Assembly (NCBI GenBank): GCA_942159475.1
Contig: OW804096.1
Span: 139,923,442-139,987,441, forward strand
Reading direction: 5' to 3'
Length of the DNA stretch: 64,000 nucleotides
Source: Sthenelais limicola
Taxonomy: Eukaryota > Annelida > Polychaeta > Phyllodocida > Sigalionidae
Under the pieces are notes generated by a model. It was not told the DNA's origin, did no database searches, and worked only from the letters and a program-made list of their open reading frames with translations. Shown here in pieces: positions 1 to 64,000 of the stretch; position 1 is the stretch's first letter, and the number at the start of each line of letters is the position of its first letter. The translations under genes were made by a program, and so were the position numbers.

Positions 1-327
1 AGAACTCAAATAGAGACATTATAACTTAAAAATTCTCAATTATTTTCAATATGGTGTTATTTATCAATGTCATTTTATTTAAGGGCTACCTGGAAAATCT
101 CCGATGGAGAGGGATCAATAGCCCCATTCTTTATTACCATTATGTACATGTTGATATGGAATAAAATTTGTATGATAATAATAATAATAAGATTATATAA
201 AGGAAAACAATAATTCAGGAAGAGAATGCCTATCCATGGATATACTAACCTAAATTTGATTTGTTTGGTGGGAAAAAGCCAAGAAATGAGGGCATCGTGA
301 AAATTCAGCAAACGTTCTGACCCTTAT
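1..327. other. No gene recognised
   Basis: AT-rich sequence with ATAATA repeats at 175-188. Nothing else seen. Confidence 0.6.
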
Positions 328-584
328 GGGACAGATTTCCAGAAAATGCACAATCTAAAGTTCTACACATCTCCCAAATTCTGCTAAATTAACGTGAAAA
401 TTGATAGATTTAATAAATGAATACAATAGATACTAGTTATATCTGAGTATATTCTGTATTGTATTCATTCAATAAATCTATCTGGTTATGTTGAGCTGTA
501 TTTTGAACCTGATTTTCGTCTTAAATTTGGGTTATTTGAGAGGATTGGTGAAGGCCAATTGTACGTTTTCTGAAGATCTGACTG
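328..584 (+). mobile_element. GGGTCAGA MITE, subfamily B, forward
   Basis: Full-length 257-bp copy with TTAT duplicated on both sides (324-327, 585-588). Subfamily B is marked by a left arm reading AATCTACAGTTCTACACAT and a core with TTCATTCAATAAATCTGTC. The left end reads GGGACAG and the right end GACTG. Confidence 0.85.
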
Positions 585-1126
585 TTATAGAAGTTTAAAG
601 TAACGCTTGGACAAGTGACTGAGCAGCCAGCACACACATATATCATCATATGGGTCAAACCATCCAAGAGTGCCCCAGTTGGACATAACTTTTGTCAATT
701 GTTTTGATTTAGATATAGTTTCCTATCAATTTTATTTTTATTGATATTCTAAGCAAAAACTTCTCAACTTTCCCGAAAGAAAATATTCTGACTTGTCCAT
801 GAGAAATGTATTCATAAATGATTTAAGGAGAGAAGATAAGTCTACCTTCTTAGAAACTGATCTGACCCATCCCTCAACCTGGCCCTCAATAGCATCTCAT
901 GCATCAGTGCTTACCATCCAAGTTGGCAGAACAGATAGTTTAAGTTTAATTCACATAGATTTCCTCGCATTCGATCGTCTCTATTGGATTAATCTGAAAA
1001 TTGCAGTTACTATTTGACTGTCCCTATTTGTTAAATTCACAAAGGTATTACTTGTACTTGGATTGATTGATTGGATTAATCATATATTTCATTTTCTATT
1101 CTATAAATATTGAATTATTGTGTGAA
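585..1126 (+). promoter_or_regulatory. Upstream region of TSUP copy 1, conserved with copy 2
   Basis: From about 598 to the exon 1 ATG the sequence matches 43596-44178 with scattered substitutions and small indels. This is the likely promoter and 5' UTR, duplicated together with the gene. A TATAAAT at about 1102 is only ~25 bp before the ATG, too close to act as TATA box for this start. No other core element is recognised. Confidence 0.4.
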
Positions 1127-4100
1127 ATGGATAAGCAGAATTTGGAAGTAGCAAATGATATACGGGAGAATGGCAAGGTGAGTGGTTAAGAAACTAAATA
1201 CATGGTGTCTAGTTCTGAGGGCTAGGGTTACATTTTTTCATAGACAACATATAAGACATTGTAAAACATGAGAATAATGGACATATTAAAACAAATCTTT
1301 AAAGTGACTTTGGTATTTTCAATATCGAGATTTCCCATCAAGATCCTTGGTGCTAAGTCTAAAATAATGAAATAAATAGAGAGAATGGAACAAGCCGACA
1401 ATAATTGAAAATTTATTGGACGAGATTCTTCCGCATAAGCATGATGCCGTAGGCAGAGTGCTTATGTGGACAAATCTAGTCCAATGAATGTTTTATTATT
1501 GTCGGCGAGTTCCATTCTATATTTATCATATGGGCATAAAACTTGATGTGCGATCATGTGTCGGGGCCCACTTGCAGCGCTACTTTTGACGATGTCAATT
1601 TGTTATAGTAGTATGGCGGGCATCACATGTATGTGTTAGGCCCTCTCATTACCGCAAGAGGGACCTACCCTATACCTACCACCATTACTCATATAAAAGG
1701 TCTCTGCACCTTCACCTCCCCCTCACTCACATCATAATCACATTTATAAGTTCCCACCCACCCACAACCTACTTCTCATATTTCATCCTCTCACCCCTCA
1801 CAGGGTTATATATTTTTATCACCAAATTTATTCATCATTTTACCAATTTTTACAAATAAAAATCATTTTACAAAACTTTACATTTTACAAAATAAAAAAC
1901 CCAAAACAAACCTCTTATTCTCTTGTTCCTCGAATGCGGTAATGCTATATGAATATTTTTATTGCAACCCACTTATTGCACCTCTCAAGAGGGATGCACG
2001 TATAATAATTGAAATGAAAGTTGGTCCTCACATAATATTTTACTCTTTTTTAAATAAGTTTTATTGAGTCATGGAACTCAGCTCATAAACAGTATCAAAT
2101 CACATGAACATAGATTGAAGCTAATTCGTTTACATTAGTAAGTTTATATTAGTAATTGAAACTATATCTAAATCAATTACTGTAGCAGTGGTTATGAGCA
2201 ATCATCAGTTATACAAGTATTATTCTCTTGTGGATTTTGTCCTCCAAATGATTACATTCATTTCTTGATTATATGTTTATGGATTATTAATTATCTAAAT
2301 TTCCTTCCTTGGCTATTTTTCCTTGCTAGGCAGCTGGAAGGAATTTGCAATACACACCATATTATTTTGTGTTCCTAGCGTGGAAATTCTATTCAATCAA
2401 AAGCAAGGACAAATAAATAGAGGGAATGAAACAAGGTGCTATTAATTTATTGGACGAGAGTGATACCGAGTTCCATACACTATTTATTATATAGCCCTAG
2501 CATAGAAGATCATTGAAATATCAAACTATATTTTGTTTTTCGATCCTCATAAAGAATCTAAGAGCTAAACGAAAACTCAATTCAAATTGTTATCATACCG
2601 ATGCGATGAAAATATTGTTATTGCAGCAACTTTATCACAGAAACGCTTTGAGACGGAGAAACGCTTTGAAACTACAATTATTTGATTTGAATATCATTCA
2701 TATAGAAATAGCTAGCGTATGTATATTAGTGTTGAACGACAAAGTTTGAGACGTCTGAATTATTTGATATTGATACTTTTCTGCTCAATTGATTATTTGT
2801 ATTTGAATTATGATGTTGATTTTGGATCTGGCAACGCACGAAAAGCACCATATTATGGTCATGCGTAATTTACTAATGATTGTTTAAAATGTTTGTGGCC
2901 AATAAAAATATTTTTAAAAAAAACACCTCTCTAGTGGAATGCACATATATGGGTCAGATTGTCTGGGATGCCATGAGTGAAATTTGACAAGTTCTCATTT
3001 AAGCTTGGAACCAACTTAATTCAAAAGGACACACTCTCAGCTTTCTGCCAATACCAATAATCTACCTATTCAGAAAATGTACAATTTGCAGCTGTACATT
3101 TGGTAAATTCTGAAAGATAAGGCTGCAATTTGGCCAATACTAGGTAAATTCGAGTACATTCGGCATTGCATTGATTCTAGCAAACTGTTTGGTTAGGTTG
3201 AACTGTATTTTGAACTTTATCTACAATCTATTATCTGTCTCATATGCATATGGATAATATCTACAGCAGCACATTAATTTTTCCTACATCCATTATTTAT
3301 GCTTTGAAAGGTCATTTATCCTTAATTTTCCCATTACCCACTCATTCTTATTTCCAATTTTCGTTTTTTAAAGTTTTTATAACTCAAGAATTGCCAGTAT
3401 CATTTGAATGAAACGTATCGCAGCAGCGAAATTTTCTGTGTCAATAAACATGTTTAAAATAAATAAATTTGAACCGTGAAAATGTATGTATGATAAAGGA
3501 ACACTTCAGCTGAGGATGGCTTATGAACCAGGCCCCTGGTCGATCTGGCAGAGAACTGTATGCATTTATGGCTTTATTACATTGACAGGTTTCTCCAGCG
3601 GTAAAACCAGTGAGGAATTTACCATGGAACATAGGATGTGGACGTTGGTGCAGACTCTACTTTTGGGAAGGTATGAAATACTTTGTTTTAAACTCCTTGA
3701 TTAAGGGCTTACATATGGAATAGATAAAAACTAGTCTTTTGAAAAGCCTATGTGGGTCAGATTTTCAGAAAATGTACAATTTAACTTCGCCAATCTTCTC
3801 AAATAATACAAATTTCAGATGAAAATAAAGTTCAAAATACAGTTCAACCTAACCAAACAGTTTGCTAGAATCAATGCAATGCCGAATATACTCAAATTTA
3901 CCCAATATTGGCCAAATTGCAGCCTTATCTTTCAGAATTTACTAAATGTACAGCTGCAAATTGTACATTTTCTGAAAATCTGACCCATGTACATAGCTGT
4001 CTCATCTGGTAAGATCTGTACAGTTAGAGCAAATAAAAGTCTTATCAATCATTATTATACACGCATTTGCTACCGTGGCCCAACGCCCATACTACATTAT

Positions 4101-7100
4101 TGGCGAGTCTCTGTAAGTTAAGTTGCAAAAGATTTTTCAAATATTTTTCAATGGGATCACATTTCTACACTGTGAATATACTGTACTCCATCATTTTGTA
4201 TAGTTAACTACTGCTTGCAATGTATTGCAATGAATTTTGTATATGGGTCAGATTTTCAGAAAATGTACAATTGGCAGCTGTCTACATTTAGTAATTTCTG
4301 CTAAATTAGGCAGTAATTTGGCCAATACTAGGTAAATTCGAGTATATTCGGCATTGGATTGATTCTAGCAATTTGTTTGACTATTGTTAAACTATGTTAT
4401 TATCTCTTTAAATCCTTTCTGGTATGTCTGGAAGATCTGTGTGCAGAAGACATTATTTCCTGTCGTGCAATTTTGGAAATAAAAGCTACTATAGATATAT
4501 ATATACAATATATTCAATAAAAATAAATTTGTTAGATGTATTTATGATACTAGCAGCGCTATAAGCACCCCAAAGATGACTGAAGCTGTGTGTAAAATTA
4601 CATCATTATTATTATTATTACAAGTTAAACCGTTCTAAGATCTTCCCTTACTACATTTCCCAACGTGGGAAAAAGCGTTGTGAAGGACGCGTTGCTAACG
4701 TTGCATAAATTAGGAGACATTGCATCTCACTTTAGGGCCCATATTGCGTCCTGTACACCATTGGTTTTGACAAAGAATTTTCGAAAAAATGTCCCGGTTG
4801 TTTTCACTTGTAATCCAACTTCTACTTGCTAGATTTACAAAATGAAAACAGATTCTAAGAGGGGAGTCTTCAACCTATATGTCGCATCCTTTTTATATTT
4901 CTACAAAGATTAGATCATTTTGATTCAGCCTTTCGAACATGGCCAAAAAACTACAGCGAGGTAGTCCATAAGCCTACAAACAATCTCGAGGACAATTTGG
5001 CCCTTTCTCAAAGATTACTCAGCTTACAAATAAATAGTTATATCCTTCACACATTAACATATGAAACATGGTTTTAAAGCTCTTTTTCTCAGCTTGCCGA
5101 TATGACCAATTAAAGATGATCGTAATTACGCGTACTGACGGAAATTTAGTTTAGGGATGGAAGTAGTTCCTGTATCAATATGCCGCAAGGAAACTAACAA
5201 CAACTTGTTAACATTTGGACAATGAGTTCTGTATCCTCAAAGAGATTCCGCCATCAAAATCAATTTTGATGAGTTAATAATTAACAGGATTGTTAGTTTG
5301 GGTTTAAAACGGATGTAGTACTTCTTTAATTATCACTTTTTTAACAACTTTATTATTATCATTAAGATCTTATAATATAATAACATATAGTGAAACTGTC
5401 CACAGGTCAAACTTTGCAAGGGGCGCAGACAGACCTGGATGATGTTGACTTCAAGGAGCCTATACAGGAGTTTGTGCGTAGACACAGAAGGTTGCTGGCA
5501 ATCTGTATCCCTGCCAGTATTGTGCAGATTATCTGGTGGGCAGTCTTCATCAGATACGATCTCTTCCATCTCTTCCCTGACCGGTATGAGCTGGTGGTGA
5601 CCATGGTGATCGCCTCTGTATTAGCTGGTAGGTTATTATTATTATTATTATTATTACTAAATACTCATTAGTAGATTCCTTAGTATTAAGGAATCTTTGT
5701 ATTAGGCGATGGCGTTAACTTCATTATTCATTTGGAATATTGTTATTATCTTCTATCATTTTTCATTTTTGCCCACCAGCAGACCTTAGCATAAGACAGA
5801 CACTGGCATAACCTTACACTGTATATATACTATTTTATGATGATCCTTCTGAAAGATTTAGGATATAAACATGGCAAATTCTGGGAAAGTTAAACAATAA
5901 TTTCCATGCTCAGTCTACCTTCTTGAAAAGGCGCCGAGCTTTGAAAAGGCACTTGGTACCCTTGACTTAATTAGCCCGGGGGTGGGGGGGATGCTTATTC
6001 AAGGAAATACGGTATATGTGATTAGAAACCTTGTGCAACTACACCACCTACGCTAAGGAGAGCACAGAAACAGATGATGTTAGGCACATTATCATAGTGT
6101 TAGCATTAGCATAGCATTTTTGTGTAGTTCACAACCTCCCTATAATATGTTCTCTGCATGTTACTATGAACACCTTGTATATCTTACATGTAAAATGGTG
6201 TCAAGGCTATAGATGTCTGTTGTGGCATTTGGCTGGATACTGCTTCCTGTAGTAGTCTGTCCATAATTCTGATTTATTGCCTTTAAACTATTGACTGTTT
6301 TCATTATTCTAGGATTAACCAGTATAGGAGCAAGTGCAGTTGCCTTCCCAGTGATGACCCTCATCCTGCAAGTCACTCCAGTTGTGGCCAGAGACTTTGG
6401 CATAGTGATGCAGGCTATGGGTCTCAGTTGTGCAGTCTGCACAGTGACCATCATGGGGGTCCGGATGGAGTGGAACGCCATCGTTTTCTGCAGCTTGGGA
6501 GGAGCATTCGGTGTCATCTTTGGCCTTGAGGTGGTGGAACACCGAATGTCCCCAGCACTGAAAAAGATGATCTTTGCAAGTTTCTGGTTCTCGTTTGCAT
6601 TTGCTTTGTTCCTGCTGAACCGGAACCGTGGAAGAAGAACGTTCTCACGGATATATCTCATGAACTGGTGGAAAGCATTAGTTCTGATAATTTGTGGTGT
6701 GGTTGGGGGATTGTTTGGCTCCTTCGTTGGATCTGGTATTGATATATGCAGCCTCAGCATACTTACACTGTTTTTTAGGCTGAGTGAGAAGTCTGCTACT
6801 CCAACTTCACTGGCTATCATTGCTTCTAACTCTATTGTTGCAGTGATTTGGCGACAAGGATTGCAGAGTGGCATCTCTTTAGAAACTTGGCAGTATGTTC
6901 TAGTTACTGCTGAAGTGGGGTTTGTTGGGGCACCGATTGGCTCCCTCATTGGCGCCCACTTTCATCGACAAGTGATAGCCTGGTGCATTATCTTCATGGT
7001 AACTCTCACCCTCATTACATCCTTTACACTAGTTCCTCAAACACCTGTACTAGTTGGAGTATCCATTGGAGTTATCGCCCTTGGTGCAATTGTCTTTGCA

Positions 7101-7232
7101 TTGCTTACATATGCAGGGCAGAAGATCATGTTGCATATTGAATCAAAAGCAAAGGAACATGGAACTACCAAAACATTGCAAGAAGGAACGGAGAAGCCAC
7201 AAGAAAAAATCAGTATTGTTTCTCATCTTTAG
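1127..7232 (+). CDS. TSUP (TauE/SafE-like) membrane transporter, copy 1, complete four-exon gene
   Basis: Exons 1127-1177, 3589-3670, 5406-5627 and 6313-7232 join to a 424-aa protein. All introns are GT/AG (donors gtgagt, gtatga, gtaggt) and the phases 0, 1, 1 agree; each split codon at the two phase-1 junctions gives Gly. Residues 1-73 are a soluble N-terminus with a Trp/Cys-rich patch (about 36-43). Hydrophobic segments follow at about 74-93, 107-137, 145-165, 172-190, 204-220, 238-290 (two or more), 311-333, 338-358 and 362-386, then a polar tail. The two TSUP half-repeats are visible: SIGASAVAFP (122-131) with ARDFGIVMQAMG (144-155), and GGLFGSFVGSGID (250-262) with TPTSLAIIASNS (281-292). 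The TSUP family exports or imports sulfite, sulfoacetate or related anions in bacteria; the substrate here is unknown. The start is the ATG of exon 1, conserved in copy 2. Exons 1 and 2 were found by phase and by conservation between copies, so they are less certain than exons 3 and 4. An AATAAA lies at 7425, inside a MITE. Confidence 0.82.
1372..1526. mobile_element. Foldback element with AGAATGGAAC arms
   Basis: ATAAATAgagAGAATGGAAC..GCCGACAATAA at the left is mirrored at the right; the inside ATTTATTGGAC also pairs. Related copies: 56235-56388, a shortened one at 2411-2490 and a doubtful one at 41761-41905. Confidence 0.6.
1527..2410. other. Intron 1 of transporter copy 1, middle part
   Basis: Contains a C/A-rich stretch (1690-1930). 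No gene or clear repeat seen. Confidence 0.5.
2411..2490. mobile_element. Shortened copy of the AGAATGGAAC foldback element
   Basis: Reads AAATAAATAGAGGGAATGAA..TTTATTGGACGAGAG..GAGTTCCATACACTATTTAT: both outer arms with the loop deleted. Confidence 0.5.
3068..3224 (+). mobile_element. GGGTCAGA MITE, subfamily A, fragment
   Basis: Forward copy without its first ~10 bp and without the right third. It lies in intron 1 of transporter copy 1. Subfamily A has the core GGCATTGCATTGATTCTAGC. Confidence 0.7.
3754..3986 (-). mobile_element. GGGTCAGA MITE, subfamily A, reverse
   Basis: Full-length 233-bp copy with ATGT duplicated (3750-3753, 3987-3990). It is absent from the homologous place in copy 2 near 60990, which shows the empty site. 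It lies in intron 2 of transporter copy 1. Confidence 0.9.
4245..4395 (+). mobile_element. GGGTCAGA MITE, subfamily A, 3'-truncated
   Basis: The left TIR and about 150 bp of an A element are clear; the right end is missing or unrecognisable. Confidence 0.75.
5628..6312. other. Intron 3 of transporter copy 1
   Basis: Starts with GTAGGT and (TTA)n, ends TTCATTATTCTAG. A short G run at 5982-5990. Nothing else recognised. Confidence 0.7.
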
Positions 7233-7392
7233 ACTGGAAACTGTCAGGGGTTATTCTGGGATGTGACATATTTAAATGGCAAGTTGGATATTGGATTATT
7301 CTGGATTATATTTGAATTATTTTGTACAAATGTTACAGATCAGTATTATTCATTTTTTATCAATGCTTGGTTCTTTTTTCAGGCATACATAT

Positions 7393-7730
7393 ACTATATT
7401 TCACTGATTGAATGCTGGGTCCCAAATAAACGCCTGCCCTGAAAAAGTGCCGGTTTGTTTAACATCATGAAATTAATAAACGATGGCCCCAAATGAACCC
7501 CGGGTCCCGACAATTTGATGGGTCTTTCCACCCCCCTCACCTCGCCTCTTACACCCATCAAAGAGCATATATATGATTCTTTGGACAATTGGTTATATTG
7601 CATGGGTATTCATTAACATAAAACTATTTATACCTGCCCCGTATAAATGCCTGCCTTGAAAAAGCGCTGGGGATAAGTGTGGCCTGAAAAAAATAAATGC
7701 CCGGGCATTCTATCGGTGAAATATGGTAGT
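7393..7730. mobile_element. Possible MITE with imperfect ~40-bp TIR
   Basis: ACTATATTTCACTGATTG on the left pairs imperfectly with CTATCGGTGAAATATGGTAGT on the right; both arms continue into GAATGCxxGGG and AAATAAA-like stretches. It lies just after transporter copy 1 and contains the AATAAA candidates for that gene. Confidence 0.5.
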
Positions 7731-8049
7731 AGACAAAATTGCCTGAAGGCGATCCCAATGCTCCATATTATAAGCGGGAATAGCAATTGCAGTGGGGGAG
7801 CATCGTGAAACAAAACCATGTAGACCAAGTGTACAATGAAAATTCAATGGAAATTAATGGCGAGTGTAGCAGGTAATATACAGGCCTTATTATCTGTTGT
7901 TCATGATATGAATCCCAATGCTGTAGTCTATGGCATTCCATATTACTCTCTAGAAAGGGTTAATAAAACCTTATAATGCCCGCAAAATTTGCATACATTC
8001 CCCTCTTCCCTTCATTGACTAACTAAACAGACCCCTCACTTTTAATGCC

Positions 8050-8160
8050 TCTTGGATCTTATGTTTTTCCTGCTCAGTCTCCCTGATGTAAGACTGGGAC
8101 AGGCGAAAAGCCCTGTAAGGGGACCTTCGATCCCCAGTAAATAAAATCTTTAAAAAAAAC
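8050..8160 (+). mobile_element. Possible retroposon 3' end
   Basis: GGACCTTCGATCCCCAGTAA followed by ATAAAATCTTTAAAAAAAAC looks like the polyadenylated end of a LINE or SINE. Confidence 0.35.
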
Positions 8161-8394
8161 AACGTTATTATAGGATTAATCACACATTCAGCTTTAAATA
8201 GATAATCAATAAACCCTCTATGAAAGCGCCTCGGAGTAAGATAATGTTTACTTTGGTCTAGCCTTTATTGGGAATTGCAAACATTGATTTTTGAATTCTG
8301 CTCATTGAATGCTTAAGAAAATGTATGTTTGCAAACTTTAACATGAATTCCACACGGAAGCCATTTTTCTGACATAAGAAAATAGATTAAGTTG

Positions 8395-8868
8395 TGCCAC
8401 AGAAAAATGAGTCATAAGTCGAAAAACAAATGTTAGACATTTTGGAAATCTATATCTAATCGATTTTTAACATTTGGAAAATCTACATCTAAACGACATT
8501 AATTTAATGTTTGAAAAAAAGATATCTTTTGATGAAACATTACTAGTAAAGTTAGCTAAATATATTCCACAGGATGCTCTTGGAAAGGCAAGGGTATAGC
8601 TGCCTTGTGGTATATATACGCCTTAGGGCGCTAGATATCAAGAAAATGAGAACATTCCTATAAAGATATTTTGTAAATGAAATAAAACACTAAAAATTAT
8701 CAATTTTATGACTTATGACTCATTTTTGCTGTAAATTTAATTATTTGAGGTGATTAGTGTAGAACATTCCTATAAAGATATTTTGTAAATAAAATAAAAC
8801 ACTTAAAATTATCAATTTTATGACTTATGACTCATTTTTGCTGTAAATTTAATTATTTATAGTCAAAT
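8395..8868 (+). mobile_element. Diverged relative of the ~410-bp MITE with duplicated right end
   Basis: The left side carries AAAAATGAGTCATAAGTCG and the right side GACTTATGACTCATTTTTGC, the inner TIR of the family. The right ~100 bp is present twice in tandem (8649-8750 and 8761-8862, offset 112 bp). Confidence 0.65.
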
Positions 8869-9090
8869 TGTAGCCTCTACCGCTCTGACCCGATATGAAT
8901 AAACTAAAATGTAATAAAAGCATATGGCCATGTTATTGTTTTGATCTTTACCACCAGGTGGAACCACTTGATGCATTAGTAGACGACCCTTGTAAAACAG
9001 AGATGTTTAAATCTATTTGTATATATATAAGTGTTTTTATTTCTCTTTATCATATGCAATAATTGGTGAAAAAATTGGGTGGTCATTTGA

Positions 9091-9331
9091 GGGTCAGATT
9101 TTTAGAAAATGCACAATCTACAGTTCTACACATCTCTCAAATTCTGCTAAATTAGAGTGAAGATTGATAAATACTGAGTATATCTGAGTATATTCTGTAT
9201 CAAAATTGTATTCCTCCAATAAATCTGTCTGGTTATACTGAACTGTATTTTGAGCCTGATTTTCGTCTTAAATTAGGGTTATTTGCGAGGATTGCTGAAG
9301 GCTAATTGTACATTTTCTGAAGATCTGACCC
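9091..9331 (+). mobile_element. GGGTCAGA MITE, subfamily B, forward
   Basis: Both TIRs are present. The 4-bp flanks do not match, so the duplication has decayed. A further broken B fragment follows at about 9379-9512. Confidence 0.8.
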
Positions 9332-10011
9332 ACCATCTATTAATCCACGCCCTATGAAACATACTTTGCTCGCTATATCTGAGTATATTCTCATGGAAAA
9401 TGGCACGATGGAGGGTTCAGCCCAAACTGCACCTTTCTAACTGCTGATGTGTGTAATAATGTATTGTATTCATTCAATAAGCCTGTCTGGTTATGTTGAA
9501 CTGTATTTTGTCCATCATTTGTCATATCTAGATGATAGATATAAAATAACCTTGTTCCTTCTAAAAGTTCTACTGTAGAGAAATAAAGACTAAATATCTC
9601 CTAATAACGATTTTTGCTAATGAGAGAGACAAGTCAAGACTAGGTGTGACTATTTCGGCTTTCAGAGAAAGAGTGATTCATTTATTCCATTAGATCTTAC
9701 ATTACAACTCAGACAATACAAATGATTAGTTCTTCGAAGCATGTATATCTCCAGGGACACCTTCTGACTAAGGTATGTCCGGGGGCCTGAGTATTTTTTT
9801 TATTATTATTTCCATTACGGCCAAGACAATTAAATAATGTGTATATGTAAATACACTACGTCCATCATGGATATCCTAGAGTGTTGCCTGTTACATATCT
9901 GATTGAAATAATGTTTATTGAAAAATAGCTACTAAGCATCGACAATTAGACATATCATTAATCAAAAAACCACATTCAGCATTTTCAGCCGATATCTTAT
10001 CAAGCACATAT

Positions 10012-10246
10012 GGGTCAGATTTTCAGAAAATGTACAATTCACCTTCACCAATCATCTCAAATAACCAACATTTAAGACAATAATGAGTTTCAAAATGCAG
10101 TTTAACATCACAGAACTGATACTTTAAATCAATGCGATCCCAAATACACTGAGATATTCCCGATATTCTTCATTTCTTAGCCTAATTTGAGAGAATTTCC
10201 TAAATGTGTAGATCTGCCAATTGTACATTTTCTGAAAATCTGACCC
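10012..10246 (-). mobile_element. GGGTCAGA MITE, subfamily C, reverse
   Basis: 235 bp with ATAT on both sides. Subfamily C is marked by GATTTAAAGTATCAGTTCTG (here on the minus strand). Confidence 0.88.
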
Positions 10247-10416
10247 ATATATAAAACATAAGAAAATTCCGTCTACTCTATCTCGTCAGAACTTACATTT
10301 TTTTAAATTTCATCCCTTCCCTCTGAAATAACCTCCACTATCTTCATTCCTACATTCAGCACATTATCATTTCAAATAGAGTCTCACCCAACTTATTCGT
10401 TAGTCTACACACAAAT

Positions 10417-10832
10417 GTGATATGTTTCAGGAAATGAGTCACAAGTCGCAAAATTGATATTTTTCAAAGGGTTTTTTTTAACAAGATTTCGTTATTGGAA
10501 TGTTCTGATTTTTATAGGGTTTAATGAATATAGCTACATGAATCCATGTAACAAATTTCGGGACATTGTATTAGATATATCCTTGCATTTTGAAGGCCTT
10601 CGTATGGAGTATATCTAGTTACTTTACTGGTAATTACCCACACAAAAACATTGTAAACTTTTTTTTCCAAAAATAGGAATATCAAATTTAAAATATAGAA
10701 ATACAAGTAAGTTTATGAGATATCCTAGTGTTTACTATCATTGGAATCGGCTTGATCTCCTTTTTTCAAATATGGTGATATCTCAAAATCCATATTTTGC
10801 GACTTATGACTCATTTTCCTAAAACGGATCAC
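10417..10832 (+). mobile_element. GTGATxTGTTTCAGG MITE, ~410-bp family
   Basis: 416 bp with ~35-bp TIRs (GTGATATGTTTCAGGAAAT... / ...CCTAAAACGGATCAC; inner part AATGAGTCAcAAGTCGCAAA). Duplication AAAT on both sides. Confidence 0.88.
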
Positions 10833-11804
10833 AAATACAGTAAATTCGCCATTGGTATATAGGTCTGCCCCTCACAATATAATACTATTCACTTGATTTT
10901 TAATTAAATCTGAGTATGACAAGGTAAGTGGGAGCCACAATAAGTATAGTATACAAAATGTGTAAATCGTGCTAAGTTCAAATATAATTAAACTTGATAA
11001 TTAATAGATCCCATTACATGACTGAGTGGTTGGCAATTGTATACATGGACTTAATTCTTTTCCAATTAACTAATAAAAATATTTGAAAGGTTTTTTTTTG
11101 GTTTTTGGTTTTTTTTAAAGGTTTTATTCAATTTTATCCTGCCGTCGAGGCTCATACAATTATAACACTTAAATAAAATCGTGTCCCTTTATTTTTATGA
11201 TTTTTTTGGAGTTTTCTTATTTTCATTCGACTCTCACTCCAGTACAATAACATCGTTTTATCGTACCTTCTTAAGCTCTACCAACTTTCGCTACCCAGTT
11301 TTTATATTTCATTACAAAGGTGGCGTTATACTGGATGGATCTGTATTTGACGAATAACTCATTAATAAAAGCTCTTACACCCAATAATATATTTGAAAGT
11401 TAATGTTTTGTATGCTATTGAGAGACTGGAAACCTCCCCTGAGCTGAAGACTGATGGCAGTGTTTCTGCAATAAAAGTATTCAATCAATCCATCAATGTC
11501 TCCCCAAATAGAGTCCATATTGGCAAGAGATGTAGACTCTTTATGTGTTTTGGAAGTATAGTATATCCCAATACAGGAGGTATTTTGCAATAAATGGATC
11601 TTCGCATTAATTCCGATTTGGGGTTGGGACATTTAAAGATATAGAATCAACAAAATTCAGCAAATACGTAATACTTATAATTTTTCAGATTATATTAACA
11701 GCATTTTGTACATGTGTGATTGTATCTTTTCTGATTATCTGACTCGTTATGGTTGACTGCAGCTCAGGTTATACCTGGATAGGAGTGATATGACTGCTAT
11801 ATAT
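10833..11804. other. No gene recognised
   Basis: AT-rich; T-runs near 11090-11120. A short open frame at 11393-11593 has no recognisable domain. Confidence 0.5.
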
Positions 11805-12039
11805 GCGTCAGATTTTCAGAAAATGTACAGTTGGCAGTTTCACATATTTAGTAAATTCTGCTAAATTAGGCTGAAAAATTATGAATACCGGGTATATCTG
11901 AGTATATTTGGTTACACATTGATTTAAAGTATTTGTTCTGTTATGTTAAACTGCATTTTGAAGCTCATTTTTGTCTTAAATGTGGGTTATTTGAGAGAAT
12001 TGGTGAAGGCGAATTGTACATTTTCTGAAAATCGGACCC
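11805..12039 (+). mobile_element. GGGTCAGA MITE, subfamily C, forward
   Basis: 235 bp; left end reads GCGTCAG, right end GGACCC; ATAT duplication on both sides. Confidence 0.87.
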
Positions 12040-12099
12040 ATATACTGCCAGTCAGGTAGAGTATCGAGGTAATGTTAATGGGTGCTAGGCTAGAGGATA

Positions 12100-12366
12100 G
12101 CTCCTGCCTCTCTCTCTCCTTGCTGTCCCTCCCTCTCTCTCCTCTCTCCCTCTCGCTCTCTCTTTCCATCTCTCTGTCCCTCCCTCTTTCTCCTCTCTCC
12201 CTCTCTCCTCTCCTCTCTCCCTCCCTCTGTCCTCCCTCTCTCTCCTCTCTCCCTCTCTCCTCTCTCTCGCTCTCCCTCTCTCGGTGTCTTTCTCCATCAT
12301 TCTCATACCCCTCTCCTTCTCCCCTCCTTCTGTCACTTCCTCTGTCTTTTTCTCTCTTCCACTGTC
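12100..12366. repeat. Polypyrimidine low-complexity tract (CT-rich)
   Basis: About 265 bp of C/T with CTCTC/CCCTC repeats; purine-rich on the other strand. The open frames across it on both strands are a composition effect. Confidence 0.95.
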
Positions 12367-12528
12367 ATGCCGTGGTTAATTAGTGCTATAATTAAGACGG
12401 ATCTATCGCCGTCACGCACATTCGTGTTCATCTGTATGCGACAACAAGGCCCGTGTGGCAATTCCATCAACTGTCATGATATATCATGGTACACAGAACG
12501 ATTAACAAACATCTCGCATTATATATAT

Positions 12529-12763
12529 GGGTCAGATGTTCAGAAAATGTACAATTCAACTTCACCAATCCTCTCAAATAACCCAGATTTCAGACGAAAA
12601 TAAAGTTCAAAATACAGTTTAACCTAGCCAAACAGATTGCTAGAATCAATGCAATGCCGAATATTCTCAAATTTACCAAGTATTGACCAAATTGCAGCCT
12701 AACTTTGCAGAATTTGCTAAATGTTTCCAGCTGCCAATTGTACATTTTCTGAAAATCTGACCC
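12529..12763 (-). mobile_element. GGGTCAGA MITE, subfamily A, reverse (first of three in a row)
   Basis: Full-length copy. It is followed after ATATAT by a 74-bp mini element and, after another ATATAT, by a second full copy in the same orientation. Confidence 0.9.
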
Positions 12764-12769
12764 ATATAT

Positions 12770-12843
12770 GGGTCAGATTTTCAGAAAATGTATATATTAT
12801 TGAAAATGTATATATTATTGTATATTTTCTGAAAATCTGACCC
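12770..12843. mobile_element. Minimal GGGTCAGA element, two TIRs only
   Basis: 74 bp made of the left and right TIR joined by a short AT-rich repeat (TATATATTATTG). It could fold into one hairpin. It sits between two full-length copies. Confidence 0.85.
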
Positions 12844-12849
12844 ATATAT

Positions 12850-13084
12850 GGGTCAGATTTTCAGAAAATGTACAATTCAACTTCGCCAATCTTCTCAAAT
12901 AAGCCACATTTCAGACGAAAATAAAGTTAAAAAAACAGTTCAACCTAACCAAACAGATTGCTAAAATCAATGCAATGCCGAATATTCTCGAATTTACTTA
13001 GTATTGACCAAATTAGTGACTAATTTAGTAAAAATTACTAAATGTGTACAGCTGCCAATTGTACATTTTCTGAAAATCTGACCC
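12850..13084 (-). mobile_element. GGGTCAGA MITE, subfamily A, reverse (third of three)
   Basis: Full-length copy, similar to but clearly diverged from the one at 12529; flanked by ATATAT. Confidence 0.9.
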
Positions 13085-13637
13085 ATATATATTATTGTAT
13101 TATACATGCATTGCACTGAAAACAACGTATCTAGAGTGATTTTTACTAGTGATTTTTACTAGTGATTTACGTGGGGTTGTCATGGCAACCAATCTGTGTT
13201 TTATTAAGATTATTGGTTAAACGCAAATTTATGACTCGATTTTTTACACACGTTGCTACGCAACTCATGCAATATTCATCTCCTTTAACTAACTTGTTAG
13301 TTATTCCTGTATTTGTGCTTATACCTATATTTATATATCACCATACAATCATTCAATTTCGATGTCTGGATAATTCTGAATATCACTCTGTTAGAAAGTG
13401 CATCATATAAAATTCGTTTTTTAAAAGGTACTTAATTATCATGTTTAGATTTGCTCTTGGAAGAATATTTAATGATAATATAAATGCTGCTCCAATGCTG
13501 CGCCAGGTGATAGTTCATACATGTTTTCATAATATGACATGACATCTTTTTAATACTTCGTTAGAAATCTATTCTACTTACACTTGTATTGATTCGTATG
13601 CTGTATAATTATCATTAGGATCTGATTTAAAACAAAT
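13085..13637. other. No gene recognised
   Basis: AT-rich; includes a repeated GTGATTTTTACTAGTGATTT at 13135. Nothing else seen. Confidence 0.5.
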
Positions 13638-13817
13638 GCTAAATCAGAGTGAAAATTGATAAATACCAGGTCTATCTGAGTGTATTCTGTATTGTATTCA
13701 TTCAATAAATCTGTCTGGTTATGTTGAACTGTACTTTGAAGCTCATTTTTGTCTTAAATCTGGGTTATTTGAGAGGATTTGTGAAAGCCAATTGTATATT
13801 TTCTGAAGATCTGACCC
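13638..13817 (+). mobile_element. GGGTCAGA MITE, subfamily B, 5'-truncated
   Basis: Right ~180 bp including the right TIR (CTGACCC). The left end is replaced by unrelated sequence. Confidence 0.75.
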
Positions 13818-14144
13818 ATTACATAGTTCTTCGGGTAAGATTCTGTACATTGAATCTAACAGAAGGTTACTGAGAATATCGTATGTATATGCAATATGTG
13901 GCTGAATAGAAATATTTAAATACAAATTATGCAACATGGCATGTTGTGCATGGTGTGTTCAGGGGCATGTTTCAGGGGGAAGAAGACTAAAAATGTTGAC
14001 AACTTAAACAAACTGGTGAATTACCGGCTGAATTATGGGTGGTTAGCTTTGGATCATTACCCAGATCAATCACCTTCAACACAAACATGAAACCAATTAT
14101 TTCAACCAGTCATCCATTGCTGAGTGTCTATATATAAATAGACT

Positions 14145-14378
14145 GGCTCAGGTTTTCAGAAAATGCACAACCTACAGTTCTACACATCTATCAAATTCTA
14201 CTAAATTAGAGTGAAGATTGATGAATATTAGGTATATCTGAGTTTATTCTGTATTGTATTCATTCAATGGATCTGTCTGGTTATGTTGAACTGTATTTGG
14301 AACCTGATTTTCCTCTTAAGTTTGGGTTATTTGAGAGTTATTGTGAAGGCCAATTGTACATTTTCTGGAGATCTGACC
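14145..14378 (+). mobile_element. GGGTCAGA MITE, subfamily B, forward
   Basis: Nearly full length; both terminal heptamers are mutated (GGCTCAG and CTGACCA). Confidence 0.8.
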
Positions 14379-14636
14379 ATTCTAGCACTCCTGAGATACA
14401 CTTGTGTTTAATATACAATCTTAAAACATTTCTAATTAATTAATTTAATTTAATTAATTAATTCGGCATATACTATAATCCCCATAGTATATCAGAAGTA
14501 CTTATTAGATTCATGTAGCAGAACATTGATGAATTCAGTCTTCTTAGTTTTAATGATATGTAAATTTGTTAAGATTTGCTTTGTCATAATAGCTGAGAAT
14601 GCAGCTTTAACCATCATTGGTTGGAATCCATTTATT

Positions 14637-15235
14637 AAAGGGTGGTCTCCACTGGCTGCGGTAAGATCTGTGGTAAGCTCTGCGGTAAGCCTTGTGATGG
14701 TTTCTGATTGTTCTGTAGGTGGAGAGGAATGACGAGGTCCTGCGTACATGGTTCACTGGCCATGTAGGCAGGACCTCGCTACTTCTCACCATCACAGCAC
14801 AATCGCAAACCTTACTGCAGAACTTACTGCAGAGCTACAGCAGAGCTTACCGCAAACTTTATTATTATATAATGACCGACTTGTTGATACTCCGTTTGTT
14901 CAGAGTCAAATCCTCATCACGACTGCTGAATTGTATAGCCCATTAGACAGTATCCAATCATCCTATCATCTCATCCCATCTCATCTCATTAATTTGTTAT
15001 CACCTTATGTATAGATATATGTTGTAGATGTATAGTCAATTGTAAATGTAATTAATACCGCTTAGGAAACTTATGTTTTTGTAAAATATTAAAAAAGGTA
15101 ACCAAAGAAATACTGCACCGATGTACATAAAATGTAAGTAGCAATGAAAGTATGAAAATCACCTTCGAAGTGAGAGTGGCCAGGCACCCCTGAATAAAAG
15201 CTTTCCAAAAAAAAAGCCAGTGGAGACCACCCTTT
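14637..15235. mobile_element. MITE with 20-bp perfect TIR
   Basis: AAAGGGTGGTCTCCACTGGC at the left end recurs as its exact complement at 15216-15235. Next to the left TIR are three GCGGTAAG-like repeats and a large imperfect palindrome (14655-14866) with a central hairpin of GGTCCTGC/GCAGGACC. The target duplication is unclear. Confidence 0.65.
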
Positions 15236-15649
15236 ATGTTTATTTTAAGGCCAAGGTCATAAAAACAGTTACATAGAAACATTAGCATTATCCATCATGT
15301 ATATTTTCATTTTCATTTTGTTGAGAATCAATAGGTATTGCCATCTCTTGAAATACTAATAGTGTACACATGGATGATATTGATTATTTAAACTATCCTG
15401 GCTAATGTTTCGTAGAGTATAAGCTTGTTATACAGGTTAACACACTTTCGAGAGAAAAAGTAAAATGATAATAAAAAAGAGTCTGTTGTCAAAAACAAAA
15501 AATATTGTGGAAGCATCTAGCTGGTGATATTGACGAAAATGTTGAAAATTTAAAAGAAAGAGGGTGTTAGAATTATTAATCTAGAGATATTCTCCTCTGT
15601 TTAAAATTGGAACCAACCAAATGAACTTGTCTCTTGCCTAATGTCGATT

Positions 15650-15806
15650 TTAAATGACAACAATCCTTTATGATGTTTCTTGGTGCCTTGTATTCTTACC
15701 TTTACTCTTGATATAATATGTACTTGATATAATATGTACTTAGAAATGTATATGCCCCGAAGGCAGGTTTCAGAAATAAAGTCGGTTGTAAAAATAAAAA
15801 AAAGTT
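15650..15806 (+). mobile_element. LINE 3' end resembling the full-length LINE
   Basis: CCCCGAAGGCAGGTTTCAGA then AATAAAGTCGGTTGTAAAAATAAAA resembles the 3' end at 37125-37172 (CCCAGATGGCAGGCAATTGA, AATAAAGTCTGTCGC). The upstream limit is unknown. Confidence 0.45.
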
Positions 15807-15997
15807 TAGTTTAAGGCCAAGGTCATATATAAACAGTTACATAGAAACATTAGCATTATCCATCATGTATGTTGTCAGGCGTTGCCCTTGAGAACTTGAA
15901 GCTCTGATTCTCATGAACCTTATAATTGTACCATGGTTACTTTCGAGATGTATAGCGGTATTCCGGCAATACGTTATTATTATTAATATTAATATAT

Positions 15998-16232
15998 GGG
16001 TCAGATTTTCAGAAAATGTACAATTGACCTTCACCAATCCTCTCAAATAACCCACATGTCAGCCGAAAATAAAGTTCAAAATACAGTTCAACCTAACCAA
16101 ACAGATTGCTAGAATCAATGCAATGCCGAATATACTCGAATTTACCCAGTATTGGCCGAATTACGGCCTAATTTAGTATAATTTACTAAATGTGTACAGC
16201 TGCCAATTGTACATTTTCTGAAAATCTGACCC
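15998..16232 (-). mobile_element. GGGTCAGA MITE, subfamily A, reverse
   Basis: 235 bp, intact TIRs, ATAT duplication. Confidence 0.9.
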
Positions 16233-16956
16233 ATATAGTTCAAATGGAGACCAATGTCACACTCATTACTCTGTACCATAAGATATGGATTATTTAATAA
16301 AACTGGAGCCATCATCCATTCATCCTAATTTCGTCTTTTCATAAAACCTTATCTACTTTCTTTTTCATTTACCATTTAATATGAATGTAAAAAGGTTTAA
16401 ATATCAGATAATTTCTTTTTAAAAAAACGCATGTACCGCTGTAGAATTAATTAAAGTTTTTTCCAGGACACCACGAAAAACACATACATGTATGTACTAA
16501 TGAGCCTGTATCTGCTTGATTTACCTGAATTAACATTTATTCTTCTATTCAAATGACTAAGTCGAATGTCATCTCACGACCATGAAAGATGAATGAGTAT
16601 TATCATAAATCCAAATGTATTACAGCCAAATGTGATATTAGCCGTGAATTATAGCTGGGAAATTATCCCACTATAACCAAAATTGGAATATGTATGACTC
16701 TCTCACTCATTTAAAATGTTAAAACTCTTATCAACGAGCTGCTATTATATTTATTTTGATGTATAACTTTAACAATATTCATTTTCCTTGGCAATGAGAA
16801 CTATCACGCATGTGAATATTGACCAATAAAATTTCTTAAAAAAAAAACATATTTTGAACAAAAAAAAATAAGATCACAATGTTTCTCACCAAACTCGCCA
16901 TAACATTATTAGACCCAATGATCAAGATTAAGACCAAGATAATTAATAAATTAATA
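16233..16956. other. No gene recognised
   Basis: AT-rich; a GACCAATAAAATTTCTT plus A-run at 16813 may be an old retroposon end. Confidence 0.4.
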
Positions 16957-17060
16957 ATAGATAGATAGATAGATAGATTTACCCAATGAATAACTCATTG
17001 CAATCAACCATGGGGAAACAGATAGATAGATAGATAATTAATAGATAGATAATTAATAAT
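16957..17060. repeat. (GATA)n microsatellite in two blocks
   Basis: Five GATA units near 16959-16978 and further units at 17020-17050, with AATTAATA between and after. Confidence 0.9.
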
Positions 17061-17329
17061 AAGACCAAGATTGTGGCACCGTCTGAAACACATCCATGGT
17101 GGATATGGCGGTTTTTTTCAGTATTGATGTAACAGTAATATTTCTTTGCCCTAAATGAATAAAAAAAATTAATAATTTGTAATGAGTTCCCCCTCATCTT
17201 CTAAGTCGTACCACTGGTATTATAATTACATACTTACTTATAATTACATTCATATTCCTGTCTAAAAACTCATTTGTCTTCTTTCCTGTTTTAAAACAGT
17301 TCAGAAGTAAGCGATGATCAGTGACCTAG

Positions 17330-17453
17330 AGAGCTACTTTCGTTCTTTGTTTGCGATATAATTTTATGTATTGTCTTTTTTTTTCCTTTCTTGAAATGAG
17401 AAATACCACATTGTTGGAAAGTTTGAGAAATAAATTTATTAAAAAAAAAAAAA
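17330..17453 (+). mobile_element. Possible retroposon 3' end with poly(A)
   Basis: GAGAAATAAATTTATT is followed by 13 A residues at 17441-17453. Nothing upstream is recognisable. Confidence 0.3.
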
Positions 17454-17739
17454 ATGTTTAAAAAGGCGTTTGTCTTCTCCCCTGTTTAGACATATGTCTA
17501 GACCCTCTAATTATATACAACTATAATTGAAAAGTATCACAAATGGGAAATTATGGAGAAATATAACCGTGTCAAAAAATAAAAATACTAATTGCTTTAC
17601 TCCGAAAGCAATCATCTTTCTTAGCCAACCGGAAGAAGGCAGGGCTATGTACAGAAACTGGTGTCCAAAAGTAGTGCCCAAGATCCGGAACGAAAATCAT
17701 TTTCTAGCCATATTCTGAGGCTCAGCTGATGGCCTATAT

Positions 17740-17974
17740 AGGTCAGATTTTCAGAAAATGTACAATTGGCAGCTCTGCTTATTTAGGAAATTCTGCTAAA
17801 TTAGACTGGAAAACGATGAATACCGGGAATATCTGGGTATATTTCGTATCGCATTGATTTAAAGTATCAGTTCTGTTATGTTAAATTGCATATTGAAGCT
17901 GATCTGTGTGTTAATTGTGGGTTATTTGAGAGGATTGGTGAAGACGAATTGTACATTTTCTGAAAATCTGACCC
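17740..17974 (+). mobile_element. GGGTCAGA MITE, subfamily C, forward
   Basis: 235 bp; first base G to A; ATAT duplication on both sides. Confidence 0.87.
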
Positions 17975-18017
17975 ATATGTGATAGGGCTCCTGGTGGGGG
18001 GGGGGGGGTCTGTGTCG

Positions 18018-18665
18018 ATTTGTCCCGCTAAGGATGAGCATTTGTCCCTTGTCTCCAAAATCCCATGTCAATTTGTCAATTTAAAAAAGGGTCTATGTCG
18101 TTTGTCGATCATAAGAAATGGCTATGTCAGTTTGTTGAGTATACCCCTTATAACGTTGATTTGTCGCGCTAAAGGTCCGATTCCACTGGTTCGCTTATAT
18201 ATGTGCTCATGGCTCGCTCTTGCTGCGCTTGTTTATAGTGCACTTGTCATTCGCTCTTCATCCGCTAATATTTTTAGCACAATACAAGCGCAGAGCGATT
18301 CTACTGGTCTGCTTGTTTCCTGTATGAAATACACGTTGTGTTGCTGCGCTCAAATCAAACACAGCAGATATGAGCGCAACGTCAAAAAGAAGCGCAAATA
18401 GCAGTTTTCAAGAGCGTATAGAGAGCGTAGTTACCGAATCTATTAGACTGCTCTGGTTTCACTCTGACTTCGCTTGTATGGCGCTCTCGGAAAATAAAAG
18501 AGCGGATGAAGAGCGGTCCAAAAGAGCGAGCCAGTGGAAACGCAGCCTAAGGATGAGCATTTGTCCCTTGTCCCCAGAACCCCATGTCGATTTGTCCCTC
18601 TAAAAAAGGGTCTATGTCGTTTGTCGATCATAAGAAATGGCTATGTCAGTTTGTCAATTTAGGCA
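18018..18665. repeat. Tandem ~120-bp repeat interrupted by a MITE
   Basis: TAAGGATGAGCATTTGTCCC begins a unit at 18028 and again at 18548; both continue through AAAAAAGGGTCTATGTCG and GATCATAAGAAATGGC. The Harbinger-like MITE at 18173-18547 lies between them. Confidence 0.7.
18173..18547 (+). mobile_element. PIF/Harbinger-like MITE, copy 1
   Basis: 375 bp with TIR AGGTCCGATTCCACTGG and duplication TAA. The interior repeats GAGCG/CGCTC. It interrupts a tandem repeat whose other unit shows the uninterrupted site GCTAAGG. Confidence 0.75.
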
Positions 18666-18836
18666 TCAGGACCCCTTGTGATGAGGTAAAGCGGTTTTCT
18701 TTATTGGTGTTGCCACAGTGGCATTGCAGATGACCACGTCAGAATAACTATCAAGCATTCCCCAAGTCTGGACAAGTGGGCACTCTCTATGCAGCACAGA
18801 CACAACACGGTGCGTCATGTCGGCCATTAAACAAGT

Positions 18837-19071
18837 GGGTCAGATTTTCAGAAAATGTACAATTCACCTTCACCAATCCTCTCAAATAACCCACACTTCA
18901 GACGAAAATAAAGCTCGAAATTCAATTCAACCTAACCAAACAGATTGCTAGAATCAATGCAATGCCAAATATACTCGAATTTAACTAGTATTGACCAAAT
19001 TGCAGCCTAATTTAGCAGAATTTACTAAATGTGTACAGCTGCCAATTGTACATTTTCTGAAAGTCTGACCC
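18837..19071 (-). mobile_element. GGGTCAGA MITE, subfamily A, reverse
   Basis: 235 bp with the informative duplication AAGT (18833-18836, 19072-19075). This non-palindromic site helps prove that the duplication is 4 bp. Confidence 0.92.
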
Positions 19072-19560
19072 AAGTGTAAGATCAATCGTCACCCTGGAGG
19101 ATGTCCCTTTCTCAACTGAGTGCCTTCAGACTGGCCCATCCTGGTCTCATTCTTGAAGAAAAATTGTACATTGACATGGGGTCCAGGCTGTAGTCCAGCT
19201 TGTACATCGGCTGTCTGGTATGTGGAAATGACTACATGTGTTCTAACATACCATTCATAGTGGTCCTGTTCATATAAAGGTATACACACTGGCATCACAA
19301 CATGGAATAATGCTATCAATTGGCAGACTGTGCCCGAAATCCAAATCTCTATAGTCTGTCCGAAAAGTAGTGGTCAATATGTATGGCCCATTGAGTCAGC
19401 ACTGAGAGTACAAATCAGTCCTGAGGCCGATACGACGCCCATATCAGGCCTCAGGCTGATATGGAATGAGTAAAGTTCCCTAACGATAATAGTATTATTG
19501 CATATAAATGACTTGCAAAATTAAACAAAATAATGGAATATGTTTATTAGAGTACTATAA
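19072..19560. other. No gene recognised
   Basis: Includes a GGCC/TGATAT inverted motif near 19420-19460 (CTGAGGCCGATA.. / ..AGGCCTCAGG). No ORF of note. Confidence 0.4.
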
Positions 19561-19998
19561 AGGTGCGATTCCACTGGATCACTTGTATATGTGCTCATGG
19601 CTCGCTCTTGCTGCGCTTATTCATAGTGCGCTTGTCATTCGCTCTTCATCTGCTAATATATTTAGCACAATACAAGCGCAGAGCGATTCTACTGGTCTGC
19701 TTATTTCCAGTATGAAATCTATAGCAAATGCGTTTGTGCGCTCTCACTGCGCTCTTAGTCCACTAGTTTAACTAGTTTAAAGAGCGTTGTGTTGCTGCAC
19801 TCAAATCAAACACAGCAGATATGAGCACAACGTCAAAAAGAAACGCAAATAGCAGTTTTTAAGAGCGTATAGAGAGCGTAGTTACCGAATCTATTAGACC
19901 GCTCTGGTTTTGCTCTGCCTCCGCTTGTTAGGCGCTCTGGGAAAATAAAAGAGCAGATGAAGAGCGGTCTAAAAGAGCGAGCCAGTGGAATCGTACCT
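19561..19998 (+). mobile_element. PIF/Harbinger-like MITE, copy 2
   Basis: 438 bp, TIR AGGTGCGATTCCACTGG, TAA on both sides. The right TAA (19999-20001) is also the left flank of the next element. Confidence 0.77.
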
Positions 19999-20001
19999 TA
20001 A

Positions 20002-20438
20002 GGCTGCGATTCCACTGGCTTGCTCTTTAGGTCTGCTCATGGCCCGCTCTTTTTATTTCCCAGAGTGCATAACAAGCGGAGGCAGAGCGAACCCAGAGCG
20101 GTCTTATAGAATCGGTGAATGCGCTCTCTATGCGGTCTTAAAATTTGAGGTTGGCGCTTCTTTTTGACACTGCGCTAATATCTGACCTGTTTAATTGGAG
20201 TGCAACTACACACCGCTCTTTCTGCCTGTTAAAGTAGTGGACCAAGAGCGCAGTCAGAGCGGACCAAGTGATTTACATTTGATTTCATAAGGAAACAAGC
20301 GAACCAGTAGAATCGCTCTGCATTGGTTTAGCGTTAAAAATATTAGCGGATGAAGAGCGAATGACAAGCGCACTATAAACAAGCACAGCAAGAGCGAGCC
20401 ATGAGCACATATATAAGTGAACCAGTGGAATCGGACCT
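20002..20438 (-). mobile_element. PIF/Harbinger-like MITE, copy 3, inverted
   Basis: 437 bp, inverted relative to the element at 19561 and separated from it only by TAA; TAA follows on the right. Together the two make a palindrome of almost 880 bp. Confidence 0.77.
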
Positions 20439-20532
20439 TAAGTCAATTGAATGACAAACAGTAAGTAAAACAACAGTGCAGAATTATATAATTTTGCGTT
20501 CTAAAATATAGTCCTAGCCCTCAATTTATATA

Positions 20533-20709
20533 CAGTGGAACCTCACATAAAGACCACCTCTCTATAGAGACAACCCCTCTATTACGACCAGTTTCTCTCA
20601 GTTCCGAATTGCTTTTCTCTTATTAGATTAGCCCCTCTAATGAGACCATCTCACTATTAAGACCAGTTTCTCTCAGTCCCAAAGGTGGTCTCAATGAGAG
20701 GTTCCACTG
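20533..20709. mobile_element. Tc1/mariner (pogo/Tigger-like) MITE
   Basis: 177 bp, TIR CAGTGGAACCTC with complement GAGGTTCCACTG, flanked by TA on both sides. CAGTGGAACCTC ends are typical of pogo/Tigger elements. Confidence 0.75.
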
Positions 20710-21089
20710 TAGAGGTATTTTGTATAAATGAACGTATATTAGATTTTACATTAGTTCTGGGTATATATTTAACAACGCAATCTGAAAATATTATAACTGT
20801 CATGAAATGATTATGTTGCTGAATAAAAATCTTTAAAAACAAATTCGCCTTCTATCTTCGATTTGTGGTAAATTTGGTACAAAATCCTACTCAATTTGGC
20901 TTAAAGCTGCCCACTCACCTAACATGACCAAAGAAATCTTACCAAATTTATTCCTATTATCATATTATTATCCATGATATATAAGGGAAACAGCGATTCT
21001 TTGTCAGACATATTCTTGGAATCTGTGATGTTACCTGCTTTTTTTCTGCTCTGTACAGTTCCGTTGACCCTTTCCAGAGGACAATATAT

Positions 21090-21496
21090 GTGATGTGTTT
21101 CAGGAAAATGAGTCACAAGTCGCAAAATGGATATTTTTCAAAGGGTTTTTTTAACAAGATTTCGTTATTGGAATGTTCTGATTTTCATAGGGTTTAATAA
21201 ATATAGTTACATGAATCCATGCAACAAATTTCGGGACATTGTATTAGATATATCCTTGCATTTTTAAGGCCTTCGTATGGAGTATATTTAGTTACTTTAC
21301 TGGTAATTACCCACACAGAAACATTGTAAACTTTTTTTTCAAAAAATAGGAATATCAAACTTAAAATATAGAAATACTTAGAGATATCCTAGTGTTTACT
21401 ATCATTGGAATCACATTGATCTCCTCTTTTCAAATATGGTGATATCTCAAAATCCATATTTTGCGACTTATGACACATTTTCCTAAAACGGATCAC
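21090..21496 (+). mobile_element. GTGATxTGTTTCAGG MITE, ~410-bp family
   Basis: 407 bp, same TIRs and interior as the copy at 10417, duplication ATAT (21086-21089, 21497-21500). Confidence 0.88.
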
Positions 21497-21682
21497 ATAT
21501 GTGGTGTGTGAAGGTATCTGGGGTGACAATGTGATTTTGAAGCCCTCTTTAGTAGGGTTCTGTACAATTAGGCTAAAACTACTTTAGGCCTCAAATAAAT
21601 GAATAATAATAAAAAAGGAATTATGTATTCCAATGGAATAGGACCAGAAGGAGGACCCAGAATTTCAAATATTGTATTGCTA

Positions 21683-21880
21683 TTTCAATTCAATTCAATT
21701 CAAATATCCTTTATTGCAAGATCTTGATTTACAAATGGACGAACAAGTCTGACACTGGAGCGTGCCAGTTCTTCCGGAGTTTGCCATATTTCGTATCTTA
21801 AGATTGTTACAGTTAGGATGAACATGATAATCCCTTGCTAGGGTCAAACAACAAGTCGCTACTGTCGTAGACGTTAAAGG
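21683..21880 (-). mobile_element. LINE/SINE 3' end with (AATTG)n tail, minus strand
   Basis: Begins with TTCAATTCAATTCAATTC (tail complement), then TTTATTGCAAGATC and, about 90 bp in, CCAGTTCTTCCGGAG. The same motif at the same distance is seen at 38200 and 41281, so these are 3' ends of one retrotransposon family. Confidence 0.55.
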
Positions 21881-24800
21881 CCCCTTATAGGGGTGAATAC
21901 AGAAATTAATAACTTAATAGGCGTGAGACAACAATTCACTAATATCAAAGTCATGAGATCCCTTATAGGGTTTTTGAGAGAAAGTAATCTAGACAAAACA
22001 TTTTATGATATGATTAATAACAGATGAGAGGTAGGCGATGTTACTACCCAATGCACACACCTACTGCAATATAACAGCGCTTTCAATGCGATTTAACACT
22101 CTGACCGCGATATAGCTCTCGCAGCGCTATCACACCTAGCCTTGCTACCCGTTCGGGACACGCGCGGCTCTATATTTAGCGTCGCTCTGCAATATAACAT
22201 GCAAACAACAGTGAGACATATCGCGCGACAAAACAGCGCTATTTTACTGGGCTAAGCGCACATCAGAAAACAGAATAGCGTTGGTAGACTGTAGTCACAG
22301 GTACATGTATATATAATAGCTAATGTTGTTTAAACAAACGAAACCCTTTCATTCCCAATAGACTGACCATACAATCATTCCTGTTTAAATTAAGATAGGC
22401 CTACATTTATATAACAGGGCGGGAAGTAGGACTGTATTTCTAAATGATAATTCATTAGAGTGCATACTTCTTTATTCATATAGGCTAGGCTATTTCGGAG
22501 CTTATTTCATTAGCTTGTGATAGCTCAAGTCTTCCAATGGATGCCAAATACAATAATAAAAAAACAGAAAATGTCAACAGTAGTTTGAAAAAGTAGCCTA
22601 GGCCAACCTTAATTTAGCACACTTATAAAAATGAATAAGAATAAATTGACAATCAAACTAATTGAAGTCAAATGTCAGTCAAAATACCTAATCGGCTGCA
22701 CATAGCAATACATAATCAGCGTCACATTGCGAGTATAGTTCCCATCCCGCCCCTTCCCATTTTCCCAAATACATTCCCCCATTTTTTCTGGCCTTAGGCC
22801 CTAACTCTTCCTCACAACCTCTCACAACTCCCCATATTCCGAATTTCCATAGGCCTAACCCTAAAGACTGCACATAGGCCTATAGGTGTATTTTTAATCA
22901 AAGACTTTGACAAACACTCACCCCCTCAGCTATCCCATGGTGCTGCATTTTTAAATACAAGACTTATTACACATGAACGTATCAACCATCACTGCCATAA
23001 ACATTAATTCGTGCTCTTTTTGACTTTTATGATGTGTACAGGGCCTATCCTAACTCATAATACGGTAGGCCTACCCAGCTCACCTACAGCTGCCAAGGGT
23101 GCTGTATCCACCTTTATTCAATAACAATTAAAACCCAAGTTCCTGACTCATTGATATCCCTACAAAGGCACCTTCAACACAAAGTCAAATATTAAGAGTG
23201 ACACCGGATGAACTGAGTGAAATGTATCACGTCTTTTGAAATGAGGAAGGAGCAATGCGTCATGGCAGTAATTATACTACAGCGCCACCTAACGTAACAT
23301 AGGCCTATTGTTCTAGCATGGGAACATGTTAGTTTAGCGCTCTCGTTAGGCATGATTGACTGAGATTCAACTTTGACTTTCTCACCAAATCCCAACCATG
23401 CAGGTAAGTATTTTTGTTATAAACCTCATTTACGATGACTAGAGCAATTACCAGTCACATCTGTAAACACCATGGATTTGATTATAGCTAGCTTTTCATT
23501 TGTTAAATGCCCGCAACATTACGCAATCTCATCCAATAATCAATATGGCGGCATACAATGGGGGCATGGTGGAAGAAAGAGCCCTAGCCTACTCGGCCTA
23601 TGGTCTGTCTGATCTATGACGGAAAATAATCACCAACAAACATGCTAGATAAAGTTCTAACTTGAAATCCAGCTTTCAAATGAAGGGTTCTTTAGGATAC
23701 CGGTATCAAATGTGGTGCTTCCATGCCTGAGGATTTTACTGGATGTTACCTTTTTATTAGTTTCGCCGATGTGGGCGATAACGAAAGAAAACTTCGTAAG
23801 GAGAATGTCCGCCATTTCCCCCACCCACACACACAGACACTTATATAATGGTTGTTGGGGATCAGATATTGGGATGTCGGCCGTTGGCCCGTCTCCCTTC
23901 ACCCTCAATTCCAGTCTACTAAATGTATTGCCTATCGCCCAAGTCAAAGGGGATTTGGTTGGGAAACGAGATCTAAAGGAGTTTTCCAGCTAATTAATTT
24001 ATAGGAAATAAATAAGGACAAGGTCAAGGAAGGGTTATTATTTAAAAATGCATTACCAGCTATGCATGCGCAAATCTGCGCAATTTTCCCTTTTGCCACA
24101 TACACCAAGTATATGATAAACTCAAACATGTCCCTGAATATCTAAGAATTCCGAATCCATTAAAAGCATGTAAATAACAAAAGAAGTGGTTCATTATTCA
24201 ATTGGTGCGCACGGAATGGACGTCCATTGGATCGTCTCTCAACCAGAAATTTCAGAGGGATTTCCCCCTTGTTAGCATACGTCATATATTGGAAATGAGG
24301 GTGCACCATGCATATATGCTGTGTGACGTTTTGTGAAATTCCGTTTGTTCAATGAACAGTTTGGCTATGTTTGGTACTCCCATTACCTTTAGAAAATAAA
24401 GCATACACACACTCTATGCAGCAAAGCATATTTTTAACTTTATCATCTTTTTTTCATTATTTTACCATCAGGACCTAAATAGTGATATGTGTGACATTGA
24501 AATCAACCTTGTTTAGCCATATTCAAAATTAAACCACTCTAAGTTCTTAGCCTCAGTGAAGCCCATATAGAATTCCGAATACAACCAATTATACCCTGAA
24601 CAACCAATTACACTGAAAATCTAGTATATAAGGTCCAGTCGTCCAAAGCTATTGATAAATAGGGCACTCATGCAGTGATATGCAGAGCAAAAATCGATGC
24701 CAATTTTGTTACTTTTAATCAGTTTTTCTTCTTTTGAAACGTTTCTCCAGGACATATGATAGCTTTTGAGTGTTTATCTCAAGGATAGTCATTTCATTTC

Positions 24801-26494
24801 AGGATCTTCCATAGCTGGTAATGCATCTTTAAGTAACGTTAGGGGTATTTAAAATTCCAGAGTTTAATTATCTCATAACAAGTTTTATCTGTTAAATAAT
24901 ATAATAATTATTATTTATCTGATCCAAATCGTGAAGATGATAAATACATATATATATATGTTCATTCATATATATGTATTTATCCTTGCATTTACCTTAC
25001 ATTCCTTTTCACCGGTCCGACTGTCCGGTGAAGTTCTAAAGTTTTCACATGTCTGCAGGACCATACTACCTGGATGAATAAAGTATTACAAAAATAGTCC
25101 TATAAATTATCCTATGTGGGTTTTGAATTAACCAATATATAAAATTTACCAATATAATGTAATAGACGATGTAAAATGTTTAACATATATTGTATATGAC
25201 TGACAGGTTTAATGATTATTAAGTTAATATCATAATAATTATAACAAATGGTTATTATATCTACAGAAACAAAACAGGTGGTACACTTCGGATTAGAATC
25301 TGGTATTATGACAAAAATGTGTAACGATGAACAAAATGTTCAATTTAATTAAAAATGTTCCTGTTTCGTCCTATTACAGAGGCAGTGACGACCACCAGAC
25401 CAATGGAAAAGTGCAATATTGAGTTAGTTATCCACACGACCATCTGAAACAACCTGCAGGCAGCCGGATCAAAGGCAACCTCCCAGAAAATAGCTACCAA
25501 GACAGCCCAAATTGGGGATGGGGCCCGTTTTCCTTTAAATGTGATAATTGAGATCAATCATGACTTGTATTGTCAGAGTACAAGTGTCTGTAGAACTTAG
25601 TGTGTAATTAAAAAATTCAATACCCATAAGATTCATGCATCCTTCCCATGTTGATACTGTTTAAGAAAGTGTGTGTTGGGAAGTGCAATGCATTTCCAAG
25701 GTGTATCTGTTAGGATATAATTATATGCGTTCATAAGCTGATATTTTTCAAGAGTTATAGCGTTTTTATGATGCAATGAGAGACGGTAGGGGCGTGGCGA
25801 ATGTGTGTCTGAATGAGAATACTTTCACTTAGCAAATTAGACAAATTTATGTCTCAATTTTACAATATCATGTTCTGCTGTGTGTTCAGTTTGGAAGATG
25901 GATTTCTTCCAACATGGCCGACGTCAATATTGAGTTTTGGGGTTTTTTTTAAACAAATTTTATTCAGGTTGATAAGTGTGACACTGGTTTTTAATTTCAA
26001 TTAAAGTCTTTTGGGCACTCGTGCTAAGTCATTGAGCCTTGATCATAGGTTAGGGGAACCTGTCAGTGTCTATGAACATGGGTTGAGCACTGAAATGACC
26101 GTCGAATTACCACCTTGGTGACACCAAACTGATATTTATGGTTGTTATAGAGGACTGGCTTACAATGGATGACCTTGATTTGTAAATTATGAATAACAAG
26201 TTGTTGCTCAAATTGTTAGATCTTTGGATCTGTGATGTTCTCCAGCGTAAGTGGGAGCATGGAGGTCTTAACAAATTTGGTGAAGTCAGTCATTCAGTGG
26301 ACCAATTATTTCAGACTAGTACATGTCTTTGGAATAGGGTGCTTTTAACATTGTTTCTTATAATCTTATATTATAATGTTAATACCTCACTTCTGCTGTA
26401 TATTTGAAGATATCATTCTCACAGATCTGTTTGTTTTTTGAGAAGTTTAACATTTATATAACCTTAAAGAACGTAGGGTATAGCATTTATATAA
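21881..26494. other. Longest stretch without a recognised gene
   Basis: Unique-looking sequence with a CpG-richer patch at 22060-22260 and the candidate short first exon at 23398. An AT-rich hairpin (GATAAATACATATATATA / TATATGTATTTATC) lies at 24939-24983. Short ORFs (for example 25345-25557 minus, 26189-26407 plus) show no known domain. A spliced gene with short exons cannot be excluded. Confidence 0.45.
23340..23409 (+). promoter_or_regulatory. Candidate first exon: ATGCAG before a GTAAGT donor
   Basis: CCCAACCATGCAG|GTAAGTATTT has a fair start context and an ideal donor, as in short first coding exons. I could not find a matching second exon in frame, so it may be chance. Confidence 0.2.
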
Positions 26495-26729
26495 GGACCA
26501 GATCTTTAGAAAATGTATGATGCAACCTTACGCATATAGGAAATACCGCCGAATTAGGCTGGAAAATGGTCAATACTTGGTATATTTGAATATATACAAT
26601 ATTTTCTTCATTCAAACAATCGGTTTGTCTATATTGAACTGAATTTTGACCCTCATTTTATCTTAAATCTGTGTTATTAGAGAGGATTGCTGAAGGCGAA
26701 TTGTACATTTTCTCTCGATTTCACCTATA
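26495..26729 (+). mobile_element. Diverged GGGTCAGA-related MITE
   Basis: The order of motifs (left arm, AGGAAAT..GAATTAGGCTGGAAAATGG, GAGAGGATTGCTGAAGGCG, right arm AATTGTACATTTTCT) is conserved, but the ends are mutated. It resembles the split element at 51663 in its right end. Confidence 0.65.
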
Positions 26730-28226
26730 CTGTTTAGTGGAGTACGGTGAGGCACTCCATAGGAAAGCCTTATCTTTGACTCAGACCCTTGTTTTTATAA
26801 AGATATGACTGGAAATCTTTCAATTTCATAAAGTAATTATGTACAAATATGGTATATTTGACAAGATTAAGGTGAGTTGCTCAGTAGGGAGGTTCCAATT
26901 ACATAACCGGATCTGTATCTTTTTCGTGAATGGTGGTAGATTTTTATGTATAAAAAATAAATTGTGAGATGAAACATTTTGCTTGACATGTGACGTTACA
27001 CTTTTCCCATCATGTTGTCCTGAATCTCTGTATAAATTGTATGAGAAAAGGTTGTATTTTATAGTTGTGTATTGGTAGAACAGATTAATAGAAATAATAA
27101 TTCTATTGTATGTTAGTTTCATTTTCATTTGCAGACCTATATATATCTTAAAGATTTTGATATACAGACCCCCATTATGGGCTTTTTCAACTGTCCCAAG
27201 TATTGGTTATGTACAGAAAGAATCAAATCGATACAAAACTGACTGATTATATAATAACTATATTATGATAATATTAGTATAAGGAATGGTATGAGTGCTA
27301 GTGGGAATACAGGTTGCTTTGTGTATTATTATATTGGTTAGATGGATTCTCTTGTATTCCACTCATTGGTTGAGTGTATTTTTATTAATGGTTTCCCTGG
27401 ACGATCCCTGACTGGAGTGTGAAATAATAATAATATCAATAATAAAGGAGTAAAATGTATATCATGTAACCATTGACTTGTCTGAATAGGTTTTTTTATA
27501 CATTAAGTGGCGAATGGGGATTGATAATGGTATTTTCCATCCCTATTTTTATCACACATATATCTGTTACAGGATTATCATTATTTAAGCCTGGTTGTGG
27601 CATCACCATTATATTCACTTTGTGATTTGCTAGCTCATGAAAATCAAGCTGAATGGGCATGATCTAATAGACACTTGTATTCTATCAATTTGACTGTTAA
27701 GGAAGGATCAGTCATAATATCCATTTCATGACAATATAATTTATGCTCCTAAAAGCAGTGGAATAACCATTTTTCCATGTTCATGTAAAATGCAAATGGA
27801 AATACTATGTAATATATATGTGTTTTGAAATGAATAATAAAGGAGCAAACTGTATATAATGTAACCATTGTATTGTCTTCTTATGCTTTAATTCCACTGG
27901 AAATAATCATCTTTCTACATATACAGCATAGTACATTAATTGCAATATAATATCGGATATAAACGAACCATAATTAAAGCAAATATTTTCCGTTTTCACC
28001 CCGCCGCCCCCCGCGAAAATATCACCATCCCCGTCCCCCCCCCCTGAATCCTTGAACACGACGCTACCACCGCGATATAAGCTGCAATAACAACCGCGCA
28101 TACCGCGCGTCACTTCACCGTGTCTCGCGCGGTACAATTTCGCGCTCCATGGAGTAACATCTGACGCTGTTCTGGTGCGCGAATATTGCGGCCGATTTTC
28201 GCGCAATTTATTAAAGAAAAAATTAT
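26730..28226. other. No gene recognised; one short internal repeat
   Basis: AATAATAAAGGAGxAAAxTG with TATATxATGTAACCATTG appears at 27437-27475 and 27832-27872, about 395 bp apart. Confidence 0.5.
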
Positions 28227-29810
28227 TTACTTGTGCTTTTTGGCAGTACCAGCTTTGACCCACAGCTTTTGACAACAGATTTTGATGTAGTGAGCCAGAA
28301 GTAAAACTAGGACACCTGTGTCCCTTGATTGTAGAACTACAGTGTCCTTATTGCAGAAAATTGCATGAGGAATGAAACATGTGTCTGCTTCTTCATGATG
28401 AGATTCTAGCCCAGACAATGAAAGAGTAGGACAAGTGCTTTGAACAACATCTATTTCTTTGAATTCACCACTGACCACAATGGTCTTATTTTGTTTAAGA
28501 AGAATTTGTTGTCACAAAAAAAATGCTAGATCTTCTTGTTTTTTGCCAGTGAGAGGAAGTTTTTCCTATTTTATGAAAGGGGAACATGACATCCTTCAAC
28601 CATTTTCCGGATAGGTGCACATCCTTTGGCCCTCTCTATTCTGGTCAGGTTCTTTATGGATGTCTACTTATATCAATAAAATATGATGTGAATTTGATCG
28701 AATGAAGCTCCTGCACCTATAACTGATATCTTGAACATATCTGCCAGCTCACCAAATCTTCTAATGTTGGCTGGCTTGCCAATAGAACAAATAGGTGCTT
28801 GCCCATCAATCTACCGACACTTTTTACCTAGACATCAGCAAGTAATGACTTTCATTTTTCTATTGGGTTCAGCCAATGACAATGGAACAGGCATAAGTTC
28901 ATGCTCCACTACCTTTGACATTTCAAATTTCCACCCAGCTTCAAAAGAAGTTATTAGGCGCTGCATGACACTTCTGTCAACTTTCAAAATTGTATTTTCA
29001 TCTTTGCTTTGGCCTTGTTTCTTCACCTTGTACAAATGGTCAAATGTGAGGGGATTTTTCCTTTTGAGTGCCTCATGAAATGAAGTACATTCCACAAGAG
29101 GAGTAGCAACAGACTTGTACAAATTCTCTTCCCCATTTGGCTTGGCTGACAAAAGTGACTTTTGGTTCCAATTGTGGCAAGGTCCTTAGAGGCAATGTTC
29201 TGTAAGAGCTCTGTTTGTGAAAATATGCGCATCAAGTTGAGCTGGGTGTAGAGGCTGTTTTCATTTCTATTATCTTGTTTTTTTTCTGCTGGGCAAAGTC
29301 TCATTCAGAATGATGTCATTCTTCTCTACTCCATACACTTAGTATGTTTCATTACTGATGTGTGATTGCAAATTATATGACAGGGCCCACATATTCAAAG
29401 CTTTCCTTAGTGATACCAACAATGCCACACCCACATTTCCCTGTTGCATTTAGCCACTCCTGCACATGGTCTGCATCAACTTGGTTGAAGCATCTAGTGG
29501 ATCTTTTAAAAGTAAAACAACCATTCTTGAATTCAGCCTCAACTTCTCTTGGGAGATTATTCATGTCAGCCACATAGACTGACCCTCACTCGGCATAATT
29601 TAAGTGGTTATAATGATGGAAATAAGGCAACATGCGGTTGAAAGATTCCAGATGAAGGTCCTATAAACCATCACAATAACAGTGTCAGCATGAGAAGAAT
29701 TTGGGCATTTGGGCAAACTCCTCAAGAATATCCTGAATATCAATTTGTTTCCGAGATGAAGTCGCAGAGGTCAAGACGTACAAGTCACCATATTACTTGG
29801 AATGTAATCT
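28227..29810 (-). pseudogene. Decayed coding element of the HEEADT-type uncharacterised family
   Basis: On the minus strand, pieces of one protein run in order in shifting frames. Near 29.6 kb: SFNRMLPYFHHYNHLNYAE and FKNGCFTFKRSTRCFNQVD with GCGIVGITK. At ~29.0-29.3 kb: TELLQNIASKDLATIGTKS. At 28.85-29.15 kb: NPLTFDHLYKVKK and HELMPVPLSLAE. At 28.23-28.48 kb: SHHEEADTCFIPHAIF and SRDTGVLVLLLAHY. Large uncharacterised proteins with this order of motifs (FxxGxFxxxRS, GGxVGxTxxxxAL, PVPxSLA, HEEADTRI, SxDTDVLVLL) recur in many copies in invertebrate genomes, which suggests a mobile or expanded family. At least three frame changes and stops break it. The function is unknown, and the family assignment rests on motif memory only. 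Confidence 0.55.
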
Positions 29811-30413
29811 TGTCTGTTCTCATACCCTTGCTTTAAGCTTTTCCATTAAGGATATGCTCAGCTGTATTTTGTTGATTTGTGTTAGGGGCAATTATAAAAG
29901 CAAAATAACAAACAAACCAAAGCAAAAGTAGCAAAGAAAAATGTAATTAATAAATAAACAACCGTAAATTTATAAGCAACCATAACCAAACATTAATTAG
30001 ATCAAACAAACAAAATTATTCTTAGCAAAACCAACATAAAACATTAACATAAACAACAAAAATATATTCCTGTAGCCAATACTTGAAACCACTACATCTC
30101 TAGTGCTTCTACATGTTTACAATGTCAGACATAACAATTCACATTTTTTCGTATTTAATTAAAGATAGACATAAGCATTTCTATTCGCTTTAAAAGCCAC
30201 AAGAAAACATGATATCTGAAAAGAACACCCATTTTCCCATGTTTTGGCATTTTGAGAGGGCATAGTTTAGTGAATAATCCTGCAACCTAATAAAAGTATA
30301 CATTTTCCAAAGGCTAAAAGTGTCTTTTACAAGACCCTGCAAAGATATCGTTATTCTATCTGACAATTCTTCTTCGAAATATAAGCAAAAGAATGCACCA
30401 AAGTCTGGAAATC
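29811..30413. other. A-rich spacer before the LINE
   Basis: A-rich on the plus strand (29885-30070), no ORF or repeat recognised. Confidence 0.5.
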
Positions 30414-30446
30414 AGCAATTGTACATTTGTAGAAAATCTGACCCAT
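30414..30446 (+). mobile_element. GGGTCAGA MITE right-end fragment
   Basis: Only the right TIR (AATTGTACATTT..AATCTGACCC) followed by ATAT. It lies just upstream of the LINE. Confidence 0.6.
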
Positions 30447-30499
30447 ATGTCTACAATACTACACATTTTATTGACCCATGGTCAATATAGGACAACTAA

Positions 30500-31467
30500 T
30501 CTTCTCTTTTTTTTCAGGTTTGGATAACCATCAGGGCTCAAGGATAAGCTGAACTGAACATAAACCTTCAGGGATTCTTCTGAAATTAAGTTCAACCCTT
30601 GTAAAGCTGTGGTTTTCTCATATCAAACATCGGAAATTCTTGGACTCTCAAAATCAACGTGGTTCGCGCCATTTTGCCTAGTAGCAGCTAATCCTCGGAT
30701 TATCGTCCCCATCGGAGAAATCAAAACCATCTCAGCCTGACGGACTAGAACACTCAGGACAAAGCAAAATAAGAACAAAACTGCATCACAAACGGATGGA
30801 TTCTGTGCAACAGGACTGATAATTCCTATAACTATCCCTTCAAGTACGAGCAAATGGATTAACGCAGGTTCGCTCCTTCTCACAAATGGGAAGCTCGCCG
30901 GCTGACAACTCTAGCTCCAGACAAAAGGATTGAAAAGGGAACAAAACCCAGAAATCTCGCCTGACAAGGTTTGAAACCAAAGTGAAACTGTTTGTGTGTA
31001 AATGATTAGTAAACCAACTTTGACATTATAACCCCGCATAAGACTTAGTTACGATAAAGTTAATCTTTAATGCAAAGCATACCCTCTGTGTCGCCATCTG
31101 GCGAGTTAGTTGAAAAACAAAAATCAGTATAGGAAGTTGTGAACTCTCTCACTAGAGGTCGTGCCAAGCAGGAACAACACGAATTCCCTCCGTGCCGCTT
31201 GTAACCTTAAAACTGAGAAAGAACAATATCTGACGATCAAGTAATACAGGGAATCCATAAAAATCAGAAAAGAACTCTCAAATCCAAGGAGAACATGGTC
31301 TAAGAAGATCCAAATACCTCGCAATAGAAAAAGGCTAAGGGCAAATCACACCAAGCGGAAGTACTAGCCGCCATTGTACCGGAAGAGAGAAAAAGGTAAA
31401 ACATCCAGTGTATACGTACGAACCTATACCCGACAAACCGGGTGCAACACGGATTTGCGCCAAGGAT
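30500..31467 (+). other. Probable LINE 5' UTR
   Basis: About 970 bp before ORF1, less AT-rich than the surroundings, with no long plus-strand ORF. It presumably carries the internal promoter. The left edge is arbitrary. Short minus-strand ORFs here (30623-30883, 31124-31324) show no recognisable domain. Confidence 0.4.
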
Positions 31468-33084
31468 ATGTCTGCCACCACCGCTAACGGCGACAACGGT
31501 AACACCACCGCCAGCGACAACGGTAACACTAAAAAGAGACCTCTTGACGCTTCCCCCGAAGCTAATAAATCCCTGGCTAAACTCCCCAAGCATAGTGATA
31601 GAGAATACGAAGCTAAAGACATGGCTGGCGGATCCACTATGGAGGTGGATAACACAAACAAGGTCCCAAATAAGGTCTCAAATGAACAGAACGCCAGTAA
31701 GTCCAAGGAAAAAGCTGCTGAATCCGGGCTTAAAACCTTACTCGCAAAAATGTCCCAAGAGAGGCAGAGGAGTAGCCAACAGGAACAGCAAGATTTTGAA
31801 GAACTCAAAAAAAGAATCGAGGAACTCAAGGCTATTAGAGATGAAGTGAAGGAGGTACAATCTGACACTAACATCCTTAAACAAGATATGTCTGATGTGA
31901 AAGATTATAACAGTCAGAGGGACATCGCCATGGGCGGCTTTGATGACAGACTAAGATTCCAAGAAGAGGAGATGAAGGCAGTCAGAGGCGAATTGGCTTC
32001 CACATCGACTCCTAAAGACACAGACTGCATCAAACAAAAGAGAGATGAACAAGAAAAGGACAAGGAGTTTATTCTTCAAGAAACTATCAAATTGGAGAGG
32101 AACTTACTTGTTTTAGGCATCAAGTCGAGAGTCGAAGAGTCAAACAATGATCTATTCGACAAGATTAACAAGGTAATCACAGAATACCTAATGCTTCATA
32201 ACATAACAGTGAGAAGTGTTATAAGGATCGGTAAGAAAGATGATGTGCCCCTAAAAATCGAATTAGCATCTGTTGAACAGGCCAACATGGTTTATGACGC
32301 CAGACTGCGACTCAAACAGTTCGACGAAGAGAATACACCCAAAGGCAAGGGAATGAACATCCGAAAGGATACACCATTCATCGTCCGCCAAAGACTGGCA
32401 AAAGCGAGGGCTATATGTGCAGCAGCAAGAGCAAAACACTATGAGGTAGAGCAATTTGGCACCAACATTAAAGTAAATGGCATTCACTACCGGCACGACC
32501 AGTTGGACGGCGTCCCAACCGAATTGCTCCTATCCCAGCTCTCAAAGAGGCAAGACGACAACACAGTAGTCTTCTTCTCGTCTGACAACCCATTGTCCAA
32601 CCATTTCAATTCTCCATTCTTCCTTGACTGCCAAAGATTTGACCACGTGGAGCAATACCTTTTCTACCAAAAGGCCAAGATCGTCGGCGACCCTGTAAAA
32701 CCTGCACTGGCCTTAAAAACAAAAGACCCAGTGGAATGTAAACGGTTTATGGGAAATGTGTTTGACGAGAAACACAGATGGCCTATCCATAGACAAGAAG
32801 TCCTACTCAAGGCGCTGCGGGCAAAAGCAAGACACAACGAGGTAGTCAGAGATTATCTCCTTTCGACCGGTGATAGAGTTATTGGGGAAGCATCCCCAAC
32901 CAACAAAACATGGGGGATTGGTCTAGGCCTAGACAACCCTAATGTTCTGGATGTGAGCATATGGCCCTCAGACGGCAACCTGGTCGGTAAAATGTGGGCA
33001 AAGGTCCGCGACGAAATTAGAAGGGATACTCCACAAAATGCCGTCGAGGAATCATCCATGGAATCTAGTGAAGGGCATAATTAG
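31468..33084 (+). CDS. LINE ORF1 protein with C-terminal NADAR domain
   Basis: 538 aa from the first ATG; the frame is open 20 codons further upstream but only with a GTG. Residues 1-85 are low-complexity, Asn/Thr/Gly rich, with a basic KKRP at 22-25. Residues ~95-205 are Glu/Lys/Gln-rich and predicted coiled coil, the usual trimerisation part of LINE ORF1. Residues ~210-282 look like the RRM-like domain (RNLLVLGI at 211-218, RIGKKDDVPLKIEL at 253-266) and ~285-350 like the C-terminal RNA-binding domain. Residues 366-520 match NADAR (YbiA/DUF1768): FFSSDNPLSN (369-378), Glu395 in VEQYL, RW (437-438), KALRAKA (448-454), STGDRVIGEASP (466-477) with the conserved Glu474, WGIG (482-485), NLVGKMW (504-510) and VRDEI (513-517). 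NADAR enzymes cleave N-glycosidic bonds, including ADP-ribose on guanine of DNA in DarT1/NADAR systems. The domain here looks catalytically complete, but activity is inferred. Its stop TAG is in frame with ORF2. Confidence 0.88.
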   Translation: MSATTANGDNGNTTASDNGNTKKRPLDASPEANKSLAKLPKHSDREYEAKDMAGGSTMEVDNTNKVPNKVSNEQNASKSKEKAAESGLKTLLAKMSQERQRSSQQEQQDFEELKKRIEELKAIRDEVKEVQSDTNILKQDMSDVKDYNSQRDIAMGGFDDRLRFQEEEMKAVRGELASTSTPKDTDCIKQKRDEQEKDKEFILQETIKLERNLLVLGIKSRVEESNNDLFDKINKVITEYLMLHNITVRSVIRIGKKDDVPLKIELASVEQANMVYDARLRLKQFDEENTPKGKGMNIRKDTPFIVRQRLAKARAICAAARAKHYEVEQFGTNIKVNGIHYRHDQLDGVPTELLLSQLSKRQDDNTVVFFSSDNPLSNHFNSPFFLDCQRFDHVEQYLFYQKAKIVGDPVKPALALKTKDPVECKRFMGNVFDEKHRWPIHRQEVLLKALRAKARHNEVVRDYLLSTGDRVIGEASPTNKTWGIGLGLDNPNVLDVSIWPSDGNLVGKMWAKVRDEIRRDTPQNAVEESSMESSEGHN

Positions 33085-33132
33085 TGGATAAGGCAGCAAG
33101 AAGTGAATATTCGTGTGCTTGTATTGTTAAAA

Positions 33133-36100
33133 ATGCAGCAAACCGATATTCAAAACTTCGGCGCCTCCACCAAGCTAGTGTCTCTTAATATAAATGGTTT
33201 AAATAACGCCACCAAAAGAAAAGCCATATTTTTACAGTTTAATCAGTTACAGGACACCATAGTGGCTCTACAGGAAACCCACTCAGTGAAGGCAAAAGAA
33301 AAAATATGGCAATCCCAATGGGGAGGGCAACTCCTTTTTGCTCATGGTACCTCTGCATCGAGAGGAATCATGTTTCTTGTTCCAAAAAGCCTGAAAAAGT
33401 GTATTGATTCTTATGAAGCTGACCCAAATGGTAGATGGCTGCGTCTTACATTAAATATAAATAACTCGGTCTTTTGTATTCTAAGTGTGTACGCCCCAAA
33501 CAGTGACAAACCAAAGGAACAGACGGCCTTCCTAAATGAGATGAAAAACATTTTAGGTCTAATCAAATATGACAGATTAATTGTTCTAGGTGATCTAAAT
33601 GCAGACATCACGTACAAACCGTCCAGCATTGCAAGCATAAAATTGGTCGATTTCATCAATGAACTAGACTTAGATGATATTGTCAGCGCAAGAAGTCAAG
33701 GCCTCCCGAACATTACCTGGTCAAGACTACAACAAAACTCCAGACTCGACTATATTTTTGTATCTAATAACATGTCTAACAGAGTTCACAAATGCGAAAT
33801 TGTTTCTAGCATTCACTCTGATCATAATGAAGTTAGAATAGATATGTATATGGGCGTGGCCGCCAGAGGAAGGGGGTACTGGAAGTTTAACACCAAGCTC
33901 TTACTTGACGATACCTTTGTGAATGGTGTAGAAAGAGAATATGAACGCACTAATAATGAAGCGCTCGGTTCTAAAGTTAAATGGGAATTCTTTAAGCTTA
34001 GAGTCAGGGAACTCGCAATCTCCAGATGTTGTGAGATAGCCAAATGCAGAAAACTTAAGAATGCTATGTTAAAAGAAAAACTTGATGTATTAGATAAAAA
34101 AAGAAGGTTAACTCTCGAAGAAGCGAATGAACGAAAAGCTATTTCTCAAGAATTAAGGGAGATTGAAATGGTGAGGGCAGAAGGAGCATTAATAAGATCT
34201 AAAGCCAAATGGGCCACTGAGGGAGAGAAACCCTCCAAATACTTTTGTGCATTGGAAAAGTTTAAAGCTGGCAAGAAGGTGATTTCAATTCTTAATGTAA
34301 ATGGTTCTATCACTTCTAAACAAAGCGAAATATTGGACGAAGGTAAAAATTACTACACTTCTCTCTACAAAAAAGTGCCTGTTTGTGACATAGCTGGTGA
34401 AGAATTTTGTAACCCTGTTCACGCCGTCCAACTTGGTGATGAAGACAACAAAATATTATGTAGAGAAATAACTCATGACAAAGTCGAAAAAGTGTTAAAG
34501 ACTTTCAAGAAAAACAAATCGCCTGGGTGCGACGGTTACACTGTTGAATTTTACTTGTACTTTTGGCACTTGATCAAACCCCTTTTTATGTGTATGTTAG
34601 AAGCTTGTCTAATCGACGGCGAAATGACCGATAATCAGAAAAGGGGCATCATAAGCGTCATTCCGAAAAAGGATAATGATCTACTTCTGATAAAAAATTG
34701 GCGTCCAATTACCCTTCTTAATCTAGATTATAAACTCATCTCGAAAACATTATCAAATAGACTGGCATCCTCCCTCCCTAACATTATAAATGAGGACCAG
34801 CTCGGTTTTGTTAAAGAACGATTTATAGGCACAGCGATCAGAAAGATCGATGATATTCATTCTCTCCTAGAATATAAGAAAGAGACTGGGATTATAGCGT
34901 CTGTGGATTTCTCCAAGGCGTTTGACTCCGTAGATTGGTCATTTATCAGAAAAGCGCTAGAGTCGCACAATGTTCATAATACCTTTATTGAGTGGATCGA
35001 GACTCTCCTCCAGGACTCAAAAGCGACCTTTACTAATAACGGTTTCTCCTCGCAATGGTTTCCAGTTGAGAAAGGTGTCAAACAAGGGGACCCAATATCA
35101 ACATCCCTGTTTTTAATTGCAGTAGAGAAGCTCGCCGAGCAGTTAAGAATTGATGAAAACATACAAGGTATTAGGCTCCAAGAAAACAATGCGAAAATTG
35201 TACAATTCGCAGACGACCTTACATTGACTGTTAGAAATGAATTCTCCTTACTAACCGCGGTAAGAAAAATGGACAGATTCGCAGAAGCATCTGGCTTACA
35301 TATTAACCCCGGGAAATCCAAAGGTTTTTTAATAGGCGGAATTACAATCTCAAATAGAGATCTATTACAGTTTGACTGGACAAACAAGATGAAAGTCTTA
35401 GGCGTCACTTTGCTTAACCCTAGGAACGAAAAAGAAATGTACAAGATAAATAGTGAAAGTCTCTTGGCAAAGGTAAAGAGTACAATTAATGAGTGGAGAA
35501 ATAGATATTTAACCGTTAAGGGTAGAATACTGATTTGTAATGTGTTCTTACTTCCTGTTTTTCAACACGCCCTATCTTGTATACATATGGGTGAGGATTT
35601 ACTCAAAGCGATTAATGATGTTATTCTGAACTTTGTATATGGGAAAAAACACCACAGTATTAGTGCAAACTTCATGGCACAAAAACCAGAAAATGGTGGG
35701 TTAGGTTTAAGGTTAATACATGAGATTTACGACACAAATAGAATCATGTGGACGCAGAGGATTCTTCATAAAAGACACAGTTCTTGGTTCAAAGCGCTAG
35801 AAGCCTTTCACGAAAGAGATATTGAAAATGTGTTTTTATGTAGGTATATGCCTAAACAGTTCTTAAATGAGTTTTACAAAGATATATTCAAGGTATGGAA
35901 TAAATTCTATTTCAGCAACAAACCGGAGAATGTGAATCAAATTCTCAGAGAAAGAATCTGGGCAAACAGATTTATCAAAGAAAAAGGCCAGATGTTTTAC
36001 TGGCAGGAATGGATAGATCATGGTATTACTGCAGTCGGAGACCTCTTCAATGAGAAGAGGAACTTTATGTCCTTGCAGGAGATAGCAAAAAACTATCAGT

Positions 36101-36936
36101 TCCATCCATCGTTTTATTCCAGGAAATCTTTAAGAAACGCCATTCCTGGTGAATGGACTAGATTGATTAAGCTAAATGAACCTGTTCCCGCAGATGATTC
36201 GGTTGATATAAAAATTGGTAAAACCAATGTCAACTTGGTAGGGTTGACCGCCAAAAAAGTGTATGACCAAATGATTAGTAATAAGAAAACGAAAGACGAA
36301 AAGCTTGACAAATGGAAGGACTTATTGGGACTAACCCAAAGACAATTCAATGAAATTGATTGGAAAGTCATATTCAAACGTCCGTACTTGTCTTCAACAG
36401 AGTCAAGGCTTCACGTTTTCCAATATAAACTTTTACATGGCACAACTGCATGCAATGGTTATTTAGCGCAAATTCGGGTAAAAACACATCCTAAGTGTGA
36501 CTTCTGTCCTGGTGAAGACAATATTGTTCACTTTCTCGTAGAGTGTCCCAGAACCAAATCGCTATGGTCCGAAATACTTGATTGGATATATAACTCAGGT
36601 TATTTAAATGACGGTAAAAATGGTGACATTCTGTTTAAAAGAAAAAATGGAAGAATCTCTGTCAGGCCAATAGATATAATCTTTGGCATTGAGCAACCTA
36701 ATGTATCGTCCAAAATTGTCAACTGGTTAATTCTCCAAACCAAGTCTTTTATTTACAGACAGAAGTTATTCGACAATGGTAGAATTGATATGTTAACCAC
36801 CTTGTATGAGTTAAAGATGAGATGCAGAGTGGTGTTATACTCTTTCAGGATTCAAATGGTCGGCGATAGAGAAAAATCTCTATGGAAGAGAGTACAGGGG
36901 GACATTGAAGAGCTAATCTCAATACACAAAGGTTGA
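33133..36936 (+). CDS. LINE ORF2: endonuclease-reverse transcriptase
   Basis: 1267 aa from the first ATG. Residues 14-235 are an exonuclease-endonuclease-phosphatase (AP-type) domain with Asn21 (LNINGL), Glu48 (QETH), YAPN (120-123), Asp154/Asn156 (GDLN), Asp206 (SRLDYIF) and Asp230-His231 (SDHN): the nick-making enzyme for target-primed reverse transcription. The reverse transcriptase spans about 455-740: GCDGYTVEF, NWRPITLLN, motif A DFSKAFDSVD (Asp592), motif B KGVKQGDPIS and motif C FADD (692-695). A long thumb/C-terminal region follows, with a CCHC knuckle C1122-x2-C-x7-H-x4-C1138 typical of L1-type ORF2. No stop or frameshift interrupts the ORF. It lies 48 nt after the ORF1 stop in the same frame; reinitiation or stop readthrough could supply it. 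Confidence 0.93.
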   Translation: MQQTDIQNFGASTKLVSLNINGLNNATKRKAIFLQFNQLQDTIVALQETHSVKAKEKIWQSQWGGQLLFAHGTSASRGIMFLVPKSLKKCIDSYEADPNGRWLRLTLNINNSVFCILSVYAPNSDKPKEQTAFLNEMKNILGLIKYDRLIVLGDLNADITYKPSSIASIKLVDFINELDLDDIVSARSQGLPNITWSRLQQNSRLDYIFVSNNMSNRVHKCEIVSSIHSDHNEVRIDMYMGVAARGRGYWKFNTKLLLDDTFVNGVEREYERTNNEALGSKVKWEFFKLRVRELAISRCCEIAKCRKLKNAMLKEKLDVLDKKRRLTLEEANERKAISQELREIEMVRAEGALIRSKAKWATEGEKPSKYFCALEKFKAGKKVISILNVNGSITSKQSEILDEGKNYYTSLYKKVPVCDIAGEEFCNPVHAVQLGDEDNKILCREITHDKVEKVLKTFKKNKSPGCDGYTVEFYLYFWHLIKPLFMCMLEACLIDGEMTDNQKRGIISVIPKKDNDLLLIKNWRPITLLNLDYKLISKTLSNRLASSLPNIINEDQLGFVKERFIGTAIRKIDDIHSLLEYKKETGIIASVDFSKAFDSVDWSFIRKALESHNVHNTFIEWIETLLQDSKATFTNNGFSSQWFPVEKGVKQGDPISTSLFLIAVEKLAEQLRIDENIQGIRLQENNAKIVQFADDLTLTVRNEFSLLTAVRKMDRFAEASGLHINPGKSKGFLIGGITISNRDLLQFDWTNKMKVLGVTLLNPRNEKEMYKINSESLLAKVKSTINEWRNRYLTVKGRILICNVFLLPVFQHALSCIHMGEDLLKAINDVILNFVYGKKHHSISANFMAQKPENGGLGLRLIHEIYDTNRIMWTQRILHKRHSSWFKALEAFHERDIENVFLCRYMPKQFLNEFYKDIFKVWNKFYFSNKPENVNQILRERIWANRFIKEKGQMFYWQEWIDHGITAVGDLFNEKRNFMSLQEIAKNYQFHPSFYSRKSLRNAIPGEWTRLIKLNEPVPADDSVDIKIGKTNVNLVGLTAKKVYDQMISNKKTKDEKLDKWKDLLGLTQRQFNEIDWKVIFKRPYLSSTESRLHVFQYKLLHGTTACNGYLAQIRVKTHPKCDFCPGEDNIVHFLVECPRTKSLWSEILDWIYNSGYLNDGKNGDILFKRKNGRISVRPIDIIFGIEQPNVSSKIVNWLILQTKSFIYRQKLFDNGRIDMLTTLYELKMRCRVVLYSFRIQMVGDREKSLWKRVQGDIEELISIHKG

Positions 36937-37140
36937 ACCTTCCAGCTCACTCGCATTGTGACTCCTCTCGCTAAAGAGAGACTGATGTTGTATTCCTTGC
37001 TTATTCCACTGTCTGATTTATTCTCCTTACCATGTCTACATCCCCTAAGAATTATGTCCCCTTTTTTGTTTCTATTGCATAAACTACCCATTCGCATAAC
37101 CATGTCTTAGCATTGTAACAGCCCAGATGGCAGGCAATTG

Positions 37141-37172
37141 AATAAAGTCTGTCGCAAAAACAAAAAAAAAAA
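37141..37172 (+). terminator. LINE polyadenylation signal and A-rich tail
   Basis: AATAAA at 37141 is followed after about 12 bp by an A-rich tail interrupted by single C residues. This marks the 3' end of the element. A similar 3' end (AATAAAGTCxGT then A-rich) lies at 15775-15806. Confidence 0.7.
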
Positions 37173-38003
37173 TATACAATTGGTCTTTTTGTTTAACAAA
37201 ATAAACAAACAATTTCATAATATGCAGTTGTGTATTTATTAAGTTGGATACATTAACAAGGGAAAATAAACTATGCTTGTGAAGATGTACATGTATTAGA
37301 TCATCTCCATGAGATTGACCTTGACCTTGAGGAATTATCTGAAAATAGTGATCAATTTTTTTCCTGAAAATTATTTCCAAGTATTTTTGTTGATAAAATC
37401 ACATTTCTTTGTAAAGCATACTTTGTGAAACTTCTAGAATAATTATGTGCTTTGATGTTTGGGTAAATGTTCACTTAAAATCAAATGTGCTTCATTTTTT
37501 CAACAATCAATATTTCTATGAATATTGATACGATTGGTTTGTGAATGGTGTCAAATGGAAGCTCTTTAACAGGCCTTTATTCCATTTTATAATTGTTAAT
37601 GGCTAAAATCAATAGTTTTTCTTCTGTTGTCATTCAATTTTCAAAAACTTTACACTTTGTGAAAAAAGGCATTTTTTTTAATTTTTTGAAAATTCATATA
37701 AAATGTAATATCTATTGCACACTAAAAAGGTTGATATCAAATGAAAGCTGATGATCTCCTCTACAAATGATTTTACACATGCATAAGGCTGTGATAAATT
37801 TCCTGGTAGTTATAAGAAGAAATATCCAAGAATTGACATAAAACGCCCCCTGGTGGTAGGAAAGAGCAATATTTCAGGGTGGTAACCAGCATTTTCGGAC
37901 TCAGCACCCTCACTTTAGTATAAAACCACCGTATACCAAGCATTAACAAAAAATGCCTCTAGAAATTTTTTAAGACATATAATATGTAGTTTGGCACCAG
38001 TCT
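37173..38003. other. No gene recognised
   Basis: AT-rich 3' flank of the LINE; nothing seen. Confidence 0.5.
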
Positions 38004-38110
38004 AAAGTACAAAGATGGATATTACGCTAAATTTACAAAGATGGATATTACGCTAAAGTACAAAGATGGATATTACGCTAAAGTACAAAGATGGATATTA
38101 CGCTAAATTT
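38004..38110. repeat. 25-bp tandem repeat, four units
   Basis: CAAAGATGGATATTACGCTA recurs at 38010, 38036, 38061 and 38086. Confidence 0.9.
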
Positions 38111-38199
38111 ATCAAATAGTTGATATATTTTTTAGATCTGGTCCGTACCAGTGGGGTTTCGAGCATGTGAATTCTTATGGCAATATCATGTTCCATATA

Positions 38200-38370
38200 T
38201 TCAATTCAATTCAATTCATAGATTCTTTAATTGAAGCTGGTATTACAATATTAGGTGATTCGACGTCTGGTTAAATAGAAACTATTCAGCCAGTTCTTCC
38301 GGCGAGTGCCTAGAACCATGATTGCTTTTGTTACAATATAACATGAACTATGGACTATTGAGAATTAAAT
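38200..38370 (-). mobile_element. LINE/SINE 3' end with (AATTG)n tail, minus strand
   Basis: TTCAATTCAATTCAATTC tail complement, then TTTAATTGAAGC and GCCAGTTCTTCCGGCGAG about 85 bp further. Confidence 0.55.
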
Positions 38371-38673
38371 AAATAATAGGTTTACAACAGTAATGAATAT
38401 GTATATATAGTAATATATATAGTAATGAATATCATGAATATGTATACTTCATTCTGCATATTAATTACTTTAATCAACCAGATTATGATTTAGCTGCTTT
38501 AATTCCTTCAGTTGTAGGAAGGAAGAAAATGCGGGAAATTCCCAGCTGGTAGGATTATCATATACAGACAATGGTGGGTAGGGACTTTGTACTCCTACAC
38601 GCCGAATAAAGGGGAACAGTGAAGGAATTTCCTACACACAATTTCCCTTTGCTTAGGTTATACATGGGATCAG

Positions 38674-38757
38674 AATCATGCAACTGTGAAGGATGTGGAT
38701 GGAAATTGGGGCCAGTGTTCGCCAGAATGTTACCCCACATACATCCAGACCCTCTAG
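38674..38757 (+). pseudogene. Possible decayed exon with a DGNWGQCSPEC motif
   Basis: One frame reads NHATVKDVDGNWGQCSPECY and then a stop six codons on. The pattern WCATxVDxDGNWGxCSPxC occurs in Cys-rich extracellular modules of invertebrate proteins (fibronectin-II/kringle-like). Here the first Cys is His and there is no splice signal I trust. Low confidence; could be chance. Confidence 0.22.
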
Positions 38758-39062
38758 TCATCATAACATCTAAAGAATGTAAAATATATAAACAGCAGTC
38801 AACGCAGTGTTCACAAGAATGCCAGGACCTAGCTGATTTGAAAATGGGATACACTACCTGTATAAGCACACAACCCATTTTCACTCATTGTTATCCATCA
38901 AACCTTAATTAACCCAAATTTAACAAATGGACGATGTCCACAAAAAATTATACACAAGGAAACTCAATACCATGAGTCACACCTTGATGAAGATATAGCT
39001 AGTGCATCCCATTGCAGTAGTGTAGGTAATTAGTCATTTTATACCCCTGTATACCGTTAATT

Positions 39063-39207
39063 GTAACTTAAAAGTCTAGTCTAAGGGACCCTCTGGAAGA
39101 GCTGTGGCTGCCACAGAAGAGGACCGACCCATTTCCGATGTAAATTATCTATACGTTTATCATGTACTGTCTTCGGAAATAAACAATATACAATACAATA
39201 CAATACA
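39063..39207 (+). mobile_element. LINE/SINE 3' end with (TACAA)n tail, plus strand
   Basis: CTCTGGAAGAGCTGTGG resembles the complement of the CTTCCGG motif in the minus-strand relatives; GGAAATAAACAATATACAA then leads into a TACAA tail. Confidence 0.45.
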
Positions 39208-39652
39208 TCAGGCCCCTGGGATGTGCTTCAGGAGTTGGTAATCAATACGTCACAGTTGCCTTGGGGACAATTCACATGACATTGACAGGACATTGACATG
39301 ACATTGACATTATCAAGGGATGCCCTAGCCGAAACATCAACCATATACCTTGCTCCTGTATATATGCATGAATAGGTAACCTGAATGGGTTGTATGTACA
39401 GCTAGAGGTGCCCTTGTACCCTTCCTGCTACATTTGGTTAAATATTTAAGTTGAGTAGGGTGTGTTTCGAACCAGGGTTCATTCGAGAACATAAAGAAAG
39501 TGGATTGGATTTTGTCCTCCACTTGATTAATACTAATATATATATACATATATATAATATATTACCACGCGAGTTCATCATTTGACTAAAATACAATGTA
39601 TTACATAGCCAATGAGACTCCGTTTATAAATAAATCCATTTGGGTTGTATGT

Positions 39653-39892
39653 GGGTCAGATTTTCAGAAAATGCACAATTGGCAGCTGTAAACATTTATA
39701 TTAGTAATTTCTGCTAAATTAGGCAGTAATTTGGCCAATACAAGGTCAATTCGAGTATATTCGGCATTGCATTGATTTTAGCAATCGGTTTGGTTAGGTT
39801 AAACTGTGTTTTGAATTTTATTTTTGTCAGAAATTTGGGTTATTTGAGAAGATTGGCGAAGTTAATTTGTACATTTTCTGAAAATCTGACCC
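39653..39892 (+). mobile_element. GGGTCAGA MITE, subfamily A, forward
   Basis: 240 bp, duplication ATGT on both sides. Confidence 0.92.
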
Positions 39893-40167
39893 ATGTAGTT
39901 GTTTCATTCAATTGGTTGCAGCAAATCCATTCAAACAGTACAGAATATCCTATAGAGAGACAGACTATCTCAAGTATAGATGTACATAAATCCCATAGTG
40001 GATATCATCCTTAAGTGAAAAGTCTATGTTTCACATTCCATGTCAGCCGCGCGGATTATAAAATCCAAAATGATGTGACAACACCTTCATACCAAACTCC
40101 AATTTGTTATCTCAAAATATAAGTTATACTGGTACAAAGTATTTATATTCGTGGCATGAATATAACA

Positions 40168-40186
40168 GGTGGGGGGGGGGGGGGGT
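40168..40186. repeat. Poly(G) tract
   Basis: A long G run with one T. Similar runs: G at 17996-18008 and 55299-55313, C at 42478-42495. Confidence 0.9.
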
Positions 40187-40267
40187 AGTGACTAGTATAG
40201 TATTTCTTATCTTATTTCCTCTTCCCTGCCATTCGGAGACGAAGGCTTAAAATATATAATAAAACAA

Positions 40268-40296
40268 TAATGTGCATTTTCTGATAATCTGACCCT
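40268..40296 (+). mobile_element. GGGTCAGA MITE right-end fragment
   Basis: Right TIR only (GTGCATTTTCTGATAATCTG then ACCC), about 145 bp before the next copy. Confidence 0.5.
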
Positions 40297-40440
40297 CATT
40301 GAATAATAACAACTGTGGTGTACATCTTGTTGACACTGCGTTTAGATTCGCCTCGACCGCTACAACGCAGCCCTATAATCTAGAATAGAATCAGGCAAAG
40401 ATTAATGGAATTCAAAATACAGTTTGATGTAGCCAAATAT

Positions 40441-40676
40441 GGGTCAGATTTTCAGAAAATGTACAATTGGTAGCTCTACACGTTTAGGAAAATACTCCTA
40501 AATTAGGCTGAAAAATAAAGAATACCGGGTATATCTGATTATATTTGGTATCGCATTGATTTAAAGCATCAGGTCTGTTATGTTAAACTGCATTTTGAAG
40601 CTCATTTCTGTCTTATATGGGGGTTATTTGAGAGGATTAATGAAGGCCAATTGTACATTTTTTGAAAGTCTGACCC
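40441..40676 (+). mobile_element. GGGTCAGA MITE, subfamily C, forward
   Basis: 236 bp, ATAT duplication. Confidence 0.9.
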
Positions 40677-40914
40677 ATATACCAGACTGATGTATGTCCC
40701 TAAGAAGTTGGTAACCAATACCACACGGCTCCCTTCTTGACTTTTTTCCTTAACATGTTTTTATTTAACATATTTTACAGCCTTTTTCAGTAGGAAGGAT
40801 TTACGCGGGCACTAAACATGTGGTTGTCCATGATCTCCCACCAGGGGTGTTGTTAGTGCAGCGTTATTACAGAGTAAGAGAAAGGAGGGGGCGGTTGGAT
40901 GGGCGACAGCCGTT

Positions 40915-41135
40915 GGGTCAGATTTTCAGAAAACGCACAATCTACGGTTCTACACATCTATAAAATTCTGCTAAATTAGAGTAAAGATTGATAAATACTA
41001 GGTATAGCTGAGTATATTCTGTATTGTGTTCATTCAATAAATCTGTCTGGTTATGTTGAACTGTATTTTGAACCTGATTTTCGTCTTAAATAGCCAATTA
41101 AAAGGCCAATTGTACATTTTCTGAAGATGTGACCC
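40915..41135 (+). mobile_element. GGGTCAGA MITE, subfamily B, forward, internal deletion
   Basis: Both TIRs present; about 25 bp around the usual GGGTTATTTGAGAGG are lost. Flanks CGTT and AGTT match at three of four positions. Confidence 0.85.
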
Positions 41136-41280
41136 AGTTAGTTGATGGAGAGAAAGGTTGATAAATATCGTTAGGAAATACCAGGGAGGTATATCTCCCT
41201 AACTGGTAACATCAATGTTAAGGAGTGTTAAGGAGCAATTTCCTCCTCTCGTTTGCTGTATATATAGAAAGGAAAACAGG

Positions 41281-41460
41281 ATAAGATAAGATAAGATAAG
41301 ATAAGATAAGATAAGATAAGATAAGATGTTTTTTATTTGTCTTTCCGAGGAGTACAAAAGAGTACAAAGCGAGTACTATATAAATAGACAAAAGGGTCGA
41401 CATACCTTTATGGACTACATAGAGTGCATTTCTTCCGGCGGTTACCGTAATTTTGAAAAG
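41281..41460 (-). mobile_element. LINE/SINE 3' end with (ATAAG)n tail, minus strand
   Basis: Nine units of ATAAG precede TTTTTTATTTGTC and, about 105 bp further on, CATTTCTTCCGGCGGTTACC, matching the family at 38200. Confidence 0.5.
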
Positions 41461-41978
41461 TGAACTAGGCTAAATGACTAAATGACTTAGAGATATATAA
41501 TAAGAATACAATAAAATAAATAAAATGACAAGTGCATTGAGGCACTGCTAAATACCATAAGGGTACATCACAAGTTATAATAGAGCGATAATAGTAAATG
41601 GCAAGTATTTTTAAACCGTTCATACATACAGTACAGTACGATAATATTTGATACGATACGATACGATTACGTACGATACGATTTGATACCACAAGAGGCT
41701 TACAATCGAGGGGTGCATTGATTCATGGATGACAGACTCAATGGACGCAATTCATTGACAAGCAATATGTGATTTATTGTAATGGAAAATTTGTTAAATG
41801 GGATTCCCATGTGGAAGTAGGATGCCCAAGGCAGAGTACTTTAGTGGAGGAATCTTGTTTGATAATGTGTTTTTTATGAGCAGTGAGTTCCATTCTGTGT
41901 TTTTTTTTGTTTTTTTTTGTTGAAAATGTTTTTATTTCTCCACAATTTCACATTTGTGATACTTTTCAAGTATTATAT

Positions 41979-42223
41979 GGGTCAGATTTTCAGAAAATGT
42001 ACAATTGGCAGATCTACACTTTTGGTCAATTCTGCTAAATTAGGCTGCAATTTGGTCAATACTAGGTAAATTCTAGTATATTTAGCATCACATTGATTCT
42101 AGCAATCTGTTTGGTTAGGTTGAACTGTATTTTGAACTTTATTTCCGTCTGAAATTTGGGTTATTTGAGAAGATTGGTGAAGTTGAATTGTACAGAAGTT
42201 GTAATTTTCTGAAAATCTGACCC
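41979..42223 (+). mobile_element. GGGTCAGA MITE, subfamily A, forward
   Basis: 245 bp, ATAT duplication; a ~10-bp insertion (AGAAGTTGTA) interrupts the right TIR. Confidence 0.9.
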
Positions 42224-42297
42224 ATATGCGCTTAAATCAGAACAAACATTAAGTAAAAATCGTCAGATAAGTCTGGGACGTAGCTGACTCCGTAAAG

Positions 42298-42344
42298 AAG
42301 TGGCAGTGGCAGTGGCAGTGGCAGTGGCAGTGGCAGTGGCAGTG
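42298..42344. repeat. (CAGTGG)n microsatellite
   Basis: About seven and a half perfect hexamers of TGGCAG. Confidence 0.95.
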
Positions 42345-42818
42345 ACACAATAGGGAGTTTCCGCAAGCAAAACTTAATTACGTAACTGTACCCATATCTG
42401 TTTTGTGAATTACGTTGCATCTTTATGTATGAAACATAAATTGTGAGATGAAACACTTTGCTTGATATGTTGTTCTTCCCCCCCCCCCCCCCCCCATGTT
42501 TTGCTGAAACTCTTTCTTCCTTTTAACGTATGTTAGTATACGGATACGATTACGTTTGTAAACGTTTATGTGCAGGTTAGACTTGCTGAACCTCCCTATT
42601 GCTCACTCAAGGTCGGTCAAATTTTAGTTTGCATAACGTCCACCAAATGGCGCTGTCTACTGCATATAACTTGTGAGGCTATTTTTAGACAACTACATTT
42701 TTATTGTACGCATGAAATATTTTTATTGCACCCACTTAAGAGGAATGCGTACTTAATAAGTGTGTTATGTCAGTTGTGAGTTACATGTTTTTTTATTTAT
42801 ATCATTAACAGCATACAT

Positions 42819-42985
42819 GGGTCAGATTTTCATAAATGCACAATCTGCAGTTCTACACACCTCTCAAATTCTGCTAAATTAGAGTGAAAATTGATAAATA
42901 CTAGGCATAGCTGAGTATATTCTGTATTGTATTCATTAAATAAATCTGTCTGGTTATGTTGAACTGTACTTTCAATCGGATTTAT
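42819..42985 (+). mobile_element. GGGTCAGA MITE, subfamily B, 3'-truncated
   Basis: Left TIR and ~165 bp of a B element; the right end is missing. Confidence 0.75.
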
Positions 42986-43335
42986 GGAGGGAAGGCCATA
43001 TATCCATTGGTCATTTAGGCATCATTTTATGATTTTAAGTGCCATTAAAGGTCGCCTACTTGATATGTGCTATCATGACCTGGCTTAGAGGAGAGAGGAT
43101 TAAATATAAGACAGGAGGAACTTCCCCCCAAATTGGATCGAGAGAGGCGAGCCCATGCAGCTGTTTTTTATGGGGATGTGAACTGATTAAGAGGAACTAA
43201 TGGAATATGCTTCCCCGCTCTATAATTACCCTGCCATAAACTATAGGACCATTTTGCCACGCATGTACCCTCCTCGAAACACAGCAGTTTATACCAGGTC
43301 AATAGACTGGTAGTTGTTTTATTGAGGGCCGATAT

Positions 43336-43570
43336 GGGTCAGATCTTCAGAAAATGTACAATTGGCCTACACCAATCCTCTCAAATAACCAAAATTTAGG
43401 ATAAGAATGAGCCTCAAAATATAGTTCAACATAACCAGACAGACTTATTGAATGAATACAATACAGAATATACTCAGATATACTCAGTATTTATCAATTT
43501 TCACTCTAATTTAGCAGAATTTGATGGACGTGTAGAACTGTAGAACTGTGCATTTCTGAAAATCTGACTC
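43336..43570 (-). mobile_element. GGGTCAGA MITE, subfamily B, reverse
   Basis: 235 bp, right end mutated to GACTC. It lies directly upstream of the duplicated transporter promoter region. Confidence 0.87.
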
Positions 43571-43595
43571 AAAAGTAGATGTATATATAGAACCA

Positions 43596-44178
43596 TGAAG
43601 TAACGCTTGGACAAGCAATTGAGCAGCCAACACGCACATGTATCAATGTATGGGTCAAACCGTCCAAGAGTGTACATCCCTGATCTCCCATTTGGATATC
43701 ATTTTTGTCAATTGTTTTAATTTAAAACATTTAGCTTCCTTTCAATTTTATTCATATTAATATTCTAAACAAACATCTTCCTCTTCCGGGAAAGAAAATG
43801 TTCTGACTTGTCTATGAGAAATGTATTCATGAATGATTTAGGAAGAGAAGATGAGTGTACCTTCTTAGAAGCTCTGACCCATCTCTCAACCTGGCCCTCG
43901 ATAGCATCTCATGCAGCGAGTGCTAGCCTCAGATCCACCCAAGGCAGCAGCACAGATAGTTTACGTTTAATTCACATAGATTTCCTTGCACTCAATCATC
44001 TCTTTTGGATTAATCTGAAAACTGAGGTGGTTAAATTCACATAGATTTCCTCGAATTCCATCGTCTCCTTTGGATATGTTCACATAGGTTTTACTGGATA
44101 TTAAGGTTATTGGAATAATCGGTTGGATTAATAACATATTTCATTGCCCATGCTATAAGCATTGAATTATCGTATAAA
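43596..44178 (+). promoter_or_regulatory. Upstream region of TSUP copy 2, conserved with copy 1
   Basis: This stretch is homologous to 598-1126 and runs up to the exon 1 ATG of the second transporter copy. It contains one extra ~70-bp piece before the ATG. It probably holds promoter and 5' UTR; no defined motif is visible. Confidence 0.4.
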
Positions 44179-47100
44179 ATGGATAAGCAGAATTTGTCAG
44201 CAGCGAATGATATACGGGAGAATGGCAAGGTGAGTAGTTTGACAAACTGAATACATGGTGTTTAAGACACTTATCAACACGGAACAAGCTACAGAAATTG
44301 AACAAAAAACATCTGTAGAACGCATATGGGTCAGATTTTCTAAAAATGTACAATTCGCCTTCTACATTCCTATCAAATAATCCACATTAAAGACAAAAAT
44401 TAGCTCCAAAATGCAGTTTAACATAACAGAACAGATACTTTAAATCAATGCGACACCAAATATACTCAGATATACCCGGTATTCATCATTTTTCACCCTA
44501 ATCTACCAGAAGTTCCTAAATGTGTAGAGCTGCCAATTGTACATTTTCTGAAGATCTGACCCATATATCAAGCGAACTGACTCCTAGCTGGGGCCTGTTT
44601 CATAAACAATTCAAGTTAATTCCGTCACTTGTTTATCAATATTTGAATCTAAATGTCTCGAGCAGCACTCAAAGTCTATTTATTTTTTGCGACCAATTTT
44701 ATTCGGGTTATTATGTTGGCTTTGGCCACACAATTTGGCTCGGGTCTATGAAGTGGTTTCTATCACTTTCTCGTCATGTAGCATATCTCATGGTCTGTTA
44801 AATTTCTCATTATACTCATCACATAACATCTTAATTATCTCTTGTTGTAAAATTATAATTTATTTATTTCTTCTTATTCCTGTTGCTAAGTTGTAAACGA
44901 ACATAATGTTAGACCCTGCCCACACATAGCCGATTTGTCCCCCGATTGACCCCCGATTTTGACCAAACTCGGGGGGCAATCGGGAGGCAAATCGGCTATG
45001 TGTGGGCAGGGTTTAAAATCAAGAATCATTAAGGCACTCGGCGGAAGACCTGACTAATCAGAAAAACTGTTTAATCAGACACTGAACAACCTTTGTAATA
45101 ACATGAAATAGAAGAATTCTTGATTTGAATTGAATATGAAAGCCCAGAATGTTCACTTAATTTTTAAAAGAAATATTAGAAAAAAAAGAAAATAGAAAAA
45201 GAAAAGTGTAAGAAAATGTGAACAAAATGTGAACAAGAGGAAAGTGTATGAACGAGATTTAAACGAGATCTCATCAGAACTGATGCCTATGGGCGCCGCC
45301 ATTTTGTATTCCTTCCTCAAGCAGAGTTTAGTCAAGAAAAATAGTCAAAGAGGAATTCCAAAACCTGGAAAAGAAGGCGTTACTCTTGTTATGTAACATT
45401 ACGTAACATTGTGTAACCTCATTATATTTATATTAATTATTAATTATCACACATTTATTATATTACCTCATTACTAAAATCGCTAATTATACTTAGCTAC
45501 CCAGTACTGTGCAAGTCTACTTATTCATACTAAGCCATAGGTATTACATAAGGGCTCCGCCCCCTACTCCTTACCCACATCCTGGAGGAAGATATGTAGT
45601 TGAGCTTAGTTGGATTCTAGTTCATTAAATCAGTTGCTTCGCTCTTCTCATGAAGACCATGCGTTTGTTTGTATCCTTCCATGACACCTTAACACTGGCA
45701 GACAACCCGCTCTATCTTGGAATCCTAAAATCTCACAGCTTGAAGCGATTTCTTTCATTAATATGGAGGAATTATTGGACATTTTAATAAAGTTTGAGCT
45801 ATGGAAGATGCAGTCTCACGAAGACCAAACGTTTGTTTGTATTCTTCCATCACACCTTAACACTCTCTACTTATACATGGGAAGCCAGATCCCGCATAGG
45901 GATTGGTTAATAAGGTTCAATTAGCTAGTAATTAATATTTACAGAAGGTATAGTGTTATCATTCTAGTTTTAAATGAGTTTGTGAAGCAATGATTTACAT
46001 CAGAAGATATACCTATGCTTCGTGGATGTTGTAATTTATGACAAATCACAACCGGTCAGGATTATTTGTGACAAGATACCTAATTAAGTGATTAGATATG
46101 GAGAGATATATACCACATGGTTAACCAATATTATTTTGCGTATGAGTGTGTATAAGTATGAGTGTTTTATGCTTCCAGATAAGAAAAAGGTGGAGCTAGT
46201 TATAGTTATCAACTGGTTATAAGTTACCATGGATCGGTTTAATTTTTATATTAAAAAGCGTTGAAATGTTTAGTACTGTCCTTGATGTGAACTGTATAAA
46301 TCGTGATTATCCTAGCTGTAACTTCATTATATTATGATCATTATCAAAAAATAACAAGAGAAGAGCAAATGTATTTCTCGATGGTAAATTGCTCTGGTGA
46401 GAGGCGAGATTTTCTTGATAGATTAAATAGAGATCGTTTTGTAAAAAAAAAAAAAAAAAAAACTACAAAAAAACATACGATCATAAAGCTATGAATGTAA
46501 GTGCCTGGGGAACGGGGACGCTTCATTACCTAATTATTCGATTAGTCTAGGGGGTTATTATAGCTCCGGGGCTGGTCCCGATTTCTGGATAAATATCAAT
46601 ATATATTGAGTTGTGAGGAGGTTATACCTCGCTGGGCTCTAGCTATGAGAATTAAGGCTGACGCACACATGGCCGATTTGGCTCCCTATAGGCCCACGAT
46701 TTGGGTCTCCTCATGAATCTTAGGATTTGATTTCAAATCCTGGTTTATGTTTTTGAAATAAGATAAACCATGGTTTGAAATGAAATCTTAGGACTCACGA
46801 GGAGACCCAAATCGTGGGGCTATAAGGAGCCAAATCGGCCATGTGTGCGCCAGCCTTAACTCTAGCAGAGCAAAGGTCTTCATAGAGAACTAAATAGGCT
46901 TCTTTATACAATAAAAATATTAACATGAATATGAAATTTTCAGCAATGATGACCACCTCCTTTAGCTATTCGAAACTTACTCAAATGTACTCATATTTTG
47001 ACTTATATTAGACTAAATTCATCAATATTCTGCTGCTGTTTTATGTTTATACACCAATTTGAAGTAGAATAACAATTTAATTATACAACGGCCCATTAGT

Positions 47101-50100
47101 TATGTATTGAATAGAACAGAGTTTGTAAAGAACTATGTCCTACTGACCTCATAATGCTATAAAGTGAGCAAAAATCAATGATGATTATAAGATTGTGGTC
47201 AATAATCTATCTCTAATATCATAACCAAAAAACTCTTAAATTCTTATCCAAAAAACGGTAACTGATAAAATGCCTTTGAATTACCAAGTAGCTTCTATAT
47301 ATATATATATCGTATTTTTATTCTGATAAGACAGTTACATGTTTCAGAAAGGGACGCCAGCCTCTCGCAATTAAGGTCTTCCTGGGGTATCCCATTCGTT
47401 AATACCTGTTACAAATTACTGGTTATTGAATTGTACATTAATCTGTCTGTTCAAAACCGATATAGAGTTAAACGCAATAAACAAGAGCCAGCCCTTTACA
47501 TACCAATCTACAATATTTATAAGGGTGTTGATAAATCTACAATGATAATTTTAAGATAATCCGACATTTTAGTTGTATTGTTCATAGTTCAATGTTCAAA
47601 GTCAATGTCCAGTCAATGTTGAATTCAATTTAAATCACCCTTCTATTTCTAATCATTACTCTGCATTAATGCATGGCTCAAGTGCGTAACTAGTTTTTAT
47701 CATATGAGATCAATTCTAAGAACTACATAACAGTTTATACATTTAACAATGACTAAAGGTTACATATAAACAGATTACAGTATCATGAAAATAAAGAACA
47801 ATGTAATTTCATTGATTTAGAAGTATTGTTGTATCGATTTTACATAAGGTCTTGTGAGTCTTTTATTTGGTGGCTGATCATTTTCTCAATGATCTGTTGA
47901 GCAATACGCAATTTATTCATCTGACAAATATTCGTCATAATCACACAAATAAGTTGTCTTCAAATATTGCCGAAATTGTATTCTTGTTTTGGTTTCCTGA
48001 ATATTATCAGGTAGATTGTTCCACAAACTTGTTAATGAATATACATTCTTTGAGACGGCAGGCAGGTTCCGGTAGCGGTAGCGGTGCAACGGGTACTGTT
48101 TTCATAGAATTAATTCTGGATTTTACAAACATTTATGCTGTCTATCAGGTCAAATTCTTTTACATATATCTTAATAAGAATATCTCTTTCCAGAGAACCT
48201 TTAATTTCAACATAGTTTGTCCAGGAAAGATGAGATTTAAACTTTGAATGAAGTGCGTTGGAAAGGGTAACAGATACGGCAGGGATTGCATACAGTCATC
48301 GGCCCCCATAGACTCCCATATCAAAATCACAAAGTTTATACTCCTGTTTCTACATGATAACGATGAGAAATTGTTTTGATCTCAACATATGTGATACTTA
48401 CAATATCAAACTTTGTGTCAATCAAAGCAATTAATTTTTGACGAATGTTTTCTATATTTTAGGGGGGCTTAAATCTCAAAATTTTACTATGGGACTCTAT
48501 GGGACATGCACCCAATACCGCTCAAAAGTCAACCCCTGGTTCGCAGCGCCACCTGCAATCACATGACTTTCCGTCTCAAAGAATACGACTTTTTAAAAAT
48601 GTAATTTTTTGGTGTCGGAACAACCAATTTCTTGCCTTTACCTGGAATAACCTCCCAATATGGCCAAGAAATTATATAATGAATATTTACCATCTATCAT
48701 TTCTTGGCTAGTGTTGTCCATGATCTTCTGCCAAGGGATGTTGAGTGCAGTGTTACTACTATGAAATGAAATGAGCAGTGCATGAGTGCTTATAGTAATT
48801 AGTGTAAGAGGAAAGATGATAGCTGTTAATATGCATAGAAGAATCAGTTATTCTATCCGTCCATAGCAGTGTGCTTTACTCATTTGTGGTCTGTTTCAGG
48901 AAAATGAGTCACAAGTCGCAAAATTGACATTTTTCAAATTAGATTATTTATAAGAATCCTTGCTTAGAATGTTTTCAATTTTGGTGTTCTTAGAGCTGCT
49001 AGTAGTATCAATACAGGTACTAAATTTCAAGACATTGTAATAAATATATCTTGCATTACTAAGTTCATCTAATAGAGTATATTTAGCTTCTTTACTAGTA
49101 ATTGGCCACCCCAAAGATATTGCAAACTCTTTTTTTTAAAAAAGAATATCAAATTAAAAATATAGAAATATTTAATAAATGTCCTTAATGTTTACTATCA
49201 TTGGAATTGGCTTGATCTCATCGTTTCAAATATGATGATATCTCAAAATCCATATTTTGTGACTTATGACTCATTTTCCTAAAACAGATCACTTTTGGCA
49301 TGTTGCGTTTAATCCTGGCGAGTTGTTATAACCATAATATTATGGGATGTCCATTTTCATCTGTGGGTTTCCTCCATGGGTAAGGTTGTGTGTAAAGTAT
49401 GGAGGTCATTAATAGATTACTAATTGATTGTTAATTAGGTAATTGGGATAGACCTATAATGATTAGATATGATTAGAGAATGGAAAATTATTAAATATAC
49501 ACAGTGTGTGATTTGATTTTGTGTCTGAAGTGTTAGTGGCATTCTATGTTGTTTATGTCTGGGGGTAGCTTGTTCCATGTCTTGGCACCAGAAGGAAGTT
49601 GCATTGTGTGGAGGACCTTGTTTGTCGCTGGGATGGGTTAGCTGGTGTCACGATCCATAATACCATTATATTTAAGGTTACGTAATATCACCTAATGTTA
49701 TGTCATATTACCAAATATTATTATATAAGGTTACATTGAATTTATGAATATTATATTAATCATGTAAGGTGACTAGGGCAAGTCTAGTCCACATCAGGTA
49801 ATTCTTGGAACACTCCATAGGGGGTCACCCTGACCCACCTACGGGTTCAACCCAGCTCTATGGTACCTGATTGGTCAGCCACTAATTATATCTCATTGGT
49901 TAATTAACTAAAGAAGGCTGACCCAAATAATAATCTCTTCTCTCTTATTGGTTTTATGTAAGCGACCCCCTGTGGTCAACTACACTCTAAGAAGAAAGGG
50001 TTCTAACAACCCTTAAGGGTTCTTCGGCTTGTCGACATGGCAGAACCCCTAATGGTTCTTGTTAGAACCCTTTTTTGAGGGTTCTAAGTAGAACCCCCGT

Positions 50101-53100
50101 TTCGGGAATAGGCAGGGTTCTACATAGAACCCTGGATTTGAAGAACCCTTTGAGGAACCCTCTGGCCAAAATCGGTAGGGTTCTACATAGAACCCCTTAA
50201 TATGGTTCTTCAAAAACTAGTTGATTTTATTATTGTTTTTATTGCTGAAGTAACATCACTTTTCATCAAATTATTCAACATATTCCATTTCATGGCGTGG
50301 ATAGTATGTTCCCTTATTCTTCAGTGGGTATTCCAGTCGATACATCCTTCCGTCCTTCTGCATTGATGTAATGTAGATCCTGTAAATAAAAATAAAATCC
50401 CTTTGGTGGTCCCTAGGTCACATCTTTAAATCGTAATCAATAGTCTATAGCCATAATTGTGGTTGTCCTACATTGGCAGTCCTATTCTCCTTCCCTTGTC
50501 CGAATAGAGGAAGAGAAACAACTGGTTTCAATCCACATGTCCATTCTCAATCCTTACTATCCATCTCTCTGAGTCTTGCATGTATCCTGGGAATAAATGA
50601 AACATAATGCATTAATACAAAGGTTGATTTACTACTTAGGAATATGAAAGGCTTGCTAGGACCTCTCTCCTGTGCCCGCCCAGGCGTGACTGGCTTGTGA
50701 GCCCAGTATGTAGGTCACGAGCCAGGTAGGGCCAGTGTTCTGATGCGTGCTCCCAGGGCTCTACACCTGCTACACCCGGCACACCCAGACTCTATGCTTT
50801 ATGTAAATCACTGTACACCTGTCTATGTCCATGATCATTCTCCGGGAATCATTTATCATCCTAATGTATAAGATATAATCTTATGTAGGAGAAATTCGTA
50901 CGAAAATACAATTGCAAAATAAGATAGTCTACTTTTAAATCATCTTCCATTCAACTCTAAAACGGGAAGGTTAGGATGCTGATCAGGGATATAGAAGTAA
51001 GAATAGCCATAGAAAATCTGTGCGGACTGGGAATTTAATGATCATATAAACCTATGAATGGTATGTTTGTAATCCTAGGAAAATCCTCCTCATTCCTAAA
51101 TACATTTTTAACGATTATATAAATATCATTTCTACTGATACTCTTAATCGTTGCTAGTTGTAAAGAAATTATATTGACAGTTTATTTATTGTGAACCTTT
51201 AAGGAATATTCGAACGAAATTAGAGTATGTATTTAGCTTTGAGTTAAAGAACCCTTCAAGTGCACGAAGAACCCTTAAATCGCTGAAGAACCCCTATGGT
51301 TCTAGATGGAACCTCCGGTGGTCCTGAAGAACCCTTTTAGGTGTTGAAGAACCCTAGGGTTCTTGGTAGAACCCTGAGGTTCTATCAAGAACCCTAAAGA
51401 ACCCTTTTTTCTTAGAGTGTACTTAATATTGTATACGATTGGTTATTTGCATTTAACTAACATGATTGGATGCGGGCACGCATGCCCAATGAGCATGTTA
51501 ATCACATGACTTTTATAAAATATTCTAAACAGGACCAAATCTCTGCTTATTATTATTAGCACTAGCCTAGACCAAAGGCTAGTTCTTGGTACCTGCTATG
51601 CATAATTCCAAGAATGAGGTAGTCTCTATGGTATTGTAGGGATGTCCATTATTTTTATACTCGGGTCAGATCTTCACAAAATGCACAATTGGCAGACCTA
51701 CACATATAGTAAATTCTGCTAAATTATACTGAAAAATGGTTAATACTATATATATCTGAGTGTGGTGGTTTTATATATCTTATGTCAGTATCAAATCTTA
51801 CGACTGGTCTCGCAGTCCGAGCTGTCCGCTGGTGTAGACTGCGCCACTAAGGGCTTGGGTTGTTCCGAACTTGCAACCTTTATGTAATCTTTCCTTCTTA
51901 TATTATGTTTTATCCAACTCATGTTATATTGTCCTTTCTTGTTCCTTAATATGTCATCAATCATCTTGTATTTTATATCAAAACCTTACTCTTACCTAAT
52001 TTTCTAGTTCTTATAATCAACATGTACCTATGTCATGTAATCCTTTTAATCGGTGCTGATTACCATTGCTAACACCTGTTTTACTGATTTGCCCTGTTAT
52101 TTATATGTCCTAGTGGCTGGTTCACTCAGGGTTGGTGCTAGAAGAGCTGTCTCGAATAAATACCGTTGCAGCAGGTTAAATGCCTTGTTCTGTATTTATT
52201 TAGTTCAGAGATCCAAACCCGAAATCATTACATGAGCATATTTGATGTTGCCTTGAGTCAAACAATCTGTTTCGTTATGTTGAACTAAATTTTGAACAAC
52301 ATTTCTGTCTTAAATATGAATTATTTGAGAGGATTGGTGAAGGTCAATTGTACATTTTATAACGATTTCACCCACTCATCAACCTCCTATTACCTAGTAG
52401 TAATAATGATCTGACATTGCTATCAAATGTAATTTAATGTACAGAAAATTCTTAACGAGCTTATGGGTCAGATTTTCAGAAAATGTACAATTGGCAGCTG
52501 TACACATACAGTAAAGTTTGCTAAATTAGGCTGAAAAATGATGAATACCGGGAATATATCTGAGTATATTTTGTATCACATTGATTTAAAGTATCAGTTC
52601 TGTTATGTTAAACTGCATTTTGAACCTTATTTCTGTCTGAAATGGGGGTTATTTGAGAGGATTGGTGATGGCGAATTGTACATTTTCTGAAAATCTGACC
52701 CAGATAGACATTGCAGTATGGGCCCAGAGTGGAGAGGGTCCCTCCAAACTAAGGGAAAGCCTCTTGCTCTAATCTACAAAATGCCTTGAGTAGGATGTCT
52801 ACTCCAGGGTGGGGAAAGCCATTAGCGCAGTAGGCTTCTACTCACTGACATACCATTCTGTTAGCCTAGACTGATTAATGGGTCAGATTTTCAGAAAATG
52901 TACAATTGGCAGCTGTACACATTTAGTAAATTCTGCTAAATTAGGCTGCAATTTAGTCAATACTAGGTAAATTTGAGTATATTCGGCATTGCATTGATTC
53001 TGGCAATCTGTTTGGCTATGTTAAACTGTATTTGAACTTTTATTTTCGTCTGAAATTTGGGTTATTTCAGAGGATTGGTAAAGTTGAATTGTACATTTTC

Positions 53101-56100
53101 TGAAAATGTGACCCTAATAAATTTACGCTTTCATACACATTGATACAACTTATAAACAAGTGGTTGCAAGCTAAACATCAACTTAAGATTTTCTGCCCCG
53201 GCCTTTTATAAGAAAGAGTAGGCTATTAACCTACTAGTTTCAGTATTTAAATAACCATTAAAGAAATAAATAGTTTCAGTATTTAAATAACCATTAAAGA
53301 AATAAATTGTCCTACACGAGTGTTCCTTAAATTATGAGTCGAGTCTTCGGAAAACCTATAATTGGCCTTCAACGATCCTCTCAAATAACTGAACTTTAAG
53401 GCAAAAATCAGGTTCAAAATACAGTTCAATATAACCAGACGGATTTATTGAATGAATACGATACATAATACACTCAAATATACCTGGTATTTATCAATCT
53501 TCACTCTAATTTAGCAGAATTTGATGGATGTGTAGAACTGTAGATTATGCATTTTCTGAAAATCTGACTCTTATAGTGTAGGCAAAAGTTCTTGAGGCAT
53601 AAATATTACTCACCTGGTGATTATATGGACATTAACGGCAGTTGTGCGCAACACTATAAAAAAAAACATATATAAATTTATCCACATCCACACGTACCAT
53701 TGACACAAAACACAAAGCTGGAGACACAGTATTTTTATTTAGACTACAGTTAAATAAATGTGATTATTCTGAAAGTTCATAGCACATGAAATTATAATAA
53801 ATGGAAAATCTATTCAGTCTGTTTCTTACCTCATTTATAAATGTCTAACTTATAGTCGTTTAGGCTGCCTTTCCATTGACGCGGTTTTTCATGCCGCGCG
53901 CGGCGCGCGGCACGCGGCAAATAATCGCTCACATGCATTTCTATTGAGCCCTTTCCATGGGCGCGGCTACCCGCGCGGGTCGTTGCCGCGCGGTAAAACG
54001 AATCGCTCACTGCTCGATTTTTTTTCTCTTGCCGCGCGGTAGCCAATGGTCTCTGGGTTGAGAATCAAATCCGCTTGCGGTTTCCTCATGTTTTATAAAT
54101 AGTTTAGCCGCGCGGCAAGCCGCCTAGCGGGTTGCCGCGCGGTAAAAATCCTCGTCAATGGAAACCCAGCCTTAAAGGCCCAAATTAAGAAAGCTTAGTT
54201 GAAAAGTCTGTTTAGCACAAGAGGGCTCTGAGAGTGTTGTGTGACGTCACAAAGTGCGCCTGAAATGTACATTTTAAACCTACCTTCAACCCACTCTCCC
54301 AGCAATTGAAAGAATTATTCAATACAGGTATTTGAAGACACAAGAGGAAAAATAGCTATGTTCCCTTTCACTGTCATCGCTTGAAGCCATTGCCCAGAGA
54401 ACTATTCCTGTAATACAGTTTGTACGGGATTTGCTAGTGGGACAGTGGGGCCCACATCTTCCCACTCTCCTTGTTCCTTCTCCAACCATCTTTCTCTTTC
54501 GAGTTGTCCCTCCCGCCGCCCCTCTTGCCCCTCCCCTCTCCCCCTCCGCTCCGTCCCATAGTGAAGCAATGATGTGCCGTGGTACCTTCCATGACGCCAT
54601 GCTTTGGGTGACCCAGATACCTGGTGTAGGGGCACTGATAGGTTTGTTTTCAGGCAGCACTGGGGGCCCTGGATGGGGGTGCTCAATGTCAACCCATTTC
54701 TAACCCCTTTCCAACCCTAATTTGTTAATGAAACATAGTGGAATGGCTTGGCACCATTTTTGGCAATGTGTATGTGAAATATAATGAAGATCTGGCCAGC
54801 GGTTTCAGAGAAGATAGCGGTTTAAGGCTCCAAACGCTTATCTCATTAAGATATAGATGTTTTGGTCTGCTCACCTGCATTCGTAGCCTGAATGGTAGCA
54901 CTGCCCACCGCCACCTCCTTTCTTTTTAGTGGCAATAAGGAGACTTGTTTAGTATGTTTATTTCATGTTCATTTCAAGATTTTGCGCACTTTGTGACGTA
55001 GGCAAACAGTGGTGCCTTGAATGGAGTGTTAAACTGTGGAACTACTTTTTCCCTCCTTTGAATGGGTAAAACCCACTAAATATTAGGTTTTATTAAGTAA
55101 AAACTTGGACGGTTACATTTGAATACCGTAATAGGAAAGAAGTTGATTTTCTCATGATATTTTGGGGTTTAGTGAAACTTTAAGCTATTCAGGTGTCCAA
55201 GTTTCGTCCCTTTGTGGACGAGTTATTAAACAGTCTACTCCTCTTTTCGTCCTATTTCTTTTTCATCTTAGTCCTTTTTTCAGCAAGGGTGGGATTGTGG
55301 GGGGGGGGGGGGGAACAGTTACTAACCCTCTAGAGGAAATGCGTGAGGAAGATGGTAGTGACCGGTGACCGGAGGTCTGAGGTACCCGGATGAGGAAGTA
55401 GTATTGACCTGTACTTCCGGTCAATGGCGCCAGCATTGAAGCAATGGGGGAAAAATCCCGTTTTTAGTAACATGTCATCCTATTGGGCGAGTTCTGTGTC
55501 ACTGGATTTTGTTACAATGCCGTCAGAAGCCCTACATTTTTAGCCAATAAGAGACTTGCTTACTTAGTCCCTTGGCAAGAACAAAAAGAAGATTGGGATG
55601 GGAGAGAGATAGCATTGTGGTGCAATAGAACATAACTCGGTTAATATATTATCTAGGTCCATATGCACAATACCCACTTGAAACTTTGCTCCTTGTGCAT
55701 CCTTGACTTAGTAAAGCAAATCCAGGTCTATTGTGTACATGTTTCTAGATAACATGTCCAATATATTCTCCCTTGATCTCCACAGTTTTTTTCATAAAAT
55801 TTTTATTCCCGAGAAACTCACAATAATGTGATACATTCCATCACGAGGATCAAAAAGTAAAAACACTGGTCCAGTTTAAACAAAGCTACAATCTCTACTC
55901 ATAGAATTTAATACACAATTAGACCATGCGCATTCTATAACCGGGAGTTCCATATCTGTGAACTGATGTAGAACTAATTCTTTATCGATGGGACTTGTTT
56001 TTCTGATGTCACATCTAAAGGAAGAAGAGGGAACATATATACTAATAAACTTATGGTACTTGTTCTACGCAGGCAAGGGAATGTAGAACTTGTTTTCCGG

Positions 56101-59100
56101 CAGAGTGGTATCACTCTGCCTCCAAACTCGTTCTACATTTCCTGCCCGCTCCGAACTTGGTTTCATAAGTGGTTATTATATTCTACTCGCAACATGCTTT
56201 ATAAAGCAATTTAAATCATCTTCTACATCTCATGTTATTTTAGAGAATGAAAAGAGCTGTCAGTAATTGAAAATTTATTGGACGAGATTCGTACACATAA
56301 GCACAATGCCATAGGCAGAGTGCTTATGCAGACGAAACAAGTCCAATAAATTTTCAATTATGACAGCCAGTTCCATTCTATATTTATTATATGGGCATAA
56401 CACGTGATCATATATCATGTATAAATCTGAAAAAGTAGCCGACTCGGTGAAAGATGTCCCAGAGACATTGTGAACACCACCAAGTCTGCAGGCCTATGGC
56501 TATAGATTTGTTGACGTGCTTTGTGCAGACCCAAAGGTACTTGTCTAAGTTGTTCATTTCTTGTTTTTGCCAACGTAGAACTATGGAATTAACAATTTAA
56601 ATAAGCGCTTTCGGATCTCCACAAAGCATGTCAACAGACTGTGAAGGTAACATTAGAGCTATTTTTAAGATGAAATTGGAAAATGTTAGCTCTATACACA
56701 CCGTCAAATATGTTTCATTATAATTACTAATCCTCTACTATTCTACTACAAGCTCATGCATTTCAATACACCAAAGTGTTCTTTCAAACAGAGTTCCGAG
56801 TGGTTGTATACACATTGTTAATGACTTTGACATATTTCTTTTACATGCATCACTAAATAAAAAAATATTACAAGCTTGTGGGTCAAGTCTTCTTAAAATG
56901 TATAATCAGCCTTCACAAATCCTCTCAAATAACCAGAATTCAGGTTCAAAAAGGCAAAAATCAGGTTCAAAATGCAGTTCAACATAATCAGACAGATTTA
57001 TTGAATAAATACACTACAGAATTAATTAAGATATAGGCTACCTAGTATTTATCCATTATCACTCTAATTAATAGAATTTGATACATTTGTAGAACTGTAG
57101 ATTGTGCATTTTCTGAAAATCTGACCGATTCTTTGATTGCCTCATATCAAAAACAATACAGAGGTTGTCCACTCATAAAATTGGAAAATGTTAGCTCTAT
57201 ACACACCGTCAAATATATTTCATTATATTACTAATCCTCTACTATTCAAGCTCATACTACAGCATTTCAATACACCAAAATGTTCTTTCAAACAGAGTTC
57301 TCAGTGGGCGTAAACGCGTTGTTAATGACCTTGACATATTTTTTTTTACATACATCTCTATTACAAGCGTGTGGGTCAAGTCTTCGGAAAATGTACAATT
57401 GACCTTCATCAATCCTCCCAAATAACCAGAATTGAGGGCAAAAATCAGGTTAAAAAATGCAGTTCAACATAACCAGACAGATTTATTGAATGAATACAAT
57501 ACAGAATGAATTAAGATATATCTAGTATTTATCAATTTTCACTCTAATTTAGCAGAATTTGATACATTTGTAGAACTGTAGTTTGTGCATTTTCTGAAAA
57601 TCTGACCCATTCTTTGAATCGCCTCATATCAAAACAATACAGAGGTTGTCCACTCAAAAATTGGAAAATGTTAGCTCTATACACACCGTCAAATATATTT
57701 CATTATATTACTAATCCTCTACTATTCTACTACAAGCTCATAGGCCCTACTACAGCATTTTAATACACCAAAATGTTCTTTCAAACAGAGTTCTCAGTGG
57801 GCGTAAACGCGCTGTTAATGACCTTGACATATTTCTTTTACATACATCACTATTACAAGCGTGTAGGCTAGGATTCGCTATCTAACATATTTTTATTCAG
57901 GATTAATCAGGAGTCGCGCTCTCTTGATTGAGTATTTTTCGTTATGTTTTATAACAGCACAATAGGGGACTTGCATATTCGCCATCTTGAAACGTAATTC
58001 GCATGGAATTATGGGAGTTGTATGTCAGCGTAAAATCTATTGAAACATACCATCTTCAACATGGAATATGTATCGGTACTCCAATATCAATACCTGTATG
58101 TTATTCATGTTTCCATAACGCAGGCCTCCATATGTCCCATCATGCATTAGGTTTGTAGAGATCATTCATACGAGCTATGATATAGGTGAAAATATCCTTG
58201 GGGTTTTTTTTATGAATATTTGTAAAATATTTGTTTGTCAGATTTTAACTGAATCCATCCCAGCATGCACTGTAATATACATGCGCAGTACGTGAGACAT
58301 ACAAATCCCCTATTGCATTTAATAGTATACTTAAATGATTTGATAAAGAACTAATACAAGTGTAAGTATAAGTTTTTGTTGGTTAATTGTGTTGTTTATC
58401 ACTCTGAGCGATCTATAGGCCAGTTCAGGTGCATTGCCCCATGACCAATGCTACCTACAAATCGTTGACAAATAAGATACATGAGATGATATTTTATTTG
58501 ACATAACAGATGTAAAGTTGACAAAAACGTTATGAACTTTTCAAATTAGAGTTCTTCCAGTTCATGCCGTGCTTGCTTACCTTGACATATATATATATAT
58601 ATATGGGTCAGATTTTCAGAAAATGTACAATTGGCAGCTTTACACATTTAGTAAATTCTGTTAATTAGGCTGCAATTTGGCCAATACTAGGTAAATCGAG
58701 TATATTTGGCATTGCATTGATTCTAGCAATCTGTTTGGTTAGGTTGAACTGTATTTTGAACTTTATTTTCTTCTGAAATTTGGGTTATTTGAGAGAATTG
58801 GTGAAGGTAAATTCTACATTTTCTGGCGACTTTTTATTATTGAAGATTTGGAATGATGAACATGCATGCCCATGCGATAAAAATATTTTTATTGCACCCA
58901 CTTTATCGCACCTCTCTATAGTGACATGCACATATGTGATGTGTTTCAGGAAAATGAGTCATAAGTCGCAAAATTGATATTTTTCAAAGTGATTTATTCC
59001 CTGGACCTCTTTGTAGGAATGTTCTCATTTTTGTTGTGACTAACGCTGGATGAAGTATGAATACATGTACCAAATTGCAAGACAGTGTATCAAATATTGT

Positions 59101-62100
59101 CATGCATTCATAGGGTCATCCCATAGAGTATATTTAGCTACTTTTATAGTAATTGTCCACCCAAAAATATTGAAAACTTCTTTTTTTAGGAATAAAAATA
59201 TCAAACTTAAAATATAGAAATACTAATTAGATGCCCTTAATGTTTATATTCATCGGAATCCCCTTGGTCTCATCTTTTCAAATATGGTGATATCACAAAA
59301 TCCAATTTTTGCGACTTATGACTCATTTTCCTGAAACACATCACATATATGGGTCAGATTTTCTGGTAATGTACAGAAAGGATGTCATGAGTGAAATTTG
59401 ACAAAAGTTCTCATTTAAGCTGGGAACTAACTTAAAGTGGCTAAGATAGTTAAAATGAGTAGTCATGGAATCGTGTGAAACTTTGTCAGTGTAATCATAT
59501 ATGATAGGTATAGCAATATCTGAAGTATTGAATATCAGCATTGCATTTTCATTCAATGATTAGTGAATATGTGTAATGAATGGGTCAGAACCTAAACCCA
59601 TGTCAAATCCATGAGGAAATGGCTTTGGAGACCAGGAGGTACTGCCAGATTTAGCCCTGGTGGCAGGAATGAAACTAATGTCCTTTGTACTGACCAGCGC
59701 CGACCTGGGTGTTACATAATTCCAGATGTTAACTCAACTGACAGTTTGAATTTCTGCATGAAGTGCAAAAACGATTTTGCTCACTATTTTACCAAATATC
59801 TGATATAATATGAACTTCATAGTTTTGATATTCACAGAAGTTAGTTAGGTAGGGTAAGGTGCACCAAATACTAGAAAATGAAGTCGAAATTCTGTTACTC
59901 AATAATCTAGCCAGCAACAGTGAGAAGTGTCACTTTAATTCAAAAAGTCACTCTCAGCTTTCCAATGGGTATCAATAAGAAACTATAAATTATATCTATT
60001 ACCTGTCTTACATGCATATGGATAATATTTACACCAGTTTTTATTTTCCTATATTCATTATTTATGGTTTAAAAAGTCCACTCATTTATGCTTAACTTCC
60101 CCTTTACCCACTTATTCTTATTTCCAATTTTCGTTTTCTTTAAGTTTTCATAACTCAATATTGCCATTTGTAGCCTAAAAATAGACGTATAATTAAGGAA
60201 CACTTCTGCTGAGGATGGGTTATGAACCAGGCCTCAGGTCGATCTTGAGGAGTATACACATGTGGCTCAGATTTTCAAAAAATGTACAATTGGCAGCTCT
60301 ACACATTTAGTAAATTCTGCTAAATTAGGCTGCCATTTGTTCAATACTAGGTAAATTCGAGTATATTTGGCATTGCATTGATTCTAGCAATCTGTTTGGT
60401 TAGGTTGAACTGTATTTTGCACTTTATTTTCGTCTGAGATTTGGGTTATTTGAGAAAATTGGCGAAGTTGAATTGTACATTTTCTGAAAATCTGACCCAT
60501 GTATGGCTTTATTACATTGACAGGTTTCTCCAGCGGTAAAACCAGTGAGGAATTTACCATGGAACATAGGATGTAGACGTTGGTGCAGACTCTACTTTTG
60601 GGAAGGTATGAAATAATTTTTTTTAAACTCCTTGATTAAGGGCTTACATACGGAATAGATAGAAACTAGGTTCTTACTAGCCAGAAACTGCTCGTCTAAT
60701 TATATTGATGAAATTATATATGGGTCAGATTTTCAGAAAACATACAATTGACCTTCACCAATTCTCTCAAATAACGAAAATTATGTTCAAAATACAATTC
60801 AACATAACCAGACAGATTTATTGAATGAATACAATACAGAATACACTCAGACATATCTAGTATTTATAATTTTTCACTCTAATTTAGCAGAATTTGAGAA
60901 ATGTGAAGAACTGTAGATTGTGTATTTTCTGAGAATCTGACCAATATGTGTAGCAAATGGCAGCGATTGAAAAGCCTATATTTACATAGCAGTCTCGTCT
61001 GACCTGATCTGTACAGTTAGATCAAATATATGTTTGTTTTCTTAGGCAACAACTTTTTTCAGGGCACCTCGGCCGTCTACGAGGCTGCCACTTCCCAAAT
61101 ACAAGACATTGACGATTTCAAAACGAAAGAAAATCACATAAAGAAAACGACATTCTTTTTATTTAAAAAAAATTTTAATTTTTAAAAAAGATTTTATTGA
61201 GAAAAAGTTCATATTAAATTCCCATTGCAAAGAATGGTTTATTGAAATTAGATACATTTCACTGACATATTTAAGCATGTATAATAATCAACTTATGGGT
61301 CAGATTTTTGGAAAATGTACAATTCAACTTTACCAATCCTCTCAAATAACCCAAATTTCTGACGAGAATTAAGTTAAAAACGAAGTTCAACCTAACCAAA
61401 CCGTTTGCTAGATCCAATGCAATGCCAAATATACTCGAGTTTACCTAGTATTGACCAAATTGCAGCCTATTTTACCTACTATAGCCTATTTAGCCTATTT
61501 AGCCTACTATACAACTGCCAATTGTACATTTTCAGAAAATCTGACCCTTATAGTACTTGATAGACAAAGTAGAATACAGTACTTATACCCTTCAGGTTTG
61601 TGTTGTATTCATCCACCTCCAATCTCTCTCTTTATTTTTGCACCACGCTCCATTATAAGTGCTAAATATGGAATCCCCAATCAATATACTTTTTAAATCA
61701 AAATCAAACAATTATTCTTGCACTTTTTGGTAAGAACTAAGAATTTTCTTAGGATTTTTGAGTTTCCAGGTTAGAAAGGGCCTCAATGGGACCTAAGATG
61801 ATTTTGCAACTGGTTTTCTGAGTGGAATATTCTTCAAACAATTGGTAATCCATTTTAAATTAGAAAAATTAAATTAGGCTATTCTTATCTGTTTTTCCCT
61901 GATTGAAAGTTGTATAAAAATGTGAAATTGTTTAGTAATCTTTCTTTAGTAATTAATCCCAACCCATCTAAAGGTCAGAGGTCACCCAGATAGAGTATTA
62001 AAGGATTGTGACATGTTCTTTTTGGTGTAAAATTTCATTATTTCCCAAAATAACTAATTAGAGGACGCGCCTAAGTCACACCTTTTTCGGTCTGACTCTC

Positions 62101-63493
62101 CATCATCATCTTAAACTTTGAGAATCCTTTTGGAATCGAAAATATACGGATGACACTGGCTAGATAGGTATATGAAGAAGCCAACTTATTGCACTTTTAA
62201 TTCCATTTGATCTAGATTGGCACTGTAGATCAGCAAAACAAAATATTGTCTCAAGAAGAACATCTCACAACGATACAATGCATGTAGGCCTATACTGCCT
62301 GATAACGAAAATTCATAAAAAGCTGTACCGGTAGGCCCTATATGAAATTATATTATTATCATTATTAGTATAGGACAAGTTAAACGTACCGTTCTAAGAT
62401 CTTGCCTTAGGTCCTTCATAGATATGCGCGGGAAAAAGCGTTGTCAAGGACGCAGAATTCCATTGCGCGTAACTAACGTTGTATGAATTTATAACGTTAC
62501 GTTATTGCGTCTGCGAGCAGGCCGGCAATCCATAGACTACGACGCCGTCCAACCTGTGCGCTCCGCATACATCGGCAGAAATGGGATGAAAAATGCTATT
62601 TCCTAAAAGAATACATAGAAATAAGGTAGTAATTAGGAAAGCTGGGAAAAGAGCTCTAAAAGCATGTAAAGTATGTTTCTGTACGATGGGTTTCACTAAT
62701 CATTTGAGTGCATTTACATGAACACGTTAGATCATGATCGATGGATTGCCTATAGCCCAAACACGTAGCTACGCCGACCCTAAAGTGTCCACGTCATGGG
62801 CCTTATTTGGTGCAATTACCTAACAATTTGGTGCTTTCTCGTGGGTATCTCATAGATTTTTCAGTCAACAAATAAATAGCTATATCCTATGCCCATTTAC
62901 ATATATGATATATGATTTGAAAGCTCTTTTTCTATAGATAAAATATTTATGTGAATAAGCTTTGACCAGGTAAAGATTATCATTACGCGTAATGACCTAT
63001 GTTTTGTTTGGCGGTGGAAGTACTTCCTGTGTCAATACGCTGCATGGTGCCTGACAAAAAGTTACTTGTCAAGTTTTAGCAAAAGGGTTCCATATTTTTA
63101 TTGATATATATATTTCGTCATCATAATAAATTTTGATCAGTTGAGTTGATCAGTTTGGGTTTAAGACGGATTAATAACTTCTTTAGTTATCACTTTTTTA
63201 ACAACTTTATTATCATTAGGCCTATTATGATCATAGATTAGGCCTAATATATAAAATGAAACTGTCCACAGGTCAAACTTTGCAAGGGGCGCAGACAGAC
63301 CTGGATGATGTTGACTTCAAGGAGCCTATACAGGAGTTTGTGCGTAGATACAGAAGGTTGCTGGCAATCTGTATCCCTGCCAGTATTGTGCAGATTATCT
63401 GGTGGGCGGTCTTCATCAGATATGATCTCTTCCATCTCTTCCCTGATAGGTATGAGCTGGTGGTGACCATGGTGATCGCCTCAGTATTAGCTG
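44179..63493 (+). CDS. TSUP-like membrane transporter, copy 2, 3' end outside the window
   Basis: Exons 44179-44229, 60524-60605 and 63272-63493 correspond one to one with exons 1-3 of the copy at 1127-7232, with the same splice sites and phases. Exon 1 differs by E7S and V8A plus one silent change; exon 2 by one base (Gly to Arg); exon 3 by six bases, only one of which changes the protein (His to Tyr). The final exon, which carries most membrane segments, is not in the window: only 507 bp follow the exon 3 donor, whereas this intron is 685 bp in copy 1. Intron 1 would be 16.3 kb, filled with MITEs, a solo LTR, a CACTA-like element and LINE remnants. That exon 1 really splices to an exon so distant is inferred from order and homology. 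An in-frame ATG at 63256 just before exon 3 is GTG in copy 1, so it is probably intronic. Confidence 0.6.
44328..44562 (-). mobile_element. GGGTCAGA MITE, subfamily C, reverse
   Basis: 235 bp, ATAT duplication. It inserted about 100 bp after exon 1 of transporter copy 2. Confidence 0.9.
44913..45012. mobile_element. Short foldback element, 100 bp
   Basis: Perfect arms ACCCTGCCCACACATAGC(CGATTTG) and complement, then further pairing of CCCCCGA/TCGGGGG. Nearly the whole element is one hairpin. It shares CACACATxGCCGATTTG with the foldback at 46652. Confidence 0.7.
45013..46651. other. Part of intron 1 of transporter copy 2
   Basis: A ~65-bp diverged repeat, GAAGACCAxxCGTTTGTTTG..TTCCATxACACCTTAACACT, occurs at 45651 and 45819. 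GTAACATTACGTAACATT runs at 45393. No ORF with a known domain. Confidence 0.45.
46441..46460. repeat. Poly(A) tract
   Basis: About 19 A residues followed by CTACAAAAAAAC; not clearly linked to a retroposon body. Confidence 0.8.
46652..46859. mobile_element. Long foldback element, 208 bp
   Basis: TTAAGGCTGACGCACACATG pairs with its complement at the right end, and pairing continues to the centre (ATTTGGGTCTCC, GATTT.ATTTCAAA, TGGTTTAT). Almost the entire unit is a palindrome. Confidence 0.75.
46860..47929. other. No gene recognised, part of intron 1 of copy 2
   Basis: AT-rich with (AT)n at 47297; nothing else seen. Confidence 0.45.
47930..48050 (-). pseudogene. LINE ORF2 C-terminal remnant
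   Basis: Reading the minus strand gives SLTSLWNNLPDNIQETKT followed by a basic YLKTTYL. The LWNxLPxxI motif near the C-terminus is typical of CR1/L2/RTE-type LINE ORF2 proteins. Only about 40 codons are readable before stops. Confidence 0.5.
48051..48885. other. No gene recognised, part of intron 1 of copy 2
   Basis: Short GGTAGCGGTAGCGGT repeat at 48071. The ORF at 48499-48711 has no known domain. Confidence 0.4.
48886..49292 (+). mobile_element. GTGATxTGTTTCAGG MITE, ~410-bp family
   Basis: 407 bp, interior more diverged; flanks ATTT and TTTT match at three of four bases. Confidence 0.86.
49529..49630 (-). pseudogene. LINE ORF2 C-terminal remnant
   Basis: The minus strand encodes LPSGAKTWNKLPPDINNI, again the WNxLPxxI end motif of CR1/L2/RTE-type LINEs, followed by a stop. 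It lies 1.5 kb from the similar fragment at 47930-48050 and in the same orientation; the two could be parts of separate insertions. Confidence 0.5.
49983..51419. mobile_element. Non-autonomous CACTA-like element with GGGTTCTA subterminal repeats
   Basis: 1437 bp from CACTCTAAGAAGAAAGGG to its complement CCTTTTTTCTTAGAGTG, flanked by TA on both sides. The first ~230 bp and last ~170 bp contain many direct and inverted copies of GGGTTCTA/AGAACCC, the usual layout of transposase-binding sites in CACTA (EnSpm) elements. The middle has no ORF. Confidence 0.7.
51663..52373 (+). mobile_element. GGGTCAGA MITE, C-like, split by a solo LTR
   Basis: Left part 51663-51760 and right part 52233-52373 together make one diverged element with target duplication ACTC on both outer sides (51659-51662, 52374-52377). 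The solo LTR at 51761-52232 lies inside. The right TIR has degenerated to CGATTTCACCC. Confidence 0.8.
51761..52232 (+). mobile_element. Solo LTR of a Ty3/gypsy-like retrotransposon
   Basis: A 472-bp unit begins TGTGGTGGTT and ends CATTACA, flanked by a 4-bp duplication TGAG (51757-51760 and 52233-52236). It holds an AATAAA near 52150. It interrupts a MITE whose two halves resume exactly at both ends. Length, TG...CA ends and 4-bp duplication fit a gypsy-type solo LTR. No internal coding part remains. Confidence 0.72.
52465..52701 (+). mobile_element. GGGTCAGA MITE, subfamily C, forward
   Basis: Intact TIRs; the 4-bp flanks TTAT and AGAT do not match. Confidence 0.87.
52880..53114 (+). mobile_element. 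GGGTCAGA MITE, subfamily A, forward
   Basis: 235 bp, duplication TAAT (52876-52879, 53115-53118). Confidence 0.91.
53229..53306. repeat. 39-bp tandem duplication
   Basis: AGTTTCAGTATTTAAATAAC.. is present twice in direct succession, ending AAAGAAATAAAT and AAAGAAATAAAT. Confidence 0.85.
53336..53570 (-). mobile_element. GGGTCAGA MITE, subfamily B, reverse
   Basis: Ends read GAGTCGAG and CTGACTC; duplication TTAT on both sides. Confidence 0.87.
53863..54171. mobile_element. GC-rich PIF/Harbinger-like MITE
   Basis: 309 bp with TIR GGCTGCCTTTCCATTGACG and its complement and duplication TTA (53860-53862, 54172-54174). The interior is unusually GC- and CpG-rich, with repeated CCGCGCGG. Confidence 0.75.
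54241..55000. repeat. Inverted pair around a ~760-bp segment
   Basis: TGACGTCACAAAGTGCGC near 54241-54259 has a complement GCGCACTTTGTGACGTA at 54984-55000. These may be inner parts of TIRs of a larger element. The segment between holds a C/T-rich stretch (54470-54560) and no convincing ORF. Confidence 0.35.
55001..56040. other. No gene recognised, part of intron 1 of copy 2
   Basis: Contains the G run at 55299. Short ORFs lack domains. Confidence 0.4.
56041..56178. mobile_element. Foldback element, ~138 bp
   Basis: Arms AATAAACTTATG..GTTCTACGCAGGCA..AATGTAGAAC..GGCAGAGTG pair with their mirror (CACTCTGCC..GTTCTACATT..TGCCCGC..CATAAG). Confidence 0.55.
56235..56388. mobile_element. AGAATGGAAC foldback element
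   Basis: Same layout as 1372-1526: AATTGAAAATTTATTGGACG, a loop with CATAGGCAGAGTGCTTATG, then GTCCAATAAATTTTCAATT. Confidence 0.6.
56880..57127 (-). mobile_element. GGGTCAGA MITE, subfamily B, reverse, in repeat unit 1
   Basis: Starts GGGTCAAGTC and ends CTGACCG. It is part of a ~480-500 bp segment that is tandemly repeated (56677-57870). Contains a small internal duplication around AGGTTCAAAA. Confidence 0.82.
57373..57608 (-). mobile_element. GGGTCAGA MITE, subfamily B, reverse, in repeat unit 2
   Basis: Starts GGGTCAAGTC, ends CTGACCC. It shares its flanks with the copy at 56880, so it arose by segmental duplication and not by a separate insertion. Confidence 0.85.
57960..58315. mobile_element. 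Possible MITE with CAATAGGGGA ends
   Basis: CAATAGGGGACTTGCATA at the left and CATACAAATCCCCTATTG at the right form an 18-bp imperfect TIR, 356 bp apart. The duplication is unclear. Confidence 0.5.
58605..58826 (+). mobile_element. GGGTCAGA MITE, subfamily A, right end lost
   Basis: Left TIR follows (AT)n; the body is complete, but the right TIR degenerates after TTCTACATTTTCTGG. Confidence 0.82.
58936..59344 (+). mobile_element. GTGATxTGTTTCAGG MITE, ~410-bp family
   Basis: 409 bp, duplication ATAT. The outermost TIR bases match perfectly (GTGATGTGTTTCAGG and its complement). It abuts the duplicated transporter segment. Confidence 0.88.
60264..60498 (+). mobile_element. GGGTCAGA MITE, subfamily A, forward
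   Basis: 235 bp with ATGT duplication. It ends 25 bp before exon 2 of transporter copy 2; copy 1 lacks it at the matching place (about 3568). Confidence 0.91.
60722..60943 (-). mobile_element. GGGTCAGA MITE, subfamily B, reverse
   Basis: 222 bp with ATAT duplication, in intron 2 of transporter copy 2; not present in copy 1. Confidence 0.88.
61297..61547 (-). mobile_element. GGGTCAGA MITE, subfamily A, reverse
   Basis: 251 bp with TTAT duplication. A short local expansion of TAGCCTATTTAGCCTA near the right end explains the extra length. Confidence 0.9.
61548..63271. other. Intron 2 of transporter copy 2, right part
   Basis: From about 62375 it is homologous to 4620-5405 of copy 1; earlier sequence has no counterpart there. 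Ends ACTGTCCACAG at the exon 3 acceptor. Confidence 0.55.
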
Positions 63494-64000
63494 GTAGGTT
63501 ATTATTATAATTATTATTATTATAAAGTACTAAATAGGAATATGTATTAGGCGATGGCATTAATTTCATTATTCATTTTGATTACTGTTAGGCCTATTAC
63601 CTCTTCTACCATTTTTCTTCTCTTGATCTCACTTAGTATTTTACTTGTATGTATGTATGTATGTTTGTATGTATGTATAGGTTTTTATTTCCGGAAGCAT
63701 TACCATATCACATTTAGACACCGAAAAAGGAGGTGGGTCTCCTCTATGAAACCATAGATCTTCCTGAGGGCCCCTTTGGAAAAAATGAAGTTACGTTATC
63801 AAACAGATACAGTAGTAGTTGATAGGTAGATAGATGCAGTGACTACATTAACATGACAAAATAATATGGCAGTAATAACATCACAAATAAAATGATTCCT
63901 CATACACATAAGTACCAATTACTTTTTACCATTACTTTTTTAATTAGAATTGATCAATAGGGAATTGGTGAAAGCTCTTAATTGATTATTTGTAGTCTAT
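63494..64000. other. Start of intron 3 of transporter copy 2
   Basis: Begins GTAGGTTATTATTA like copy 1 and stays similar for about 120 bp; a (GTAT)n run lies at 63646-63680. The last exon is expected beyond the window. Confidence 0.55.

Follow-up and report, generated by a model that had tools for sequence, protein, structure and literature searches.

NADARs of four types (DarT1-linked, sigma70-linked, YbiA, and phage) all hydrolyze guanosine-linked ADP-ribose in DNA in vitro, but they differ in cells, where the YbiA and phage proteins gave no rescue from DarT1 (PMC11125620). The substrate of a NADAR is therefore not readable from its family, and specialists call the physiological roles of these proteins outside DarT operons, animals included, unclear (PMC11125620). 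In the oomycete NADAR solved with ADP-ribose (8bau), the ligand contacts described include E43, K50, R79, W89, R93, E125, and W133, with D130 acting via a water molecule (PMC11543638). Among animals, nematodes have SNA-3, whose NADAR domains are required for spliced-leader trans-splicing and have no known substrate (PMC9303266), and six edible clams possess an activity that ADP-ribosylates DNA on guanine N2 (PMC11209040), so that a guanine-N2 ADP-ribosyl substrate is possible in an animal.

Retrotransposons with NADAR domains have also been described. In several Tx1 LINE families of Crassostrea gigas, ORF1 appears to include NADAR domains of the YbiA family, and in Ectocarpus a lineage of Gypsy elements carries a NADAR domain in Pol (PMC12477816). 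Since that report describes Tx1 ORF1s with NADAR, the combination is already known, and the belief expressed in the initial annotation of our locus that no such LINE had been described does not hold. This was the only relevant report found in a literature search that combined NADAR with retrotransposon, non-LTR, or ORF1, the outcome of which depends on the wording.

Here we describe a LINE copy in a window of 64,000 nucleotides, the whole stretch of DNA analyzed. The host genome comprises 1.13 Gb in 161 contigs, and nine contigs of 68 to 162 Mb make up ∼1127 of its 1131 Mb, which suggests nine chromosomes. The element is built as follows.

30488-37170, + strand: non-LTR retrotransposon (LINE) copy of ∼6.7 kb, delimited by alignment with six near-full-length genomic copies
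31468-33084, + strand: ORF1, 538 aa, open from its first in-frame ATG (31468)
31687-32136, + strand: predicted long coiled coil of ORF1, residues ∼74-223, from AlphaFold2 of the whole ORF1 and heptad periodicity
32152-32547, + strand: likely RNA-binding part of ORF1, RRM-like and C-terminal-domain-like, residues ∼229-360
32554-33027, + strand: NADAR domain of ORF1, residues 363-520
33133-36936, + strand: ORF2, 1267 aa with its ATG at 33133, with endonuclease (PF03372), reverse transcriptase (PF00078), and a C-terminal zinc-binding motif
36937-37170, + strand: 3' UTR with an A-rich tail at its end, the 3' end being common to six copies

By sequence, we place the element among LINEs of the L1/Tx1 group, with an AP-type endonuclease and a reverse transcriptase nearest to that of LINE-1 ORF2p. 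ORF2 matched PF03372 and PF00078, with PF13966 below its cutoff, and in a comparison restricted to elements with solved structures its best PDB match was LINE-1 ORF2p (E=2e-79), R2 proteins following at 2.2e-21 or weaker. Insertion into a fixed target sequence is a trait of many, not all, Tx1 families. This trait is not seen here, where six full-length copies have unlike flanks; the element may still belong to Tx1.

The genome contains six near-full-length sisters of this copy, which show 98.7 to 99.3% identity and all align from 30488 to 37169-37175; of a seventh, two pieces align (96.6 and 97.7%) within the region retrieved. The window copy is ∼42 nt shorter at its 5' end than the six sisters, all of which have those 42 nt in common; beyond them, the sister flanks share one 23-nt match in two copies and nothing else. 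Target site duplications of 11 to 15 nt surround five of the six sisters, at target sites that are unlike, and none longer than 6 nt was found at the ends of the window copy. ORF2 is open to its end in all seven copies tested, the window included, and a stop interrupts the ORF1 match of one sister among the six (C7:32549015). Activity of the family is recent, and its insertion in these copies is not site-specific.

Short elements with inverted-repeat ends like TTGTACATTTTCTGAAAATCTGACCC are numerous in the window (30416-30446; 39652-39893, ∼240 bp; 44314-44355; 10006-10039), and one end of such an element (30416-30446) lies directly upstream of the LINE. An imperfect palindrome of ∼880 bp, with 82% identity to its own reverse complement, occupies 19560-20439, and a unit in four overlapping tandem copies spaced by 25 to 26 nt occupies 38002-38111. 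At 6291-7232 there is an uninterrupted 313-codon open frame with a match to the TauE/SafE sulfite exporter family (E=8e-17). Ten other open frames of the window gave no Pfam match at E≤0.01, and Rfam and tRNA scans of the window gave no match.

In the AlphaFold2 model of the whole ORF1, helices span residues 74-177 and 182-223, and heptad periodicity reached a z of up to 3.6 against shuffles. A structure search with the middle of ORF1 ranked LINE-1 ORF1p rows under unrelated ACT-like rows. The initial annotation had placed the NADAR domain after a coiled coil and an RNA-binding part; this position is borne out, with the RNA-binding assignment graded as likely.

We regard it as practically certain that the C-terminal domain of ORF1 is a NADAR. 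Its match to PF08719 scores 76.2 bits against a cutoff of 35.1 and covers profile positions 10-163 of 163, in agreement with the complete domain originally claimed, and the equivalog-domain model TIGR02464 scores 79.0 bits against a cutoff of 73.7, a match that gives a name by score and not a tested activity. Structure prediction, which had been suggested as a check of the fold, returned the five core helices and small flanking sheets of the YbiA fold, so that the model depicts, with high model confidence, a complete domain of NADAR fold. By alignment, five residues of the ADP-ribose pocket are kept in the window (Glu395, Lys402, Trp438, Glu474, and Trp482), and these are given below together with the residue at the position of D130.

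32650-32652, + strand: Glu395, aligned with E43 of 8bau, a ribose contact (PMC11543638)
32671-32673, + strand: Lys402, aligned with K50 of 8bau, a phosphate and adenine contact (PMC11543638)
32779-32781, + strand: Trp438, corresponding to W89 of 8bau, invariant in a 28-row NADAR alignment
32887-32889, + strand: Glu474, corresponding to E125 of 8bau, the glutamate marking the YbiA subfamily (PMC11543638), invariant in the 28-row alignment
32902-32904, + strand: Asn479, at the position of D130 of 8bau, Asp in most NADARs of the 28-row alignment and Asn, Ser, or Asp among LINE families
32911-32913, + strand: Trp482, aligned with W133 of 8bau

The 28 rows comprise the window, a metagenome ORF1 (P0002), 20 of the 33 loci from viral and genome scans, and six phage or plasmid matches. 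Ten of the 11 columns that are invariant in the 26 non-LINE rows are kept in the window, and 10 in P0002; for columns conserved at ≥90%, the window keeps 15 of 22 and P0002 keeps 20. The window departs at Gly428, Phe454, Leu506, Leu510, and Met511, in columns kept in at least 25 of the 26 other NADARs. Asp occupies the 479 position in 25 of the 26 non-LINE NADARs, where the window has Asn; P0002 has Asp there, but Phe in place of Trp482. Three of the loci (L002, L013, and L019, from a viral contig and bacterial assemblies) join a Macro domain to the NADAR domain, and in L034 and L039 the NADAR genes of Burkholderia/Paraburkholderia plasmids adjoin a gene annotated as a DNA repair exonuclease.

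Its last strand has glutamate, instead of Asp or His, where 8bau has E125, and the domain can thereby be assigned from its sequence to the YbiA subfamily (PMC11543638). The Asp that would identify a YbiA-type riboflavin-intermediate N-glycosidase at 479 is replaced in the window by Asn479. By our reading of the Asp-x-x-Trp spacing, the 479 position would correspond to D343 in SNA-3, which was changed jointly with two other residues in the temperature-sensitive NADAR 2 (PMC9303266), and from that study we infer that Asp at 479 is critical in YbiA. A DarT1-type antitoxin was considered and rejected: Glu474 stands where Asp would be expected, and the adjoining frame is ORF2, with no linked DarT.

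The initial annotation had proposed a check for other copies and named a one-off chimera as the outcome that would overturn its proposal. Such a chimera is excluded, the domain being present in many copies and families of the genome. The ORF1-led genome search used a 558-aa query with the domain at 383-540 and scored the best 78 of 5265 candidates; it listed at least 80 places, 76 of which extend past query residue 500. The other four listed are pieces of elements, three of them with a neighboring listed place that has the domain and the fourth (C1:161003520, ending at 449) with a separate NADAR match directly downstream. In the NADAR-led search, the best 150 of 3958 candidates were scored, all at E<1e-53 and many in open frames of 500 to 714 codons. 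Because both lists favor domain-bearing copies and score only the best candidates, LINE ORF1s lacking the domain may also occur in this genome. Besides the window, 59 loci (52 unique places) were compared, and 58 have an ORF1-matching open frame of at least 300 codons. The domain is a standing part of the ORF1 build, in dozens of open copies and several diverged families.

Residues were counted over the 51 unique rows that reach the domain, with the window included and seven duplicate loci dropped. Glu395 and Trp438 are present in 51/51 and Glu474 and Trp482 in 50/51. Residue 402 is Lys in 40/51 and Arg in 11/51; in the E. coli C7 NADAR, a Lys-to-Arg change at this position kept hydrolysis in vitro and lost DarT1 rescue (PMC11543638). 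Residue 479 is Asn in 18/51, Ser in 20/51, and Asp in 13/51.

For pairs at a synonymous distance of 0.15 to 1.0 in the domain, which share sequences and are not independent, the median dN/dS was 0.049 for NADAR (36 pairs), 0.058 for residues 206-362 (35 pairs), and 0.165 for residues 1-205 (30 pairs). In the nine closest rows, these parts gave pN/pS values of 0.122, 0.071, and 0.145, respectively. Synonymous sites are saturated between the window and the ten diverged rows listed, with a domain dN of 0.10 to 0.34, and the window is 41.8% (64/153) identical to P0002 in the domain and 22.3% (47/211) in the rest. The dN/dS values, the saturation with low dN, and the P0002 identity thus point to purifying selection on NADAR as strong as that on the preceding part of ORF1. 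We are highly confident that the domain has a selected function, and, since many related copies retain it, it probably helps the element.

The initial annotation had offered selection or recent acquisition as alternatives, and only the former survives. Recent capture was rejected on the saturated synonymous sites against the ten diverged rows and on the grouping of the LINE domains with P0002 in one clade, and weakly on matching GC3: 0.513 in the domain and 0.490 and 0.506 in the other two parts of ORF1; for ORF2, GC3 is 0.395 in its first piece, taken in frame, and GC as a whole is 0.36 to 0.39 in its pieces. The tree that bears on this has 43 rows, namely 14 LINE representatives at <95% identity chosen from 49 usable domains, P0002, two PDB chains, and 26 others from bacteria, phages, viral contigs, and plasmids, with no animal chromosomal NADAR among them. 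LINE domains and P0002 form one clade at 97/94. This clade lies in the half of the tree (100/99) to which 8bau and several proteins from phages and plasmids belong; E. coli YbiA is outside that half. A single acquisition by an old LINE lineage would be the simplest reading of this tree. Asn and Ser at 479 look derived, because Asp is common to the Asp479 families, nearly all outgroups, and P0002.

Independent capture of the domain in P0002 was not supported, the NADARs pairing at 94/92 in a tree of 30 rows and at 97/94 in that of 43. The N-terminal parts of the window ORF1 and P0002 are not significantly alike (E of 0.10 with and 0.24 without the low-complexity filter; z of 2.5 over 1000 shuffles, some of which scored higher), so that a common origin of the entire ORF1 is argued from layout and from the clade of the NADARs; for an 18-residue stretch beyond the coil, E was 0.034. 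P0002 was the sole relative among the best 8000 candidates scored in each of the protein searches with ORF1 and with the query A1. Among 195 candidates, none matched the NADAR domain by itself at E≤0.001. Viral contigs yielded no relative when scanned with ORF2, P0002, or ORF1 and one phage-type NADAR when scanned with A1; a scan of genome contigs with A1 found none.

From the domain, its pocket, and the selection on it, we infer an activity, a substrate, and a benefit. ORF1 oligomers would coat the element RNA, and NADAR would therefore ride on the RNP, where it could cleave the N-glycosidic bond of base-linked ADP-ribose (guanine in known NADARs). The substrate may be the element RNA, its cDNA, or nicked target DNA, and the benefit may be that a readable template is kept, or a host modification undone, during target-primed reverse transcription. 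We tentatively interpret the domain as an ADP-ribosyl hydrolase acting on nucleic acid, which we judge a little short of evenly balanced. Stripping of ADP-ribose against a host defense, as the initial annotation proposed, would fit the retained pocket. The fuller proposal is a long-lived, large LINE lineage whose RNP would include an ADP-ribosyl hydrolase for nucleic acids, encoded by the element and serving as counter-defense against a guanine-ADP-ribosylating host enzyme, with the changes at 479 marking shifting substrates; taken as a whole, we consider it doubtful.

The change at 479 is, from the sequences compared, the main point against an ordinary hydrolase, and it is because of this change that we retain, as unlikely, a role as a reader that binds ADP-ribose on chromatin, on proteins, or at nicks in DNA, thereby tethering the RNP where the host ADP-ribosylates, with hydrolysis weak or lost. 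This would resemble the chromatin-reader domains of other retrotransposons, such as those acquired by stramenopile Gypsy elements (PMC12477816), and Asn or Ser at 479 in 38/51 rows, with the ADP-ribose contacts (Glu395, Lys/Arg402, Trp438, Glu474, and Trp482) staying in place, is consistent with it. However, Asp479 is present in 13/51 unique rows, and 50/51 keep Glu474, which a pure reader would not require; hydrolysis by the E. coli C7 NADAR depends on the corresponding residue (PMC11543638). The unlike target sites of the six full-length copies neither help nor exclude a broad chromatin tether.

Alternatively, the domain might have as its substrates small ADP-ribose or NAD-derived molecules, or the ends of RNAs, a role proposed for NADARs of viruses, and so blunt an immune signal or tidy the element RNA. 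Large DNA viruses and phages do have NADARs, as do the polyproteins of RNA viruses (PMC9503650; also our structure matches), and the Ectocarpus authors suggested processing of RNA intermediates (PMC12477816), but fusion to a likely nucleic-acid-binding protein points to a nucleic-acid substrate, and we find such a role improbable. Still less probable to us is a structural or RNA-contact role in ORF1p with no link to ADP-ribose. Selection by itself is no proof of catalysis, and a NADAR protein for which no substrate is known, SNA-3, belongs to an RNA complex (PMC9303266), but few positions of the LINE domain are as constrained as those of the pocket, whereas core positions such as 454 and 511 vary. 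That the domain is a leftover of a captured gene, functionless in the element, is barely credible given the median dN/dS of 0.049 and its conservation across diverged families. A nucleic-acid hydrolase is the reading we favor. A LINE lineage with an apparently competent NADAR under strong selection offers a tractable system for the roles of these domains, and residue 479 provides natural variants; the question at stake is whether ADP-ribosylation of nucleic acids restrains transposons.

Human LINE-1 ORF1p is comparable in layout, since the window ORF1 too has a predicted long coiled coil, followed by what are likely an RRM and a C-terminal domain; human LINE-1 ORF2p can be aligned with ORF2 of the window over residues 24-870 of a 1277-aa frame (E=2e-79). 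The oomycete NADAR 8bau is a free-standing protein, with D130 where the window has Asn479 (PMC11543638) and with a longer insert before the last helix than the window domain. E. coli YbiA (2b3w) falls in the other half of the tree (100/99), and its Asp corresponds to Asn479. The Ectocarpus Gypsy element is also a retrotransposon with NADAR, but it is an LTR element with the domain elsewhere in its proteins. Like the window element, the Tx1 LINEs of Crassostrea gigas appear to have NADAR in ORF1, a likeness by description. That report treats the domain in one sentence and a supplementary alignment, with no selection or copy-number data in the passages concerned (PMC12477816). What is new relative to those passages is the evidence on selection, the finding that the pocket is conserved across families while residue 479 changes, the model of the structure, and the scale of the association in one genome.
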